A stretch of 62,602 nt of DNA from Fidelibacterota bacterium (GTDB taxonomy: Bacteria > Marinisomatota > Marinisomatia > Marinisomatales > TCS55), in contig SCKQ01000007.1 of the NCBI GenBank assembly GCA_004124535.1, positions 1 to 62,602 on the forward strand. The letters run 5' to 3'. The notes under the pieces were generated by a model. That model saw only the letters and a list, made by a program, of their open reading frames with translations. It was not told the origin of the DNA and did not search any database. Below, in pieces: positions 1-62,602 of the stretch (positions within the stretch are counted from its first letter, which is position 1; each line of letters opens with the position of its first letter). A program made the position numbers and the translations under genes.

Positions 1-223
1 CATTGAGCATTTTAATTGAATGATTTGATGTCGTTAAGACTCCGTTCTTAACACTCACAGAATCTTTTAAAGGTCCCATGACAGTATCATATTTCAGTAA
101 ATAAGCCAGTACGTCGTCGTTGGCAAGGTCATTGATGGCTGCGACATCAATGACCTGTTGTCTATTTAAGATCCGAAAAACTGTACGGCCAATACGGCCA
201 AAACCATTTATTCCTATTCTCAT
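1..223 (-). CDS. gap: glyceraldehyde-3-phosphate dehydrogenase, 5' part only
   Basis: Reading the minus strand from the ATG at 223-221 gives about 74 residues starting MRIGINGFGRIGRTVFRI, the NAD-binding Rossmann start of GAPDH (GxGRIG), followed by INDLAND and YLLKYDTVMG, also standard GAPDH blocks. The rest lies beyond the window edge, so its active-site Cys cannot be checked. The start codon overlaps the stop of the upstream GAPDH-like gene (ATGA at 223-220), so the two are probably translationally coupled. GAPDH oxidises glyceraldehyde-3-phosphate in glycolysis or works in reverse in gluconeogenesis. This copy looks like the normal enzyme at its N-terminus. Confidence 0.92.
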   Translation of the reverse strand, partial: MRIGINGFGRIGRTVFRILNRQQVIDVAAINDLANDDVLAYLLKYDTVMGPLKDSVSVKNGVLTTSNHSIKMLN

Positions 224-1245
224 GCGGCTTCTTCCAAGTCGCAGTACGCTTTCGTGAGTTCCAGAATACGCTGCGAATATCCATAACCATCATCATACCA
301 GCAGAGAGTCTTCAGCAATTTTCCTGCTGCAATCATAGTGGCCCTGGCATCAAAAATCATGGAATGGCTGTCACCCACAACATCGCTGGATACAATGGGG
401 TCATCTGTATAACCGATGATGGCAGACATGGAATTTTCAGAGACATCTTTCATTAATGCATTCACATCTTCCACAGAGGGTGTTGATTGTAATTGAGTGG
501 TAAGGTCCACGCAGGAACCGTCAGGGATGGGGACGTTAAAAGCGATACCTGCAATTTTTCCTTTGAAATGGGGCATTATAGTTTCCACTAATTGGGGGGA
601 CCGAGTCTGGTTGGGTATAATATTTTCCACTGCAGAACGGCTGCGGCGCAGATCTGACCGCACACTGTCAGCCAGAGGTTGATCGGACGTATAAGCATGA
701 ACAGAGGTCATCATGGCTTTTTCCAGACCGAATTCATTATCTAGGATATCCAGCATCAGAGCCAAGACCTGAGTTGTAGACGAAGAAGGGGAAACGATTT
801 TATCATCAATGGAAATATCAATATCATTCAATCCCATGACAACAATACGATCTACAGGATCTTCGGGCGGTTTGGTTACTATAACCCGTTTCGCTCCGGT
901 CTCCAAGTATTTTTCCAGGTCAGTGCGGGGCCAAACACGGCCGGTGCAGTCAATGATGATATCAGCACCAAGAGCATCCCAGGCCAATGAACCGGGTCCA
1001 GCGCCAGGCAGTATGCGTACTTTCTGGTGACCGAAATGAATGTAATTGTCTTCGAGAACTGCTTCAGTTTCTGTAGGTCCATATACTGTATCATGCCCCA
1101 GTAAATAAAAGAGAGCTTCCGGTTCAGCCAAGTCGCTGATACCGACAAAATTGAAACGTGGGTCGTTATAACCGAGGCGCAATAGATTACGGCCGATACG
1201 CCCGAAACCAACGATTCCTATATTAACTTTTGCTGTCATGTTCAT
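220..1245 (-). CDS. GAPDH-family protein with Ser at the catalytic Cys position
   Basis: 341 aa, full family length. The NAD-binding GFGRIGRN (residues 13-20), the catalytic-domain SVHAYT (His183), the RRSRSAVENIIP stretch, and the SSDVVGDSHSMIFDA block are all GAPDH hallmarks. The active-site block, normally SNASCTTNC, reads SPSSSTTQV at residues 152-160, so the nucleophilic Cys is Ser156 (codon complementary to 778-780). The C-terminal NAD-contact motif WYDNEWGYS reads WYDDGYGYS. Phosphorylating activity through a thioester is therefore unlikely. It may be a regulatory or structural partner of the downstream GAPDH (ATGA overlap), a redox-insensitive variant, or an enzyme with altered chemistry. 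Family assignment is certain; function is not known. Confidence 0.9.
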   Translation of the reverse strand: MNMTAKVNIGIVGFGRIGRNLLRLGYNDPRFNFVGISDLAEPEALFYLLGHDTVYGPTETEAVLEDNYIHFGHQKVRILPGAGPGSLAWDALGADIIIDCTGRVWPRTDLEKYLETGAKRVIVTKPPEDPVDRIVVMGLNDIDISIDDKIVSPSSSTTQVLALMLDILDNEFGLEKAMMTSVHAYTSDQPLADSVRSDLRRSRSAVENIIPNQTRSPQLVETIMPHFKGKIAGIAFNVPIPDGSCVDLTTQLQSTPSVEDVNALMKDVSENSMSAIIGYTDDPIVSSDVVGDSHSMIFDARATMIAAGKLLKTLCWYDDGYGYSQRILELTKAYCDLEEAA

Positions 1246-1421
1246 GATTATATTACAAAATATTCAATATGCGCCTCATCAATTAATTGCGTGGAGATTC
1301 GAAAATTTAGTTTGTTTTATGTATGCGTATTGGCCAGATATAATGATTAATTTTTTGAGTAATTAAAGTGATATAAAAAATGTTATATAAAATCACTAAC
1401 TTACAGATCGATTTATGAAAA

Positions 1422-1586
1422 ATGGATAATCCTCCTCAGAGCCGTTTGGCTGGCCTCATTGATTACACCCTTTTAAAACCCGAGACAATGGAAGCGGATC
1501 ATCTGCAGCTGTGTAAAGCAGCCGAGCACCACACGAGAGATGATACACAAGTCCTTGTTGATAAAGTAAAAGCAATCATAAATTAA
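1422..1586 (+). pseudogene. short deoxyribose-phosphate aldolase-like N-terminal remnant
   Basis: A 54-codon frame (ATG 1422, TAA 1584-1586). Residues 8-36 (RLAGLIDYTLLKPETMEADH, then LQLCKAAEH) resemble the conserved start of DeoC enzymes, which typically carry IDHTLLKP followed by LC and EA. The remaining TRDDTQVLVDKVKAIIN does not continue as DeoC and is not recognised. It sits in the 404-bp gap between the GAPDH-like gene and the full deoC at 1650, and most simply reads as the leftover of a second, bacterial-type deoC after an internal deletion. A small expressed peptide cannot be excluded. Nothing else coding was seen in this gap, which should also hold the divergent promoters. Confidence 0.5.
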
Positions 1587-1649
1587 CGATTCTCAGCATA
1601 CTTAATGATTTTGCAACCGAAGAGTTTTTCCAGCTATAAAGCATGAATA

Positions 1650-2543
1650 ATGATAATGGAAATGTATATTAACCATATCGACCAAGTGGGTACCCAGGAA
1701 AGAGTCGCCAGGCTTTTCTCACGCAGTATCAAAAAAGAGTCCAAAATCCATGCTCTGAAAACAGTTTTGAGTATGATCGACCTAACAACATTAGAGGGGA
1801 AAGATTCACCAGGGAAAGTGAAGCAATTGTGTTATAAAGCGGCTCATTTACATGATCAATTTCCGGATTTACCAACCGTAGCGGCTATTTGTATATATCC
1901 CACCATGGTACCCATAGCTAAAAAGGTTCTTGAAAAAACTGATATTAATATTGCAGCAGTGGCGACGGCATTTCCCAGTGGCATGACTTCATTGGATTAT
2001 AAACTGGATGAAGTAAAGATGGTTGTTGATGCCGGAGCAGATGAAGTAGATATGGTCATATCCAGGGGTAAATTCCTCCGTGGCGAATACGAATATGTGG
2101 CTGATGAAATTGCCCAGGTAAAAGATGTCTGTGGTACGGTTCATTTAAAAGTGATCCTGGAAACGGGGGAATTAGTCACGCTGGATAATGTACGCTTTGC
2201 CAGTGATATTGCCATGGTTGCAGGTGCTGATTTTATTAAAACGTCCACTGGTAAAGTTTCCCCTGCAGCCACACCTCCTGTGGTTTTAGTCATGTTAGAA
2301 GCGATTCGTGATTATTATAAAAAGACCGGCAAAATGATCGGTATGAAACCAGCCGGTGGGATCAGCAAAGCAAAATTAGCTATCCAGTATCTGGTCATGG
2401 TTCGTGAAACTTTGGGCCAAGATTGGTTGACATCAGACCTTTTTAGATTTGGCGCCAGTTCATTGGCCAATGATGTATTGATGCAGATCTTGAAACAGAC
2501 AACAGGCGTTTACCAATCAGGGAATTACTTTTCCATCGATTAA
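1650..2543 (+). CDS. deoC: deoxyribose-phosphate aldolase
   Basis: 297 aa. Cleaves 2-deoxyribose-5-phosphate to acetaldehyde and glyceraldehyde-3-phosphate. The frame shows MIDLTTLEGKDSPGKVKQLC near residue 42, AAICIYP, AVATAFPSG, DEVDMV, the HLKVILETG strand with a conserved Lys, the Schiff-base region DFIKTSTGK, and MKPAGGI near the end. Length and the LTTLEGKDS form match the longer DERA subfamily found in eukaryotes and some bacteria rather than the ~220-aa E. coli-like type. The ATG at 1650 is the first in frame. It heads a cluster with an aldehyde dehydrogenase (15 bp downstream), which would remove the acetaldehyde, and with PNP. Confidence 0.95.
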   Translation: MIMEMYINHIDQVGTQERVARLFSRSIKKESKIHALKTVLSMIDLTTLEGKDSPGKVKQLCYKAAHLHDQFPDLPTVAAICIYPTMVPIAKKVLEKTDINIAAVATAFPSGMTSLDYKLDEVKMVVDAGADEVDMVISRGKFLRGEYEYVADEIAQVKDVCGTVHLKVILETGELVTLDNVRFASDIAMVAGADFIKTSTGKVSPAATPPVVLVMLEAIRDYYKKTGKMIGMKPAGGISKAKLAIQYLVMVRETLGQDWLTSDLFRFGASSLANDVLMQILKQTTGVYQSGNYFSID

Positions 2544-2557
2544 GGGTATATTCTAAA

Positions 2558-4027
2558 ATGGCTTCTACAACAAAAACGCTGGATTTTAAAACGGACTGGG
2601 AATATAGCCCTGCTCCAGAAAGTACTGAACACATTCACATTGAAAAAAAGAACAACCTTTTCATTAATGGTGAATTTATACCACCAGTAAAGGGGACATA
2701 TTTCGAGACGATTAATCCAGCTAATGAGGAAAAATTGGCCGACGTTGCCAAAGCGGAGCAGGCGGATGTGGATAAAGCTGTTAAAGCAGCACGCAGCGCT
2801 TATGATAAAGTTTGGTCCAAAATGAAGCCTGCCGAACGGGGGAAATATATTTATCGTATTGCCAGATTAATTCAAGAACGTGCTCGGGAGTTTGCTGTTA
2901 TTGAATCCATGGATAGCGGTAAGCCAATCCGTGAATCTCGGGATATAGATATTCCATTGGTGTCTGCCCATTTCTTTTATTATGCAGGCTGGGCGGATAA
3001 GCTGGAATATGCGTTCCCCGGAAAACAGGCAAAGCCTATTGGTGTCGCCGGCCAGATCATTCCCTGGAATTTTCCACTGTTAATGGCCGCTTGGAAATTG
3101 GCACCGGCGCTGGCTACCGGAAACACGGTTGTATTGAAACCTGCTGAAACAACACCACTGACTGCCATGAAACTGGCGGAAATCATTCAGGAAGCAGATC
3201 TACCTCCTGGTGTGGTGAATATAATTAACGGTGCTGGAAAAACAGGCCAGGCACTTGTTGAACATCCCGATATAGACAAAATTGCTTTTACCGGTTCCAC
3301 GGAAGTTGGGAAATTGATTATGAAAGCTATGGCGGGAACTAGAAAGAAGTATACCTTGGAACTTGGCGGTAAAGCGGCAAACATTATTTTTGAAGATGCC
3401 GCCATTGATCAGGCAGTAGAGGGTATTATTAATGGTATCTTTTTCAACCAGGGCCATGTATGCTGTGCTGGATCGCGGTTGTTTGTCCAAGAAAGTGTTG
3501 CTGAAACAGTCATTTCAAAATTAAAAGATAGAATGGAAACACTTATTGTTGGCGACCCTCTGGATAAAAATACAGATATTGGAGCCATCAATTCAAAAAT
3601 GCAGCTAGATAAAATTAAAATGTATGTAGATATCGGAAAAAATGAAGGTGGTACGATCCACCAATCGTCCTGCAAATTACCTAAAAAAGGCTATTGGTAT
3701 GCGCCAACATTATTTGAGGACGTCAGCCAGTCCCATCGCATTGTACAGGAAGAAATTTTTGGTCCTGTTTTGGCAATACAAACGTTTCGGACTGTAGATG
3801 AAGTGATAACAAAAGCAAACAATACACCCTATGGTCTTTCCGGCGGTGTTTGGACTGACAAGGGCGCAAAAATATTTAAGGTATCTAAAGCAATCCGCGC
3901 CGGTGTCCTCTGGGCAAATACGTTTAACAAATTTGACCCTGCTTCTCCATTTGGCGGGTATAAAGAAAGCGGCATGGGCCGCGAAGGCGGATTGGAAGGT
4001 TTAATGCCGTATGTTAACTTGGTTTAA
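2558..4027 (+). CDS. NAD(P)-dependent aldehyde dehydrogenase
   Basis: 489 aa, full length for the ALDH superfamily. Visible motifs: IPWNFPLLM (residues 168-176), the cofactor-binding FTGSTEVG (244-251), LELGGK with general-base Glu268, and FFNQGHVCCAGSR with nucleophile Cys302, numbering that coincides with human ALDH2. The C-terminal EEIFGPVL and PFGGYKESGMGREGG are present. In this operon, directly after deoC, the probable substrate is the acetaldehyde made by DeoC, giving acetate and reduced cofactor; this is inferred from context. The following gene encodes a shortened relative, so a mixed complex is possible. Confidence 0.95.
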   Translation: MASTTKTLDFKTDWEYSPAPESTEHIHIEKKNNLFINGEFIPPVKGTYFETINPANEEKLADVAKAEQADVDKAVKAARSAYDKVWSKMKPAERGKYIYRIARLIQERAREFAVIESMDSGKPIRESRDIDIPLVSAHFFYYAGWADKLEYAFPGKQAKPIGVAGQIIPWNFPLLMAAWKLAPALATGNTVVLKPAETTPLTAMKLAEIIQEADLPPGVVNIINGAGKTGQALVEHPDIDKIAFTGSTEVGKLIMKAMAGTRKKYTLELGGKAANIIFEDAAIDQAVEGIINGIFFNQGHVCCAGSRLFVQESVAETVISKLKDRMETLIVGDPLDKNTDIGAINSKMQLDKIKMYVDIGKNEGGTIHQSSCKLPKKGYWYAPTLFEDVSQSHRIVQEEIFGPVLAIQTFRTVDEVITKANNTPYGLSGGVWTDKGAKIFKVSKAIRAGVLWANTFNKFDPASPFGGYKESGMGREGGLEGLMPYVNLV

Positions 4028-4041
4028 CGAAAGATAATATC

Positions 4042-4905
4042 ATGGGTAAACGAGAAGATATAAAGAAAACGTACAAATTATATATTGACGGCAAATTCCC
4101 CAGAACTGAATCGGGGCGCTATATTAAATGGACTGACCCGAAAAATTCAACTTATGTGAATGTCTGTCGCGGGTCGAGGAAAGATTTCAGGAATTCCGTA
4201 GTTGCTGCCCGAAATGAATTTCCCGACTGGAGTTCCAGGACAGCGTATAACCGAGGTCAAATATTGTACAGGATTGGAGAAATGCTGGAAGGTAAACGCA
4301 GCCAGTTCATGGATGAATTGATGCTTCAGGGTGCATCAAAAAATGCTGCGGAAAATGAAATAAACCGAGCCATTGATCGATTGATCTATTATGCCGGCTG
4401 GGCAGACAAATTTCAGCAAATATTCAGCCGTGTTAATCCAGTGGCATTACCCTATTTTAATTTTTCCTATCCCGAACCGACGGGAGTGGTCTCTGCTGTC
4501 GCTCCGAATGAGTCATCATTAATCGGTTTGATCTCAATCATTGCACCTATCATTGCCGGCGGGAATACAGTCGTTGTGTTAGCATCGGACAGTAAACCGC
4601 TATGTTCCATTACGTTTGCCGAAGTACTGCACACATCCGACGTACCAGGGGGAGTGGTTAATATTTTGACAGGACACCGGTCAGAATTGTTAGAGCATTT
4701 TTCATCCCACATGGACGTGAATGCTATTGTCTACTGCGGTACTGACAATGATGAAATAACATTGGTGCAGCAAAACGCAGCATTAAATGTCAAGCGTCCA
4801 GTTGTTTATACTGACCAGGACTGGATGGACAACACCGTTCAGGATCCTTACCGTATTTTGAACACATTGGAGACCAAAATAATCTGGCATCCGGTGGGAG
4901 TATAA
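4042..4905 (+). CDS. short ALDH-like protein lacking the catalytic domain
   Basis: 287 aa, clearly related to the N-terminal part of aldehyde dehydrogenases: YIDGKFPRTESG, a lysine/arginine-rich helix region, YYAGWADKF (shared with the preceding ALDH), PTGVVSAVAP in place of PIGVAGQIIPWN, a nucleotide-fold stretch GGNTVVVLA, and VPGGVVNILTG. After about residue 235 the catalytic Glu and Cys motifs and the bridging domain are absent, and the chain ends TKIIWHPVGV. It begins 15 nt after the intact ALDH. The smooth frame, its own start codon and normal codon use argue for a maintained protein rather than a broken gene. I believe similar short ALDH partners occur beside deoC in other bacteria, but cannot verify this here. 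Role is probably structural or regulatory. Confidence 0.8.
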   Translation: MGKREDIKKTYKLYIDGKFPRTESGRYIKWTDPKNSTYVNVCRGSRKDFRNSVVAARNEFPDWSSRTAYNRGQILYRIGEMLEGKRSQFMDELMLQGASKNAAENEINRAIDRLIYYAGWADKFQQIFSRVNPVALPYFNFSYPEPTGVVSAVAPNESSLIGLISIIAPIIAGGNTVVVLASDSKPLCSITFAEVLHTSDVPGGVVNILTGHRSELLEHFSSHMDVNAIVYCGTDNDEITLVQQNAALNVKRPVVYTDQDWMDNTVQDPYRILNTLETKIIWHPVGV

Positions 4906-4907
4906 CC

Positions 4908-5708
4908 ATCAATAAAACTGTCGAGTATATTCAATCAAGGTCACAAAGGATTACACCAAAAACCGGGATCATCCTTGGTTCAGGTTTGGGTTCTTTTGTG
5001 GATGTTATAGAAGATGCAATTTCTTTTTCATACGATGATCTGGATGGCTTCACTGCAGCGGGTGTAGCCGGTCATAATGGCACTCTTTATCTGGGGAGTG
5101 TAAAAGGTACAGAAGTAGCTGTTTTGCAGGGACGTGTCCATTATTATGAATCAGGGCAAGCAGATGCTATGAAAGTCCCTGTTCGAACGCTGGCAGGGTT
5201 GGGGTGTGAACAATTAATCCTGACCAATGCGGCCGGGAGCTTAAAAGAAGAAGCAACACCGGGAAGTGTCATGCTCATCAACGATCATATTAATTTTACC
5301 GGTGTATCACCGCTTTTTGGAGAAAAAGAAACATCCCGTTTTGTGGATATGGTGGATGTCTATGATCCGGTTATGCGCGCAAAATTCCATCAAATTGCAG
5401 ATGATAATAACATTAAACTCCATGAAGGTGTATATATCTGGTTCTGCGGGCCCAGTTTTGAAACGCCAGCGGAAATACGAGCCGCAAAATCATTAGGAGC
5501 TGACGCAGTGGGCATGTCCACAGTGCCAGAAGTAATATTAGCCCGGCATGCTGGAATGAAAGTAGCCGCCCTTTCTGTCATTACGAATATGGCAGCTGGT
5601 ATGAGCGATGAAGAATTGAGCCATGAACAAACAATGGCCAATGCAGATATTGGTATTCAAGATCTGCAGAAATTATTGATCAGTTATTTGAATATAGTCT
5701 CCAGTTGA
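4908..5708 (+). CDS. purine nucleoside phosphorylase with a non-standard start
   Basis: About 266 aa of the PNP/MTAP trimeric family: GIILGSGLGSF phosphate-binding loop near residues 22-32, GRVHYYE, TNAAGSL, GPSFETPAEIR, AVGMSTVPEV and ITNMAAG. It phosphorolyses purine (deoxy)nucleosides to base plus (deoxy)ribose-1-phosphate, which fits the deoC/ALDH operon. No ATG, GTG or TTG exists in frame between the in-frame stop at 4812 and the TTG at 4986, and that TTG lies inside the phosphate loop. The most likely start is ATC at 4908, 7 nt after a GGGAG sequence at 4896-4900, which also restores normal family length; ATA 4902 is the alternative. The preceding gene stops at 4905. Confidence 0.85.
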   Translation: MNKTVEYIQSRSQRITPKTGIILGSGLGSFVDVIEDAISFSYDDLDGFTAAGVAGHNGTLYLGSVKGTEVAVLQGRVHYYESGQADAMKVPVRTLAGLGCEQLILTNAAGSLKEEATPGSVMLINDHINFTGVSPLFGEKETSRFVDMVDVYDPVMRAKFHQIADDNNIKLHEGVYIWFCGPSFETPAEIRAAKSLGADAVGMSTVPEVILARHAGMKVAALSVITNMAAGMSDEELSHEQTMANADIGIQDLQKLLISYLNIVSS

Positions 5709-5743
5709 TCTGATATAAAGATCAAACCTTAAATAATTATTAA

Positions 5744-7153
5744 ATGCCTGAAACAACCATTCAAAAAGGTCAAGAAATTGAATTGACCATCGATTCCCTT
5801 GCCTATGGTGGTCGGGGTGTATCCAAAGTGGATGGTTATGTCATATTTGTCAAAAATTCCATTCCCGGACAAAAAGTCCGGGCACTTGTTTATCGAAAAA
5901 AGAAAGGATTTGCTGAAGCAAGGCCATTAGAAATTTTGGAGGAATCGGCATTTAAGGTTGATGCCCCCTGTGAACATTTTAACTTTTGCGGAGGTTGTTC
6001 TGTACAGCAGTTGGATTATGAAGAACAGTTAAACCAAAAAAAGCAGCAGGTTGAGGATTTATTCAGACGCCAGGCCGGAATCGCTGATTTTACTGTGGAT
6101 AAAGTCATTGCGGCGGATGAGCATTATAATTACCGCAATAAAATGGAATTTTCCTTTTCCAACCGCCGCTGGATTTTGCCTAGCGAAGCAGATGATGCTG
6201 AAAATGATTTTGCTCTGGGGCTCCATGTTCCTCGCCGTTATGATAAAATATTGAACATCAATCGTTGTCACATTCAGCCGGAATTGGGTAATGATATACT
6301 CAATATAGTGAAATCAAAAGCCCGGGAATTAAATCTCAAACCCTACGATGTAAAAACACACATTGGTTTTCTCCGGCATCTTGTATTGCGTTTTGGACGT
6401 AATACCGGTGATGTCATGGTAAACCTTGTCACCAGTTATGAGAATCCGGAACTGATCAAGCCGCTGGCAGATCATATTCATACACAATTCCCGCAAGTGA
6501 CTTCTATAATTAATAATATAAACACGAAAAAAGCAGATATTGCTTTTGGGGAATATGAAACACTCCTTTATGGTGAGCCAACAATCACTGAAAAAATGGG
6601 TGATCTTATATTTGAAATTTCTGCTAATTCCTTTTTCCAGACCAATACCAGGCAAGGGGAAAAGCTGTATAATGTTGCTTTGGAAGGAGCTGGATTAACT
6701 GGGAAAGAAACGGTTTACGATCTTTATTGCGGTACCGGTTCCATTTCTTTATTCATGGCGCAAAGAGCAAAAGAGGTTCATGGGTTTGAACTCATTACCT
6801 CAGCAGTAGAGGATTCCACGCGCAATGCCATTTCCAATGGCATAACCAATGTGCGTTTCCACAAAGCAAACCTGGACTTCTTTTTCAAAAAAGGGTTTGG
6901 GAAGAAAGCTATCCCGCCACCGGATGTGATTGTCATTGATCCGCCAAGGGCCGGAATGCACAAGGATACAGTTTCCGCTTTACCAAAATTTGGAGCAAAG
7001 CGGTTAGTCTATATCTCCTGCAATCCCACCACTCAAACCAGGGATGTGGATCTTTTAATGAAAGATGGGTTTGTTCTTAAAAAACTGTCGATAGTGGATA
7101 TGTTTCCTCATACACCACATATTGAGACTGTAGGAATTCTTGAAAAGAACTAA
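5744..7153 (+). CDS. RNA (uracil-5-)-methyltransferase, RlmD/TrmA family
   Basis: 469 aa. An N-terminal TRAM-like OB fold (residues 1-65) is followed by the iron-sulfur cysteines C76, C82 and C85 (CEHFNFCGGC) plus a later Cys in NINRCHIQP. The C-terminal methyltransferase domain has NSFFQTN, the SAM-binding DLYCGTGSISLF, VIDPPRAGM, and the catalytic LVYISCNPTTQTRD. The family makes 5-methyluridine in 23S rRNA or tRNA; length and TRAM plus Fe-S cluster suggest the RlmC/RlmD/RumA side rather than TrmA, but the exact target uridine cannot be told from sequence alone. Confidence 0.93.
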   Translation: MPETTIQKGQEIELTIDSLAYGGRGVSKVDGYVIFVKNSIPGQKVRALVYRKKKGFAEARPLEILEESAFKVDAPCEHFNFCGGCSVQQLDYEEQLNQKKQQVEDLFRRQAGIADFTVDKVIAADEHYNYRNKMEFSFSNRRWILPSEADDAENDFALGLHVPRRYDKILNINRCHIQPELGNDILNIVKSKARELNLKPYDVKTHIGFLRHLVLRFGRNTGDVMVNLVTSYENPELIKPLADHIHTQFPQVTSIINNINTKKADIAFGEYETLLYGEPTITEKMGDLIFEISANSFFQTNTRQGEKLYNVALEGAGLTGKETVYDLYCGTGSISLFMAQRAKEVHGFELITSAVEDSTRNAISNGITNVRFHKANLDFFFKKGFGKKAIPPPDVIVIDPPRAGMHKDTVSALPKFGAKRLVYISCNPTTQTRDVDLLMKDGFVLKKLSIVDMFPHTPHIETVGILEKN

Positions 7154-7197
7154 TTCTTGACTTATTTATTTCTCATAACTGACTTAAATTTTTTGTT

Positions 7198-8322
7198 ATG
7201 CGTCACTGGTTTCACTTACTAATTCGCAACAGTTTCTTCCAGGTCGGCTTGGGTATTTTTTTGGTCATGATCCTGGGCGGACTGGTTTTGCGTATGCTAG
7301 AGATAGGTAAGATTACCGAAGGAGAAGCTCCTTTCTGGTGGGCTATCGTTACAATGACGACGGTAGGCTATGGTGATTTTGCACCTAAGACGCCCGAAGG
7401 TCGAATGTTTGCTGTATTGGTTATGTTTGCGGGAATTTCGTTAACAGCTATGTTTACAGCGATCATATCATCCATTTTTGTAGCCAAACGAATCCGGGAG
7501 GAAAAAGGCTTGGAAAAATTAAACATAAAAAATCACATTATTCTCTGTGGGTGGAACAGAAACGCTGATAAAATTATCCATTCCATCCAGTATTTAGCAG
7601 AAGCACCTCGTAAAAATATTGTTCTTATAAATGATTTAGACGAAGAAGAAATCGAACGTCTGAAAACTCGTTATCGGAAAATACGTTTGCACTTTGTTGT
7701 AGGCGATTTTACCAGTGAACAGGTATTGGAAAAAGCTAATCTGGAGGCAGCAGAAACAGTTATTATCATCCCCAGTGATATAAATGACAGTATTCAAAAT
7801 CCGGATGATAAAACAATACGGGCTGCACTAACCATCAAGGGATTAGAACCCAATATTCGTTTAATTGCATATCTCCATGACCGAGAAAATTTGACGCATA
7901 TTAAAAGGGCTAATGCAGATGAAGTGGTTATCAGTGATGATTTTGGTGCATATATGCTTGCGTCCCATGTCATGGATCCGGGTATTCCTCAAACAGTGAA
8001 TAGATTACTGGATAATGTTTCTAAAAACCGCTTCAAGAGGGTTGATATTCCAAGTGAATTTATCGGTAAACCATTTGATAATCTTTTTAACCATTTTAGA
8101 AAGAAAAATAATTCAATTCTTGTAGGTGTTTTTTCTGAAGAGGAGAACCTGGGTATTGGGGAAATTCTTTCAGCTGATACATTAGCCTTAGATGCCTTCA
8201 TTGAACGCAAATTGAAAGAAGGGGGAATTTCTCTAAAGGAGGAAAGTAAAATATCCCTAGAGATTAATCCTGGTTCAAATTATAGAATAAAAGATGGTAA
8301 TCGTGCCATCATTATTACGTGA
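7198..8322 (+). CDS. two-TM potassium channel with RCK domain
   Basis: 374 aa. Membrane helix at residues 14-33, pore helix and K+ selectivity filter TMTTVGYGD (52-60), a second helix around 72-94, then an RCK/TrkA-N Rossmann domain starting IILCGWNRNADKI, and a C-terminal TrkA-C-like part. This is the MthK layout of ligand-gated K+ channels in the inner membrane. The next gene begins 7 nt downstream and encodes a separate cyclic-nucleotide-binding protein, which suggests that channel gating and a cNMP sensor are linked in this organism (inference). Confidence 0.93.
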   Translation: MRHWFHLLIRNSFFQVGLGIFLVMILGGLVLRMLEIGKITEGEAPFWWAIVTMTTVGYGDFAPKTPEGRMFAVLVMFAGISLTAMFTAIISSIFVAKRIREEKGLEKLNIKNHIILCGWNRNADKIIHSIQYLAEAPRKNIVLINDLDEEEIERLKTRYRKIRLHFVVGDFTSEQVLEKANLEAAETVIIIPSDINDSIQNPDDKTIRAALTIKGLEPNIRLIAYLHDRENLTHIKRANADEVVISDDFGAYMLASHVMDPGIPQTVNRLLDNVSKNRFKRVDIPSEFIGKPFDNLFNHFRKKNNSILVGVFSEEENLGIGEILSADTLALDAFIERKLKEGGISLKEESKISLEINPGSNYRIKDGNRAIIIT

Positions 8323-8329
8323 GGCGCAT

Positions 8330-8833
8330 ATGGATGTAAACGCACTAAAGGGTTTTACCATTTTCAGCGGTTTGGAAGAATCGCAAATAAAACTATTTGC
8401 TGAAAAGATATCAATAGTTGATGTGCCCGCTAAAGATAATTTTATCGTAGAAGGGGATATAGGAGATTCCATTTTTCTCCTTCTGGAAGGAGAAGTAGAA
8501 ATTAACCAGGCATTGACCCTTTCCATGAATAAAGGAGAAATAGATAACCGGGAAAAAGCAATCATAAAACTCACCAGTGAAATCAAACCCCTATTTGGTG
8601 AAATGTCACTCTTCAATGACGGCGACCGCCGCACTGCAAATGTGAAGGCTTTATCGGCTTGCAAACTGGCCAAAATCATGAAAGGAGAATTGTTTGAATT
8701 ATGCGATGCCCATCCGGAAACAGGATATAAAGTCATGCAAAACCTCTGCCGGATTCTCTGCGGCAACCTTGTAAAGGCCAATCAGAATGTTTTAAAACTG
8801 ACCACAGCCTTTAGTTTAATTTTAGAACGATAG
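8330..8833 (+). CDS. cyclic nucleotide-binding domain protein
   Basis: 167 aa from the ATG at 8330, preceded by a GAGG sequence at 8321-8324. An ATG at 8294 is also in frame but would overlap the channel gene by 29 nt and add a non-family extension, so I prefer 8330. One CNBD fold fills the protein: the LKGFTIFSGLEESQIK entry helix, GDIGDSIFLLLEGEVEI beta roll, and the phosphate-binding cassette LFGEMSLFNDGDRRTANV, which keeps the Glu and the Arg that contact the cyclic nucleotide. No DNA-binding domain follows, so it is not a CRP-type regulator. It is probably a cytosolic regulatory partner, plausibly of the K+ channel upstream. Confidence 0.88.
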   Translation: MDVNALKGFTIFSGLEESQIKLFAEKISIVDVPAKDNFIVEGDIGDSIFLLLEGEVEINQALTLSMNKGEIDNREKAIIKLTSEIKPLFGEMSLFNDGDRRTANVKALSACKLAKIMKGELFELCDAHPETGYKVMQNLCRILCGNLVKANQNVLKLTTAFSLILER

Positions 8834-8849
8834 CTTAATAAAAATGTAA

Positions 8850-11483
8850 ATGACGGTACAGCTGGAAAAAGTTTATACCCCTTCCGCAATCGAAGATAAA
8901 TGGTATCAACATTGGCTGGATAACGGTTATTTCCACGCCGAAGTAAATCCCGATAAGGAACCCTATACAATAGTCATCCCGCCGCCCAATGTAACGGGCA
9001 TGCTCACCATGGGCCATGTACTGAATAATACAATTCAGGACATCCTGATCCGCAAGGCCCGCATGGCAGGCAAAGAAGCCTGTTGGATCCCCGGCACGGA
9101 CCACGCTTCCATTGCCACTGAAGGGAAAGTGGTTAAAATGCTTAAAGAACAGGGCATTGATAAGAACAGCCTCACCCGTGAAGAATTTTTGGAGCACGCT
9201 TGGGAGTGGAAAGAAAAATACGGTGGTATTATAATCCAGCAATTAAAAAAACTGGGCTGCTCTTGTGATTGGGAGCGGGAACGGTTTACCATGGATGAAA
9301 GTTATTCCAAAGCTGTTCTATCCGCATTTGTAAAATTGTATGAAAAAGGGTTAATCTATAAAGGTCACCGTCTCGTGAACTGGTGCCCAGTGTCCAAATC
9401 AGCTATCAGTGATGAGGAAGTAATCCACCAGGAAGTCAACGGTCACCTCTGGTATTTTAAATATCCGGTAAAAGATAATGATGAATACTTGGTTGTCGCC
9501 ACCACACGCCCGGAAACGATGCTGGGAGATACGGCCGTTGCCGTTCATCCAAAAGATGAACGATTCACCCATTTGGTTGGAAAAACAGTTACACTACCGT
9601 TGGTTGGCAGGGAAATACCGATCATTGCTGATGATTATGTGGATCCGGAATTTGGCACCGGCTGCGTAAAAGTGACTCCTGCCCATGATCACAATGACTT
9701 TGCCATGGGCGAACGCCACAACCTTGAATTCATCAATATCATGAATGATGATGCATCTTTAAATGAAAATACCCCTGAAGCATACCAGAATCTTTCAAGG
9801 GAAGATGCTAGAAAAGCTGTATTGAAGGATCTTGAAAAACAGGGTTTTCTGGAGAAAACTGAAGACTATGTGAATAAAGTAGGCTATTCTGAACGCGGCC
9901 AAGTGCCAATCGAATTTTATATGTCTGAACAATGGTTCATGAAGATGAGCGATCTGGCCAAACCGGCCCTGCAGGCAGTGTCTGACAGCAAAATTAAATT
10001 CCATCCGGAGCATTGGGTCAAGACCTATAAACACTGGATGGAAAATATAAAAGATTGGTGTATCAGCCGTCAGCTCTGGTGGGGACACCAGATACCGGTT
10101 TGGTATCATAGGGAAAACCCGAAAAGATTGCATGTGTCTGTTGAAGGGCCGGATGATTCTGATAACTGGGTGCAAGATGAAGATGTGCTGGATACATGGG
10201 CAAGTTCCTGGCTCTGGCCTATAGCTGTCCACAACTGGCCAGATGAAAGCGATGATCTGAAATATTTCTATCCAACAGATGCGTTGGTAACTGGTCCGGA
10301 TATCATATTTTTCTGGGTGGCGCGGATGATAATAACCGGCTATGAATTCAAAAGTGATCTGCCTTTTAAGGACGTTTATTTCACATCCATCATCCGGGAT
10401 AAGAAAGGCCGGAAATTCAGCAAATCATTGGGTAATTCACCCGATCCGTTCGAATTATTTGAGGAATATGGAACAGACGCTGTACGGTTTGGAACCATGC
10501 TCATGGCGCCCCAGGGGCTGGATGTCCTCTTTTCATCCACGCGTTTGGAAGTTGGCCGGAATTTCATGAACAAGCTCTGGAACGCATCACGATTTGTACT
10601 CATGAACCTGGAGGATGGCAACATTCCGGAAATTGATTTAGATAAGGAAGAACTGGATATTCCGGAACGCTGGATCTTGAGCAGGTTGCAAAAGTCCATT
10701 AAAGCGTATAATCGACAACTAAACCGCTTTCATTTTAATGAAGCGGCTAAAGTGCTCTATGATTTTACGTGGAATGATTTTTGTGACTGGTATATTGAAA
10801 TAGCCAAAACACGATTTTATGGGAATGATGCTCATGCGGCTGATGTTTCACGGGCCGCGGCTATTCAAGTGCTGCGGAAAATATTAGCTGTTCTTCATCC
10901 TTTCGCACCCTTTATTTCTGAAGAATTGTGGGCTCATGTGAAAAGAGCAGATGATCCAGATCTCATTGTTGGACAATGGCCACAAGCTAATGATAATAAA
11001 ATTGATGATACCGCTGAAAAGGAAATGGAACTGTTGCAGAAAATTGTAACAGGCATCCGCACCGTTCGCAGCCGCATGAATGTACCGCCGGGCAGTCAAT
11101 CTGAATTGATCGCTAAATGTGATAGTGACATGGTGGTATTTCTTCAAAAACACCATACGATTATTTCAGCACTTACGCAAACATCATCGGTTACTGCTGG
11201 TCCAGACCAGGCGAAACCGGAACAATCAGCAACGGTGGTGATCGGTAAGAATGAACTGTATATTCCACTGGGTGGTTTGATTGATTTAGACGTGGAAAAA
11301 GTGCGGTTGCAAAAACGTGCTGACGAAATAAACGGGCACTTGATGGAAATTTCTAAAAAACTGTCCAATGAAAAATTTATCAGCCGGGCCCCGCAAAGCG
11401 TGGTAGCCCGAGAAAAAGAAAAACAGGAAGAAATGTCAGCTGAGCTTGAAAAAGTGAACGCTAATCTGGAGATGCTGCAATGA
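8850..11483 (+). CDS. valS: valyl-tRNA synthetase
   Basis: 877 aa, normal for bacterial ValRS. It charges tRNA-Val. The class I signature appears as PPPNVTGMLTMGHVLN near residue 46 (a HIGH variant with Thr in the first position), followed by GTDHASIATEG; the editing domain has VATTRPETMLGDTAVAVHP, then WCISRQLWWGHQIPVW and the second signature GRKFSKSLGNSPDP (KMSKS variant). The last ~65 residues form the coiled-coil arm typical of ValRS. The ATG at 8850 follows the previous gene by 16 nt, and its 3' end overlaps the DUF4139 gene by 4 nt. Confidence 0.97.
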   Translation: MTVQLEKVYTPSAIEDKWYQHWLDNGYFHAEVNPDKEPYTIVIPPPNVTGMLTMGHVLNNTIQDILIRKARMAGKEACWIPGTDHASIATEGKVVKMLKEQGIDKNSLTREEFLEHAWEWKEKYGGIIIQQLKKLGCSCDWERERFTMDESYSKAVLSAFVKLYEKGLIYKGHRLVNWCPVSKSAISDEEVIHQEVNGHLWYFKYPVKDNDEYLVVATTRPETMLGDTAVAVHPKDERFTHLVGKTVTLPLVGREIPIIADDYVDPEFGTGCVKVTPAHDHNDFAMGERHNLEFINIMNDDASLNENTPEAYQNLSREDARKAVLKDLEKQGFLEKTEDYVNKVGYSERGQVPIEFYMSEQWFMKMSDLAKPALQAVSDSKIKFHPEHWVKTYKHWMENIKDWCISRQLWWGHQIPVWYHRENPKRLHVSVEGPDDSDNWVQDEDVLDTWASSWLWPIAVHNWPDESDDLKYFYPTDALVTGPDIIFFWVARMIITGYEFKSDLPFKDVYFTSIIRDKKGRKFSKSLGNSPDPFELFEEYGTDAVRFGTMLMAPQGLDVLFSSTRLEVGRNFMNKLWNASRFVLMNLEDGNIPEIDLDKEELDIPERWILSRLQKSIKAYNRQLNRFHFNEAAKVLYDFTWNDFCDWYIEIAKTRFYGNDAHAADVSRAAAIQVLRKILAVLHPFAPFISEELWAHVKRADDPDLIVGQWPQANDNKIDDTAEKEMELLQKIVTGIRTVRSRMNVPPGSQSELIAKCDSDMVVFLQKHHTIISALTQTSSVTAGPDQAKPEQSATVVIGKNELYIPLGGLIDLDVEKVRLQKRADEINGHLMEISKKLSNEKFISRAPQSVVAREKEKQEEMSAELEKVNANLEMLQ

Positions 11484-12793
11484 AAAAATGGATTATAATG
11501 CTGCCCTTTTTGCTCTTGAGTCAAAATATGACAGTTTATAAAGATAACATCGCATTGGTGAAAACACCCATTTACTGGTCAGTTCAGGCGGGGCTATCTG
11601 AAATTACCTATGACCAACTCCCCGGCGGACTTTTGCCTGAATCACCTTTTCTGTCGCTCCATGATGCCACTATTCACTACCAGCGTTATAATAATAATGT
11701 TTTCAACGGCGATAAATATTTCAGCGATAAACTGGGACAGTTTGTTTATGTTAAAATACACAATGAAAAAATCCACGAAGGAACACTTATCGAAATGAAG
11801 GGGAATAATATTACCCTCCGGACTCGTAAAGACATTATGACGATCGCCCGCTCCAAAGTTGATTATATGTATACCCGGGATCAGGTTACTGTTCCTCAAT
11901 TGCGTCCGGAACTGGCTTGGGATATTGACAGTCCAATGACCGGTACGATATCAGGCGAACTGGTTTATTTATCGGGTGGCTTTGACTGGAATGCCGTGTA
12001 CCGTTTTGTGATGAATGGCAATCGGGCAGAACTCATTTCTGAAGCAGTCATCAGCAATAGCAGTAATATAGATTACAGCAATTTTTCATTGAGACTGGTA
12101 GAGGGCAATCTGCAGAAAAAAGGCGGCCGGCCGGTTCCTGTCTATCGGGCTGAAGCCAGAATGTCCGCTATGTCCGCTACTCCTGTTGCTGCTGAAGAAC
12201 AGCTTGGCGATTTTTATATTTATTCTCTTCCGGAACGCATTGATTTAGACCGTAGCCAGAGTGTTACCGTACGCTTGTACGAACCCAGAAATGTTGGTTA
12301 TACCAAAACGTATGTGTTTGAAAATACCGAGCGAAGCAAAAAAGAAGAACCCCTAAAGATCGAGATCAAACTAGCCAATACTGCAGAAAACAATTTAGAT
12401 ATTCCATTGCCCCAGGGAAAAGTCAGTCTTTATTTAAAGTCGTCTGATGGTTCCCTTGAATTCGCCGGCGAGGATGAACTGAAACAAGTTCCTCGTGGAG
12501 AAACAACCACCATTTCTGCTGGCCGGGCCTTTGATGTGATCGGCAAGCGTATTGTCCTTCACTATGACCGTCAGCGCAAAAGTGAAGAAGCATCCATAGA
12601 AATCGTTGTGAAAAATAAACGTGATGAAAGAGTGGATATCCGTCTTGTGGAGCAGATTCATGGTGATTGGGTTATCCGAAATGCGTCAGACAATTATATC
12701 AAGAAAGATGCCTCAACGATTCACTTTCCTCTTTTGCTGGACGCCGACGGTTCTAAAACAGTGACGTATACCTATCGCAAGGAATGGAAATAA
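11480..12793 (+). CDS. DUF4139-domain secreted protein
   Basis: 437 aa. N-terminal signal peptide (MKKWIIMLPFLLLSQN). The mature start VYKDNIALVKTP resembles the VYNDNLALV entry of DUF4139/mucoidy-inhibitor-like proteins. Residues 80-130 hold an SH3-like GTLIEMKGNNITLRTRKD motif, and later segments such as GGFDWNAVYRF, SISN.S.IDYSNFSLRLVEG and VTYTYRKEW are characteristic of the family, which is predicted to be rich in beta strands. Start overlaps valS (ATGA). No enzymatic function is established for this family; a periplasmic or outer-envelope location is inferred from the signal peptide. Confidence 0.8.
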   Translation: MKKWIIMLPFLLLSQNMTVYKDNIALVKTPIYWSVQAGLSEITYDQLPGGLLPESPFLSLHDATIHYQRYNNNVFNGDKYFSDKLGQFVYVKIHNEKIHEGTLIEMKGNNITLRTRKDIMTIARSKVDYMYTRDQVTVPQLRPELAWDIDSPMTGTISGELVYLSGGFDWNAVYRFVMNGNRAELISEAVISNSSNIDYSNFSLRLVEGNLQKKGGRPVPVYRAEARMSAMSATPVAAEEQLGDFYIYSLPERIDLDRSQSVTVRLYEPRNVGYTKTYVFENTERSKKEEPLKIEIKLANTAENNLDIPLPQGKVSLYLKSSDGSLEFAGEDELKQVPRGETTTISAGRAFDVIGKRIVLHYDRQRKSEEASIEIVVKNKRDERVDIRLVEQIHGDWVIRNASDNYIKKDASTIHFPLLLDADGSKTVTYTYRKEWK

Positions 12794-12799
12794 TACCTT

Positions 12800-14875
12800 G
12801 TGTCAGCCCAAACTGATTTAAATACCTCTATAAAATATATTAAAGGTGTCGGGCAGAAGAGGGCTGAAGTTCTGTCCACCGCCGGCATTGATACAGTCAA
12901 TGATCTGCTGCATTATTATCCCCGCCGCTATCTCGACCGCACAACGGTAAAATCAATCCGCGATGTAAAAAAAGGCGATCAGGCGACCATGGTCGGAACG
13001 GTGGAAGTCTGCGGCGAACGCCAGGCCCGGAAGCGAAAATTATTCCAGGCTGTTTTGTCAGATGGCACCGGAATGATCACACTTGTATGGTTCAATGGCG
13101 TAAAATATATCAAAAATGCCATTCAAAAAGGAGACCGCCTGGCTATTCATGGCAAGGTTGAATTTTATAACGGCTTTCAGATCGTTCATCCGGATTTTGA
13201 TAAACTGGATTCCGATGCTGATCCGATAAACACGGGTACCATCATTCCATTGTATCCACTGTCTGCAGAATTGAAAAAAGTTCGCATAGACCACCGCATT
13301 TTTCGGCGGATTATCAAAAATATTAAAGATCTTTTTTCAGTCATAGAAGACCATTTTGAAGAAAGTATTATAAACGAAGAAAAATTAATATCTTTGCAAA
13401 CTGCTCTGCAGCATATCCATTTTCCTGAATCTAGAGAAAACCTGCACGCCGCCATCTATAGATTGAAATTTGACGAGCACTTTTTCTTACAGTTGTTAAT
13501 GGCATTGCGAAAAAATTCATACGAAAAAGTTGGGACAAACGCGCTCACTAAATCCGGACCGCAAGTACAGCAGATCGAGGACGGATTGGGTTTTGAACTC
13601 ACCGGCGCACAAAAAAATGTGATCCAGGAAATTCTAGAAGACATTGCCCTTCCAAAAGCAATGAATCGATTACTGCAAGGAGACGTCGGTTCAGGAAAAA
13701 CCATCGTAGCCATTATAGTTGCAGCTACTGCCGTTGTTAATGGAGTCCAGGTTGCTGTCATGGCGCCAACGGAAATTCTGGCGCACCAGCATTATAAATC
13801 ATTCAAAAAACTATTAAATAAAGTTCACATCAGCTGTGCATTATTGGTGGGGAGGCAAAAAGCGGCGGAACGGAAACAAATATTAACTGCAATAAATGGT
13901 GGCAAGATTGATATAGTTGTGGGCACCCATGCCTTAATCCAGAAAGATGTAGAATTCAAAAACCTGGGTTTTGTAGTGGTGGATGAGCAACACCGCTTTG
14001 GCGTGGTTCAGCGCGGTAACCTACTGCAAAAAGGGCTGCATCCTCATCTGCTGGCCATGACAGCTACACCTATTCCCCGGACGATGGCTATAACGTATCA
14101 CGGTGATATGGATTTATCTATTATTGACGAAATGCCAAAGAATAGGAAACCTGTAATTACAAAAATAGTAAAAGAAGATCGTCTACAGAATGTATATAAA
14201 TTTATTCGTGAAGAAGTGGAAGCTGGACGACAATGCATGGTAGTTTATCCTCTTGTGGAAGAAACTGAAAAATCAGACCTTGCTGCCGCATCTGAAGGGT
14301 ATGAATCATTACAGGATATATTTAAAGGTATAAATATCGGTCTTATCCATGGACGGTTGAAAAAGAATGAAAAAGATGCTATCATGGAATCTTATGCCAA
14401 TAATGAGCTTAATATTTTGGTGTCCACTACGGTAATTGAAGTGGGGATCGATATTTCCAATGCATCAGTTATGCTGATTGAACATGCTGAACGATTTGGG
14501 CTGACACAATTACACCAGCTCCGAGGTCGTATTGGTCGGGGCAGCGCCAAGAGTTACTGCATTTTAGTGGAGCGCAATATTAGGGATATATCCAGAAAAA
14601 GATTGGCGATAATGGAAAAAATTAATGATGGTTTTGTTATCGCCGATGAAGATCTGAAAATGCGCGGACCGGGAAAATTCTTCAGTACGGAGCAGAGCGG
14701 ATTTTTTAAACATAAAATTGCAGATATGGTCACTGACGGACCGATTATAAGACAAGCCCGGGAAATAGCACAGAACATTGCTAAAGCAGATACAAAACTA
14801 GATGACCATCCGCTTATGAAAGAACGGTTGCTGAAAGATTATGCTCAATATATGGAAACGGTAACGATTAGTTAA
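12800..14875 (+). CDS. recG: ATP-dependent DNA helicase RecG
   Basis: 691 aa from a GTG start, 6 nt after the previous stop. RecG remodels stalled forks and branched DNA. The wedge/OB region starts [14 protein letters not shown] and [13 protein letters not shown]. Helicase motifs follow: GDVGSGKT (Walker A), [23 protein letters not shown] (DExH), [14 protein letters not shown], then [34 protein letters not shown] (motif V), and QLRGRIGRG (motif VI). [12 protein letters not shown] near the end matches the RecG C-terminal signature. Full length with no odd features. Confidence 0.97.
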
Positions 14876-15747
14876 TGAAAGACCAAACCCACTGCCCACT
14901 TTGCAAAAGTGAACTGAAAAAAGTTTACGCCACCAAGGATTATTTAGTGAGTGGAGAGATCTTTGATATTGTTGAATGTTCATCCTGCCGCCTGCGCCTG
15001 ACCAGTCCATTTCCTGACAAGGACAAAATTGGCAGTTATTATGAATCTGATGAGTATATCTCGCACGCGGAAGAGACAAAAGGGCTGTTGGATTCCATTT
15101 ATAATATGGTTCGTTCTTACATGTTGGGTAGAAAAAGCAACTTAGTTGAAAAATCAGCTGGGAAAAAGCAGGGGAGTATTCTTGATATCGGCTGTGGTGC
15201 CGGTCATTTTCTGAAAACAATGAAAAATAGTGATTGGCATGTAAAAGGTGTGGATGCCTCACAAAAAGCACGGGAATTAGTTAAAAATGAGTTCGGAATC
15301 AATGTTGAATCACCAAATGATTGGCTGAATTCTAGCGAAAAATATGACATCATCACTTGCTGGCACAGTTTAGAACACGTTCATGAACCTTGGATATATT
15401 TGGAAAAAATAAAAACACAGTTAAGTCCTGACGGTGTTTTAATTGTCGCCTTGCCAAATTATGAATCTACAGATGCCAAAAAGTACGGCGCAAAATGGGC
15501 AGCTTATGATGCCCCACGCCATCTCTACCATTTCACGCCAACATCTATGGATAAGATTATGTTCGCAAATGAATTCTTGATTACCGGAATACACAGAATG
15601 CCATTTGATGCATTTTATGTTTCTATCTTGAGTTCCCTGCATGGTGGTAAATCTACGTTTACAGGAATGTGGCATGGATTTATATCATGGATGGTCGCTT
15701 TGGTGAATAAGGAACAGTGCAGCTCACTCATCTATATAATAAAGTAG
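14875..15747 (+). CDS. SAM-dependent methyltransferase with N-terminal zinc-ribbon-like part
   Basis: 290 aa. The start codon overlaps the recG stop by one base (TAATG). An N-terminal CPLC...C..C pair (residues about 6-41) looks like a small metal-binding ribbon seen in many methyltransferases of surface-sugar clusters. The class I methyltransferase fold follows, with motif I ILDIGCGAGHFL and the CWHSLEHVHEPW block. The substrate cannot be told. A DUF2723 membrane protein and a glycosyltransferase nearby suggest sugar or envelope metabolism, which is only a contextual hint. The last ~35 residues form a hydrophobic stretch. Confidence 0.8.
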   Translation: MKDQTHCPLCKSELKKVYATKDYLVSGEIFDIVECSSCRLRLTSPFPDKDKIGSYYESDEYISHAEETKGLLDSIYNMVRSYMLGRKSNLVEKSAGKKQGSILDIGCGAGHFLKTMKNSDWHVKGVDASQKARELVKNEFGINVESPNDWLNSSEKYDIITCWHSLEHVHEPWIYLEKIKTQLSPDGVLIVALPNYESTDAKKYGAKWAAYDAPRHLYHFTPTSMDKIMFANEFLITGIHRMPFDAFYVSILSSLHGGKSTFTGMWHGFISWMVALVNKEQCSSLIYIIK

Positions 15748-15842
15748 AATCATTCGTTCATCTTTAGAGACAATAAGTATAAATTCGCTGGCTTTTTTAG
15801 TCCGAAACATCAACAGTTTTATTTCGTTAGGTAAAAAATATT

Positions 15843-16277
15843 ATGGCATTGGAAAATAAATTAACCGAAGAACAGCTATTCGACCAGCTTATTTCCTCGC
15901 TGGTGCATAGCGCCTGGGTGTCTCTTGGCAAGATTAAGAATCCCATGAATGATGCACTGGAAAGAGACTTGGATCAGGCCTCGGTACAGATCGATATGTT
16001 GGATATGCTATATAATCGTATGAGCGGCAATCTTTCTGAAAGTGAAGAACAATACCTGGGGCACCTTGTCCGGGAATTAAAGATGAATTTTGTTGAAGAA
16101 AAGAATAAACCGGCAGAAGAATCCGCCACAACGAATTCTGATGAGAAAGATGAAAGTATAGATGAAGTAAAAACAGGCGAAAAGGTACCTGGGGAGGAAA
16201 AGAAATCCATACCTGCTGAAAATGAAGCAACAGAAAATAGTAATAATGAAGATGAAAAAAGCGAGGAAAAAGAGTGA
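15843..16277 (+). CDS. DUF1844-like small acidic protein
   Basis: 144 aa. Residues 10-83 (FDQLISSLVHSAWVSLGKIK, then ALERDLDQASVQIDMLDML and a YLGHLVRELKMNFVE ending) match the pattern of DUF1844 proteins: a short helical domain with a conserved SA.V.LG.I.NP core. The C-terminal ~60 residues are low-complexity, very acidic (Glu, Asp, Asn, Lys). The function of the family is unknown. The gene ends inside the next gene's start (GTGA at 16274-16277), so the two are probably co-translated. A 95-bp gap precedes it. Confidence 0.75.
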   Translation: MALENKLTEEQLFDQLISSLVHSAWVSLGKIKNPMNDALERDLDQASVQIDMLDMLYNRMSGNLSESEEQYLGHLVRELKMNFVEEKNKPAEESATTNSDEKDESIDEVKTGEKVPGEEKKSIPAENEATENSNNEDEKSEEKE

Positions 16278-19240
16278 TATCCAGTAACAATATTTTTATG
16301 AATAGATTGCTGGCAGCTGTAACGCTGGTTGTGTCCTTCATTGTTTACTTAAGTACAATGGCGACCACAGTGCCCTATTGGGACTGCGGTGAATTCATTG
16401 CCACATCATACATTTTAGGCGTTCCCCATCCTCCGGGAAGTCCTCTGTATCTTATTCTGGGCCGTATTTTTTCCATGCTGCCGCTGAATACGGACATTGC
16501 CTTCCGCGTCAACCTCATGTCACCTATTACCAGTGCAATAGCGGTAATGCTGCTCTATCTCATTATTGTAAAAGTAATTGCTCATTATCGCGGCGAGATT
16601 CGATCACGCCAGGATGCCATTATTGTCTTTGGCGCTGCCTTTGTCGGCGCCATGACATTTGCCTTTACCGACAGTCACTGGTTCAATGCCGTGGAAGCGG
16701 AAGTCTATGCCATCAGTACATTTTTTACTGCTATTGTGGTCTGGCTTATTCTCCATTGGTCAGACAGGGCCGATGAGCCGGGTAGCGAACGCTACATCCT
16801 CATCATTGCCTACATGTTCGGACTGGCCATCGGTGTTCATATTCTGAATCTTTTGACGCTGCCGTTCATTGCTCTCATCATTTATTTTCGTAAAATGGAA
16901 TTTGAGTGGAAAACATTTTTCATTACTACCGCCATCACATTTGTCATATTCTTGATTATTCATAACGGCATTATCATCGGCTTGCCAAATCTGGCCGGGT
17001 CAGCTCTGGGCTTGAATGGAGTGATTATCCTTGTGTTACTGATTGTTGGTGTTACGATCTGGTCTGTTCTTAAGAAACATCAACTTTTATCATTGGCGCT
17101 GTCATCAACAGTTCTCATCCTCGTTGGTTATTCTAGTTATGCATTAATCTTTATCCGGTCTGGGCAGGATCCGGCGATTGATGAAAATAATCCGGAAAAT
17201 ATCCCTGCTGCTATTTCGTACATGAAGCGTGAGCAATATGGTGAAATTGGCCAATTCCCACGGCGCTATAAAGGATTACAGGCAAAACATGAAATAGTCG
17301 GCCGACCAGCGGCCGGGAGAAATAAATATTCTTCCAGCCAGAACAGAAAATACATGTTTTATAATTCTCAAAAACAATGGGAATTTTTCTGGAATTACCA
17401 GATTAGAAAAATGTACAACCGTTATTTCCTCTGGCAGTTCGCGGGACGTGGCCCATCCGCTGGTGATTATACAACAGCCATGGGCGCTAATAATCGGGAA
17501 GATGGTGTACACTGGCTGCAGTTTGGATTACCGCTGGCTTTTATATTGGGAATTATTGGTTTTGTGCATCACTTCCGTAAAGATTGGAATATTTTCTTTA
17601 CGGTTTTTACGCTCTTTTTTGTCACCGGCTGGTTACTGATCGTTTACTTGAATCAGGATAATCCACAACCCCGCGAAAGGGATTATTCCTATGTGGGCAG
17701 TTTTATGGCCTTTGCGATCTGGATTGGAGTTGGCTCTGCGGCATTAAGTGAATGGATATCGAAATTTGTGAAAAAACCTGTACTCTCCCGGAATACCATC
17801 ATTGCCACTCTTGTGATACAAATGATTTTCATTCCCGGAGTTATGCTCAAAGCCAATTATAGAGAACATGACCGCTCGGGGAATTATGTTGCCTGGGATT
17901 ACAGTTATAACCTGCTGCAGTCCTGCGAACCCAACGGTATTCTATTTACCAACGGTGATAATGATACGTTTCCACTATGGTATTTGCAGGAAGTGGAAGG
18001 AATTCGTAAAGATGTAAACGTAGCGAACCTGAGTTTGCTGAATACGCCCTGGTACATCAAGCAGCTTCGAGATTCACGTCCTACAGAAGCAGAATTTAAT
18101 GAACTCATCAAAGAACGTGAAGGGAATGAAATTATTGGCCGGCGTTTTATTAAAATCGCTGATGATGATATTCGCAATATTACCTCCGGATTAACTCGCT
18201 GGAAAACGCGGGAAGTTACGTTTCCGGTAAATAGTGATCAGCAGATCACGTGGAGCGTCAAACCCACATTTGCCAAACAGGCTCTGAAAGTGCAGGACAT
18301 GATGATTATGCAGATCATCAATGACACTAAATGGACTTCACCTATTTATTTTGCTGTTACTGTTTCACCGGGGAATCGTATTGGTTTGGAAGAATATTTG
18401 GAAATGGAAGGACTGGCCTATCGATTGCGTCCTTACAAAACCAAGGGGATTAATGTCGAGCGTATGGAATATCACTTAATGACGGAATTGGGTCAGGAAA
18501 CATGGAAAAAAGATATTGTAGGCCCTGATTGGGAAGAAAAGGAAGGAACGCTCTGGTTCCGTAGCCCCCATGATAAGTATCTTTTCCGTAACCTTGGGAA
18601 TGAGGACGTATTTTATAATAATCAAGTTATCCGCCTGCTGCAAAACTACCGCAGCGCCTATATGCAGCTAGCCGTTTATCATTTCATGGATTTTCAGAAA
18701 CTACAGGCTGTGAACAACAATGAAGCGGCTGATTTAAAACGGGCCAAAGTTGAAGAAGTTTTAGATAAAATGTCTGAGAATTTACCTGAAAATCCAATCC
18801 GCATGGATAACAGGGATCTACATTATCAAGTAGGCAGACTTTATTACGGTGTGGGAAATAATCAAAAATTTAAAGAAGTATTGGACGAACTTGTCGCCCG
18901 TCAAGATAATACAGTTCGCCATCGTGTTGAATATGCTCAATCTTATTTGGAATTGGAAAACTATGACACTAGCTTATCTATTTTAAAAGAGCTTTATAGT
19001 GGATACAATTCTATGGAAGCAAAGATATTATCTGGCGGCAGGGAACAGAAAAAAGTGGATAAAAAAGTATGGAACCAGTACCGAAATAATTATCCGGATA
19101 TTGTAAGTCATTTAATCATTAATTACCGCAAGCTTGAAATGGTTGATGAAGCCAGAGATTTATTGACGACCTGGCTGGAACGTAACCCCAAAGATAAAGA
19201 AGCTCAAAAACTATTAAAAGAAATGGATGAAAAAGGTTAA
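16274..19240 (+). CDS. DUF2723 membrane protein (TMEM260-like, putative protein O-mannosyltransferase)
   Basis: 988 aa. Starts at GTG 16274 (overlapping the previous stop) or possibly ATG 16298. The first luminal loop carries the family signature TTVPYWDCGEFIATSYILGVPHPPGSPLY (Asp and Glu conserved, as in GT-C glycosyltransferases), followed by about ten hydrophobic helices to residue ~530. NQDNPQPRERDYSYVGSF and NGILFTNGDNDTFPLWYLQE are further family blocks. The C-terminal ~200 residues are soluble and helical, TPR-like. The eukaryotic member TMEM260 transfers O-mannose to protein domains; a similar envelope glycosylation role is inferred. Confidence 0.88.
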   Translation: MISSNNIFMNRLLAAVTLVVSFIVYLSTMATTVPYWDCGEFIATSYILGVPHPPGSPLYLILGRIFSMLPLNTDIAFRVNLMSPITSAIAVMLLYLIIVKVIAHYRGEIRSRQDAIIVFGAAFVGAMTFAFTDSHWFNAVEAEVYAISTFFTAIVVWLILHWSDRADEPGSERYILIIAYMFGLAIGVHILNLLTLPFIALIIYFRKMEFEWKTFFITTAITFVIFLIIHNGIIIGLPNLAGSALGLNGVIILVLLIVGVTIWSVLKKHQLLSLALSSTVLILVGYSSYALIFIRSGQDPAIDENNPENIPAAISYMKREQYGEIGQFPRRYKGLQAKHEIVGRPAAGRNKYSSSQNRKYMFYNSQKQWEFFWNYQIRKMYNRYFLWQFAGRGPSAGDYTTAMGANNREDGVHWLQFGLPLAFILGIIGFVHHFRKDWNIFFTVFTLFFVTGWLLIVYLNQDNPQPRERDYSYVGSFMAFAIWIGVGSAALSEWISKFVKKPVLSRNTIIATLVIQMIFIPGVMLKANYREHDRSGNYVAWDYSYNLLQSCEPNGILFTNGDNDTFPLWYLQEVEGIRKDVNVANLSLLNTPWYIKQLRDSRPTEAEFNELIKEREGNEIIGRRFIKIADDDIRNITSGLTRWKTREVTFPVNSDQQITWSVKPTFAKQALKVQDMMIMQIINDTKWTSPIYFAVTVSPGNRIGLEEYLEMEGLAYRLRPYKTKGINVERMEYHLMTELGQETWKKDIVGPDWEEKEGTLWFRSPHDKYLFRNLGNEDVFYNNQVIRLLQNYRSAYMQLAVYHFMDFQKLQAVNNNEAADLKRAKVEEVLDKMSENLPENPIRMDNRDLHYQVGRLYYGVGNNQKFKEVLDELVARQDNTVRHRVEYAQSYLELENYDTSLSILKELYSGYNSMEAKILSGGREQKKVDKKVWNQYRNNYPDIVSHLIINYRKLEMVDEARDLLTTWLERNPKDKEAQKLLKEMDEKG

Positions 19241-19301
19241 CCTTTTAACGTTAGTAGTTAGACATTTCGTGTAACTGCATCCGTCTAACCTTTTTACTAC
19301 G

Positions 19302-20336
19302 ATGTCTTCTAATCAGCCCTTTATTTCAATCATTATTCCCCACTGGAATGGGATCGATATCCTTTCCGAATGCCTGGATTCCTTAAAGAAATCCACCTAT
19401 CAGGATAAAGAAATCATTGTGGTGGATAATGCGTCTTCCGATGGCAGTCAAGCTTGGATCAAGGAAAACCACCCGGAAATAGCATTGATAGAAAATGACG
19501 ATAATTATGGCTATGCCGGCGGGTGTAACCGCGGTGTTTCGCCTGCAAATGGTGATTGGCTATTATTTCTGAATAATGACACAATCCAAGAGTCGGACTG
19601 GCTGGAACATTTGGCAAATTCTGTTTCAGGACAAGATGATATAGTGGCAACCCAACCCAAAATCCGCAATTATTACAAGCGAAAATTATTTGATTATGCC
19701 GGAGGGGCTGGCGGTCACATAGACTTATTTTGCTATCCTTTTGCAAAAGGCAGAATCTTCCTAGAACAGGAGGAAGACAATGGTCAATATGACTCTGCTG
19801 AAGATATCTTCTGGGCATCCGGCACTGCGTTCATGGTCCGAAAAGAGGCCTTCGAGCAAGCCGGTGGTTTTGATGAAATATTCTTCGCCCACCAAGAGGA
19901 AATTGACCTTTGCTGGCGCCTGCAGCTCATGGGAAAGCGTATCGTTTTTGAGCCGCATGCAGTGGTCTATCATAAAAATGCGGTGTCCCTGCCTATGCAT
20001 TCATTCCAAAAGTATTACCTGAACCACCGTAATTCATTCTTCATGCTATTGACGAATTATAATCTGCCGCTGACCCTATATTTTTTACCTGTACGACTGG
20101 CGCTGGAATTTGTAGCTATTGCCTATGCTCTTTTTAAATGGGATTTACGGCATTTCGGTGCTGTATGTAAATCATTATTCTGGCTGTTGACCCATCCCCT
20201 GGTAATACTAAAGAAAAGACGGTCAGTCCGGAGAGTCCGTATAAAGAATGACAAAGAAGTTTTGAACCAATTTTACCGCGGCAGTATTGTTTTCGCCCAC
20301 TACATACGCGGTATTAAGAAATACAGTGATCTTTAA
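19302..20336 (+). CDS. family 2 glycosyltransferase
   Basis: 344 aa. GT2 (GT-A fold) enzyme: ISIIIPHWNGIDILSECLDSL, VVDNASSDGS, the nucleotide-sugar Asp motif LLFLNNDT, FWASGTAFMVRKEAF and GGFDEIFFAHQEEIDLCWRLQLMG, a pattern typical of rhamnosyl/other sugar transferases acting on surface polysaccharides. A hydrophobic segment near residues 245-290 suggests membrane association. The donor and acceptor cannot be read from sequence. Its stop overlaps that of the convergent PorD gene (20333-20336). A weak inverted repeat GTTAGAC/GTCTAAC (19257-19263 and 19283-19289) lies just upstream. Confidence 0.9.
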   Translation: MSSNQPFISIIIPHWNGIDILSECLDSLKKSTYQDKEIIVVDNASSDGSQAWIKENHPEIALIENDDNYGYAGGCNRGVSPANGDWLLFLNNDTIQESDWLEHLANSVSGQDDIVATQPKIRNYYKRKLFDYAGGAGGHIDLFCYPFAKGRIFLEQEEDNGQYDSAEDIFWASGTAFMVRKEAFEQAGGFDEIFFAHQEEIDLCWRLQLMGKRIVFEPHAVVYHKNAVSLPMHSFQKYYLNHRNSFFMLLTNYNLPLTLYFLPVRLALEFVAIAYALFKWDLRHFGAVCKSLFWLLTHPLVILKKRRSVRRVRIKNDKEVLNQFYRGSIVFAHYIRGIKKYSDL

Positions 20337-21163
20337 TTCAGCGCTTTTTTATAGATCTCCAGATTATCTGGATCAAGCTCCATCATGTCCCGGAGCATAT
20401 TCTTCTGTCCCAATAACTGTAGAACATTTGCCAGTTCATTGGTGTGTGCTTTCAGAAAAAGCATTGTATAATGTTCACGGGGGGAACGGTCATACACTTC
20501 ATCTAGGCCTTTAATCATATTCTTGAATTCCAGGACGGCCTCATCTATATCGCCGTCTTGGAAAAGTTCCATGGCGTAATAATATGAAAATTTGGCTTTT
20601 CGTAAACCAAAGTTCGTACTGACATCATTGACAAGTTGGACTCTGTCTGACCAGCCTCGGGAATATTCACTGGCCGTGCCTCGCAGGGCGATCTCACGGC
20701 TCATTTCCAACATGCGCGTTCCGCCCATGGGTTCATATGTGTCAATTTCTCCTGCCAAAATAAGATTTACATAAAAAGCCAAAAAACTGGAAAGGGGATC
20801 GAACTGTACAAGATCAAAATATAATGTACCACCATGGCCATAAGGGAATTGTAAAGATTTATCAAAGTAACGTTGATCTGTGCCAGTGGAAAAAAGCACT
20901 TGTGCAAGGAATGCTTCCTGTGCACCTTTTTGAACCGCTCCTTCAAAAATAAATTGAATATGGAGCGGAATCAATAGATCACTGTAATCTTCATCCCAGC
21001 GTGTTGTTTTTATATAACGGACAATATCCTGTTTGAGGAGCAAGATATTCTGCTGTTCATGGATTTTCAGCAGGCTGTTGTCAAAAACAACCTTTACTTC
21101 GCCAAACTGCCCATAGACAATGCAAGAGAATAGTATACTTATAAGGATCTGTTTAATATCCAT
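20333..21163 (-). CDS. porD: PorD/DUF4835 type IX secretion-associated protein
   Basis: 276 aa from the ATG at 21163-21161, chosen because it gives a signal peptide (MDIKQILISILFSCIVYGQF); upstream in-frame codons would add a non-family leader. The mature protein starts GEVKVVFDNSLL and shows IKTTRWDEDYSDLLIPLHIQFIFEG, PFGHGG-like FPYGHGG, LSSFLAFYVNLILAGEIDTYEPMGG, and YYYAMELFQDGDIDEA, all family blocks of DUF4835, named PorD in the type IX secretion system of Bacteroidota. A periplasmic role in T9SS is known for the family. A T9SS cargo is encoded 17 kb away at 38539. Confidence 0.85.
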   Translation of the reverse strand: MDIKQILISILFSCIVYGQFGEVKVVFDNSLLKIHEQQNILLLKQDIVRYIKTTRWDEDYSDLLIPLHIQFIFEGAVQKGAQEAFLAQVLFSTGTDQRYFDKSLQFPYGHGGTLYFDLVQFDPLSSFLAFYVNLILAGEIDTYEPMGGTRMLEMSREIALRGTASEYSRGWSDRVQLVNDVSTNFGLRKAKFSYYYAMELFQDGDIDEAVLEFKNMIKGLDEVYDRSPREHYTMLFLKAHTNELANVLQLLGQKNMLRDMMELDPDNLEIYKKALN

Positions 21164-21256
21164 AGTCTTTGAAAATAAAGGAAGTTTTTCACTCGAGCAA
21201 ATGATATTATGATGTAGTGTATGATTTAGGACAACTTCCGTAACTTTTACGCTATT

Positions 21257-22678
21257 ATGTCTAATATACACCATTTAATAGCGGAAGACTCTGTCGGTTC
21301 CAAGGTCATGCGGTTGGCAGGTAAACTAGGCGTTGAGCGCGGACATGATATCTATGTTGTGGGCGGCTATGTCCGTGATCTTTTTCTTGGGCGGCCATTG
21401 AAAGAGATCGACTTTATGGTTGTGTGTGATGGCGTGGAGTTTGCTGAAGCACTGGCGAAAAAATTAAAGGTAAAGAAAATTGTCCCGTTCCCAAAATTTT
21501 CCACTGCCAAAATTCCATACAAAGCAATTCCCATTGAAGTTGCCGCGGCAAGGTCTGAATCCTATGAAAAAGGATCGCGCAAACCCAAAAAAGTTGTGTA
21601 TACGGATCTGCAGGGAGATTTACTGCGCCGTGATTTTACGGTAAATGCACTGGCAGTGGATCTTCATCCTGATCGATTTGGAGAATTGAACGATCCTTAC
21701 GGAGGAATTTCAGATTTAAAAGCTAAACTGTTAAAAACACCTCTGAATCCCAATGAAACATTCAGTGAAGATCCATTGCGCATGATGCGCGCTGCGTATT
21801 TTGCTGCCGCCTTGGATTTTACCATCGATGAACAGTGTTTCAATGCAATTCATGAACAGGCTCAACGCATCAGCATTGTATCTCAAGAACGCGTTACAGC
21901 GGAACTGATAAAAATCCTTTCAACAAACAAGCCTTCCATTGGACTGATAATTCTGCAAAAAACAGGCTTAATGAAATATGTATTTCCAGAGATCGATGAT
22001 ATGTACGGATTAGAACAAACCAAGGAATGGCACCATAAAGATATTTTCTATCATACCATGCAGGTAGTTGATAACGCCGCCCAGCTTTCAGATAAGATGA
22101 AATTGCGTTTCGCGGCCTTGGTTCATGACATCGCCAAACCCAAAACGCGCAAAGTTGACAGCAAGAAAGGTTATACCTTTCACGGTCATGACGCTGTGGG
22201 CGAACGGATCTTGAATAAAGTGGCGAAATATTTGAAACTGCCTAATGAATTAAGGGATTATCTGAAAAAACTAACATTACTGCATTTAAGGCCCATCGCT
22301 ATCGTCAATAATGAAGTGTCCGATTCTGCTATTCGCAGGGTCATAGTCGCTGCTGGGGATGAACTTGATGATCTTATGACCTTATGTCGGGCAGACATCA
22401 CTACACGCAACCCAAACCGGGTTAAAAAATATTTACAGAATTTTGAAATTGTGGAATCGAAAATGTCAAACGTGGAGGAAAGAGATGCATTGCGAGCATT
22501 TCAATCTCCGGTACGAGGCAAGGAAATTATGGAATCGTGTGGGCTGTCTGAAGGCAAAGAAGTTGGAAAAATTAAACAGGCAATTGAGGAAGCGATCTTA
22601 AATGGAGATATAGAAAATGAATATGAAGCAGCCAAAGAATACATGTTCAAAATTAAAGATGAAATTTTATCTGATTAA
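21257..22678 (+). CDS. CCA-adding tRNA nucleotidyltransferase with HD domain
   Basis: 473 aa. Class II nucleotidyltransferase: VVGGYVRDLFLGRPLKEIDFMV carries GG...D.D-type metal binding with (residues about 30-52), then RRDFTVNALAVDL, DPYGGISDL, and EDPLRMMRAAYFAA. An HD domain follows (HHKDIFYHTMQVV, ALVHDIAKPKTR, FHGHDAVGERI). The family adds or repairs the 3' CCA of tRNAs, or polyadenylates RNA; the HD domain fits the tRNA type with phosphohydrolase activity. It is divergent from PorD with a 93-bp gap that should hold both promoters. Confidence 0.92.
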   Translation: MSNIHHLIAEDSVGSKVMRLAGKLGVERGHDIYVVGGYVRDLFLGRPLKEIDFMVVCDGVEFAEALAKKLKVKKIVPFPKFSTAKIPYKAIPIEVAAARSESYEKGSRKPKKVVYTDLQGDLLRRDFTVNALAVDLHPDRFGELNDPYGGISDLKAKLLKTPLNPNETFSEDPLRMMRAAYFAAALDFTIDEQCFNAIHEQAQRISIVSQERVTAELIKILSTNKPSIGLIILQKTGLMKYVFPEIDDMYGLEQTKEWHHKDIFYHTMQVVDNAAQLSDKMKLRFAALVHDIAKPKTRKVDSKKGYTFHGHDAVGERILNKVAKYLKLPNELRDYLKKLTLLHLRPIAIVNNEVSDSAIRRVIVAAGDELDDLMTLCRADITTRNPNRVKKYLQNFEIVESKMSNVEERDALRAFQSPVRGKEIMESCGLSEGKEVGKIKQAIEEAILNGDIENEYEAAKEYMFKIKDEILSD

Positions 22679-22693
22679 CACGGAACGTCGTTT

Positions 22694-23392
22694 ATGAATA
22701 ATCTTATTAATGTTTTTTTAGAACCGAGAGATGTATTTACTTCATTGGACGAACGGAATAATTGGAAAGATTCAATTTTACCTATCATCATAACAACAGT
22801 TGTCGGGCTAGCAAGTATGGTAGCCTTGGGAGAATTACTGACAGAAGTACAGATCCAGCAAACTGAAAAGTACATCATGGGGAGTTCACAGATAGCGGAT
22901 GATCAAAAAGAAGAAATATTAGCTGAAAGCTTGGAAAGCATAATAGAACCATCAACAGGAATGGTACTGATCGGTTATGCCACCAGCGCCTTATCTACAC
23001 CTGTGCGAATTTTACTCATGTCTTTGATGATTATGATTATTGGCAATTTCTTTTTTGGCGGAAAATCGTCATACGGTAGTATTCTTGTTATGACATCTTT
23101 TACTTATATGATCACTATTTTAGAAGCGCTGGTTAAAATCCCACTTATGATTTCACAATGGCGAGTTAATATCCATACTGGATTGGGCTTATTGGGGATT
23201 GGGGAAGAGGGAAGTTTTCTATATAATTTTATGAGCGGCATGGATCTTTTTGCCTTCTGGCGAATAATCGTTCTTGCCATTGGTATGAGTGTTTTATATC
23301 GTAGGGAGGTAAAACCATTTATGATTGCTTTAGGGATATATTGGATAATGCAGACAACCTTTTTCTCATTTATTGGGTCACTATTTACCTAA
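22694..23392 (+). CDS. Yip1-family integral membrane protein
   Basis: 232 aa. The N-terminus NLINVFLEPRDVFTSLDERNNWKDSILPIII is the bacterial Yip1-domain entry (cytosolic amphipathic segment followed by the first helix). Around five hydrophobic helices follow, near residues 33-52, 91-121, 135-155, 180-203 and 211-230, with the conserved FFGGKSSYGSILVMTSFTYM stretch. No catalytic motif is seen; molecular function of bacterial Yip1 proteins is unknown. It lies 15 nt after the CCA enzyme and 3 nt before the tolC-like gene, so it may be co-transcribed with the export operon. Confidence 0.8.
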   Translation: MNNLINVFLEPRDVFTSLDERNNWKDSILPIIITTVVGLASMVALGELLTEVQIQQTEKYIMGSSQIADDQKEEILAESLESIIEPSTGMVLIGYATSALSTPVRILLMSLMIMIIGNFFFGGKSSYGSILVMTSFTYMITILEALVKIPLMISQWRVNIHTGLGLLGIGEEGSFLYNFMSGMDLFAFWRIIVLAIGMSVLYRREVKPFMIALGIYWIMQTTFFSFIGSLFT

Positions 23393-23395
23393 TTC

Positions 23396-24721
23396 ATGAA
23401 AATAATATTATATTTTTACTGTTTCTTAGTCTTTGTACGCCTTGATGCACAGATCTATTCTCTGGAAAAATGCATTGAAATTGCACTACTAAATAAAGAG
23501 TCATTAAAATCTGCAGCCTTGGATGTGCAGTCTGCAGCAGCAGGAGCTAGAGGTTCTTTAAGTAATATTCTGCCCACGATTAGTTATGGTAATTCATGGA
23601 GTGAAACTCATTCACCAACAGGCAGTATTTTATCGGAGATTGAGTTGATGGATTCTACTTTTTTATTTTCATCTCCTTACGGTGGCGTGTCAAATACGTT
23701 TGGATCGTCATTTTCACTCAGACAACCCATCTATGATGGCGGTCAGTGGCTGAACCAGATCAGGTCAGCGAATAATTCCCTTATTATCACTCAACAACTT
23801 GCCCGTCAGCAAGAGATCAATGTAATACTGAATGTTCACCAGTCTTTCTACCAACGGTTGAAAGCTCAACAGCTGTTGGAAGTTGCCAAGAAGAACTTGA
23901 ACCTGGCCCGCCAGCAGGTGAGTTTGGTGAAGACGCAATTTGAACTGGGAGCAGTAAGGAAAACGGATTTATTAAAAACACAGGTTCTGCAAGGAAGAGC
24001 ACAATCAGATGTGCTGATCCAAGAAACTAATTTGCGTAATGCAAAGCTTGCCCTCCGCAATAGCTTGGGTCTGATGGGCAGCGATGTTTATTTTGAAATC
24101 ACAGATTTGGGTCAGCCTCTTCTTCCTGTACCGGAATTAGAACAGTCTGTTTCAGAAATGGTAGAGTATAACCCAACATTATTTGTGTACCGGTCGCAAA
24201 TTTCCGGAGCAGAATTGAATCGTAAAATTTTAATTGGTACACGTTTACCCAATTTGAGTGCATCGCTGAGCTATGGAACAACTTCCGATGAATTTGACAG
24301 TATGACCCAATTAGACGATTGGTCTTCGAGTGTATCATTATCATTATCTGTGCCTATTTTCACCGGGTATAGTTTATCCACAAAACAGCAGCAGGCAGAA
24401 TTGAACGTCCGCAAGCAGCAATATGATTATTTAACCCAGAAACATAATTTACAAGTACAGTTGGGGAATTTGATCAATGCTCTGGAAAATTATCAGGAGC
24501 TTATACCTATCAGCGAGCAGGTTCTAGCCTCCGCTGAAGAAGATTTGAATTTGGTCCAGGAACGGTACAGTCTTGGATCGTCGACCATTTTAGAAGTGTT
24601 GGATGCCCAAGTTTCTGTCAGTCAAGCCAGGAGTTCATTGGTCAGCATTAAATACGATGCCAGAACTCAAGAAGCTCAACTGAGAGCATTATTAGGGACA
24701 CTTGATCAAGATTACAGATAA
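23396..24721 (+). CDS. TolC-family outer membrane efflux protein
   Basis: 441 aa with a signal peptide (cleavage probably near LDAQ-IYSLEKCIEIAL). The two internal repeats of the TolC fold are visible: YSLEKCIEIALLNKESLKSA with long helices around residues 130-200 (QQVSLVKTQFELGAVRKTDLL), and the second set at 330-425 (DLNLVQERYSLGSSTILEVLDAQ). It would form the outer-membrane channel of a tripartite exporter together with the following adaptor, ATPase and permease genes. Confidence 0.93.
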   Translation: MKIILYFYCFLVFVRLDAQIYSLEKCIEIALLNKESLKSAALDVQSAAAGARGSLSNILPTISYGNSWSETHSPTGSILSEIELMDSTFLFSSPYGGVSNTFGSSFSLRQPIYDGGQWLNQIRSANNSLIITQQLARQQEINVILNVHQSFYQRLKAQQLLEVAKKNLNLARQQVSLVKTQFELGAVRKTDLLKTQVLQGRAQSDVLIQETNLRNAKLALRNSLGLMGSDVYFEITDLGQPLLPVPELEQSVSEMVEYNPTLFVYRSQISGAELNRKILIGTRLPNLSASLSYGTTSDEFDSMTQLDDWSSSVSLSLSVPIFTGYSLSTKQQQAELNVRKQQYDYLTQKHNLQVQLGNLINALENYQELIPISEQVLASAEEDLNLVQERYSLGSSTILEVLDAQVSVSQARSSLVSIKYDARTQEAQLRALLGTLDQDYR

Positions 24722-24740
24722 CTAGGAGTAACTTTTGTCA

Positions 24741-26000
24741 ATGAAAAAAAATAAGAAAAAAATATTAATTATCAGCGGAGTTGTGATATTAGTTGTCATT
24801 ATTATTGCTGCAAATGTTTTTCGTAAAGATGACAGTGCTATCAATGTAGAAATAGAAGAAGTCCAAAGAGGAACAGTCATCCACAAGGTCAATGCCAGCG
24901 GCAAAATACAGCCGGTAAGAGAAATTAAGATCAGTGCTACGACTTCAGCATGGGTGACAAAAATCACCGTTAAGGAAGGCGATCATGTTAAAGCCGGACA
25001 GTTGCTGATTACGCTGGATGCAAAACAGCATTTAGCAGCCACAGACCAGGCCCGTTCTTCAGTGAATTCAGCAAAGGCAAGCTTGAAACAGGTGGAAGCC
25101 CAGAAAAAACGTATGGAGTCACTCTACAAGCAAAAACTGATCTCTGAACAGGAACTGGAATCTATCACTGCGCAACATGAATTGACCGTCAACCAATTAA
25201 GGCAAGCCAAAGCAGCGTTAAGTTCCCGGGAAGATGAATTATCGAAATTGAAAATGACTGCCCCATCAAATGGAATTGTCACTAGGATAAATATTGAAGT
25301 TGGTGAAATGGCAGTTGGCAGCATGTTCCAGGCGACAGCACTGATGACCATTGCTGACCTTACCAAAATGGAAGTTGTAGCGGATGTGAATGAAAATGAT
25401 GTTGTATCAATTTCACTGGGAGATACGACAGAAATTGAAGTTGATGCTTTTCAGGATACCATGTTCTACGGTATCGTAAGTGAAATTGCCCATGTGGCGG
25501 AAACATCCAACTTTGGTACTCAGGAACAGGTAACAAATTTTAAAGTTAAAGTACGCATGCTGGATGTTCATCCCAAGATCCGCCCTGGCATGAGTGCCAA
25601 TACAAACATTATTACAGATATCCGGGAGGATGTGCTGACCATTCCTATACAAAGCCTGACAATACGGCCGGAAGGTTATGATAAAGAATTAGGTGAAAAG
25701 AATGAAGATGAATCTGATGAAGAGAAAAAATATAGAAGCGGTAATTATAAGAAAGAAATGATTGAACTGATTTTTGTCGTTCAAGATGAACCTGCGGGAG
25801 ATAAAGAAATTAAGGGTAATAAAAAAGGACCATTTGCTGTAGCCAAACCGGTGAAAGTGGGCATTAGCAGTGAAACGCATTATGAAATCATCAGTGGTTT
25901 AGATGAAAGTGAAAGAATAGTAACCGGAAGCTATAAGGCCATCAGCCGTGATTTAAAGCATAACAGTATTGTCCGCGTAGATGAGGATAATCGTAACTAA
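24741..26000 (+). CDS. MacA-like periplasmic adaptor of an efflux system
   Basis: 419 aa from ATG 24741. A TTG at 24735 has better spacing (6 nt) from the AGGAG at 24724-24728 and may be the true start, adding two residues. One N-terminal membrane anchor (residues 8-25), a lipoyl/hairpin region with [20 protein letters not shown] and [13 protein letters not shown], a coiled-coil hairpin (residues about 95-165), the second lipoyl half ([16 protein letters not shown]), and beta-barrel domains. A Lys/Glu-rich insert near residues 318-340 is less usual. Bridges the inner-membrane ABC permeases to the TolC-like channel. Confidence 0.92.
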
Positions 26001-26731
26001 TGGCTGAACTGATTAAGTTCAAGGGTGTAAAGCGCTATTATGATGTCGGTAGTGAGATTGTTAAAGCTCTGGATGGTGTTGACTTGACCATAAACCATAA
26101 TGAATATATATCAATTATGGGCCCCTCAGGCTCTGGGAAATCAACATTGATGAATATGATTGGCTGTTTGGATTCGCCTACAGATGGGACGTATGAATTT
26201 GAGGGAGAAAAAGTTCATGAAATGGATGACAATCAACTGGCATCTATCCGTAATCGAAAGATCGGTTTTGTCTTTCAGACCTTTAATCTACTACCAAAAC
26301 TCACTGCGTTAAGAAACGTGGAACTGCCTTTGATCTATGCGAATGTCCCCAGGGACGAACGCCTCAAACTTGCTGAAATTGCTGTGGGAAAGGTTAGTCT
26401 GACGGATCGCATGCATCATAAGCCCAATGAACTATCCGGTGGTCAGCGACAGCGTGTAGCCATTGCCAGAGCTTTAGTGACCAATCCATCCATTATTTTG
26501 GCCGATGAGCCGACCGGAAACCTGGACTCAAAAAGTGGTGTAGAAATCATGAATGTATTTGATGAACTTTATAAAGAAGGTAACACCATCATATTGGTTA
26601 CCCATGAAGCATATATTGCCGAGCACGCCCACCGTACGATCCATATACTCGATGGCTGCATCGAGGAAGACATTAAAAATCATAAATCTAAAACGCGTAA
26701 AAAACTCAGAAAGAAAAAAGCGACTGCCTGA
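26000..26731 (+). CDS. MacB/LolD-type ABC transporter ATPase
   Basis: 243 aa. Walker [10 protein letters not shown] (about residues 41-49), Q-loop [22 protein letters not shown], signature [15 protein letters not shown], Walker [16 protein letters not shown], and switch His in VTHE. These are typical of the MacB/LolD/FtsE group. The basic C-terminal tail ([15 protein letters not shown]) is an add-on. The start ATG overlaps the adaptor's stop (TAATG), and the first permease begins 3 nt later. It powers the exporter with the two permeases encoded next. Confidence 0.95.
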
Positions 26732-26733
26732 TC

Positions 26734-27948
26734 ATGTTCGCTTATATTGAATCTCTGCGCATGGCCCTGAGTTCAATCTGGGGTAACAAGCTGCGAACAG
26801 CTTTAACCACGCTTGGCATTATCATTGGTATCTTGGCGGTTACACTAATGGGCACCCTTATTTCCGGTCTGGATCGCTCCTTTGAAAAGAGCATGTCATT
26901 TTTGGGGCGAGACGTGCTGTACATCGCCAAATATGAATGGTTCGGCGAACAGGAATGGTGGGAGATCCGCAATCGCCCTGATCTTAAAGTTGAATATGTA
27001 GAAAAATTAAAAGCCCAGAGTAAATACATCCAGGCAGCCGCACCTGTAACAATCCGAACTGCAAATATTACACGCAAAGATGAAATGGCCATGGGCATTA
27101 ACATTCTGGGCACAACTACCGAATTTGTACAAACAGCCTATATGAATATTGAGTCAGGACGTTTTTATACAGATGGCGAGGACCGCAGTGGTGCAAGAGT
27201 TATTGTGATTGGTTATGATGTGGCCAATGCACTGTTTGAAAATGAAAACCCCATCGGAGAAAAAGTAAAGATCGGGAATTATGTATTTCGTGTGGTTGGA
27301 GTTGCGGAAAAACAGGGCAAATTTTTGGGTTTGTTCAGCTTGGATAATCGTGCTATCATTCCGCTTGGAACTTATCAACGCATATTTTCTCGGCGGGGCT
27401 GGATGCGTCTTGATGTAAAAGTGGGTCAAGCAAATATTGATGACGCCAAGGATGAAATTACAGCAATTATGCGCCGCTTGCGGGGATTACATCCGCAAGA
27501 AAAAAATGATTTTGCTGTAAACCAGCAGGATGCCTTTCGACAGCAATATCAAACCATGAAAATTGCCATAGGTGGCACGGGCGTGTTTATTACTGTTCTT
27601 TCTCTCGTTGTAGGAGGTATTGGAATTATGAATATCATGTTTGTCTCCGTGAAAGAACGAACACGGGAGATCGGTGTACGCAAGGCCATCGGCGCCACAC
27701 AGGGGAGTATTATGCGCCAGTTTTTGTTGGAAGCCTTGTTCATTTGTTTATTTGGCGGATGCATAGGAATTATTCTGGCTTTAGGCGGTAGTTTTTTGAT
27801 TGATAAATACATGTTTCCATCTACCATGCCCATTTCCCTGGCTATTATTTCTCTGATATTGAGTTCAGTTGTTGGTATTGTTGCTGGATTAGCGCCATCG
27901 TATCGTGCTGCACGATTGGATCCTATTGAGGCATTGCGTTATGAGTGA
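26734..27948 (+). CDS. MacB-type ABC permease, first subunit
   Basis: 404 aa. Layout of the type VII (MacB/FtsX) permease: an N-terminal helix SLRMALSSIWGNKLRTALTTLGIIIGILAVTLMG, a large periplasmic domain (residues about 45-270), then three C-terminal helices around GGIGIMNIMFVSVKERTREIGVRKAIGAT, and the terminal ARLDPIEALRYE. The ATPase is a separate polypeptide, unlike E. coli MacB where it is fused. A second homologous permease follows, so the exporter is probably a heterodimer. Confidence 0.93.
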   Translation: MFAYIESLRMALSSIWGNKLRTALTTLGIIIGILAVTLMGTLISGLDRSFEKSMSFLGRDVLYIAKYEWFGEQEWWEIRNRPDLKVEYVEKLKAQSKYIQAAAPVTIRTANITRKDEMAMGINILGTTTEFVQTAYMNIESGRFYTDGEDRSGARVIVIGYDVANALFENENPIGEKVKIGNYVFRVVGVAEKQGKFLGLFSLDNRAIIPLGTYQRIFSRRGWMRLDVKVGQANIDDAKDEITAIMRRLRGLHPQEKNDFAVNQQDAFRQQYQTMKIAIGGTGVFITVLSLVVGGIGIMNIMFVSVKERTREIGVRKAIGATQGSIMRQFLLEALFICLFGGCIGIILALGGSFLIDKYMFPSTMPISLAIISLILSSVVGIVAGLAPSYRAARLDPIEALRYE

Positions 27949-27954
27949 ATTGGA

Positions 27955-27984
27955 TTAGGATTAAGTTAAGGATTTAGGATTAAG
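27955..27984 (+). repeat. short direct repeat between permease genes
   Basis: The 11-mer TTAGGATTAAG occurs at 27955-27965 and again at 27974-27984, period 19 bp, in the 38-bp gap between the two permease genes. The space between is also GGATT-rich, so it looks like slippage. It lies immediately upstream of the TTG start of the next gene, where it could influence ribosome access, but no function is evident. Confidence 0.55.
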
Positions 27985-27986
27985 AT

Positions 27987-29252
27987 TTGGGAATAGTAAA
28001 AAAAAGAGGACATTTTATAAATACACTGAAGGAAAGCCTGATCATGGCTCTCCAGTCCATCCGTCAGAATAAGTTGCGCTCATCACTGACATTGCTAGGT
28101 ATCGCTATTGGTGTATTTTCAGTCATTGGCGTCATGACGGCGATAACAACCCTGGAGGCATCCATTCAATCGGGATTGAACGTTTTTGGAGCCAATACAT
28201 TTTCTTTTCAAAAATATCCTGCTATCCATATAGGAGGTCACGGTTCTTGGGAAAAATTTTCAAAACGTAAAAGTATTACCTACGACCAGTATGATGCACT
28301 GCGGGAGCGGGCGAAAACAGCCGCTTTTGTCAGTGCTGGTGATGATGCCTGGGGGAAGTCCATCAAATATGGTGATAACCAGGCCAAACGTAACGTATCC
28401 CTTTTCGCAGGGGATGAGTGGACTACCCGGACATATAATACGACAATCGATGAAGGACGCAATATCACACACGGTGATGTCCATTATGGTCGGCGTGTTG
28501 TCATTTTAGGTGGCGATGCCATGGATCAGCTTTTTCCCTTTGAATACGCCTTGGGAAAAACTATCACCATTGATGGGATTGACTTCAAGGTGATCGGCAG
28601 CGCCGAAAGAAAAGGACAATCCTTTGGTGAAAGCCAGGATAATTATGTCATCATTCCCATCTCTACATATCTGCACCAGTTTGCCCATCAGCGTACATCC
28701 TTGAGCATTACGGTGGAAGCGCCCTCACCAGAACTATATGACAAAACGCTGGATGAAGCTATAGGTATTATGCGTACTATCCGTAAGGTTCCACCCGGTG
28801 AAGAAAATGATTTCGAAGTTGTCTCTAACTCACAACTCTTGGATACTTTTGGTTCGTTCACCAGTGGTGTGAAAGCCTTTGCTTTTGTAATCAGTATTAT
28901 TGCTTTGCTCGTAGCCGGGATTGGCATCATGAACATTATGCTAGTGTCTGTAACCGAACGCATTAAGGAAATTGGTATTCGCAAAGCTATCGGTGCCAAT
29001 AAGCGGGATATTATCACACAGTTTCTTGCTGAAGCAGTTTTCCTGAGTGAGATCGGCGGAATTGTAGGTGTGATTTTAGGAGTTGTAGGCGGAAACGTCG
29101 TTGCATTATTATTAAATATTCCGGCTGTGATTCCCATGGATTGGGTTGTCTATGGATTAGTTGTTTGCTCATTGATCGGTATCGGCTTTGGAATTTATCC
29201 AGCTTGGCGGGCTGCAAACCTCGATCCCATTGAATCGTTGCGTTTTGAATAA
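27987..29252 (+). CDS. MacB-type ABC permease, second subunit
   Basis: 421 aa from TTG 27987, or 402 aa from ATG 28044; the longer start keeps a basic leader KKRGHFINTLKESL that resembles other permeases and is slightly preferred. The N-terminal helix is MALQSIRQNKLRSSLTLLGIAIGVFSVIGVM, followed by a periplasmic domain and C-terminal helices with GIGIMNIMLVSVTERIKEIGIRKAIGAN and NLDPIESLRFE. Same family as the preceding permease but clearly diverged, so the pair is an old duplication. No ATPase domain is fused to it. Confidence 0.92.
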   Translation: MGIVKKRGHFINTLKESLIMALQSIRQNKLRSSLTLLGIAIGVFSVIGVMTAITTLEASIQSGLNVFGANTFSFQKYPAIHIGGHGSWEKFSKRKSITYDQYDALRERAKTAAFVSAGDDAWGKSIKYGDNQAKRNVSLFAGDEWTTRTYNTTIDEGRNITHGDVHYGRRVVILGGDAMDQLFPFEYALGKTITIDGIDFKVIGSAERKGQSFGESQDNYVIIPISTYLHQFAHQRTSLSITVEAPSPELYDKTLDEAIGIMRTIRKVPPGEENDFEVVSNSQLLDTFGSFTSGVKAFAFVISIIALLVAGIGIMNIMLVSVTERIKEIGIRKAIGANKRDIITQFLAEAVFLSEIGGIVGVILGVVGGNVVALLLNIPAVIPMDWVVYGLVVCSLIGIGFGIYPAWRAANLDPIESLRFE

Positions 29253-29312
29253 AATTTCTATCTTTATTGTCGGGTTTATCTCCTTAATTTTCCGCCAGGT
29301 TTTCGCCGGTAT

Positions 29313-29392
29313 ATGCTCAATCAGAACATTCTCAAAACGAACAATTTGAATCCGGTGGAAACGTGTCCCCGCTGTAAAATGGTTTTGCTCTC

Positions 29393-29396
<4 letters not shown>
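29313..29396 (+). CDS. possible 27-residue leader ORF with CPRC motif
   Basis: ATG 29313 to TGA 29394-29396 encodes 27 residues ending VETCPRCKMVLLS. Its stop overlaps the GTG start of kdsB (GTGA at 29393-29396), the same coupling used by many real gene pairs in this window. The frame is also open upstream of the ATG, so it may be the tail of a decayed small zinc-ribbon gene. No clear family; it could equally be chance in the 140-bp gap after the permease gene. Confidence 0.2.
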
Positions 29397-32515
<3,119 letters not shown>

Positions 32516-32523
<8 letters not shown>

Positions 32524-33076
32524 TACAAAAGCACTCTGCGCTAACATAAAAATGCTCATCTCCGATGTGGATGGTGTGCTTACGGATGGATCGGTTTATA
32601 AGGGTGCCAATGGTGAAGAATTAAAGCGGTTCAATATAACCGATGGTGCCGGTTCGGCCATTGCCCGTACCGCGGGACTAAAATTAGCTTTGATATCCGG
32701 GCGTTATTCAGAAGCCACAGCTATCCGGGCGGCAGAAATGAAAATTAACGAAGTGTATAACGGTACATTGGACAAGCGTGGCCCTTACAATGAGATCAAA
32801 GCAAAACATGGATTAAATGATGATGAAATCGCCTACATCGGCGATGATCTCATTGACCTTGTTATCATGGAACAAGTGGCCGTGCCCATCGCTGTAGCGA
32901 ATGCCTACGCTCCTGTAAAAGAGCAAGCAATCCATGTAACAGAAAAATCCGGCGGTCACGGCGCTTTCCGGGAAGCTCTCGAATGGATTCTCGCTGAACA
33001 GGGCAGGCTGGAAGAAGTATTGCTGGCCATCCGGAATGAGGTGCAGAATCCGCCGGAAACCGATCCTTATCATTAG
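32516..33076 (+). CDS. kdsC: Kdo-8-phosphate phosphatase, HAD family
   Basis: 186 aa. HAD motif I ISDVDGVLTDGS (nucleophile Asp and acid/base Asp), motif II LALISGR, a Lys in the DKRGPYNEIKAK region, and motif IV AYIGDDLIDL, the tetrameric C0-type HAD layout of KdsC. Removes phosphate from the KdsA product to give Kdo. Overlaps kdsA by 8 nt and is followed by lptC after 16 nt. Confidence 0.95.
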
Positions 33077-33092
33077 CGTTAACCTTCTGTAA

Positions 33093-33629
33093 ATGTTTAA
33101 ACTGAGTTTATCCTTAATGTTGGTATTCATGCTGGGCTGCACCGGCAGGGATGGATCTTCCGTATCTCAAACACGGGAAGGCCTCCCGGACCAAGAAAGC
33201 TGGAAAGTAACCATTACTCTCACTGATGCAGGCGTCACCCGTGCTATTATCCGCGCGGGGCACTTAGAAAAATACGATAACAGGCAGTTTATATTACTCG
33301 ATGACCATGTAGACGCTGATTTTTTTGATGAATTGGAAAACCACACCACCAATTTGAAATCAGCACTGGCGGAAATTGAAGAAGCATCGGACTTTATGCG
33401 GGCCATGAAAAATGTGGTGGTCGTTTCCGACAGCGGTGTAACGCTTTATACTGATACCTTGGTCTGGGACTCCAAAGAAGAGTTAATTTATACGGAGGTT
33501 AATGTTATGCTAACCACCGAAGAAGGAGATACCCTATACGGGATTGGTTTTGAATCAGACATTGCCCTGGAAAACTGGCGAATTCTCAAACCATCCGGTG
33601 TGACTTCTATAGAAGAAGATGAACAGTAA
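33093..33629 (+). CDS. lptC: LptC-like LPS export lipoprotein
   Basis: 178 aa. N-terminal lipoprotein signal with a lipobox ending LGC (Cys16). The following beta-rich region (KVTITLTDAGVTRAIIRAGHLEKYD, VVVSDSGVTLYTDTLVWDSKEELIYTEV) follows the LptC/OstA jellyroll pattern, where the LYTD.L.WD..... element is typical. Location between kdsC and lptB supports the assignment. The anchoring by lipid rather than a transmembrane helix is the form common in the FCB group. It delivers LPS from the inner membrane complex across the periplasm. Confidence 0.85.
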   Translation: MFKLSLSLMLVFMLGCTGRDGSSVSQTREGLPDQESWKVTITLTDAGVTRAIIRAGHLEKYDNRQFILLDDHVDADFFDELENHTTNLKSALAEIEEASDFMRAMKNVVVVSDSGVTLYTDTLVWDSKEELIYTEVNVMLTTEEGDTLYGIGFESDIALENWRILKPSGVTSIEEDEQ

Positions 33630-34353
33630 ATACACACTCAAAAGCCAAAACTTATCCAGGCAGTACGGTTCCCGCTGGGTCGTGACCGGAGTGGACCTGG
33701 AAGTAAGCCAGGGTGAGATAGTTGGACTGCTGGGTCCAAATGGCGCCGGAAAAACAACAACATTCTATATGATCACCGGTATGATCAAGCCTTCCAAAGG
33801 CCACATTTTCCTGGATGACCTTGAAATAACCAATGATGCCATGTATATGCGCTCACGAAAAGGTATTGGTTATCTGTCTCAGGAACCTTCCATTTTTGGT
33901 AAACTTTCTGTGGAAGATAATTTGAAACTGATCTTGGAAATGACGAAGTTTTCTAAAAAAGAACAGCAGGATAAAATTGATCAATTGCTGGAAGAATTAT
34001 CCATATCCCATTTGCGGAAAAACAAGGGCAATACACTTTCTGGCGGAGAAAGGCGACGTGTGGAAATTTGCCGGACGTTGTCCATGGATCCCAATTTCAT
34101 TTTACTGGATGAACCCTTTGCTGGCATAGACCCCATTGCCGTGGAAGATATTCAGCAGATCGTCCGTTCACTGAAAGACCGCAATATTGGTGTGCTGATT
34201 ACAGATCATAACGTTCGGGAAACATTATCAATAACAGATCGCTCATATTTGCTTTTTGACGGCCGTATTTTGAATTCCGGCACATCAGAATTCCTGGCCA
34301 ATGACGAAGAGGCGCGACGCCTGTATTTAGGCGAAAAATTCAGGTTGGACTAA
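33619..34353 (+). CDS. lptB: LPS export ABC transporter ATPase
   Basis: 244 aa. Walker A GPNGAGKTT, the Q-loop GYLSQEPSIFGKLSVEDNL, signature LSGGERRRVEICRTL, Walker B FILLDEPFAGIDPIAV and switch His in LITDHNVRETL are exactly the LptB pattern. Drives LPS extraction from the inner membrane together with LptF/LptG, which are not in this window. Start overlaps lptC by 11 nt and its stop overlaps the rpoN start. Confidence 0.96.
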   Translation: MNSKYTLKSQNLSRQYGSRWVVTGVDLEVSQGEIVGLLGPNGAGKTTTFYMITGMIKPSKGHIFLDDLEITNDAMYMRSRKGIGYLSQEPSIFGKLSVEDNLKLILEMTKFSKKEQQDKIDQLLEELSISHLRKNKGNTLSGGERRRVEICRTLSMDPNFILLDEPFAGIDPIAVEDIQQIVRSLKDRNIGVLITDHNVRETLSITDRSYLLFDGRILNSGTSEFLANDEEARRLYLGEKFRLD

Positions 34354-35690
34354 TGGCAACACTCGAACAACGCTTGGAGCAGAAGCAGGTACTCCAGCCT
34401 CAACAGATCCTGCAGGCTACCATCCTCCAGCTCAACACCGTCAATCTTGAAGAGCGCATACTGGAAGAATTGGAAACCAATCCCGCTCTTGATCAAATTG
34501 AAGGTACCAGTGAACCTGAAGAAGAAACAACGGATGATGAGGATGAGGATTTGGATTGGGAACAGGATAATGAATATGAACCTCCGAATGTGTATGAAAA
34601 AAAAGAATACAAAGATATGCCCATTCCTCAAAAGAAAGATTTTGTGGAATATTTGGCAGACCAACTGAACCTCTGTGATTTTAATGTTCAAGAACGGTTA
34701 ATAGCAGAAGAAATCATTTATAATTTGGATGAAAATGGCTATTTAGCCATGGATATGGAACTCATCAGCGACCGCTTTGAAATGGATTTATTGGATGTTT
34801 TACTGATATTGAAGAAAGTCCAGACGTTTGAACCCCATGGTATCGCTGCCCGAGATCTGCAGGAATGTTTACTTATTCAGATCGACAAATCTGAACATGC
34901 TGCTGCGTATAAGCTTGTAAATGAATTTTTTGATGATGTGGCCAATCACCGTTACGAACACCTTGCAGAAAAAGCAGGATATTCAAAAAATGAAATAAAA
35001 GCTGCGTTGGAAGTGATCAGCCATTTGAATCCCAAACCGGGCGCAGGACATGAAGGGGCTGAAACAATTTCAGTCATACCGGAATTGGTCGTGTATGAAC
35101 GGGAAAATAATTGGGTGATTGTCGTTAATGACAGCTGGCTGCCGGACGTACAAGTAAGCCGTGAATACGTAGATATGCTAGCCGGGGAACTAGATAAAAA
35201 AGCCAAATCATTTATTAAGAAAAAAGTGGATAATGCTATATGGTTCGTGGACGCCATTTCTGAACGGCGCAAAACTTTAACAGATGTGATGCGAGAGATC
35301 ATCAAACGGCAGCCGGAATTTTTCCGAGGCAACGTAGACCAACTAAGGCCTATGAAACTTCAGGATATTGCCGATGAATTGGAGTTGGACGTTTCCACTG
35401 TCAGCAGATCTACTCGAGGAAAATATGTTGATACAACTTATGGTATTTTTGAATTAAAATCATTCTTTACAGAAGGGATGATAACATCCAGTGGCGAGGA
35501 AATCAGCACCATGCAGATCAAGCGGCTGCTGAAAGAATTACTGGATGAGGAAGATAAACGACGTCCCTGTACCGATGATAAATTAAAGGAATTGTTAAAT
35601 GAACGAGGCTACCCTGTTGCGCGCAGGACTGTAGCAAAGTATCGTGAACAGTTACATGTTCCCGTAGCAAGGTTGCGTAAACAAATATGA
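34353..35690 (+). CDS. rpoN: RNA polymerase sigma-54 factor
   Basis: 445 aa. Region I activator-interacting QPQQILQATILQLNTVNLEERILEELETNPAL is at the N-terminus, an acidic low-complexity linker (residues about 50-80) follows, then the core-binding domain, the helix-turn-helix LKLQDIADELELDVSTVSRSTRGKYVDT, and the RpoN box ARRTVAKYRE near residue 426. Directs transcription from -24/-12 promoters with an enhancer-binding activator. The lptB-rpoN neighbourhood is conserved in many Gram-negatives. I found no convincing sigma-54 promoter in this window by eye. Confidence 0.97.
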   Translation: MATLEQRLEQKQVLQPQQILQATILQLNTVNLEERILEELETNPALDQIEGTSEPEEETTDDEDEDLDWEQDNEYEPPNVYEKKEYKDMPIPQKKDFVEYLADQLNLCDFNVQERLIAEEIIYNLDENGYLAMDMELISDRFEMDLLDVLLILKKVQTFEPHGIAARDLQECLLIQIDKSEHAAAYKLVNEFFDDVANHRYEHLAEKAGYSKNEIKAALEVISHLNPKPGAGHEGAETISVIPELVVYERENNWVIVVNDSWLPDVQVSREYVDMLAGELDKKAKSFIKKKVDNAIWFVDAISERRKTLTDVMREIIKRQPEFFRGNVDQLRPMKLQDIADELELDVSTVSRSTRGKYVDTTYGIFELKSFFTEGMITSSGEEISTMQIKRLLKELLDEEDKRRPCTDDKLKELLNERGYPVARRTVAKYREQLHVPVARLRKQI

Positions 35691-35714
35691 TTAAACATAA
35701 AATGGAGAAAAATA

Positions 35715-36674
35715 ATGCAAACTAAACGAGTTATAATCGGCGATAGAGAGGTCAGTATTCCTGTTCTAGGAATTTTTCCTATGATTGGCATAGGATTGGT
35801 CTTATGGCTGCTGACAGGTACGTATATCGTCGGTCCTGATGAAGTGGGCGTTGTGCAGACCTTTGGTAAGCATACCCGAATCTCTCAATCAGGATTAAAC
35901 TATCATTTACCCTATCCCATTGAAACAGTGCAAACACCGAAAGTCACAGAAGTAAAACGGGTTGAGATCGGTTTTAGGTCCATGGGTAATAACCAGTATC
36001 GCACGATTGAAAAAGAAAGTCTCATGCTAACTGGAGATGAAAATATCGTTGATGCTGAACTCATAGTGCAGTACAAGATTAAAGATCCAGTGGCCTATAC
36101 ATTTAATTTTGTCAAACCTGAACAGACTGTGAGGGAAGCAGCAGAGGCAACTTTGAGAACCATCATCGGCAGGCACAAGATTGACGAAGCATTGACTGCA
36201 GGTAAATTCATGATTCAGGAAGAATCAAAATTTTTGCTTCAATCCATTCTGGACAAATATGAAACAGGCATTTTTGTAGTTGCAGTCCAGCTCCAAGATG
36301 TGTCTCCGCCTAAACAGGTCATAGCGGCCTTTAAGGATGTAGCATCGGCCAAGGAAGACAAGAACCGTATGATTAACCAGGCGGAAGGTTACCGCAACAA
36401 TGTGATTCCAAAAGCCCGGGGTGAAGCCCAGGCCATGATCCGTGAAGCAGAAGGGTTCAGGGTAGCTCGTATTGCGCGCGCGGAAGGAGACGTAGCCAAG
36501 TTTAATGCTATGTTGGTGGAATATAAAAAAGGAAAGGATGTTACTCGCAAACGCATGTACCTGGAAACCATGGAAGAGATTCTGCCCAATATTGAAAAAT
36601 ATATCGTGCCTGATGGAAATGGCAGTAATCTCCTTAACCTCCTGAACTTGAATGCGCAAGGAGGTGTAAAATGA
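35715..36674 (+). CDS. hflK: HflK, membrane SPFH-domain protein
   Basis: 319 aa. An N-terminal membrane segment (residues about 14-38), then a band-7/SPFH domain (DEVGVVQTFGKHTRISQSGLNYHLPYPIE, VQYKIKDPVAYTFN) and a C-terminal coiled coil ending in Asn/Leu-rich residues. HflK and HflC form a large periplasmic-facing cage around FtsH and modulate its proteolysis. The gene starts 24 nt after rpoN and overlaps hflC by 4 nt (ATGA). Confidence 0.92.
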   Translation: MQTKRVIIGDREVSIPVLGIFPMIGIGLVLWLLTGTYIVGPDEVGVVQTFGKHTRISQSGLNYHLPYPIETVQTPKVTEVKRVEIGFRSMGNNQYRTIEKESLMLTGDENIVDAELIVQYKIKDPVAYTFNFVKPEQTVREAAEATLRTIIGRHKIDEALTAGKFMIQEESKFLLQSILDKYETGIFVVAVQLQDVSPPKQVIAAFKDVASAKEDKNRMINQAEGYRNNVIPKARGEAQAMIREAEGFRVARIARAEGDVAKFNAMLVEYKKGKDVTRKRMYLETMEEILPNIEKYIVPDGNGSNLLNLLNLNAQGGVK

Positions 36675-37516
36675 AAAAACCACTATTAGTCATTATTGTT
36701 TTAGGCCTCATCGTCTTTTTTACAACTGTGTTTACAGTGGATGAGCGCCAGCAGGTTGTCATTTTGCAATTTGGAGATCCGGTCCGCATTATTACTGAAC
36801 CTGGACTCCATTTCAAGCTCCCCGTCCCGTTTCAAAATATTGTTACGTTTGATGACAGGCTTTTGGAATATGATGTGGCTCCAGAAGAAGTATTGAGTAA
36901 AGATAAAAAATCACTCATCGTGGATAATTATGTGCGCTGGAAGATCATAGACCCTTTGGTCTTTTTGAAAACGGTTCAGGCGATTCCTACAGCAATTACG
37001 CGAATGGATGATATTATCTATTCAGAACTGCGTCGTGAATTAGGTACGCATAATATGACCGAAATCATCACGGAAGCACGTGAAGAGATTATGGAAAAAG
37101 TAACTCGAAACAGCGATGAAGCCACTGATCAATACGGCATTAAAGTTGTCGATGTACGAATCAAACGTGTGGACCTACCGAAAGAGAATGAACAATCCAT
37201 TTATGCCCGCATGGAAGCAGAACGGAATCGCCAGGCGAATAAATTCCGCTCTGAGGGAGACGAAGAAGCCCAGAAGATCCGCGCATCTACGGAAAAGGAT
37301 AAAACCATTATCCTGGCTGTGGCCTATAAAGAGTCTCAAGAAATCCGCGGTGTAGGAGAAGCTCGTGCTTTGGAGATTTATGCAAAAGCCTATAACAAGG
37401 ACGTTGACTTCTATGAATTCATGCGTACACTGGAAACATATAAAAAAGTGATTGATGACAAAACAACGCTGGTGCTGCCAGCGGATTCAAAACTGTTTAA
37501 AATGCTTTATGAGTAA
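36671..37516 (+). CDS. hflC: HflC, membrane SPFH-domain protein
   Basis: 281 aa. N-terminal membrane helix LLVIIVLGLIVFFTTVFTV followed by the HflC entry DERQQVVILQFGDPVRIITEPGLHFKLP, a band-7 domain (DNYVRWKIIDPLVF), the DVRIKRVDLPKENEQSIYARMEAERNRQAN helix typical of HflC, and a coiled-coil tail. Partner of the preceding HflK. Last gene of the kds/lpt/rpoN run: two strong hairpins follow directly. Confidence 0.93.
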   Translation: MKKPLLVIIVLGLIVFFTTVFTVDERQQVVILQFGDPVRIITEPGLHFKLPVPFQNIVTFDDRLLEYDVAPEEVLSKDKKSLIVDNYVRWKIIDPLVFLKTVQAIPTAITRMDDIIYSELRRELGTHNMTEIITEAREEIMEKVTRNSDEATDQYGIKVVDVRIKRVDLPKENEQSIYARMEAERNRQANKFRSEGDEEAQKIRASTEKDKTIILAVAYKESQEIRGVGEARALEIYAKAYNKDVDFYEFMRTLETYKKVIDDKTTLVLPADSKLFKMLYE

Positions 37517-37553
37517 CATTGTTACACATTGAAACGGTAAAACATAACTACTA

Positions 37554-37579
37554 AATTCGCTTTTGATTAAAAGCGAATT
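37554..37579 (+). other. perfect 11-bp hairpin ahead of terminator
   Basis: Arms 37554-37564 and 37569-37579 (AATTCGCTTTT / AAAAGCGAATT) pair perfectly with a GATT loop. It ends 3 nt before the terminator hairpin downstream. It has no T-run itself, so it is either an RNA-stabilising 3' structure for hflC mRNA, part of an attenuator-like pair with the next hairpin, or a protein-binding inverted repeat. Confidence 0.7.
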
Positions 37580-37582
37580 ATG

Positions 37583-37614
37583 AAAAAAAGGCTTCCCGGA
37601 GGAAGCCTTTTTTT
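37583..37614 (+). terminator. intrinsic terminator between hflC and argF
   Basis: Seven A residues, then stem GGCTTCC (37590-37596), loop CGGA, stem GGAAGCC (37601-37607), then seven T residues (37608-37614). The A and T tracts also pair, so it can work in both directions. It closes the envelope operon but stands only 13 nt before the argF start codon, so argF must rely on read-through, a regulated terminator, or a promoter overlapping the hairpin. Confidence 0.9.
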
Positions 37615-37627
37615 AAAAGGAAAAATA

Positions 37628-38539
37628 ATGGACAAACATTTTTTACATATTCAGGATTTATCAAAGGAAGAAATATTAAATATATTATCGTTAGCCAAAG
37701 ACCTGAAGTCCAAATTCCACAATAAAGAGGATTTCAAGCATTTCCATAATAAATCACTAGCTATGATCTTTGCCAAGCCTTCTGCCCGAACGCGCATATC
37801 CTTTGAGACCGGTTTTACTTGGATGGGCGGCCATGCCTTATTTTTGGGACCCAATGATATTGGTATAGGCAAGCGTGAAGCCATCAAGGATATCGCCCGG
37901 GTGGTCAGCCGCTACAATGATATAATCATGGCCCGGCTTTTTGACCATGCCCATATTCTGGAATTGGCTGAATATTCTGATTCGCCCATCGTAAACGGCC
38001 TCACCGATTACAATCATCCCTGCCAGGTAATAGCGGATATTCTCACCATCAGTGAGCACAGGGATTCGTTGGAAGACCTTCATGTTTGCTACGTAGGCGA
38101 TGGAAACAATGTTGTGCATTCCTGGCTGCAGTTGGCTTCCAGGCTGCCCATGAAATTCACCTGCATATGCCCGGAAGGGTTTACTCCGGATGAAGATACT
38201 GTGAAACTAGCACGAGAAAATAGCGGATCAGAAATTGTCATTACCCATGATCCCATTGGTGGTGTTCAAAGTGCCGATGTTATCTATACAGATGTATGGG
38301 CGTCCATGGGACAAAAAGATGAAGCGGAAGCCCGTGAAAAGCGGTTTGCAAGCTTTCAGGTCAACGGAGATATGATGGCTCGTACCGGTAAAGACGCTCT
38401 TTTCATGCATTGCCTGCCAGCCGAGCGGGGTCGTGAAACGACCGATGAAGTTATGGAAGCGGAATATTCGATTGTCTTTGATCAAGCTGAAAACCGTCTG
38501 CATGCGCAAAATGCCATTATGGTAGCTCTAACATCTTAA
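37628..38539 (+). CDS. argF: ornithine carbamoyltransferase
   Basis: 303 aa from ATG 37628, preceded by an AAGG at 37617-37620; an upstream in-frame ATG at 37580 lies inside the terminator hairpin and is rejected. Carbamoyl-phosphate motif KPSARTRISFE, NDIGIGKREAIKDIARVVSRY, HPCQVIADILTI, and the ornithine/transition-state HCLPAERGRE near the end are the OTCase hallmarks. The enzyme makes citrulline for arginine synthesis. An acetylornithine-type variant cannot be fully excluded because the family is close, but the motif set is that of OTCase. Confidence 0.9.
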   Translation: MDKHFLHIQDLSKEEILNILSLAKDLKSKFHNKEDFKHFHNKSLAMIFAKPSARTRISFETGFTWMGGHALFLGPNDIGIGKREAIKDIARVVSRYNDIIMARLFDHAHILELAEYSDSPIVNGLTDYNHPCQVIADILTISEHRDSLEDLHVCYVGDGNNVVHSWLQLASRLPMKFTCICPEGFTPDEDTVKLARENSGSEIVITHDPIGGVQSADVIYTDVWASMGQKDEAEAREKRFASFQVNGDMMARTGKDALFMHCLPAERGRETTDEVMEAEYSIVFDQAENRLHAQNAIMVALTS

Positions 38540-39438
38540 TGAAAAAAACAACATTTCTGTTTTTATTATCACTATGTCTGGCTCAGAACGGATATATCGG
38601 TTCTTTAAGTTTTGATTACTCCGGTTCTGAAAGCGGTTCATTTCATGCTGAATTAAATGATTCAACTCTCGGTGGTGCGACTGCCACGATAATCATTGAC
38701 GATACAAGTTCAACTTTATTTATTGCAGCTATTCAAGCAATTGATTCCATTTATTTTTCAGCCCTTTTTATTTATATGGTAGCGGATGATTCAATATTCA
38801 TGTCAGGTGATTGGCCTTTACCGCCGGGAGATATATTGAACCCAAATATAATTTTTGGGTTTTTCCCAGAAATAGACACATCCTTTTTCAGCCAGTTTTC
38901 TGACCTAATTCCTGACTCAATTGGTCTTGATTCAACATTTATTGAAGATTTGATCGATGACCTTATTACAATTATGATAAATGAGTCCTACCTTGGAATA
39001 ACAGGAGCTGTTAACTTAAATCATATAGATGATGATTCTATTAGCGGCAGTTTTGATGTAGGAGCCTTACAATTGGGATTTCCACCGGGGGTGATCAGTA
39101 TTTCCAGTGGTTCAATTGAATTGAGCGGGGTTGTATTGCCGCAAGTGGAAATTAAAGATGACCCCATTTTACCGGATCAAGTCACAATGTACCCGGCGTT
39201 TCCTAACCCGTTTAATCCAACCACAACCATCCGATTCACCATCGGAGCGAGACAAGCCTCACTATTACGAGTGTATAATATTAAAGGGCAATTGGTGAAA
39301 ACATTGGTTAATGAACAACTGCCTATTGGTGAACATGAAATCAAATGGAATGCATCCACCCAGCCAAGTGGAGTGTATTTTGTTCAGTTAGTGAGTGGGA
39401 ATTACAGCCAAACTGAAAAAGTTTTACTGATAAAATAG
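38539..39438 (+). CDS. type IX secretion cargo with C-terminal sorting domain
   Basis: 299 aa. Signal peptide MKKTTFLFLLSLCLAQN, a Ser/Asp-rich body of unknown fold (residues 20-205), then a type A T9SS sorting domain: YPAFPNPFNPTTTIRF, LRVYNIKGQLVKTLVN, GEHEIKWNAS, PSGVYFVQLVSG, EKVLLIK. The domain directs export across the outer membrane and is usually cut off on surface attachment. It overlaps the argF stop by one base (TAATG). The body has no recognised catalytic motif. Confidence 0.88.
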   Translation: MKKTTFLFLLSLCLAQNGYIGSLSFDYSGSESGSFHAELNDSTLGGATATIIIDDTSSTLFIAAIQAIDSIYFSALFIYMVADDSIFMSGDWPLPPGDILNPNIIFGFFPEIDTSFFSQFSDLIPDSIGLDSTFIEDLIDDLITIMINESYLGITGAVNLNHIDDDSISGSFDVGALQLGFPPGVISISSGSIELSGVVLPQVEIKDDPILPDQVTMYPAFPNPFNPTTTIRFTIGARQASLLRVYNIKGQLVKTLVNEQLPIGEHEIKWNASTQPSGVYFVQLVSGNYSQTEKVLLIK

Positions 39439-39439
39439 A

Positions 39440-40264
39440 TCAGTCCATCAGGGACCAGTGGATGCCATAAGTGCGGTATTCAACCGCTGGAGATCCTTCT
39501 GATAAGGGAACTGTAATTGTAAAACTGGCCGTGGCACCCGGTTCGATGGCTGTGTCTGTAATGACACCGGTGGCATATTCCTGAACCGATCCCTGGGCAA
39601 AGGCTGAATCCCTGCCGGTTAGTTCTGTTTCTGCTGTCCAGAGACTGGCAATGATGCGCACAAAATCAGCCCGGGTTTTTCCTGAATTTTTCACTATGCC
39701 GGTAATTTCTTCATGATCTGGATAAACACTCACAAAGGGCTCACTCATGAGTTCTACTTTTGGTGCTGGAGGTTTTTCTTCTTCGATATTGACCACTTTG
39801 TCTTTTTCTATGGCTAATTGGCCGATGGCGGTCTGGATAATAACTACTGAAGCCGTTTCATCAATGATTTCCCCGATGACAATTGTACCGTTGGTGAGCT
39901 CAACGCGGTGCTGGAGTTCAGGGATTCTGATGAGATTCAATAATTCTTCATTGATGGCTGGGATTGCTTGTTTTCTTTCTATAACTCGAATAACACGCTT
40001 GAGTGAATCAATTTGTATCTGCAGACCTTCCAGGCCATCCTTATAATCGAAAAACGGTTTGCCTTCAGGGAGTTTATCCGCTTTCTTTTTTTCAATTTTT
40101 ACTTCAGGAAAAAGAGTTGTATCAGACACTGACGTACCCGTTTTTGTCGTATCAGTTTCTTGGGCGAGAATAGTTGTATCAGACACTGACGTACCCGTTT
40201 TTGTCGTATCAGTTTCTTGGGCGATAATAAATAAACTGAATATAAAAATGAGTAAATGCTTCAT
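39440..40264 (-). CDS. secreted hypothetical protein with SH3-like and Ig/FxLYD-like parts
   Basis: 274 aa. Signal peptide (MKHLLIFIFSLFIIAQ) followed by two near-identical 19-residue copies of the ETDTTKTGTSVSDTT type (DNA repeat at 40116-40229), a Lys/Glu coiled stretch, an SH3-like strand pair (HRVELTNGTIVIGEIIDETASVVIIQTAIGQLAIEKDKVV), and a C-terminal domain (VSVYPDHEEITGIVKNSGKTRADFVRIIASLWTAE) resembling FxLYD/CARDB-type beta domains. Function is not known. Its ATG overlaps the stop of the HEAT lipoprotein gene, so both belong to one minus-strand operon with lpxH. Confidence 0.75.
   Translation of the reverse strand: MKHLLIFIFSLFIIAQETDTTKTGTSVSDTTILAQETDTTKTGTSVSDTTLFPEVKIEKKKADKLPEGKPFFDYKDGLEGLQIQIDSLKRVIRVIERKQAIPAINEELLNLIRIPELQHRVELTNGTIVIGEIIDETASVVIIQTAIGQLAIEKDKVVNIEEEKPPAPKVELMSEPFVSVYPDHEEITGIVKNSGKTRADFVRIIASLWTAETELTGRDSAFAQGSVQEYATGVITDTAIEPGATASFTITVPLSEGSPAVEYRTYGIHWSLMD
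40116..40229. repeat. 57-bp tandem duplication in coding sequence
   Basis: Units 40116-40172 and 40173-40229 are identical apart from one base near the end (gagaata versus gataata). As 57 is a multiple of three, the copy adds exactly 19 residues to the secreted protein at 39440-40264 without shifting the frame. The near-identity shows a recent event and a likely site of length variation in the population. Confidence 0.95.
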
Positions 40265-41385
40265 TGGCTGATCGCTTCCTGTTGAGCCTGAAAAGCCAGC
40301 CTGCGCACATCTTCCCCAAAAACGTCCGTTTTACCCATAGTTTGGAGCATCTCCATCACAGCCACTCTTAATGGATAATTATCTGCTGCTGCCAAAATGG
40401 GTAACACAAGTTTCACGGTCGTATCATTCCCAAAGCGGCCCAGACTGCGAATCGCCTTGGCCCGGATATGCATGGGGAATTCATCATTTTGAGCAATATT
40501 AACTGTAGCTTTATACACTTGGGGATCATCGAATTCGCCCAAGGCATCCAGTAGCGTATTGAGCATACTGAAATACTGGCGTTTACCCGTGTTATATGTT
40601 TCGATGAGCGCCAGGATTAGGTTTTCTTCTTTGACACCGGCCATGGTATTTATGGCAAATTCCCTGATTTCAGTATTGGTATCCGGGTCACTCAACAATT
40701 CTGCAAACGCCGGTGCTACCTCGTGGGGATCTTTCTTACCTAAAATCTCTAATGCACGATTGCGAACCGCTATATTTATATCGGGATCTTTGGAGATAGT
40801 GACCAGAATAGGAATTACCTCATCTGACCCTATCATACCCAGTGTTTCCGTTAACAGTTTGTTAGTACGGGAGACATTTGCTTTAGATACTTCATAAAGT
40901 TCCAATAAGGCTAGGATCTGGTCTTTCGTTCGCACTTTATTCAAACTGCGTACCAGGGTCATGTGCAGTTTATTGGATTTTTCATCAATGGTGTGCATGG
41001 CTCGTACCATAGCATCGCCGGCTGCTGGATTATTTCGAAATTCTGCCAGAAGTTCGATGGATGCTTCCATAAAACTCAAATCCAACGCTTCTGCTTCTGA
41101 AACCACCTTGGCAATGGCATTCATGGCAGTGGGGTGCTGTGTTTGCGACAGCACTTCTCCAGCAGCGATGCGCACATCAAAGGGCAGGTTGGAATCATTG
41201 TACATACTGATCAAATCCTGCACTGCCTGGACACGACCTTCTTGGTATTCACGACGCAGGTTCTCCACCTCAGCAAGGTTTACGTCGGCTTTCCCTTCCT
41301 TTTTCCCAAAGAGTCCTTTAATCTTTGAACATCCTTGAAAAGAAAGGGAAGCTGCTATGAGTGTTAATATGATCAGCCTACGCAT
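40261..41385 (-). CDS. HEAT-repeat lipoprotein
   Basis: 374 aa from the ATG at 41385-41383, which gives a lipoprotein signal ending LSFQGC (Cys at about 18); longer in-frame starts lie inside lpxH. The body is made of HEAT/PBS-type helical repeats (VRIAAGEVLSQTQHPTAMNAIAKV, VRNRALEILGKKDPHEVAPAF, IRAKAIRSLGRFGNDTTVKLV, LRVAVMEMLQTMGKTDVFG). Such scaffolds bind other proteins; the partner is unknown. It is tethered to an envelope membrane by the lipid. Confidence 0.85.
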   Translation of the reverse strand: MRRLIILTLIAASLSFQGCSKIKGLFGKKEGKADVNLAEVENLRREYQEGRVQAVQDLISMYNDSNLPFDVRIAAGEVLSQTQHPTAMNAIAKVVSEAEALDLSFMEASIELLAEFRNNPAAGDAMVRAMHTIDEKSNKLHMTLVRSLNKVRTKDQILALLELYEVSKANVSRTNKLLTETLGMIGSDEVIPILVTISKDPDINIAVRNRALEILGKKDPHEVAPAFAELLSDPDTNTEIREFAINTMAGVKEENLILALIETYNTGKRQYFSMLNTLLDALGEFDDPQVYKATVNIAQNDEFPMHIRAKAIRSLGRFGNDTTVKLVLPILAAADNYPLRVAVMEMLQTMGKTDVFGEDVRRLAFQAQQEAISQ

Positions 41386-42118
41386 TGGCTTCCCAGAATT
41401 TGAGTTCAAGTTCATTCCCATCAAAAACAGCGTAGGAAAAATACTGCAGCCAATCGCCCAGAACAACCAGCTTCCCGCCGTTCACATTTTCAATGCAAGC
41501 CTGGTGATAATGACCCGTTATGACGTAATCATGCCCATCCGCTGCTATGGTTTCAGAAAAGATCCGTAATTCCTTGAGGACCTTTTCATTATATTCCTGC
41601 GAATGCTCATAATGGCGACCTTTTTTTGAAATAGCGTGGGCAATGCCATAACCGATGGTGGGATGCAGCCAGCGGTACAGCCAGATAAAAAACTTACTGC
41701 GTATAACAGCTTTCAACAGTCGATAACCTCTATCCCAGGAAAGAATTCCATCACCATGGGTGAGATAAAACCGTTTCCCATGTATATCCAGCGCAACATC
41801 ATCGAAATATACTTTTGTGGTGAGTGTTTGGCCCATGAAATCCAACGTCCAGTGATCATGGTTGCCAGTGACAAAATGAACTTCAACACCCTTGTTTTTT
41901 AAGCCATACAATTTTTGGTAGAAGGGAAAGTATACTTTTGGAATAACGTGCTTATATTCGAAATAGAAATCAAATAAATCACCTAGGATAAATAATGTAC
42001 CTCCGGATTGCGCGACTGAATCCATGAAACGAAATAACTTTTCCTGGCGTTTCTTTTCATGCTCGTCGTATTGGAGCAATAAATGAATATCGGAAATAAA
42101 ATAGACGGGCAATTGCAT
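41378..42118 (-). CDS. lpxH: UDP-2,3-diacylglucosamine diphosphatase, LpxH-like
   Basis: 246 aa from the ATG at 42118-42116 (MQLPVYFISDIH is the family start; an upstream in-frame ATG adds 12 non-family residues). Metallophosphoesterase motifs: SDIH, LGDLFDFYFE, GNHD (GNHDHW), THGD and GHYH. The LFDFYFEY and HPTIGYGIAHAISKKGR sections favour LpxH over generic calcineurin-type enzymes. It would hydrolyse UDP-diacyl-GlcN to lipid X in lipid A synthesis at the inner membrane. Overlaps the lipoprotein gene by 8 nt. Confidence 0.85.
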   Translation of the reverse strand: MQLPVYFISDIHLLLQYDEHEKKRQEKLFRFMDSVAQSGGTLFILGDLFDFYFEYKHVIPKVYFPFYQKLYGLKNKGVEVHFVTGNHDHWTLDFMGQTLTTKVYFDDVALDIHGKRFYLTHGDGILSWDRGYRLLKAVIRSKFFIWLYRWLHPTIGYGIAHAISKKGRHYEHSQEYNEKVLKELRIFSETIAADGHDYVITGHYHQACIENVNGGKLVVLGDWLQYFSYAVFDGNELELKFWEANA

Positions 42119-42200
42119 AAGCAGTAACTTACTTTTTTGGAGATGAACAGACAAAGGAATTGTAGAACTTTAACTTAATGAACGATGAGCAGTCCAATCA

Positions 42201-42227
42201 TTGACTTCTTCCGGAAAAATCTATAGT
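42201..42227 (+). promoter_or_regulatory. possible promoter upstream of the peptidase/barrel gene
   Basis: TTGACT at 42201-42206 and TATAGT at 42222-42227, 15-nt spacer, 55 nt before the ATG at 42283, in the divergent gap with lpxH. TATAGTTTC is repeated exactly at 42238-42246. The spacer is shorter than the ideal 17 and FCB bacteria can use other promoter forms, so this is only a candidate. Confidence 0.3.
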
Positions 42228-42282
42228 TTCAGATAAGTATAGTTTCTGGAACTCAAATGAGGTATCGTCGTAATTTTAACAC

Positions 42283-45200
42283 ATGCGTAATATAATTGTT
42301 ATTGTTATTCTTTTGATAGAAGGTCTGCTGGCCCAGTCTTTTGGGCAGAATAAGGTGCAGTACAAGGAGTTCGATTGGTCATTGATCTCTTCTCCAAATT
42401 TTGATGTGTATTTTTATGGGGATGATACCCAATTAGCAGAATTCACTGCTAAAGTTGCCGAAGAAGCCCACGAACAAATTTCCAAACACCTGCGCTGGAC
42501 ATTAAAAAAACGCGTCTCAATCATAGTCTACCATTCCCACAACGATTTCCAGCAAACGAATGTTATCTGGCAGTACATGCGGGAAGGTATCGGCGGCGTA
42601 ACAGAATTATTCAAAAACAGGGTTGTATTGCCCTTCGAAGGGGATTATAAGCAATTCCGGCATGTCATCCACCATGAACTCGTGCATGCTTTATTGAATG
42701 ACATGATTTATGACGGCAGCATACAAAGTATTATTGCCGGTCGCGTCAAATTACAAATTCCATTATGGGCGAATGAAGGGCTGGCTGAATATTTGTCCAT
42801 GAACTGGGATACCAAAGCGGATATGACCATGCGTGACCTTTCCATCAATGAGAGTATGCCCACAGTGAAAGAACTAGAATCCTACATGGCTTATAAAGGC
42901 GGCCAGTCTATCTGGCGGTTTATTGCTGAAAAGTATGGCCGTGAAAAGATCGGTGAAATCATCAATGCCATGAAAATGACCCAGAATGCTGAAAAAGGAA
43001 TCGAGCGCGCATTGGGTATGGATTATGAAGACCTTACCAAGCAATGGCATAAATATCTAAAAAAGGAGTATTGGCCGGATGTGGCCGGACGGGATGAAAT
43101 AGAAGATATTGCCAAGCGTTTGACTGATCATAAAAAAGAGAAAAATTACTACAATATTTCTCCTTCTGTTTCACCGGATGGCAGTAAAATTGCAGTATTG
43201 TCGGACCGATCGGGATATTTTGATATTTATATCCTGGGCGCCATTGATGGAGAAGAAATCAGGCGCTTGGTCAAAGGCAACAGGTCAGTGGACTTTGAAG
43301 AGTTAAAATTACTCCAGCCCGGAATTTCCTGGGCACCAGATAGTAAACGGATTGCCATTGCTGCAAAAGCGGGTAAAAGTGATGCGCTATATTTGATCGA
43401 TGTTAAAACAAAAAAGAAAGAAAAATTAATCTTTAACCTTGATGGTATTTTCACGGCGGCATGGAGCCCGGATGGAAATCAACTGGCTTTTATCGGAACA
43501 CAGGACGGCGCCAGTGACGTCTATATTTATGATGTTGAAGCGGAAGAGCTAACTGCATTGACGAATGATATTTATTCCGATTCAGAGCCGGCATGGAATA
43601 ACGATGGTTCGAAATTAGTTTTTGTTTCGGATCGAAAAGATGATGTTACTGGCCAGAATACCCCCGCAGCCATCGTAGAGCATGATTATTCTCAAAAAGA
43701 TCTGTATACCATTGATTTAGTATCGGGAAATATCAATCGCTTAACAGCTACAGAACATAATGAAGATTATCCTGTATGGGCTCATACGGAAGAAAACACT
43801 CTTTTTTATGTTTCTGATAAAGATGGTGTTTGGAACATTTATCGACACAATCTTGGCACGGATCCGGTGGCTATAACCAACATTCTAACGGGCACATTCC
43901 AATTAAGTCTTACAAACGACGATAGCTATTTGGTATTTGCCGGCTACGCCGATATGGGCTGGGATGTGTACAGCATGAGTCATCCTTTAGAAAAAGAAGC
44001 CATGGAAGTGCCGGTAACTCGATATGTCATGAAACAGGATGAAGGATCTGAAGATTTGACTGATCTGCGGCGCCACAAAAGAAGGCAGTGGAGTACAGGT
44101 AGGACGAGCGGCAGGGATTATCAGGACTGGATCTTTGCCAGGGAATATGATCATTATAATCAACCCATGGAAACACCAGAAGATGTTGCAGAAAATTTTG
44201 TAAATGATACAACTGACTTATCTGAAAATAGCTATATCCCCAAAGCATATAAAACGCGATTTACACTGGATTTGGTCAATGGTTACGCATCCTTCAATAA
44301 TGTATTTGGTGCACAAGGGATGACTATGTTTGCCTTCAGCGATATCCTGGGTGATCACCAGATTTATTTTGGGACTGAAATGGTGATCGACCTGAAACGA
44401 AGTGATTACTTTTTCAGCTATGCGTATCTGACCCGACCCACAGATTATTATTTCTCCCTTTCTCATATTGCGAATGAATATTTCCTGGGCTATGATCAAA
44501 ATGGATATCAACATCGCGGTTTGTTGAGAAATTTTGGTATAATGGGATATCTTTCACGTCCATTTAGTCGATTTATGCGGATAGAAGGCGGATTGTCCTA
44601 TCATTATTTTTCGTTTAGTGAATGGCAACAAGTGAATTATTATGAATTTCAGGAAGTAAATAATAATGATTTTACTGTTGTTTTACCTGTAACCAGCTGG
44701 GTGTATGATAATACGATTTATGGTTACACGGGTCCCATAGATGGTTTTCGGCAGAATACCACCCTGGTGGTCAGCCCTGGTTGGGGCAACAAAAAACTGG
44801 ACTTCAAAACGCTTAAGATGGATTTCAGGAAATATTTCAAAATTGGCCGTTATTCAAGTCTGGCCGGTCGGTTAATGCTGGGCACGAGCCGGGGAACTGA
44901 TAAACAAAAATTTTATTTAGGCGGTTTGCAAAACTGGATAGTTGGTAACGGTGAAACAGATGGAGTAGCTGATAATAGCCACTTTCGCAGTGATATACTG
45001 GATGGTGAGAATGATCTCGAGGATGTATTTTTCTCTGAATTTGTAATGCCTGTTAGAGGCAGACGATATATGGAACAAGTTGGTTCAAATGTTGCTTTGG
45101 CTAATTTTGAATTTCGTTTCCCTTTTCTTCTGGCCATGGGTGTTCCAGACAAATTCATGTTGAGTAATCTTGGTTCGCATTTATTTCTTGATGTTGGGAC

Positions 45201-45366
45201 GGCTTGGGATAATGGAGATGAGTTTGAAGAAACGATAGCCGGTTTTGGCTGGGGGATGAAAATAAATCTGGGTTACTTCTTGCTTCGAGTGGATTCAGCC
45301 TGGGATATCAATGACGTTGGCTACTCCAAGCCTCAATATTATTTTTCATTAGGTTTAGACTGGTAA
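42283..45366 (+). CDS. peptidase MA-like / TolB-type propeller / outer-membrane barrel fusion
   Basis: 1027 aa with a signal peptide (cleaved near SFGQ). Residues 30-270 form a zinc metallopeptidase-like domain with HELVH (131-135) and NEGLAEY (164-170, giving the third ligand Glu), the gluzincin pattern of peptidase MA. Residues about 285-570 carry at least five WD40/PD40-type blades (ISPSVSPDGSKIAVLSDRSG, ISWAPDSKRIAI, AAWSPDGNQLAFIG, PAWNNDGSKLVFVSDR, YPVWAHTEENTLFYVSDKDG). The last ~380 residues are rich in alternating aromatic beta strands ending YYFSLGLDW, like an outer-membrane barrel with a terminal aromatic. All three parts are family assignments by motif; the combined function is not established. 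Confidence 0.85.
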   Translation: MRNIIVIVILLIEGLLAQSFGQNKVQYKEFDWSLISSPNFDVYFYGDDTQLAEFTAKVAEEAHEQISKHLRWTLKKRVSIIVYHSHNDFQQTNVIWQYMREGIGGVTELFKNRVVLPFEGDYKQFRHVIHHELVHALLNDMIYDGSIQSIIAGRVKLQIPLWANEGLAEYLSMNWDTKADMTMRDLSINESMPTVKELESYMAYKGGQSIWRFIAEKYGREKIGEIINAMKMTQNAEKGIERALGMDYEDLTKQWHKYLKKEYWPDVAGRDEIEDIAKRLTDHKKEKNYYNISPSVSPDGSKIAVLSDRSGYFDIYILGAIDGEEIRRLVKGNRSVDFEELKLLQPGISWAPDSKRIAIAAKAGKSDALYLIDVKTKKKEKLIFNLDGIFTAAWSPDGNQLAFIGTQDGASDVYIYDVEAEELTALTNDIYSDSEPAWNNDGSKLVFVSDRKDDVTGQNTPAAIVEHDYSQKDLYTIDLVSGNINRLTATEHNEDYPVWAHTEENTLFYVSDKDGVWNIYRHNLGTDPVAITNILTGTFQLSLTNDDSYLVFAGYADMGWDVYSMSHPLEKEAMEVPVTRYVMKQDEGSEDLTDLRRHKRRQWSTGRTSGRDYQDWIFAREYDHYNQPMETPEDVAENFVNDTTDLSENSYIPKAYKTRFTLDLVNGYASFNNVFGAQGMTMFAFSDILGDHQIYFGTEMVIDLKRSDYFFSYAYLTRPTDYYFSLSHIANEYFLGYDQNGYQHRGLLRNFGIMGYLSRPFSRFMRIEGGLSYHYFSFSEWQQVNYYEFQEVNNNDFTVVLPVTSWVYDNTIYGYTGPIDGFRQNTTLVVSPGWGNKKLDFKTLKMDFRKYFKIGRYSSLAGRLMLGTSRGTDKQKFYLGGLQNWIVGNGETDGVADNSHFRSDILDGENDLEDVFFSEFVMPVRGRRYMEQVGSNVALANFEFRFPFLLAMGVPDKFMLSNLGSHLFLDVGTAWDNGDEFEETIAGFGWGMKINLGYFLLRVDSAWDINDVGYSKPQYYFSLGLDW

Positions 45367-45454
45367 ATTGTAACTGGTCGGGGTGTTGTAAGTAAAAATT
45401 TTCTTTGTAAGTTTTGTAGAACTAACCAGTTACTGATAACTTATTCACCAAACA

Positions 45455-46807
45455 ATGGCACCATCTTCATCCAAATCGATCTTTCTTTGTAACAGTTGCG
45501 GGAATGAATTCTCCAAATGGCACGGTCAATGTCCGGCCTGCAGTGAATGGGGCACATTGAGTGAATTTCATCCTCCCAAAACCAGGCGCAAATCCAAAGG
45601 TGCACCCGCTAAAAAAACAACGGAACTGCGAACCCTCACTAATAAAAAAGATCGTATGCGCTCAACGTCTGGATTAAACGAAGTTGACAGAGTTTTAGGC
45701 GGCGGACTGCTCCCCGGATCAATGATTTTATTGGGTGGCCAGCCTGGAATTGGTAAATCCACATTAGCTTTACAAATCGTTGCAGGTTGTGGGCAGACAG
45801 CTCTCTATGTTTCAGCGGAAGAAAGTGAAGACCAGCTTGCTTTGCGAGCCGATCGGCTGGAATTAAACACAAAAGACCTCCATGTATCTGGAGAAAATGA
45901 AATTCTGAATGTGCTGGAACAAGTATCTGTGGTTCAACCAACTCTGGTTGTGATTGATTCCATACAGACGGTATATAATGAAGACCTGGATTCTTTGCCG
46001 GGCTCCGTGAGCCAGCTCCGTGATTGCGGCCAGCAGCTTTTGAATGCCTGCAAGCAAAAAGGGTTTACAGTTATTGTCATTGGACATGTAACGAAAGTGG
46101 GTATCATAGCAGGACCGAAAATGCTGGAGCACATGGTGGATACCGTATTATATCTGGAAGGGGATGAACGTTATGACCACCGCATTTTGCGTTCTGTAAA
46201 AAACCGTTTTGGCGCTACTAATGAAGTGGGTGTGTTTCATATGACATCTTCTGGATTGGATGAGGTTGAAAATCCATCAGCATTATTTCTCGCAGAGCGC
46301 ACAGCCAATACGGCCGGAACAGCCATCTTCCCATCCATGGAAGGAAGCCGCCCTATTCTGGTGGAAGTCCAGGCCCTTGTATCCAAAGCAAACTTCGGCA
46401 CACCCCAGCGCAATGCGAACGGTGTAGACAGCCGCAGGCTATCTATGCTTTTGGCTGTCTTGGAGAAACGACTTGGAAATGTTATGGGTATGAATGATGT
46501 ATTTGTGAATCTTGTGGGCGGATTAAAAATTCGAGACCCGGCTGCAGATCTGGCAATTATTGCGGCTGTGGCGTCCAGCAGTCGGGATGATGCCATTATT
46601 GATGGGACAGTTCTTGTTGGTGAAGTGGGTCTCACGGGTGAAGTCCGTTCAGTTGCCCGCATTGAACAGCGGCTGCAAGAAGCGGCTGCACTGGGATTTA
46701 CATCTGCAGTTATACCGGCTGGAAATATAAAGAATGATCATTCCTACAAGGAGTTGAAAGTCCATGGCGTCAAATCTGTCCGCGAGACCTTCCAGCATAT
46801 ATTTTAG
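45455..46807 (+). CDS. radA: DNA repair protein RadA
   Basis: 450 aa. Zinc ribbon C12, C15, C26, C29, then Walker A GGQPGIGKST (about 94-103), the RadA-specific KNRFG motif (SVKNRFGATNEVGVF), and a C-terminal Lon-protease-like domain (DLAIIAAVASS, GEVGLTGEVRSVARIEQRL). RadA is a branch-migration helicase that extends recombination intermediates. Full length, standard start, followed by tgt after 3 nt. Confidence 0.97.
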   Translation: MAPSSSKSIFLCNSCGNEFSKWHGQCPACSEWGTLSEFHPPKTRRKSKGAPAKKTTELRTLTNKKDRMRSTSGLNEVDRVLGGGLLPGSMILLGGQPGIGKSTLALQIVAGCGQTALYVSAEESEDQLALRADRLELNTKDLHVSGENEILNVLEQVSVVQPTLVVIDSIQTVYNEDLDSLPGSVSQLRDCGQQLLNACKQKGFTVIVIGHVTKVGIIAGPKMLEHMVDTVLYLEGDERYDHRILRSVKNRFGATNEVGVFHMTSSGLDEVENPSALFLAERTANTAGTAIFPSMEGSRPILVEVQALVSKANFGTPQRNANGVDSRRLSMLLAVLEKRLGNVMGMNDVFVNLVGGLKIRDPAADLAIIAAVASSSRDDAIIDGTVLVGEVGLTGEVRSVARIEQRLQEAAALGFTSAVIPAGNIKNDHSYKELKVHGVKSVRETFQHIF

Positions 46808-47943
<1,136 letters not shown>

Positions 47944-47944
<1 letters not shown>

Positions 47945-48408
47945 TGACAGATATTTTGGTAAAAGTGGTTGATGCTTATGTCTACCGCAAAGCGGAAGAT
48001 GGGTTACTGTTCTTAATTTTAAAACGGGCAGAGACAAAAATGTATGAACATTTATGGCAGGGAGTGGCCGGAAAGATCGAAGCAGGAGAAACAGCACCGC
48101 TGGCAGCCATAAGAGAATTGGATGAAGAGACAGGATTAAAACCAAGACACATGTTTATCGCTGATCATATAAGCCGGTTTTATGAAGCCCATGATGACCG
48201 TATCAACCTTGTACCTGTTTTTGGGATTGAAGTAGATTCAGACGATGTAACACTGTCGGAAGAGCATTGTGATTATAAATGGGTTACCTTGGATGAAGCA
48301 CTTGAGCATCTTGTCTGGCGTGGACAAAAAAAAGGCATTCAAGTGATTAATGAAATGGTATTAAGCGCTGATGAACGCATGCGCTGGTCCACAATAGAAT
48401 TAGAATAA
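47944..48408 (+). CDS. Nudix hydrolase
   Basis: 154 aa. The Nudix box is intact: GKIEAGETAPLAAIRELDEETGL (G-x5-E-x7-REL-x-EE-x-G). The N-terminal VDAYVYRKAEDGLLFLILKRA and later WVTLDEALEHLVW resemble the dATP pyrophosphohydrolase/NudB-like group acting on dihydroneopterin or deoxynucleoside triphosphates, but specificity is not proven by sequence. Start overlaps the tgt stop (TAATG); the selenocysteine peroxiredoxin follows after 13 nt. Confidence 0.9.
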
Positions 48409-48421
48409 TGAAGGAGATAAA

Positions 48422-48877
48422 ATGTTAACAGTAGGTAGCAAGGCACCGGATTTTACACTGCCCGATCAGGATGAGAATGTTGTATCCCTATCTGAATTAA
48501 AAGGGCAGAAAGTGGTTTTATGGTTTTTCCCCAAAGCCAACACCCCTGGCTGAACCATTGAAGGAGAGGGATTCCGGGATGAATTCCAGGCATATCAAGA
48601 TAAAAATATAGCCATTGTTGGTATAAGCGCTGACTCTGTACAGAAGCAGAAGAATTTTTGCGAAAAATTCAATTTTCCATTTTCTATGTTGTCCGATGAG
48701 AATAAGGATACGTTAAAAGCTTACCAGGCCTGGGGCAAAAAGAAGCTTTATGGCCGGGAATACGAAGGTATCATGCGCTACACCTACATCATTGATGAAG
48801 CAGGCAGCATTGCCCACGCCTTCGAAAAAGTGTCTGTTAAAACGCATGCCCAGGATGTCCTGCAGATACTAGACTGA
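48422..48877 (+). CDS. selenocysteine-containing peroxiredoxin (Bcp/PrxQ family), in-frame TGA
   Basis: 151 residues if the TGA at 48551-48553 is read as Sec44. The frame is open through the TGA and both sides are continuous family sequence: VGSKAPDFTLPDQDENVVSL, FFPKANTPG, then [Sec]TIEGEGFRDEF, ISADSVQKQKNF, and FPFSMLSDEN to the natural stop at 48875-48877. In Bcp/PrxQ enzymes the Sec position is the peroxidatic Cys (TPGCT). A hairpin 14 nt after the TGA fits a bacterial SECIS element (48568-48587). The resolving Cys five residues later is Glu49; another Cys is at 80. It would reduce hydroperoxides in the cytoplasm. AGGAG (48412-48416) precedes the ATG. The alternative, a recent nonsense mutation or sequencing error, cannot be ruled out without comparison but fits less well. 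Confidence 0.85.
48568..48587 (+). promoter_or_regulatory. bacterial SECIS-like hairpin for Sec insertion
   Basis: Arm GGGATTC (48568-48574) pairs with GAATTCC (48581-48587): seven pairs including one G-U, with the six-base loop CGGGAT. The loop begins 21 nt after the TGA and has G in its second position. These agree with the known bacterial requirement for a short stem-loop right after UGA, with a G near the start of the apical loop, read by SelB. The element is inside the coding sequence and encodes conserved GFRDEF residues. Confidence 0.75.
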
Positions 48878-48891
48878 AATAACTGATTAAA

Positions 48892-50889
48892 ATGAATCTA
48901 TCATTTATGCGCTCCCGGCGGCTGCGTTATCTTTTGGGAGTGGTGGGGTTGACATGGCTCCTGTTTGTTCTATTTCGGATCGTTTTTTTCTATATCTTCA
49001 AAAATACAGCCGCCGATGTCAGTTCCGCTGACATAACCCGTGCTTTTTGGATGGGTGTTCGTTTTGATCTGCGCCTGTCTATATTGATTTCATTGCCCTT
49101 ATTGATACTGACCATGGTTCCTGTAATAAACATGGGTCGTTCATCTCGAACTCGTTTGGCAGGAAAATGGATCTATGGGATTTTAATCATCAGTACTGTT
49201 GTTTTTTATGCTGCAGATTTCGGACACTTTTCCTATCTCCAGCAGCGCGTGGATATCACAGCTTTGAGCCTGTTGGAAAATCCTGCCATCGCATTGAACA
49301 TGGTTTGGGAAAGTTATCCGGTCGTTTGGTTTGTTTTACTGCTGGGAATAATTTGCCTAAGCTGGATAAAGATCTATAACAAGATCGTGTCTGCAACCAT
49401 CGCGAAACCTCCCAAATACTCTAATAAATCTCACAAAACGATCGGTGTCATTTTCGGTGGACTCATTTACCTTTTCAGTCTTTGGGGTACCTTTGCCCAA
49501 TATGCACTTTTTTGGAGCGATGCTTTTTTCAACCGTGATCCCTTCGTTTCCGCATTGGCCTTAAATCCGGTATTATACTTTTATGATACCACCACATTCA
49601 GCGAAGCGGACTATGATGAAGAGCAAGTTCGGAAATATTATCCATTGATCGCTGCTTGGCTGGGCGTGGATGATCCTGACATGGGAAGTCTGAATTTTAC
49701 CAGGCATGTCAAATCAGACCGAACCTCTGTTACACCGCCTAATGTGGTTATCATTTTCTTGGAATCAGTCGGGTTGAACCGCATGGGACTCATGGGCAAT
49801 CCCTTCGACCCAACACCTACATTGGATAGACTGGCTAGTGATGGTTTATATTTCACGAAATTCTATGTGCCCTGGGTAAGCACATCCCGTTCGGTGTTTA
49901 CCATGGTAACGGGCATCCCGGATGTGGCACGAAATAAAACATCCTCCCGCAATCCACTCATTCGGGATCAATACAGCATCATCTCCCAATTTGAAGATCA
50001 TGATAAATATTACCTGATTGGCGGCAGCGCCAGTTGGGCCAATATCCGCAGCCTCATCACCTATAACCTGAAAGACATGGAGCTCATTGAACTGGGTGAC
50101 TTCGACAGGCCGCGGGTGGATGTATGGGGTATTTCTGACCTGGACTTATTTCGCGAGGCCCACGATCTGTTTTCCAATCGAATGAATGAAAAACCATTTT
50201 TTGCTGTTATACAAACCGCAGGAAACCATAGGCCTTATTCTATTCCTGAAGACAATGCCGGTTTTGTTTTCATGGACGTAGATGAGCAGGAATTGCGGAA
50301 AGCAGGTTTCAATTCAGTAGGTCAGTACAATGCCATGCGTTTTTTGGATCATGCTGCAGGCCGGTTTTTTGATATGGCTGAACATGCAGATTATTTTGAT
50401 AATACCATTTTTGTCCTGTTTGGGGATCACGGCAATGCCGATCCCAGGGCAGAACATATGCCGGCGGACGATTATGCTTTAAGGCTGCGGTCTTATAATG
50501 TGCCGCTGATCATTTACTCTCCGACTCTAGCAATAGAGCCCCGAAAAATTGAAACAGTATGTGGTTTAGCGGACCTCATGCCCACCATAGCCGGTTTGAG
50601 TAGTATTAATTACACGAATAGAACTCTTGGGAGAGATGTATTAAATGTAAAAGATGATTTTGCCTTTATCGTAAATAAAAAAATATCCCCCAGCAGTTAT
50701 GGAATACTGAATAAGAGCAACTATCTGCGCATCTTCCGCAATGGCTCTGGAATGGAATTTCATGACCTGCTGAGTGATGATCCGGCAATGGACATCAAAG
50801 ACGATCTATCAGATCAGACTGAAAAATTCAGGAAAATGACCGCAGGGATCTACGAAACAGCCAAGTATATGTTATACCATAATAATTAA
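48892..50889 (+). CDS. LTA-synthase/MdoB-like sulfatase-fold membrane protein
   Basis: 665 aa. About five N-terminal membrane helices (residues 8-220), then an extracytoplasmic alkaline-phosphatase-superfamily domain: NVVIIFLESVGLNR (metal Glu), the PTLDRLASDGLYFTKFYVPWVSTSRSVFTMVTG block with the catalytic Thr, and LFGDHGN with metal Asp/His. This is the layout of LtaS and of phosphoglycerol/phosphoethanolamine transferases. In a Gram-negative it more likely modifies membrane glucans, lipid A or another envelope glycan; the donor and acceptor are unknown. Confidence 0.88.
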   Translation: MNLSFMRSRRLRYLLGVVGLTWLLFVLFRIVFFYIFKNTAADVSSADITRAFWMGVRFDLRLSILISLPLLILTMVPVINMGRSSRTRLAGKWIYGILIISTVVFYAADFGHFSYLQQRVDITALSLLENPAIALNMVWESYPVVWFVLLLGIICLSWIKIYNKIVSATIAKPPKYSNKSHKTIGVIFGGLIYLFSLWGTFAQYALFWSDAFFNRDPFVSALALNPVLYFYDTTTFSEADYDEEQVRKYYPLIAAWLGVDDPDMGSLNFTRHVKSDRTSVTPPNVVIIFLESVGLNRMGLMGNPFDPTPTLDRLASDGLYFTKFYVPWVSTSRSVFTMVTGIPDVARNKTSSRNPLIRDQYSIISQFEDHDKYYLIGGSASWANIRSLITYNLKDMELIELGDFDRPRVDVWGISDLDLFREAHDLFSNRMNEKPFFAVIQTAGNHRPYSIPEDNAGFVFMDVDEQELRKAGFNSVGQYNAMRFLDHAAGRFFDMAEHADYFDNTIFVLFGDHGNADPRAEHMPADDYALRLRSYNVPLIIYSPTLAIEPRKIETVCGLADLMPTIAGLSSINYTNRTLGRDVLNVKDDFAFIVNKKISPSSYGILNKSNYLRIFRNGSGMEFHDLLSDDPAMDIKDDLSDQTEKFRKMTAGIYETAKYMLYHNN

Positions 50890-51042
50890 TTTAATGTTTC
50901 TGTTGAACCCACGAATGAATCAATGGGTTTGGCTACAATACCCACCCTGCCTTTTTGTGTATTTGCGTAATGTTCACTTGTACAGAAAAGACAGTGTGTT
51001 TAATGTTAATAAGTACAGCAAGCAATGTTAAGGGAGAAGATC

Positions 51043-52152
51043 ATGCAGATCATTAAATTTTCACTCATTTCATTTATATTACTGGGTAGCATATTTGCCC
51101 AGGAAAAAACATTTCATCTTAAATCCGGCGACACCGTAAGCGGTTCCGTTAAGTCCGAAACAGATTCAACTTATACCGTGGTTACCTCGTTTGGAGAGAT
51201 CATTATCAGCAAAAATGATATAAAGCCGGAAGAAGCGTTCATTTTTCTGAAATCCGGTGACAAATTGCGGGGCATCATTATTTCTGAAAGTAACGAAGGT
51301 GTTACCGTAAAAGCCCAGTTTGGCGAAGTATTTATCAGCCAGGATAAGATTGAGCGTATCGATTTTAAAAGCATGGGTAGCGTCAGAAGGGGTTTTTCCC
51401 GACCAGGCCAGTCTGAAGAAGGCCGTTGGTATTATGGTGATGAACGCCTCATTGATATTTATTTTGATCCTACTGGATATACTCTGGGAGATAATGTTCT
51501 TTATTTAAGCGGACTTTCCTGGGGCTATGGCTTATCGGAAAAGGTGCACATTACCTCAAAATGGGGTGGCTATTTTTTCGGGGACCTGAATTTTAGGCCC
51601 AAGTTCATGTTATTTAAAAGTGGTGATTTGAAATCAGAAAAAGCTATGTCAGTTGGTTTCCATTATCATATGCGCGGCCTCCCCAATAAGTATGAGTTGA
51701 AAGACAGAAACTATGATTATTATAATGGAAGTGATAATAATAAGGAATGGGTACAAGTTGGTTCCAAATCAGATGAAGAAGGTTACTATAATGATGAACC
51801 CTTTGGAGATGAAATGTGGTGGGAGGTTTTTGGTGCATTTACCGTTTCAAATTTGAAAGAGTCAGGTCAGGGTCGCATCAACCATACTGTTGGTTCTTCA
51901 ATTACGTCATATTCCGGCTATGATCTTATGCCTCGGGCGTATTATGCCGTAAGCGCTGATGCCCGCCGTCGTCTTAAACTCATTTTTGAGGTTTTCTGGG
52001 ATCCTTATTGGACTAATATGCTTGAGTTCAATGATAATCTAAATATTTCTGATATTGATTTCGATTTTGGTTTTATCTACGCATATAGTGAACAGTTCCG
52101 TATTGGCATTCATTTTCAGCGACCCTTTATCGCATTCTATTACAAATTCTAA
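51043..52152 (+). CDS. outer-membrane-type hypothetical with two SH3-like repeats
   Basis: 369 aa from ATG 51043, which has AGGGAG at 51029-51034 upstream and a clean signal peptide ending SIFAQ. Residues 20-100 carry two copies of an SH3/LSm-like motif (FHLKSGDTVSGSVKSETDST..., FLKSGDKLRGIIISESNEGV..., each ending in FGE..IS.D.I). The rest is aromatic-rich alternating strand sequence ending FIAFYYKF, consistent with an outer-membrane beta barrel. No family name recognised. A similar SH3-like motif occurs in the proteins at 39440-40264 and 11480-12793. A weak inverted repeat lies in the gap before it (50906-50929). Confidence 0.7.
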   Translation: MQIIKFSLISFILLGSIFAQEKTFHLKSGDTVSGSVKSETDSTYTVVTSFGEIIISKNDIKPEEAFIFLKSGDKLRGIIISESNEGVTVKAQFGEVFISQDKIERIDFKSMGSVRRGFSRPGQSEEGRWYYGDERLIDIYFDPTGYTLGDNVLYLSGLSWGYGLSEKVHITSKWGGYFFGDLNFRPKFMLFKSGDLKSEKAMSVGFHYHMRGLPNKYELKDRNYDYYNGSDNNKEWVQVGSKSDEEGYYNDEPFGDEMWWEVFGAFTVSNLKESGQGRINHTVGSSITSYSGYDLMPRAYYAVSADARRRLKLIFEVFWDPYWTNMLEFNDNLNISDIDFDFGFIYAYSEQFRIGIHFQRPFIAFYYKF

Positions 52153-52163
52153 CAGGATTATAA

Positions 52164-52661
52164 ATGAAAATCGCACGCCTTTTCATCATCACTTTATTAT
52201 TGGCTGGTTCATTGCCGGCCCAAGGAGAATTCAAACAAGAAACATACTGGATTTACACCTATTCCAATGAACTCAAAGATTATCAGATCAATGCTATTGA
52301 AGGTGATAATTTGGTTATCAATAATGGCGATTGGGATGTGAAAATTCAAATTGCAGAAATTGAACTCATTGCACTTCCTCCCAAACTGGGAATTCTCGGT
52401 CAAGTGGTTGGCGGCGGAATCGGTGGATACTGTGGTGGAATTGGCGGTTGCTTGATTGGAGTTATGATTTTTCCTGCTGCATTTAATGATGGAGAATCAC
52501 AATTACTAATTTTTATGGCAGCTGGTGCAGCTGCTGGTGTTTATTACGGCAGCAAGTTTGGGGGGAATTTATTAAAAGGCAAACCGGAAATTCTGGTTGA
52601 TATGACCATGTGGACACTGGAAGAAAAAAAGGAATATATTCAAACTAATTTGATCTACTAA
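52164..52661 (+). CDS. secreted hypothetical with glycine-rich hydrophobic segments
   Basis: 165 aa. Signal peptide (MKIARLFIITLLLAGSLPAQG), a short SH3-like strand region (KDYQINAIEGDNLVINNGDWDVKIQIAEIELIA) similar to the preceding protein, and two Gly/Ala-rich hydrophobic stretches (residues about 75-105 and 115-135) of the kind seen in glycine-zipper membrane proteins. It starts 12 nt after the preceding gene, so the pair is probably an operon. Function is not known. Confidence 0.65.
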   Translation: MKIARLFIITLLLAGSLPAQGEFKQETYWIYTYSNELKDYQINAIEGDNLVINNGDWDVKIQIAEIELIALPPKLGILGQVVGGGIGGYCGGIGGCLIGVMIFPAAFNDGESQLLIFMAAGAAAGVYYGSKFGGNLLKGKPEILVDMTMWTLEEKKEYIQTNLIY

Positions 52662-52679
52662 AAAAAAGAAGAAAAGCAT

Positions 52680-52814
52680 ATGTTCCCATCGGTACATACA
52701 GACATACTTGAAAATCCCCGGAAGCAGCGCTCGTCCGTTTTCCTGGAAATGACCCGAAGCTTATGCTCCAAATGCCTAGTGGTGGACGCCAAAATACTGA
52801 AAACAGCCAGTTGA
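52680..52814 (+). pseudogene. 44-residue radical-SAM-like N-terminal remnant
   Basis: ATG 52680 to TGA 52812-52814. Residues 23-39, EMTRSLCSKCLVVDAKI, resemble the N-terminal CxxC segment of MJ0619/Tes-like radical SAM proteins (typically T.SLCP.CL.VIDA.I), which normally continue into a second CPEHG ribbon; here the reading frame ends. The next protein's reading frame overlaps it (52763 onward). It is best explained as the leftover of a deleted radical SAM gene. Resemblance rests on one short motif, so the call is tentative. Confidence 0.35.
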
Positions 52815-53347
52815 TCACAGCCGCCACAGTCTGTCTTGTTGTATTTGGTATATTAGCGATCGTTGATGGTGTCTATTACCATGATATAAAGTATAAACTC
52901 TACCAGGATAAGGAATCCATCCTGGAGCATATTTATCACACGGTCCGTGCGGTCATGTTTCCTATTATGATGTATTGTCTATTTGCACATGACTTTGGCG
53001 GTGTGCTGATGATTGTGGGTATTGGTGCTGTCAGTATTGATTTTATAATGTTAATCTTTGATGTAAAAGAAGAAGGCCGCAGCCGCAACCGTTACGGCGG
53101 CCTGTCCAACGGTGAGTATATGAATCATGTATTTGCCAATACATTTCATTTTGTAGCCATTGCCCTGATCCTGGCCGCTAAACCAGCTGCAGCCTGGACC
53201 ATTGATCCTTCTTTCGCATTGGGTCGACCCTATCCACAGGTAACTGCCTGGCTGGGAAGTGCTTTTGTCGCGGGCGGGGTCATTGCGGCTCTGCTGCACT
53301 TCTGGCAATGGAGTCAATATTTTTCAAGAAAAGTAGCTCAATCATAA
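52763..53347 (+). CDS. multi-helix membrane protein of unknown function
   Basis: 194 aa from ATG 52763; a TTG at 52811 (giving MITAATVCLVVFGILAI) is an equally good start, because the first 16 residues overlap the radical-SAM-like remnant and look unlike the rest. Four hydrophobic helices (about residues 18-35, 60-75, 78-98, 125-143 and 160-178). HTVRAVMFPIMMYCLF and SNGEYMNHVFANTFHF are the most distinctive stretches. No family recognised. Confidence 0.65.
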   Translation: MLQMPSGGRQNTENSQLITAATVCLVVFGILAIVDGVYYHDIKYKLYQDKESILEHIYHTVRAVMFPIMMYCLFAHDFGGVLMIVGIGAVSIDFIMLIFDVKEEGRSRNRYGGLSNGEYMNHVFANTFHFVAIALILAAKPAAAWTIDPSFALGRPYPQVTAWLGSAFVAGGVIAALLHFWQWSQYFSRKVAQS

Positions 53348-53357
53348 ACTCTATGTA

Positions 53358-54098
53358 ATGAAAGTTCATCTACATATATTTTTTATATCATGTTTTTTTC
53401 TAATTAATGTTTACGGCAATGATATGGATCAAGACATTATTGAAATAGCTAGTATTCGATTCAAGGTATTACAACATGGTGAATCTAATCGTCGTTATAT
53501 ATGGATACATGGTGATGAAAAAACGGCCTTGCTGCTGTTGAAGCGTCTTAAGGAAAAAAACAATGGCACTGTTTTTCTGATCGATAATGATAAACGCGAA
53601 GTGGTGATAAACAGCAATATGATAGACCCTAATCGCATCTTTTCTAGGGCAGGTGCAGAAAAAAATTTGATAAAAATGAATTCAAATATTTCAAGATCAA
53701 CAATAGATAAAACGCTGGACATGCTAGATAGGGATCGAGAAAGATTTTTTGATAGGATCAAGCCACCGAACCGTGGATTGCTGTTAGCATTGCATAATAA
53801 TCTTCAAGGCTATTCAATACATGATGAAATAGCTATTAGTAATGAAGTGTCACTGAAAAATAGCGAGCATCCACACCATCATAATTTTTATATATGCACT
53901 AATCGTGATGATTTTAATGTGCTATCCAAGTCACCGTACAATGTTGTTTTGCAAGAAACACCACCCGCTGAGGATAACGGTTCATTATCATGCCTGGCAG
54001 CGCGGAAAGGTGTACGCTATATCAATATTGAGACACGATTAGGATATTTAAGCGTTCAAACAAAGATGCTGCAATATATTGAAGATCATATAGAATAG
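53358..54098 (+). CDS. secreted HGDE protein, possible zinc carboxypeptidase/amidase-like fold
   Basis: 246 aa with an N-terminal signal (MKVHLHIFFISCFFLINVYG). RYIWIHGDEKTALLLL resembles the HxxE zinc-binding start of M14 and succinylglutamate desuccinylase-like hydrolases; ALHNNLQGYSIHDE supplies a His about 95 residues on, and RYINIETRLGYLSVQTKML could provide the catalytic Glu. Other fixed-looking blocks are MIDPNRIFSRAGAEKNL and KSPYNVVLQETPPAEDNGSLS. I do not know a named family; the hydrolase idea is an inference from motif order. Confidence 0.55.
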   Translation: MKVHLHIFFISCFFLINVYGNDMDQDIIEIASIRFKVLQHGESNRRYIWIHGDEKTALLLLKRLKEKNNGTVFLIDNDKREVVINSNMIDPNRIFSRAGAEKNLIKMNSNISRSTIDKTLDMLDRDRERFFDRIKPPNRGLLLALHNNLQGYSIHDEIAISNEVSLKNSEHPHHHNFYICTNRDDFNVLSKSPYNVVLQETPPAEDNGSLSCLAARKGVRYINIETRLGYLSVQTKMLQYIEDHIE

Positions 54099-54131
54099 AT
54101 TAAGATTATTAATAATTATAATTAAGAAAAT

Positions 54132-55037
54132 TTAAATCACCATACTGCCATCGCGGAAGATTGCTTCATTTTGATTATCATCCATATAGCCCATCATAAC
54201 TGAATGGCCATTGACCGTCAGCTGATCTCCCTTTAGTTCGAATGATGTTAAATGCAGTCCTTGATTACCTACTGTAAGGACAGCAGTGTTTTCCGGCAAA
54301 ATATAGAGATGATTCGAATCTTCAATTTCTGTCCATGAAAAATCGACTATATAATCCGCGTCACTTAATCCAATTGTAATATCAGGGTTTTTCTTTGTTA
54401 AGGGTGCCCCGGTATAAAGTGGAAAAACGGCCTGCAGAACAGCCCAGGCAGTACTATTTGGTTCTAACTCAACGTAGAATGTTCCATCATCGTATAAATT
54501 CAGTTTCCGCTGTACATCATTGGCATTGACCAACAGATTATAATGAGAAAGACGAATCCCTTTGTCATCTGAAACAAAGATCAGCGCTTCATCTTCCAGG
54601 TGTGATTTGTATATCGGGTTAAATGTATCGTCCTTTCCCTTGAGGCAATCGGGAAAAGGGTCACTGTCAATCACCCTGTCAGCTGTTATGACATGATCAA
54701 TGTTTTGTAAGGGGTCAGCTGCAAGAATAACGGACGCACCAACTGTCCATACACCAAATACGAGTAATTCTGTATGGGGAAATTGCAAAGGATGGACCCA
54801 AACACGTTCCTTTGGTTTAAGTCCAGTACTTACGAGCCAGTTCGCTATTTTTTGGACTTGGGCATAAAATTTAAGATTGGTCATGCCTATATCAGCAAAG
54901 ATCATTTTACCGTGATGTTTGACATTTTGTCCTTCAACCAGTCCACGCAAGTTGGGGTAAGGCGTCATATATTCAATAGGTTCCACATTGCCCAGGCACT
55001 GCGCCTGGTAAATGCGCTCTGCAAGAGATTTAGTCAA
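54132..55037 (-). CDS. degenerate adenylate-forming (AMP-binding) enzyme-like protein
   Basis: 301 aa. Related to acyl-CoA synthetases: FADIGMTNLKFYAQVQKIANWLVSTGLKPKERVWV (activation-domain entry), HTELLVFGVWTVGASVILAADPLQ, and LTVNGHSVMMGYMDDNQNEAIFRDG near the end. The ATP-binding P-loop normally reading TSGTTGKPKG is reduced to SDDKG (residues around 174-178, then IRLSHYNLLVNAND intact), and the C-terminal AMP-binding subdomain with the catalytic Lys is missing. It is the last gene of the tyrosine operon, 2 nt after the flavin reductase. Likely catalytically dead or doing something different; not obviously a broken frame. Confidence 0.7.
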   Translation of the reverse strand: MTKSLAERIYQAQCLGNVEPIEYMTPYPNLRGLVEGQNVKHHGKMIFADIGMTNLKFYAQVQKIANWLVSTGLKPKERVWVHPLQFPHTELLVFGVWTVGASVILAADPLQNIDHVITADRVIDSDPFPDCLKGKDDTFNPIYKSHLEDEALIFVSDDKGIRLSHYNLLVNANDVQRKLNLYDDGTFYVELEPNSTAWAVLQAVFPLYTGAPLTKKNPDITIGLSDADYIVDFSWTEIEDSNHLYILPENTAVLTVGNQGLHLTSFELKGDQLTVNGHSVMMGYMDDNQNEAIFRDGSMVI

Positions 55038-55039
55038 TA

Positions 55040-55660
55040 CTAATCAGGCTTGATCTTGCGGATAATCTCTAATTTATCAGTAGTGCGGGTGTACATATTT
55101 CCGGCTAGGCGACCGATGGGACGCAATTTTTCAAGATTAATATATCCATCCTCGTATACATCATCATCAATATGAAAAAGAACAATCGTGCCGATAACGA
55201 CAAACCCACCACCAGGGCCTTCATTGCCAACAGGAACGATTTGGTTCAGCTTACATTCAAAACTGATCTTTGCTTCAGCGACTTTGGGCGGAGCAATTTT
55301 TTGACAAGGTACAGGAGTTAAACCTGAAACTTCAAATTCATTCACTTCTGGTTCAAAATCAGTAGAGGTAGAGACCATCTGCTCGGCAAAATCCTCTGAA
55401 ACAATATTGACAGCAAATTCTTCAGTATCACGAATATTATTCAGGGTATCCTTTGTTTTGCCATCATAGCCACGCCGGGCAGGACAAAACATTATCGAAG
55501 GTGGATTTGAACAGATGCCATTGAAATAGGAAAAAGGTGCCAGGTTTTCTAATCCATCTTTTGAAAGAGTAGATACAAAAGCGATGGGCCGCGGCACAAT
55601 GGACCCGATCATAAGTTTATGTGTTTCCAGTAAAGGATGTTCGGTAGGATCGTAGATCAT
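55040..55660 (-). CDS. flavin reductase-like FMN-binding protein
   Basis: 206 aa. FMN split-barrel fold: IGSIVPRPIAFVSTLSKDGLENLAPFSYFNGICSNPPSIMF is the flavin-binding entry, NIRDTEEFAVNIVSEDFAEQM and the LRPIGRLAGNMYTRT end are further family features. Proteins of this type reduce or bind FMN for partner oxygenases. It overlaps hmgA by 4 nt (ATGA), so a supporting role in aromatic-compound oxidation is plausible but unproven. Confidence 0.85.
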   Translation of the reverse strand: MIYDPTEHPLLETHKLMIGSIVPRPIAFVSTLSKDGLENLAPFSYFNGICSNPPSIMFCPARRGYDGKTKDTLNNIRDTEEFAVNIVSEDFAEQMVSTSTDFEPEVNEFEVSGLTPVPCQKIAPPKVAEAKISFECKLNQIVPVGNEGPGGGFVVIGTIVLFHIDDDVYEDGYINLEKLRPIGRLAGNMYTRTTDKLEIIRKIKPD

Positions 55661-56805
55661 TTTTCCAGCCAGGAGGCAGGGTAGTCAGCGTCATCCACAG
55701 CTTGCGCAGCTGTTGTGATATTCAGTGGCTTGAATGTATCCACCATAACCGCGTATTCATTTGCTTCTTTTGCTCCGATTGATTCTTGAATCTTTCCCGG
55801 TTGAGGACCATGGGGGAGTCCTCCTGGATGGAAAGTGATGGATCCTTCTTTCATTCCTTTGCGGCTCATGAAATCACCTTCCACATAATATAAAATTTCA
55901 TCAGAATCCACGTTGCTGTGGGCATAAGGTGCCGGTATTGCCTCAGGATGGTAGTCAAACACTCGCGGTACAAAATTGCAGATGACCAACCCCGGCGCTT
56001 GAAAGACCTGGTGCACGGGAGGCGGCTGGTGAACCTTGCCGGTAATGGGCATGAAATCTTTTATATTGAATACCCAGGGAAAATAATAACCATCCCAACC
56101 CACAAGGTCACAGGGATGAGTTGTGTATGCATACATTTGATAGCCGCTATTCAATCGAACGAGCACATTCATATGACCATCTGTTTGCGGGTCAACAAAA
56201 TCAGGAGTCCGGATGTCTCTTTCACTATAGGGAGAATGTTCAAGTAATTGACCATGGCGATTGCGATATCGAGACGGTGTTTCCACAGGTCCGGATGTTT
56301 CTATGATGAAATGTTTCATGTTTTCTTCAACATCCAACTGCCAGATTACGCCTCTGGGAATGACTACATAATCACCTGCTGCTACATTGAGCTGTCCAAG
56401 ATTAGTTTTAAATGACCCTGATCCAGAATGAATGAAAATGATCTCATCATGGTGTCCGTTACGGTAATAATCATTCATGGAAGCGGATACATGAGCTTTA
56501 TACAGCACACAATCACTGTTGAAAAATAATGGTACTCTCGCAGATATAGCATCTCCCTTTGAATCAAGACTGTGGGTAGTCAAATGGTGGTGTCGATGGG
56601 TTTCTGTCCAAGCTTCAAGTTTTAATGGATTGAATTCACCCACTTTATGCACAGCTGTTGGCGGATTCTTATGATACACATTAGAATAAATCCAGCTGAA
56701 ACCCTCGCGGCTGATCAATTCTTCCCAATATAAATTGCCATTCTCATCTCTGAATTGAATGTGGCGCTTATCGGGAGTAATTCCTCTTTTTTGATAAAAT
56801 GGCAT
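55657..56805 (-). CDS. hmgA: homogentisate 1,2-dioxygenase
   Basis: 382 aa, the shorter bacterial form. Cupin-fold Fe(II) enzyme that opens homogentisate to maleylacetoacetate using O2. HDEIIFIHSGSGSFKTNLGQLNVAAGDYVVIPRGV is the first cupin; QPPPVHQVFQAPGLVICNFVPRVFDYHPEAIPAPYAHSNVDSDEILYYVEGDF and TFHPGGLPHGPQPG carry the His/Glu iron ligands. Immediate neighbours are HPPD and fumarylacetoacetase, which fixes the assignment. Starts 9 nt after the fumarylacetoacetase gene. Confidence 0.93.
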   Translation of the reverse strand: MPFYQKRGITPDKRHIQFRDENGNLYWEELISREGFSWIYSNVYHKNPPTAVHKVGEFNPLKLEAWTETHRHHHLTTHSLDSKGDAISARVPLFFNSDCVLYKAHVSASMNDYYRNGHHDEIIFIHSGSGSFKTNLGQLNVAAGDYVVIPRGVIWQLDVEENMKHFIIETSGPVETPSRYRNRHGQLLEHSPYSERDIRTPDFVDPQTDGHMNVLVRLNSGYQMYAYTTHPCDLVGWDGYYFPWVFNIKDFMPITGKVHQPPPVHQVFQAPGLVICNFVPRVFDYHPEAIPAPYAHSNVDSDEILYYVEGDFMSRKGMKEGSITFHPGGLPHGPQPGKIQESIGAKEANEYAVMVDTFKPLNITTAAQAVDDADYPASWLEK

Positions 56806-56813
56806 ATTAATTC

Positions 56814-57800
56814 CTATAAAATTTTGTTTTCCAGTGTACCTAGGCGTTCTACTTCTAACCGCACGACATCACCTTTTTTGATCCAGCCGCCGGTATTTTC
56901 TGGTCGCAATTCCAGTATACAGCCAGTACCCACTGTTCCTGAACCCAAATAATCGCCGGCCACCAGATTGGCATTCATACTGGCCCGTTCGATCATAGTT
57001 GGGAAGGAATGATAAAGGTCATTGGTATTACCTTCAGAAATAAGTTTATCATTTACATGGCAAGTCATGCTCAGTTGCAGTTTTCCTTCATCATCCCAGG
57101 CATCGGCCAATTCATCAGGCGTAACCATGTATGGACCAAAACTCGTGGCAAAATCTTTCCCTTTTGCCGGGCCAAGACTTAAGGGCATTTCTTCCCGCTG
57201 CAGATTTCGCGATGACCAGTCATTGCAAATGGTATAACCGGCAATCAATCGGTCTGCATCTTTTGCTTTAACATTACGTCCACCGTTGGCAATGATTACC
57301 GCAAATTCCAATTCAAAATCCAGTTCCTCTGTGTTTTGGGGATAAGGAATATCATCCCCATGACCATAAAGCGCATTTGGATTAGAGAAATAGAAAATAG
57401 GCAGTCTAAACCAATCGGGGTGCATATCTAGACCGCGCAGTTTCCGAGCGGCACGAACGTGCTGTTCAAAAGCATAAAAATCACGGAATGTACTTGGATT
57501 GGTAATCGGCGGGAGCAATTGCACATCAGCTTCAGCTTGGGCAACGTGCTGGTTATTGGCGATCAGGTCAGCAATGTGTTCATTTGCTAATTGATCCTGG
57601 AGCCTTTGCAGCTTGACAAGATTTGGTTCCCATTCTTCCAGACATGCATGCAGTGAAGAGGGAATTTCCAGAAATTCAGATTCATGATTTTCTTCATTCA
57701 TAAAAATGGCCGCCCTGAGAACATCAACAACGTGTCCTTCCATAACAAAACCAAAGCGCTGTGCGTTCTTTCCGTTTTCTACATAAGTAACAAATTTCAT
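56814..57800 (-). CDS. fumarylacetoacetate hydrolase
   Basis: 328 aa. FAH-family fold: STFRDFYAFEQHVRAAR, PIFYFSNPNALYGHGDDIPYP, LDFELEFAVIIANGG (metal-binding Glu pair), IAGYTICNDWSSRNLQREEM, and AGDYLGSGTVGTGC. Splits fumarylacetoacetate to fumarate and acetoacetate in the final tyrosine step. A separate maleylacetoacetate isomerase gene was not seen in this operon; the isomerisation may be non-enzymatic (thiol-dependent) or encoded elsewhere. Confidence 0.93.
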   Translation of the reverse strand: MKFVTYVENGKNAQRFGFVMEGHVVDVLRAAIFMNEENHESEFLEIPSSLHACLEEWEPNLVKLQRLQDQLANEHIADLIANNQHVAQAEADVQLLPPITNPSTFRDFYAFEQHVRAARKLRGLDMHPDWFRLPIFYFSNPNALYGHGDDIPYPQNTEELDFELEFAVIIANGGRNVKAKDADRLIAGYTICNDWSSRNLQREEMPLSLGPAKGKDFATSFGPYMVTPDELADAWDDEGKLQLSMTCHVNDKLISEGNTNDLYHSFPTMIERASMNANLVAGDYLGSGTVGTGCILELRPENTGGWIKKGDVVRLEVERLGTLENKIL

Positions 57801-57815
57801 CTTTTCCTCAATTAA

Positions 57816-58904
57816 TCACAAATTACCGCGTAGTGCCTGTTCACCTTCAATAGACTCGAACAACGCCTTAAAATTTCCTTTTCCAAAACTCTGGGATCCT
57901 TTTCTCTGGATCACTTCATAAAACAGTGTTGGACGATCCTGTATAGGCTGGGTAAAGATCTGCATCATATACCCATTTTCATCCTTGTCAACTAAAATAC
58001 CCAAATCTGCCAGCGTTTCAATATCTTCATCTATATCACCAATTCGTTCGGCCAGATCATTATAATACGATCTTGGTGTGGACAGAAAATCGACCCCTTT
58101 TGCACGCATTTTGGTGACTGTTTCTACAATATCTCGAGTGGACATCGCTATATGCTGAACGCCAGCTGAATTATAATAATCGATGAATTCCTGGATTTGT
58201 GATTTTTTCAAACCATCGGCGGGTTCATTGATAGGTAATTTGATCTTTTCGTTATCATTGGCCATAACGATTGAACGCAATGCGGAAAATTCAGTGTTGA
58301 TATCCTTATCGTCAACAGACCAGAATCGATGCCAGCCAAAGACTTTTTCATAAAAATCACATACGGGCTGCATATCACCATCTGGTTGATTACCCACAAT
58401 ATGATCGATATGTACAAGGCCGGTAGGATCAGCAACAACGTCTTCATTATGTACTTCAAATCCTGGTAAAAATACACCATTATAATTATCACGCTGTACA
58501 AATGTATGGTTAGTTTCGCCAAACGTTTTGATGGTTGCCAGTACAGCTTCACCATTATCATCTTCGATCAATTTTGGTTCGGCTACACTTTCAGCTCCGC
58601 GGCTGGTGGTTTCTTTCCAGGCAGCTTCTGCATCATCAACGGTAAAGGATACATCTTTTACCCCATCTCCATGAACATCAATATGATGGCCAATTTCAGT
58701 ATTTTTTTCTAATGGAGACGTTAATACAAAACGGATTTTATTTTGTTTCATTACATAACTGACACGGTCGCGGGAGCCGGTTTCCAATCCCTTATAAGCA
58801 ATGGGTAAAAAGCCTAAAGCAGTTCGATAATAATGTGCGGCTTGTTTAGCGTTGCTAACATATAATTCACAGTGGTCGAACGCCTTTAATTTATAATTAT
58901 TCAT
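57816..58904 (-). CDS. hppD: 4-hydroxyphenylpyruvate dioxygenase
   Basis: 362 aa with two vicinal-oxygen-chelate halves. Iron ligands are seen in VHIDHIVGN (His), GVQHIAMSTRDIV (His), and PTLFYEVIQRKG (Glu), and the C-terminal GSQSFGKGNFKALFESIE is the family signature. Uses O2 to turn 4-hydroxyphenylpyruvate into homogentisate. It lies directly after the aminotransferase gene (no gap), and 15 nt before the fumarylacetoacetase. Confidence 0.95.
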   Translation of the reverse strand: MNNYKLKAFDHCELYVSNAKQAAHYYRTALGFLPIAYKGLETGSRDRVSYVMKQNKIRFVLTSPLEKNTEIGHHIDVHGDGVKDVSFTVDDAEAAWKETTSRGAESVAEPKLIEDDNGEAVLATIKTFGETNHTFVQRDNYNGVFLPGFEVHNEDVVADPTGLVHIDHIVGNQPDGDMQPVCDFYEKVFGWHRFWSVDDKDINTEFSALRSIVMANDNEKIKLPINEPADGLKKSQIQEFIDYYNSAGVQHIAMSTRDIVETVTKMRAKGVDFLSTPRSYYNDLAERIGDIDEDIETLADLGILVDKDENGYMMQIFTQPIQDRPTLFYEVIQRKGSQSFGKGNFKALFESIEGEQALRGNL

Positions 58905-59990
58905 TTATAATATTTCTGAAATAGCAGCAATAAATCGTTGGTTTTCTTCTTTAAGTCCAATGGAGACCCTAATACAATTATTCCAACCAAAGGGAGTTAA
59001 ATGGCGTACAATAACCCCTTTCTCAAGAAGTTGTTTTGTAATGTTGGTTGCTTTTTCGTCAGAGCCCCAAACTGTTGTTATGAAATTAGTAATAGCAGGC
59101 ACATATTGAATATTCAGTTTTTCCATTTCTTTCTTCATATAATTCATACCTGCTTCATTGATCTCGATGGTCTTGCTCAAAAAAGGGATATCATCCAATG
59201 CTGCATAACCGGCGACTTGAGCTAAATAGGATGGCTCAAATGGAACCTTTACTTTTAACAGGTTTCCAATTAATTCTTCATGGGCAAAACCATAACCTAT
59301 CCTTGCTCCGGCCAGACCATACGCCTTGGAAAAAGTACGTAGTGTGATCACATTATCATACCGATAGGTCATTGAGTCAGGGTAATCTGATGTTGATTGC
59401 GAAAATTCGAAGTATGCTTCATCAAGGATAATCAATACCCGTTCAGGAACATGTTGATAAAATGAATCAAATTCTTCACGTGTTATATATGTTCCCATAG
59501 GGTTGTCAGGATTAGCAATATATATCAATTTTGTATAATCATTGATTTGTTCCGCCATGGCATTCAGGTCATAGCGGTAATCTTTCATGGGGATCCAATG
59601 GATCTTTTTCCCGGAAGTTTTCGCTAGCACACGAAAGCCTATAAAGGAATTTTTTGCTGAAATAATTTCATCATCACTCAACAGAAACGTCCGGATGATG
59701 GTAGACATGATGCCCTCCGATCCTGCACCAAGGACGACATTATCTATCTTAATGTCATATTTTTCAGCAAGTTTTTTACGTAGGATATAACCACTGGCAT
59801 CAGGATAACGGTGAATTTTCTCCATGGCTTGCCGCATTGCCGCCATGGCTCGAGGTGAAGGTCCAAGTGAATTTTCATTAGAAGCCAGCTTAATAACTTC
59901 AGATATGCCCATTTCACGCTGCACTTCATTAATGGGTTTACCCGGGACATAATTTTCCAGGTTTTGGATATAAGACGGTACTAAAGGCAT
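58905..59990 (-). CDS. class I/II aminotransferase, HisC-like, probably aromatic
   Basis: 361 aa. PLP enzyme of the histidinol-phosphate aminotransferase group: IKLASNENSLGPSPRA, YPDASGYILRKKLAEKY, GSEGIMSTIIRTFL, IANPDNPMGTYI, LDEAYFEFS, and the PLP-Lys motif RTFSKAYGLAGARIGYG. HisC-like enzymes also transaminate aromatic amino acids; first place in an operon with HPPD strongly suggests tyrosine to 4-hydroxyphenylpyruvate here. Divergent from sfsA with a 39-bp gap. Confidence 0.88.
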   Translation of the reverse strand: MPLVPSYIQNLENYVPGKPINEVQREMGISEVIKLASNENSLGPSPRAMAAMRQAMEKIHRYPDASGYILRKKLAEKYDIKIDNVVLGAGSEGIMSTIIRTFLLSDDEIISAKNSFIGFRVLAKTSGKKIHWIPMKDYRYDLNAMAEQINDYTKLIYIANPDNPMGTYITREEFDSFYQHVPERVLIILDEAYFEFSQSTSDYPDSMTYRYDNVITLRTFSKAYGLAGARIGYGFAHEELIGNLLKVKVPFEPSYLAQVAGYAALDDIPFLSKTIEINEAGMNYMKKEMEKLNIQYVPAITNFITTVWGSDEKATNITKQLLEKGVIVRHLTPFGWNNCIRVSIGLKEENQRFIAAISEIL

Positions 59991-60029
59991 GAATTGAATT
60001 TACGATAGTTAGGAACTAAACTCCGAAGT

Positions 60030-60743
60030 ATGAAAATTATCGGACCGCTTATAAAAGGCAAATTTGTTGCTCGACCAAACCGTTTTATGACAGACATTGA
60101 ATTGTCAGGTGGAATTGTAGAAAGTCATTTGCCTGATCCAGGACGATTGCTGGAATTACTGATTCCAGGAACAAATGTATGGCTTCGCCCAGCACCAAAA
60201 AATTCAGATAGAAAAACAAAATTCTCAACGGTTATGGTTGAGAAAAAGGGAGTGTTGATTTCTTTGGACACTACGCTGCCAAACCGGTTTATAAAAGAAG
60301 AGCTATCCAAAGGATCAATCCCCATGTTAAATGGGTGGAGCATAATTAAACAGGAATACAAGATTGGGAACCACCGTATTGATTTCTTATTAAATGACCC
60401 TGATGGTAAAGATGTATTTACCGAAGTTAAATCTGTTACGTATGTTGAAGATGCCACAGCAATGTTTCCCGATGCTGTTACAGATCGCGGCAAAAAACAT
60501 ATAAAATTATTGTCTTCACTTACGAAGGATGGGAAACGTACACAGATCATTTTTATTTGTCAGCGGCCGGATGCAGAAATCTTCCAGCCCATGTGGGATC
60601 GAGATCCTTCTTTTTCTAAAGAGTTGGTTGATGCAAAGCAAGCAGGAGTTGATATAAAGTGTTTCACCACAAATGTTACTCTAAAGGAAATAACGTTTTG
60701 CAAGGAAATTCCATTAAATTTGACCCCTCCAGATGAACAGTAA
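60030..60743 (+). CDS. sfsA: SfsA-family DNA-binding/nuclease-like protein
   Basis: 237 aa. The SfsA pattern is clear: GKFVARPNRFMTDIEL, ESHLPDPGRLLELLIPG, VMVEKKGVLISLDTTLPN, then FTEVKSVTYVEDATAMFPDAVTDRGKKHIK, which contains the EVK nuclease-like strand and the conserved FPDA block. Named for sugar fermentation stimulation in E. coli; members have a nuclease fold and may bind or cut DNA, but the role is poorly defined. Overlaps the following lipoprotein gene by 11 nt. Confidence 0.93.
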   Translation: MKIIGPLIKGKFVARPNRFMTDIELSGGIVESHLPDPGRLLELLIPGTNVWLRPAPKNSDRKTKFSTVMVEKKGVLISLDTTLPNRFIKEELSKGSIPMLNGWSIIKQEYKIGNHRIDFLLNDPDGKDVFTEVKSVTYVEDATAMFPDAVTDRGKKHIKLLSSLTKDGKRTQIIFICQRPDAEIFQPMWDRDPSFSKELVDAKQAGVDIKCFTTNVTLKEITFCKEIPLNLTPPDEQ

Positions 60744-62358
60744 ATTATTCCTGTTATTTTTCTGTATTACCCTTGCGACGTGGAAATGCGCAGCCATTGC
60801 CCCAGCCAGCGGAGGGCCAAAAGATACAACACCACCTGTATTGTTATCAGCAAACCCGCCCAGCGGAACTGTGCGCCTGCTGGAGCCCGTCGTTGAGTTA
60901 ACGTTTTCAGAATATATGGATGAGAAAAGCTTTGCGGCTGGAATTCGTATTGCACCTGTTTTAAAAGATGATCCTACTGTGAAATTCAAAGGTAAAAGTG
61001 TTATTGTCACTTTACCAACGGGCATTAAAAATGATATGACTGTTGTTTTAACCTTGAGCAGGTCAATCAAAGATGAGCATGGAGTAGAACTCGCCAAGCC
61101 AATCCAGTTGGCATACAGTACCGGCGATGTAATAGATACAGGCATTATTAAAGGTCGGGTCTATGCATCACAGCCAGCGGGCGTATATTTATTTTATGAT
61201 GAAGGCAGTGATACACTGTTGCTTTCCAAACCGGATTATATTTCTGAAACAGAAGATGATGGATCATTTGAATTCAATTATCTTTCTTCAGGAAAATACA
61301 AAATACTGGCTATAGAACGTGGCGCTGTAGGAGTACAGTTAGATCAAAAACGCATGTCGTATGGAGTACCTCCCCTCTCAGTAATTGCATTGGATTCAAT
61401 TTTCACCGGTATTCACATTCGCTTATTCAAGGAAAAAGAGCCACTGCGCTTATTAAGGGGTGAGTGGAAAGATTGGAACTGGGGTCAGCTTTATTTCAAT
61501 AATGATATTTTAAATGGCATGAACATTCACGGACTTAAAATCGGTACTAGTAAAATGGAATGGTTTGTACATCCTGAAGATGATAAATCGATAATTGTTA
61601 CTGTAACCGATACTGTTCGCAGCGCGAAAGAAAAAATCAGCTTTAAAAATATAACAATGGATCAAACGGTATTATTGGATTCTTCTGCAATTAATGTATT
61701 CATTTCTGCAAAGGGAGATACTAATTATTTAGCACTTACAAAACCCGATTCAAAAATATCGATTACACCAGATAAGACAGTCTCTCCAATTGAATTAGTA
61801 TATTCACGACCATTGCCGGAAAAACTGTTAAATAACTTTAAAATTGATTTAATAATCGATGACACAAACGCAGTCAATTTTACAAAAATGATTAATACAC
61901 CCATGAGTATTTCTGTAGCACCTCAGAATGGTTGGGAACCTAAAAAATCTTATAATTTGAAATTATTCAGACATGAGACTACTAATGAGAAAGAAACATT
62001 TAAGGATTCCATTACAACTATAAACATCGAAACAACAAGCCCGCTTGGATACGGAGGAATATCCGGAACTGTTAAAGGAATTGATTCAGAAAAAATGATA
62101 ACTGAAATACAAAGTGTTGAAAAAAAGCATTGGAATTTTAAGAGTGTTGTAAATTCAGCAGGTCGTTTTGAATATAATGACATACCAGAAGGATTATATA
62201 CTCTCATTGTCTTCGATGACAGGGACCAAAACATCGATTATTTCTATGGCAAAGCATATCCCTTTCAACCCAGTGAATGGTTTTACATAATGCCGGATAC
62301 GCTCGAAGTCCGGGCCAATTGGGAAATTGAATTTGAACCTATCTATATGGATCAATAA
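60733..62358 (+). CDS. SbsA Ig-like domain lipoprotein
   Basis: 541 aa. Signal with lipobox TWKC (Cys19), then ASGGPKDTTPPVLL, the typical start of Big_5/SbsA Ig-like lipoproteins of FCB bacteria. Residues 35-135 form the Ig-like domain (VELTFSEYMDEKSF, KGKSVIVTLP, LSRSIKDEHGVEL). Later come a carboxypeptidase-regulatory-like segment (DGSFEFNYLSSGKYKIL) and a second one at the C-terminus (SAGRFEYNDIPEGLYTLIVFDDRD). Surface or periplasmic scaffold by inference; exact job unknown. Confidence 0.85.
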   Translation: MNSKLFLLFFCITLATWKCAAIAPASGGPKDTTPPVLLSANPPSGTVRLLEPVVELTFSEYMDEKSFAAGIRIAPVLKDDPTVKFKGKSVIVTLPTGIKNDMTVVLTLSRSIKDEHGVELAKPIQLAYSTGDVIDTGIIKGRVYASQPAGVYLFYDEGSDTLLLSKPDYISETEDDGSFEFNYLSSGKYKILAIERGAVGVQLDQKRMSYGVPPLSVIALDSIFTGIHIRLFKEKEPLRLLRGEWKDWNWGQLYFNNDILNGMNIHGLKIGTSKMEWFVHPEDDKSIIVTVTDTVRSAKEKISFKNITMDQTVLLDSSAINVFISAKGDTNYLALTKPDSKISITPDKTVSPIELVYSRPLPEKLLNNFKIDLIIDDTNAVNFTKMINTPMSISVAPQNGWEPKKSYNLKLFRHETTNEKETFKDSITTINIETTSPLGYGGISGTVKGIDSEKMITEIQSVEKKHWNFKSVVNSAGRFEYNDIPEGLYTLIVFDDRDQNIDYFYGKAYPFQPSEWFYIMPDTLEVRANWEIEFEPIYMDQ

Positions 62359-62361
62359 TTA

Positions 62362-62602
62362 ATGTATTGTATAGTGATGGCCGGTGGCAGCGGTACAAGA
62401 TTTTGGCCATTAAGCAGACAAGCAAAACCAAAACAATTGCTGAAAATTATCGGTGATCAGACCATGCTGCAGATCACGGTTGACCGTTTAAGCAAGTGCA
62501 GGAAAACAGAAGATATCTTCATTGCCACACGTAAAGATTTATCAGCTGTTATTAAAAAAGAAATAAAAGGTGTAAAACCAAAAAATATTATTGCTGAACC
62601 CA
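62362..62602 (+). CDS. mannose-1-phosphate guanylyltransferase, 5' part only
   Basis: About 80 residues from ATG 62362: YCIVMAGGSGTRFWPLSRQAKPKQLLKI is the GDP-mannose pyrophosphorylase nucleotide-binding signature, then DQTMLQITVDRL and IKGVKPKNIIAEP, a ManC block. The gene runs off the window end. It makes GDP-mannose for glycans, which would also supply mannosylation. It starts 3 nt after the lipoprotein gene. Confidence 0.9.
   Translation, partial: MYCIVMAGGSGTRFWPLSRQAKPKQLLKIIGDQTMLQITVDRLSKCRKTEDIFIATRKDLSAVIKKEIKGVKPKNIIAEP

Follow-up and report, generated by a model that had tools for sequence, protein, structure and literature searches.

The window analysed here, a whole stretch of 62,602 nucleotides, comes from Candidatus Marinimicrobia (Fidelibacterota), a largely uncultured marine phylum. 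At 48422-48877 it carries what we hold, with a probability of about 0.96, to be a genuine selenoprotein gene, in which an in-frame UGA is decoded as selenocysteine (Sec) by means of a hairpin, giving a peroxidase of the Bcp/PrxQ type with Cys80 as its candidate resolving residue. The position of the codon, its exchange with Cys codons, the conserved hairpin and the presence of the Sec machinery in relatives are shown by comparison of sequences. From these we infer Sec incorporation itself and the machinery in the window's own genome, and we predict the peroxidase activity. A first-pass annotation of the DNA had called the gene a probable selenoprotein, and the Sec/Cys exchange, the covarying hairpin and the sel genes of the closest relatives all support that call.

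The observation of an intact Bcp/PrxQ gene with TGA at the peroxidatic position was confirmed (Table 1). The TGA is the sole interruption of the peroxiredoxin frame before the stop TGA at 48875-48877. The intact frame and ribosome-binding site that had been claimed are both there, with AAGGAG upstream and no other interruption in 151 residues. The read-through protein matched AhpC-TSA (PF00578) at 6e-37 and scored 159.6 bits with the NCBIfam model of thioredoxin-dependent thiol peroxidase (NF006960), above its cut-off of 140. Aligned with solved Bcp structures, its TGA fell on the Cys of their TPGC motif, in agreement with the earlier placement of the codon at the catalytic Cys of Bcp/PrxQ enzymes, and it occupies the U of a PxxxTxxU motif as defined in the accessible text of PMC13188914. 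Read with table 11, the region gives a 63-aa ORF from 48686 and nothing longer, much as the first-pass annotation had expected of gene finders. Elsewhere in the window TGA serves as an ordinary stop: among 53 selected ORFs that reach 100 aa, 13 terminate in it. A scan of 55 selected window ORFs (60 aa and up) showed no other gene split by a TGA. Scans of the window for tRNAs and Rfam families found nothing, and no relative was confirmed in a viral collection. A tblastn search of plasmids returned 242 records, all below 60% identity; the five listed were Bcp or unannotated.

Table 1. Positions in the window of the peroxiredoxin gene, its elements and its neighbours.
Feature	Position	Strand	Remarks
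radA/sms	45455..46807	+	upstream, same gene order; TIGR00416 545.8 bits, cut-off 403.05
tgt	46811..47944	+	TIGR00430 484.1 bits, cut-off 306.75
NUDIX hydrolase	47944..48408	+	directly upstream of peroxiredoxin; PF00293 63.8 bits
Ribosome-binding site AAGGAG	48411..48416	+	five bases 5' of ATG 48422
Bcp/PrxQ-type peroxiredoxin gene	48422..48877	+	151 residues with TGA read as Sec
In-frame TGA (Sec44)	48551..48553	+	peroxidatic position, P37-x-x-x-T41-x-x-U44
SECIS-like hairpin	48569..48586	+	48569-48574 pairs with 48581-48586; loop 48575-48580 CGGGAT
Cys80 codon, proposed resolving cysteine	48659..48661	+	36 residues after Sec44; function inferred
Sulfatase-fold membrane protein	48892..50889	+	directly downstream; PF00884 129.2 bits

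The codon at the peroxidatic column was then compared in relatives. Among the loci fetched from species genomes (the best 80 of 568), the 46 from Candidatus Marinimicrobia and from bins taken as the same lineage had TGA in 36 and TGT/TGC in 10, and the remaining 34, from outside the lineage, all had TGT/TGC. An alignment of 191 rows, which includes 80 further stretches, contained 177 distinct rows with the window included; these had TGA in 101, TGT/TGC in 76 and nothing else. The Cys/Sec exchange that the first-pass annotation had proposed looking for at this column is therefore found, and it takes no other form. Searching the phylum to which G001 belongs gave matches in 193 of 245 genomes. 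In at least 101 of the 245 a listed match had a single TGA within the peroxiredoxin gene; this is a lower bound, as weaker matches lie outside those listed.

These counts bear on whether the TGA is a nonsense mutation, a sequencing error or the mark of a pseudogene in an ordinary Cys peroxiredoxin. TGA is one base from TGT or TGC, and the window offers a single copy of the gene. However, the same TGA recurs in 100 other distinct rows, all from independent genomes, and the rest of the frame and the hairpin are conserved. Because the same codon stands in 101 distinct rows, the window included, a chance origin is excluded; for the lineage as a whole, mutation or error is already refuted, and for this gene we consider it very improbable.

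Protein databases give a different picture of the column. A protein search returned 4368 homologues, and among the 120 listed the residue was Trp in 116, Cys in one, Arg in one and Leu in one, with one not fitting the motif. Taken at face value, this suggests that TGA is read as tryptophan (table 4). However, TGA also ends 13 of 53 selected ORFs in the window, the exchange is with Cys codons only, without one TGG in 177 distinct rows, and for each of the 12 Trp homologues that come within 5 residues of a fetched locus, that locus has TGA. A Trp peroxiredoxin made under a table 4 code was rejected, and we give it hardly any credence; the Trp in database homologues is probably a gene-caller artefact produced by a table 4 reading of TGA. 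Gene callers thus hide the Sec peroxiredoxin either as a truncated ORF or behind a tryptophan. Of the 120 listed database homologues (P0002-P0121), the 116 with Trp probably reflect a mistranslation that is widespread in metagenome protein sets.

A SECIS-like hairpin with a 6 bp stem starts 15 nt after the TGA, and in the window an extra G-C pair (48568-48587) extends the stem. In the bSECIS model given in the accessible text of PMC13188914, the loop has 3-9 nt and the stem 4-16 bp, UGA and loop are 16-37 nt apart, and the minimum free energy is at most -7.5; a G stands within the first two positions of the loop, usually with G or U next to it. The window hairpin lies within these limits (loop 6 nt, stem 6-7 bp, distance 21 nt, -7.9 kcal/mol, G followed by G in the loop). 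All six pairs could form in 96 of 101 TGA rows; among the Cys rows they could do so in 4 of the 23 that lack Cys49 and in 1 of the 53 that have it. Two-sided changes occurred in five of the six pairs, although two of these five owe them to no more than 1 and 2 cells. Covariation scored 0.378, whereas shuffles averaged 0.225 and none of 500 was as high; sliding the partner strand along gave at most 0.226. From neither control is kinship fully removed. RNAalifold arrived unaided at the same helix. Folding energies of single sequences were not unusual for their composition, the best fold of one of four folded pieces (48545-48605) was a different structure, and the hairpin of L011 reached only -6.0, short of the energy limit.

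Codon usage within the hairpin was also distinctive. Arg52 was encoded by CGG or CGT in 101 of 101 TGA rows, Phe51 by TTC in 75 of 75 and Leu51 by CTC in 24 of 26. Elsewhere in the same genes all six Arg codons are used, TTT exceeds TTC for Phe by 584 to 207, and CTC is rare for Leu. Codon choice in the hairpin is thus constrained beyond the protein sequence, and the limitation of Arg52 to CGG/CGT amounts to the G[G|U] of the published bSECIS model. This conserved and covarying hairpin adds independent support for the selenoprotein reading, and the gene provides Marinimicrobia with a well-supported selenoprotein for which a SECIS has been mapped. Two TGA relatives (L013:2215-2266 and L025:598-649) do not have the conserved hairpin but other folds, and may use another SECIS.

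The sel genes were looked for in the genomes of relatives, the window's own genome lying outside this comparison. In the four closest relatives compared (G114, G130, G131 and G001), SelA, SelB and tRNA-Sec(UCA) were present in all four and SelD was over the cut-off in three (G130, G131 and G001), with no SelD over the cut-off in G114. The search for selA, selB, selC and selD that the first-pass annotation had suggested thus succeeded in 4/4 of these genomes for the first three and in 3/4 for selD. Among the 46 locus genomes, SelA was over the cut-off in 34 (30 of 36 with TGA, 4 of 10 with Cys) and SelB in 30, and tRNA-Sec matched with at least 58 bits in 28 (25 of 36 and 3 of 10, respectively). 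No strong tRNA-Sec match was found in 11 of the 36 TGA genomes, which are drafts, even with a laxer search included; that search covered 19 genomes, 11 of them chosen for earlier absence, and gave a strong match in 6. ARAGORN identified all 14 strong matches tested as tRNA-Sec with anticodon TCA. Matches to RF01852 below 50 bits were rejected as tRNA-Sec, as all 14 that were fetched were tRNA-Ser or tRNA-Leu.

Across the phylum SelA was found in 177 of 245 genomes: in 88 of 101 TGA genomes, in 4 of 20 close Cys genomes and in 23 of 29 genomes of the Cys49 type. The difference between TGA and close Cys genomes gave a Fisher p of 5.6e-9, in which kinship is ignored. The 20 close Cys genomes were selected from the listed matches that contain no stop, to a limit of E 8.4e-49, together with two partial matches, G094 and G082; one of the 20, G085 (L184), has Cys49. 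The 29 Cys49-type genomes were picked from the listed matches; 22 were fetched, 21 with Cys49 and one (G165) without, and 7 were left unfetched. SelA was also present in 85 genomes without a TGA peroxiredoxin among the matches listed, and because of these and the 23 Cys49-type genomes, SelA alone is no predictor of the TGA form. No SelA was found in 13 of the 101 TGA genomes. Three of the 13 (G006, G013 and G031) have a strong tRNA-Sec, three (G017, G027 and G041) have neither a SelB over the cut-off nor a strong tRNA-Sec, and the remaining seven lie outside the tRNA-Sec and SelB searches.

The search for SelD covered 22 chosen genomes; eight SelD genes passed the cut-off, and every one of them contained one internal TGA. 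SelD itself (L225-L228 and the matches of G015, G018, G032 and G037), with an in-frame TGA in each, is probably a selenoprotein too. Thirteen of the 22, small genomes (0.7-1.0 Mb) with the Cys form, had no SelD over the cut-off, and none of them is among the SelA genomes. In these 13 (G034-G036, G043, G045, G078, G083-G086 and G088-G090) the whole Sec trait has apparently been lost.

The distribution of the machinery and the behaviour of the hairpin both bear on whether the UGA is a real stop, the product being a 43-residue peptide or a fragment re-initiated from 48686, where the 63-aa table 11 ORF does exist. A real stop would not be expected to go with constrained codons in the hairpin, with decay of the hairpin in Cys orthologues, with the association of the TGA form with SelA, or with small Cys-form genomes having lost SelA and SelD. 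We regard termination at this UGA as extremely unlikely, and read it as a Sec codon in what follows.

Gene order links the Sec and Cys forms. The NUDIX gene lies upstream of the peroxiredoxin in 32 of 46 lineage loci, with a sulfatase in between in L029 and L033. The nearest upstream match is Tgt in 8 of the 46, and in 6 none of the window genes tested has a match upstream. The 10 Cys loci have the same order, with NUDIX in 5 and Tgt in 5, and as gene order is common to both, the Sec and Cys forms represent one and the same gene. The rows nearest to the window on the peroxiredoxin tree were those of G114, G130, G001 and G131. The downstream sulfatase, which is a neighbour and no part of the mechanism, also adjoins the peroxiredoxin in G114, G001, G127 and G129, and in the closest genomes, G114 and G001, it is 81% identical to that of the window. 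The sulfatase of G114 (L217, G114:C69:1606-3597) has one internal TGA, with none in the other listed relatives. Near the Sec form, on the opposite strand, there is in some loci a second, more distant peroxiredoxin match (L023:12253-12669, L038:6291-6710 and L042:8-400).

How might the enzyme work? A confident AlphaFold2 model (mean pLDDT 92.2) placed Cys80 in a helix spanning residues 73-83, and its best PDB matches were Bcp/PrxQ chains, with Foldseek TM scores by query of 0.80-0.91 over the listed chains. PrxQ/Bcp of Xanthomonas campestris (C48, C84) shares the fold, the peroxidatic position and the 36-residue spacing with the window protein, but has a peroxidatic Cys where the window protein has Sec. 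Cys80 aligned with the Cys of NFCAK in the Xanthomonas protein. The window protein has Glu49 and hence lacks the resolving Cys of the PrxQ +5 type, and has in Cys80 the +36 resolving Cys of the Xanthomonas type. In the mechanism we propose, the UGA would be decoded as Sec by SelB and tRNA-Sec(UCA), directed by the hairpin. The Sec44 selenolate would then reduce hydroperoxides, becoming a selenenic acid that Cys80 would resolve to a selenenylsulfide, and thioredoxin would probably re-reduce this. The spacing and alignment make Cys80 a reasonably good candidate for the resolving residue.

Resolving cysteines vary widely among the Sec forms. Cys80 is present in 50 of 101 Sec rows and hence absent in 51; 6 rows have Cys49, and 45 have neither residue. 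Fifteen of the 101, including that of the close relative L001, have no Cys in the whole ORF; such forms would need an external thiol, and they are open to bench testing. Both Cys49 and Cys80 were missing in 45 of 101 Sec rows compared with 6 of 76 Cys rows (Fisher 3.8e-8), an association to which a kinship-aware test, with only 2 independent pairs on supported branches, gave no support.

A Sec-containing peroxiredoxin, PrxU, has reportedly been described in Eubacterium acidaminophilum, and has the peroxiredoxin fold in common with the window protein. Assignment of the window protein to the PrxU subfamily (NCBIfam NF040737) was rejected, at 39.6 bits against a cut-off of 270. The Sec-containing peroxiredoxin of the Bcp type is, for its part, an already known selenoprotein family. 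In their accessible text, PMC1088965 gives 43 unique Sargasso Sea sequences of COG1225 with TXXU, PMC9312934 lists the Sec peroxiredoxin as COG1225 (Bcp), PMC13188914 also lists a peroxiredoxin with TxxU, and peroxiredoxin selenoproteins are counted in PMC1794560, PMC2398784 and PMC5029168. The earlier statement that Sec at the peroxidatic position is known in other prokaryotes is thus borne out by an established family (PMC1088965, PMC9312934). With that family the window gene shares the AhpC/TSA domain of the Bcp type, Sec in PxxxTxxU and a SECIS-like hairpin directly downstream, a likeness to published descriptions rather than to member sequences. What is new is its distribution across the phylum, the mapping of a covarying hairpin, the gene order, the apparent Sec-to-Cys reversions, and the Cys-free forms and frequent lack of a resolving Cys.

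For selenocysteine or selenoproteins in Marinimicrobia or SAR406, the literature within our scope, which took in few of the subscription journals and other papers in part, held no account of the gene or of phylum-wide Sec use. In its accessible text, PMC9012183 reports the neighbouring phylum KSB1 with selA, selB and selD and without selC. A tRNA-Sec overlooked in KSB1 would explain the missing selC in an ordinary way. SAR406 is the older name of Marinimicrobia. Three SAR406 single-cell genomes are listed with an orphan SelD in the accessible text of PMC5029168, and the Sec trait found here suggests that incomplete genomes may be the cause of these orphans.

The relationships of the Sec and Cys forms were examined in a tree of 137 rows and 149 columns, made by a quick search and with many weak forks; it omits the gappy L187 and L188 and takes 15 of the 53 Cys49-type rows. 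All 101 Sec rows fell inside one group of 119 rows (SH-aLRT 99) that includes 18 Cys rows. The minimum number of Sec/Cys changes on the tree was 5, of which supported branches force only 2, and 5 changes fit a single gain followed by four reversions (L008; L015 with L018; L032 with L037; and the small-genome group). A joint reading, which we put forward tentatively and at slightly below even odds, is that a single gain of Sec in the PrxQ of Marinimicrobia brought freedom from the resolving Cys. Many members would then be one-Sec peroxidases, some of them Cys-free, that hand the selenenic acid to an external thiol; in streamlined members the whole Sec system would later have been lost, the residue would have gone back to Cys and the SECIS would have decayed. 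With reversions alongside loss of the machinery and the hairpin, the clade is a natural experiment on the retention and loss of Sec. Four of its Cys loci (L015, L018, L032 and L037) have kept the paired hairpin in genomes that keep SelD, and SelA is present in three of the four genomes (G015 being the one without). Because hairpin, SelD and mostly SelA are kept, these four look like recent Sec-to-Cys reversions.
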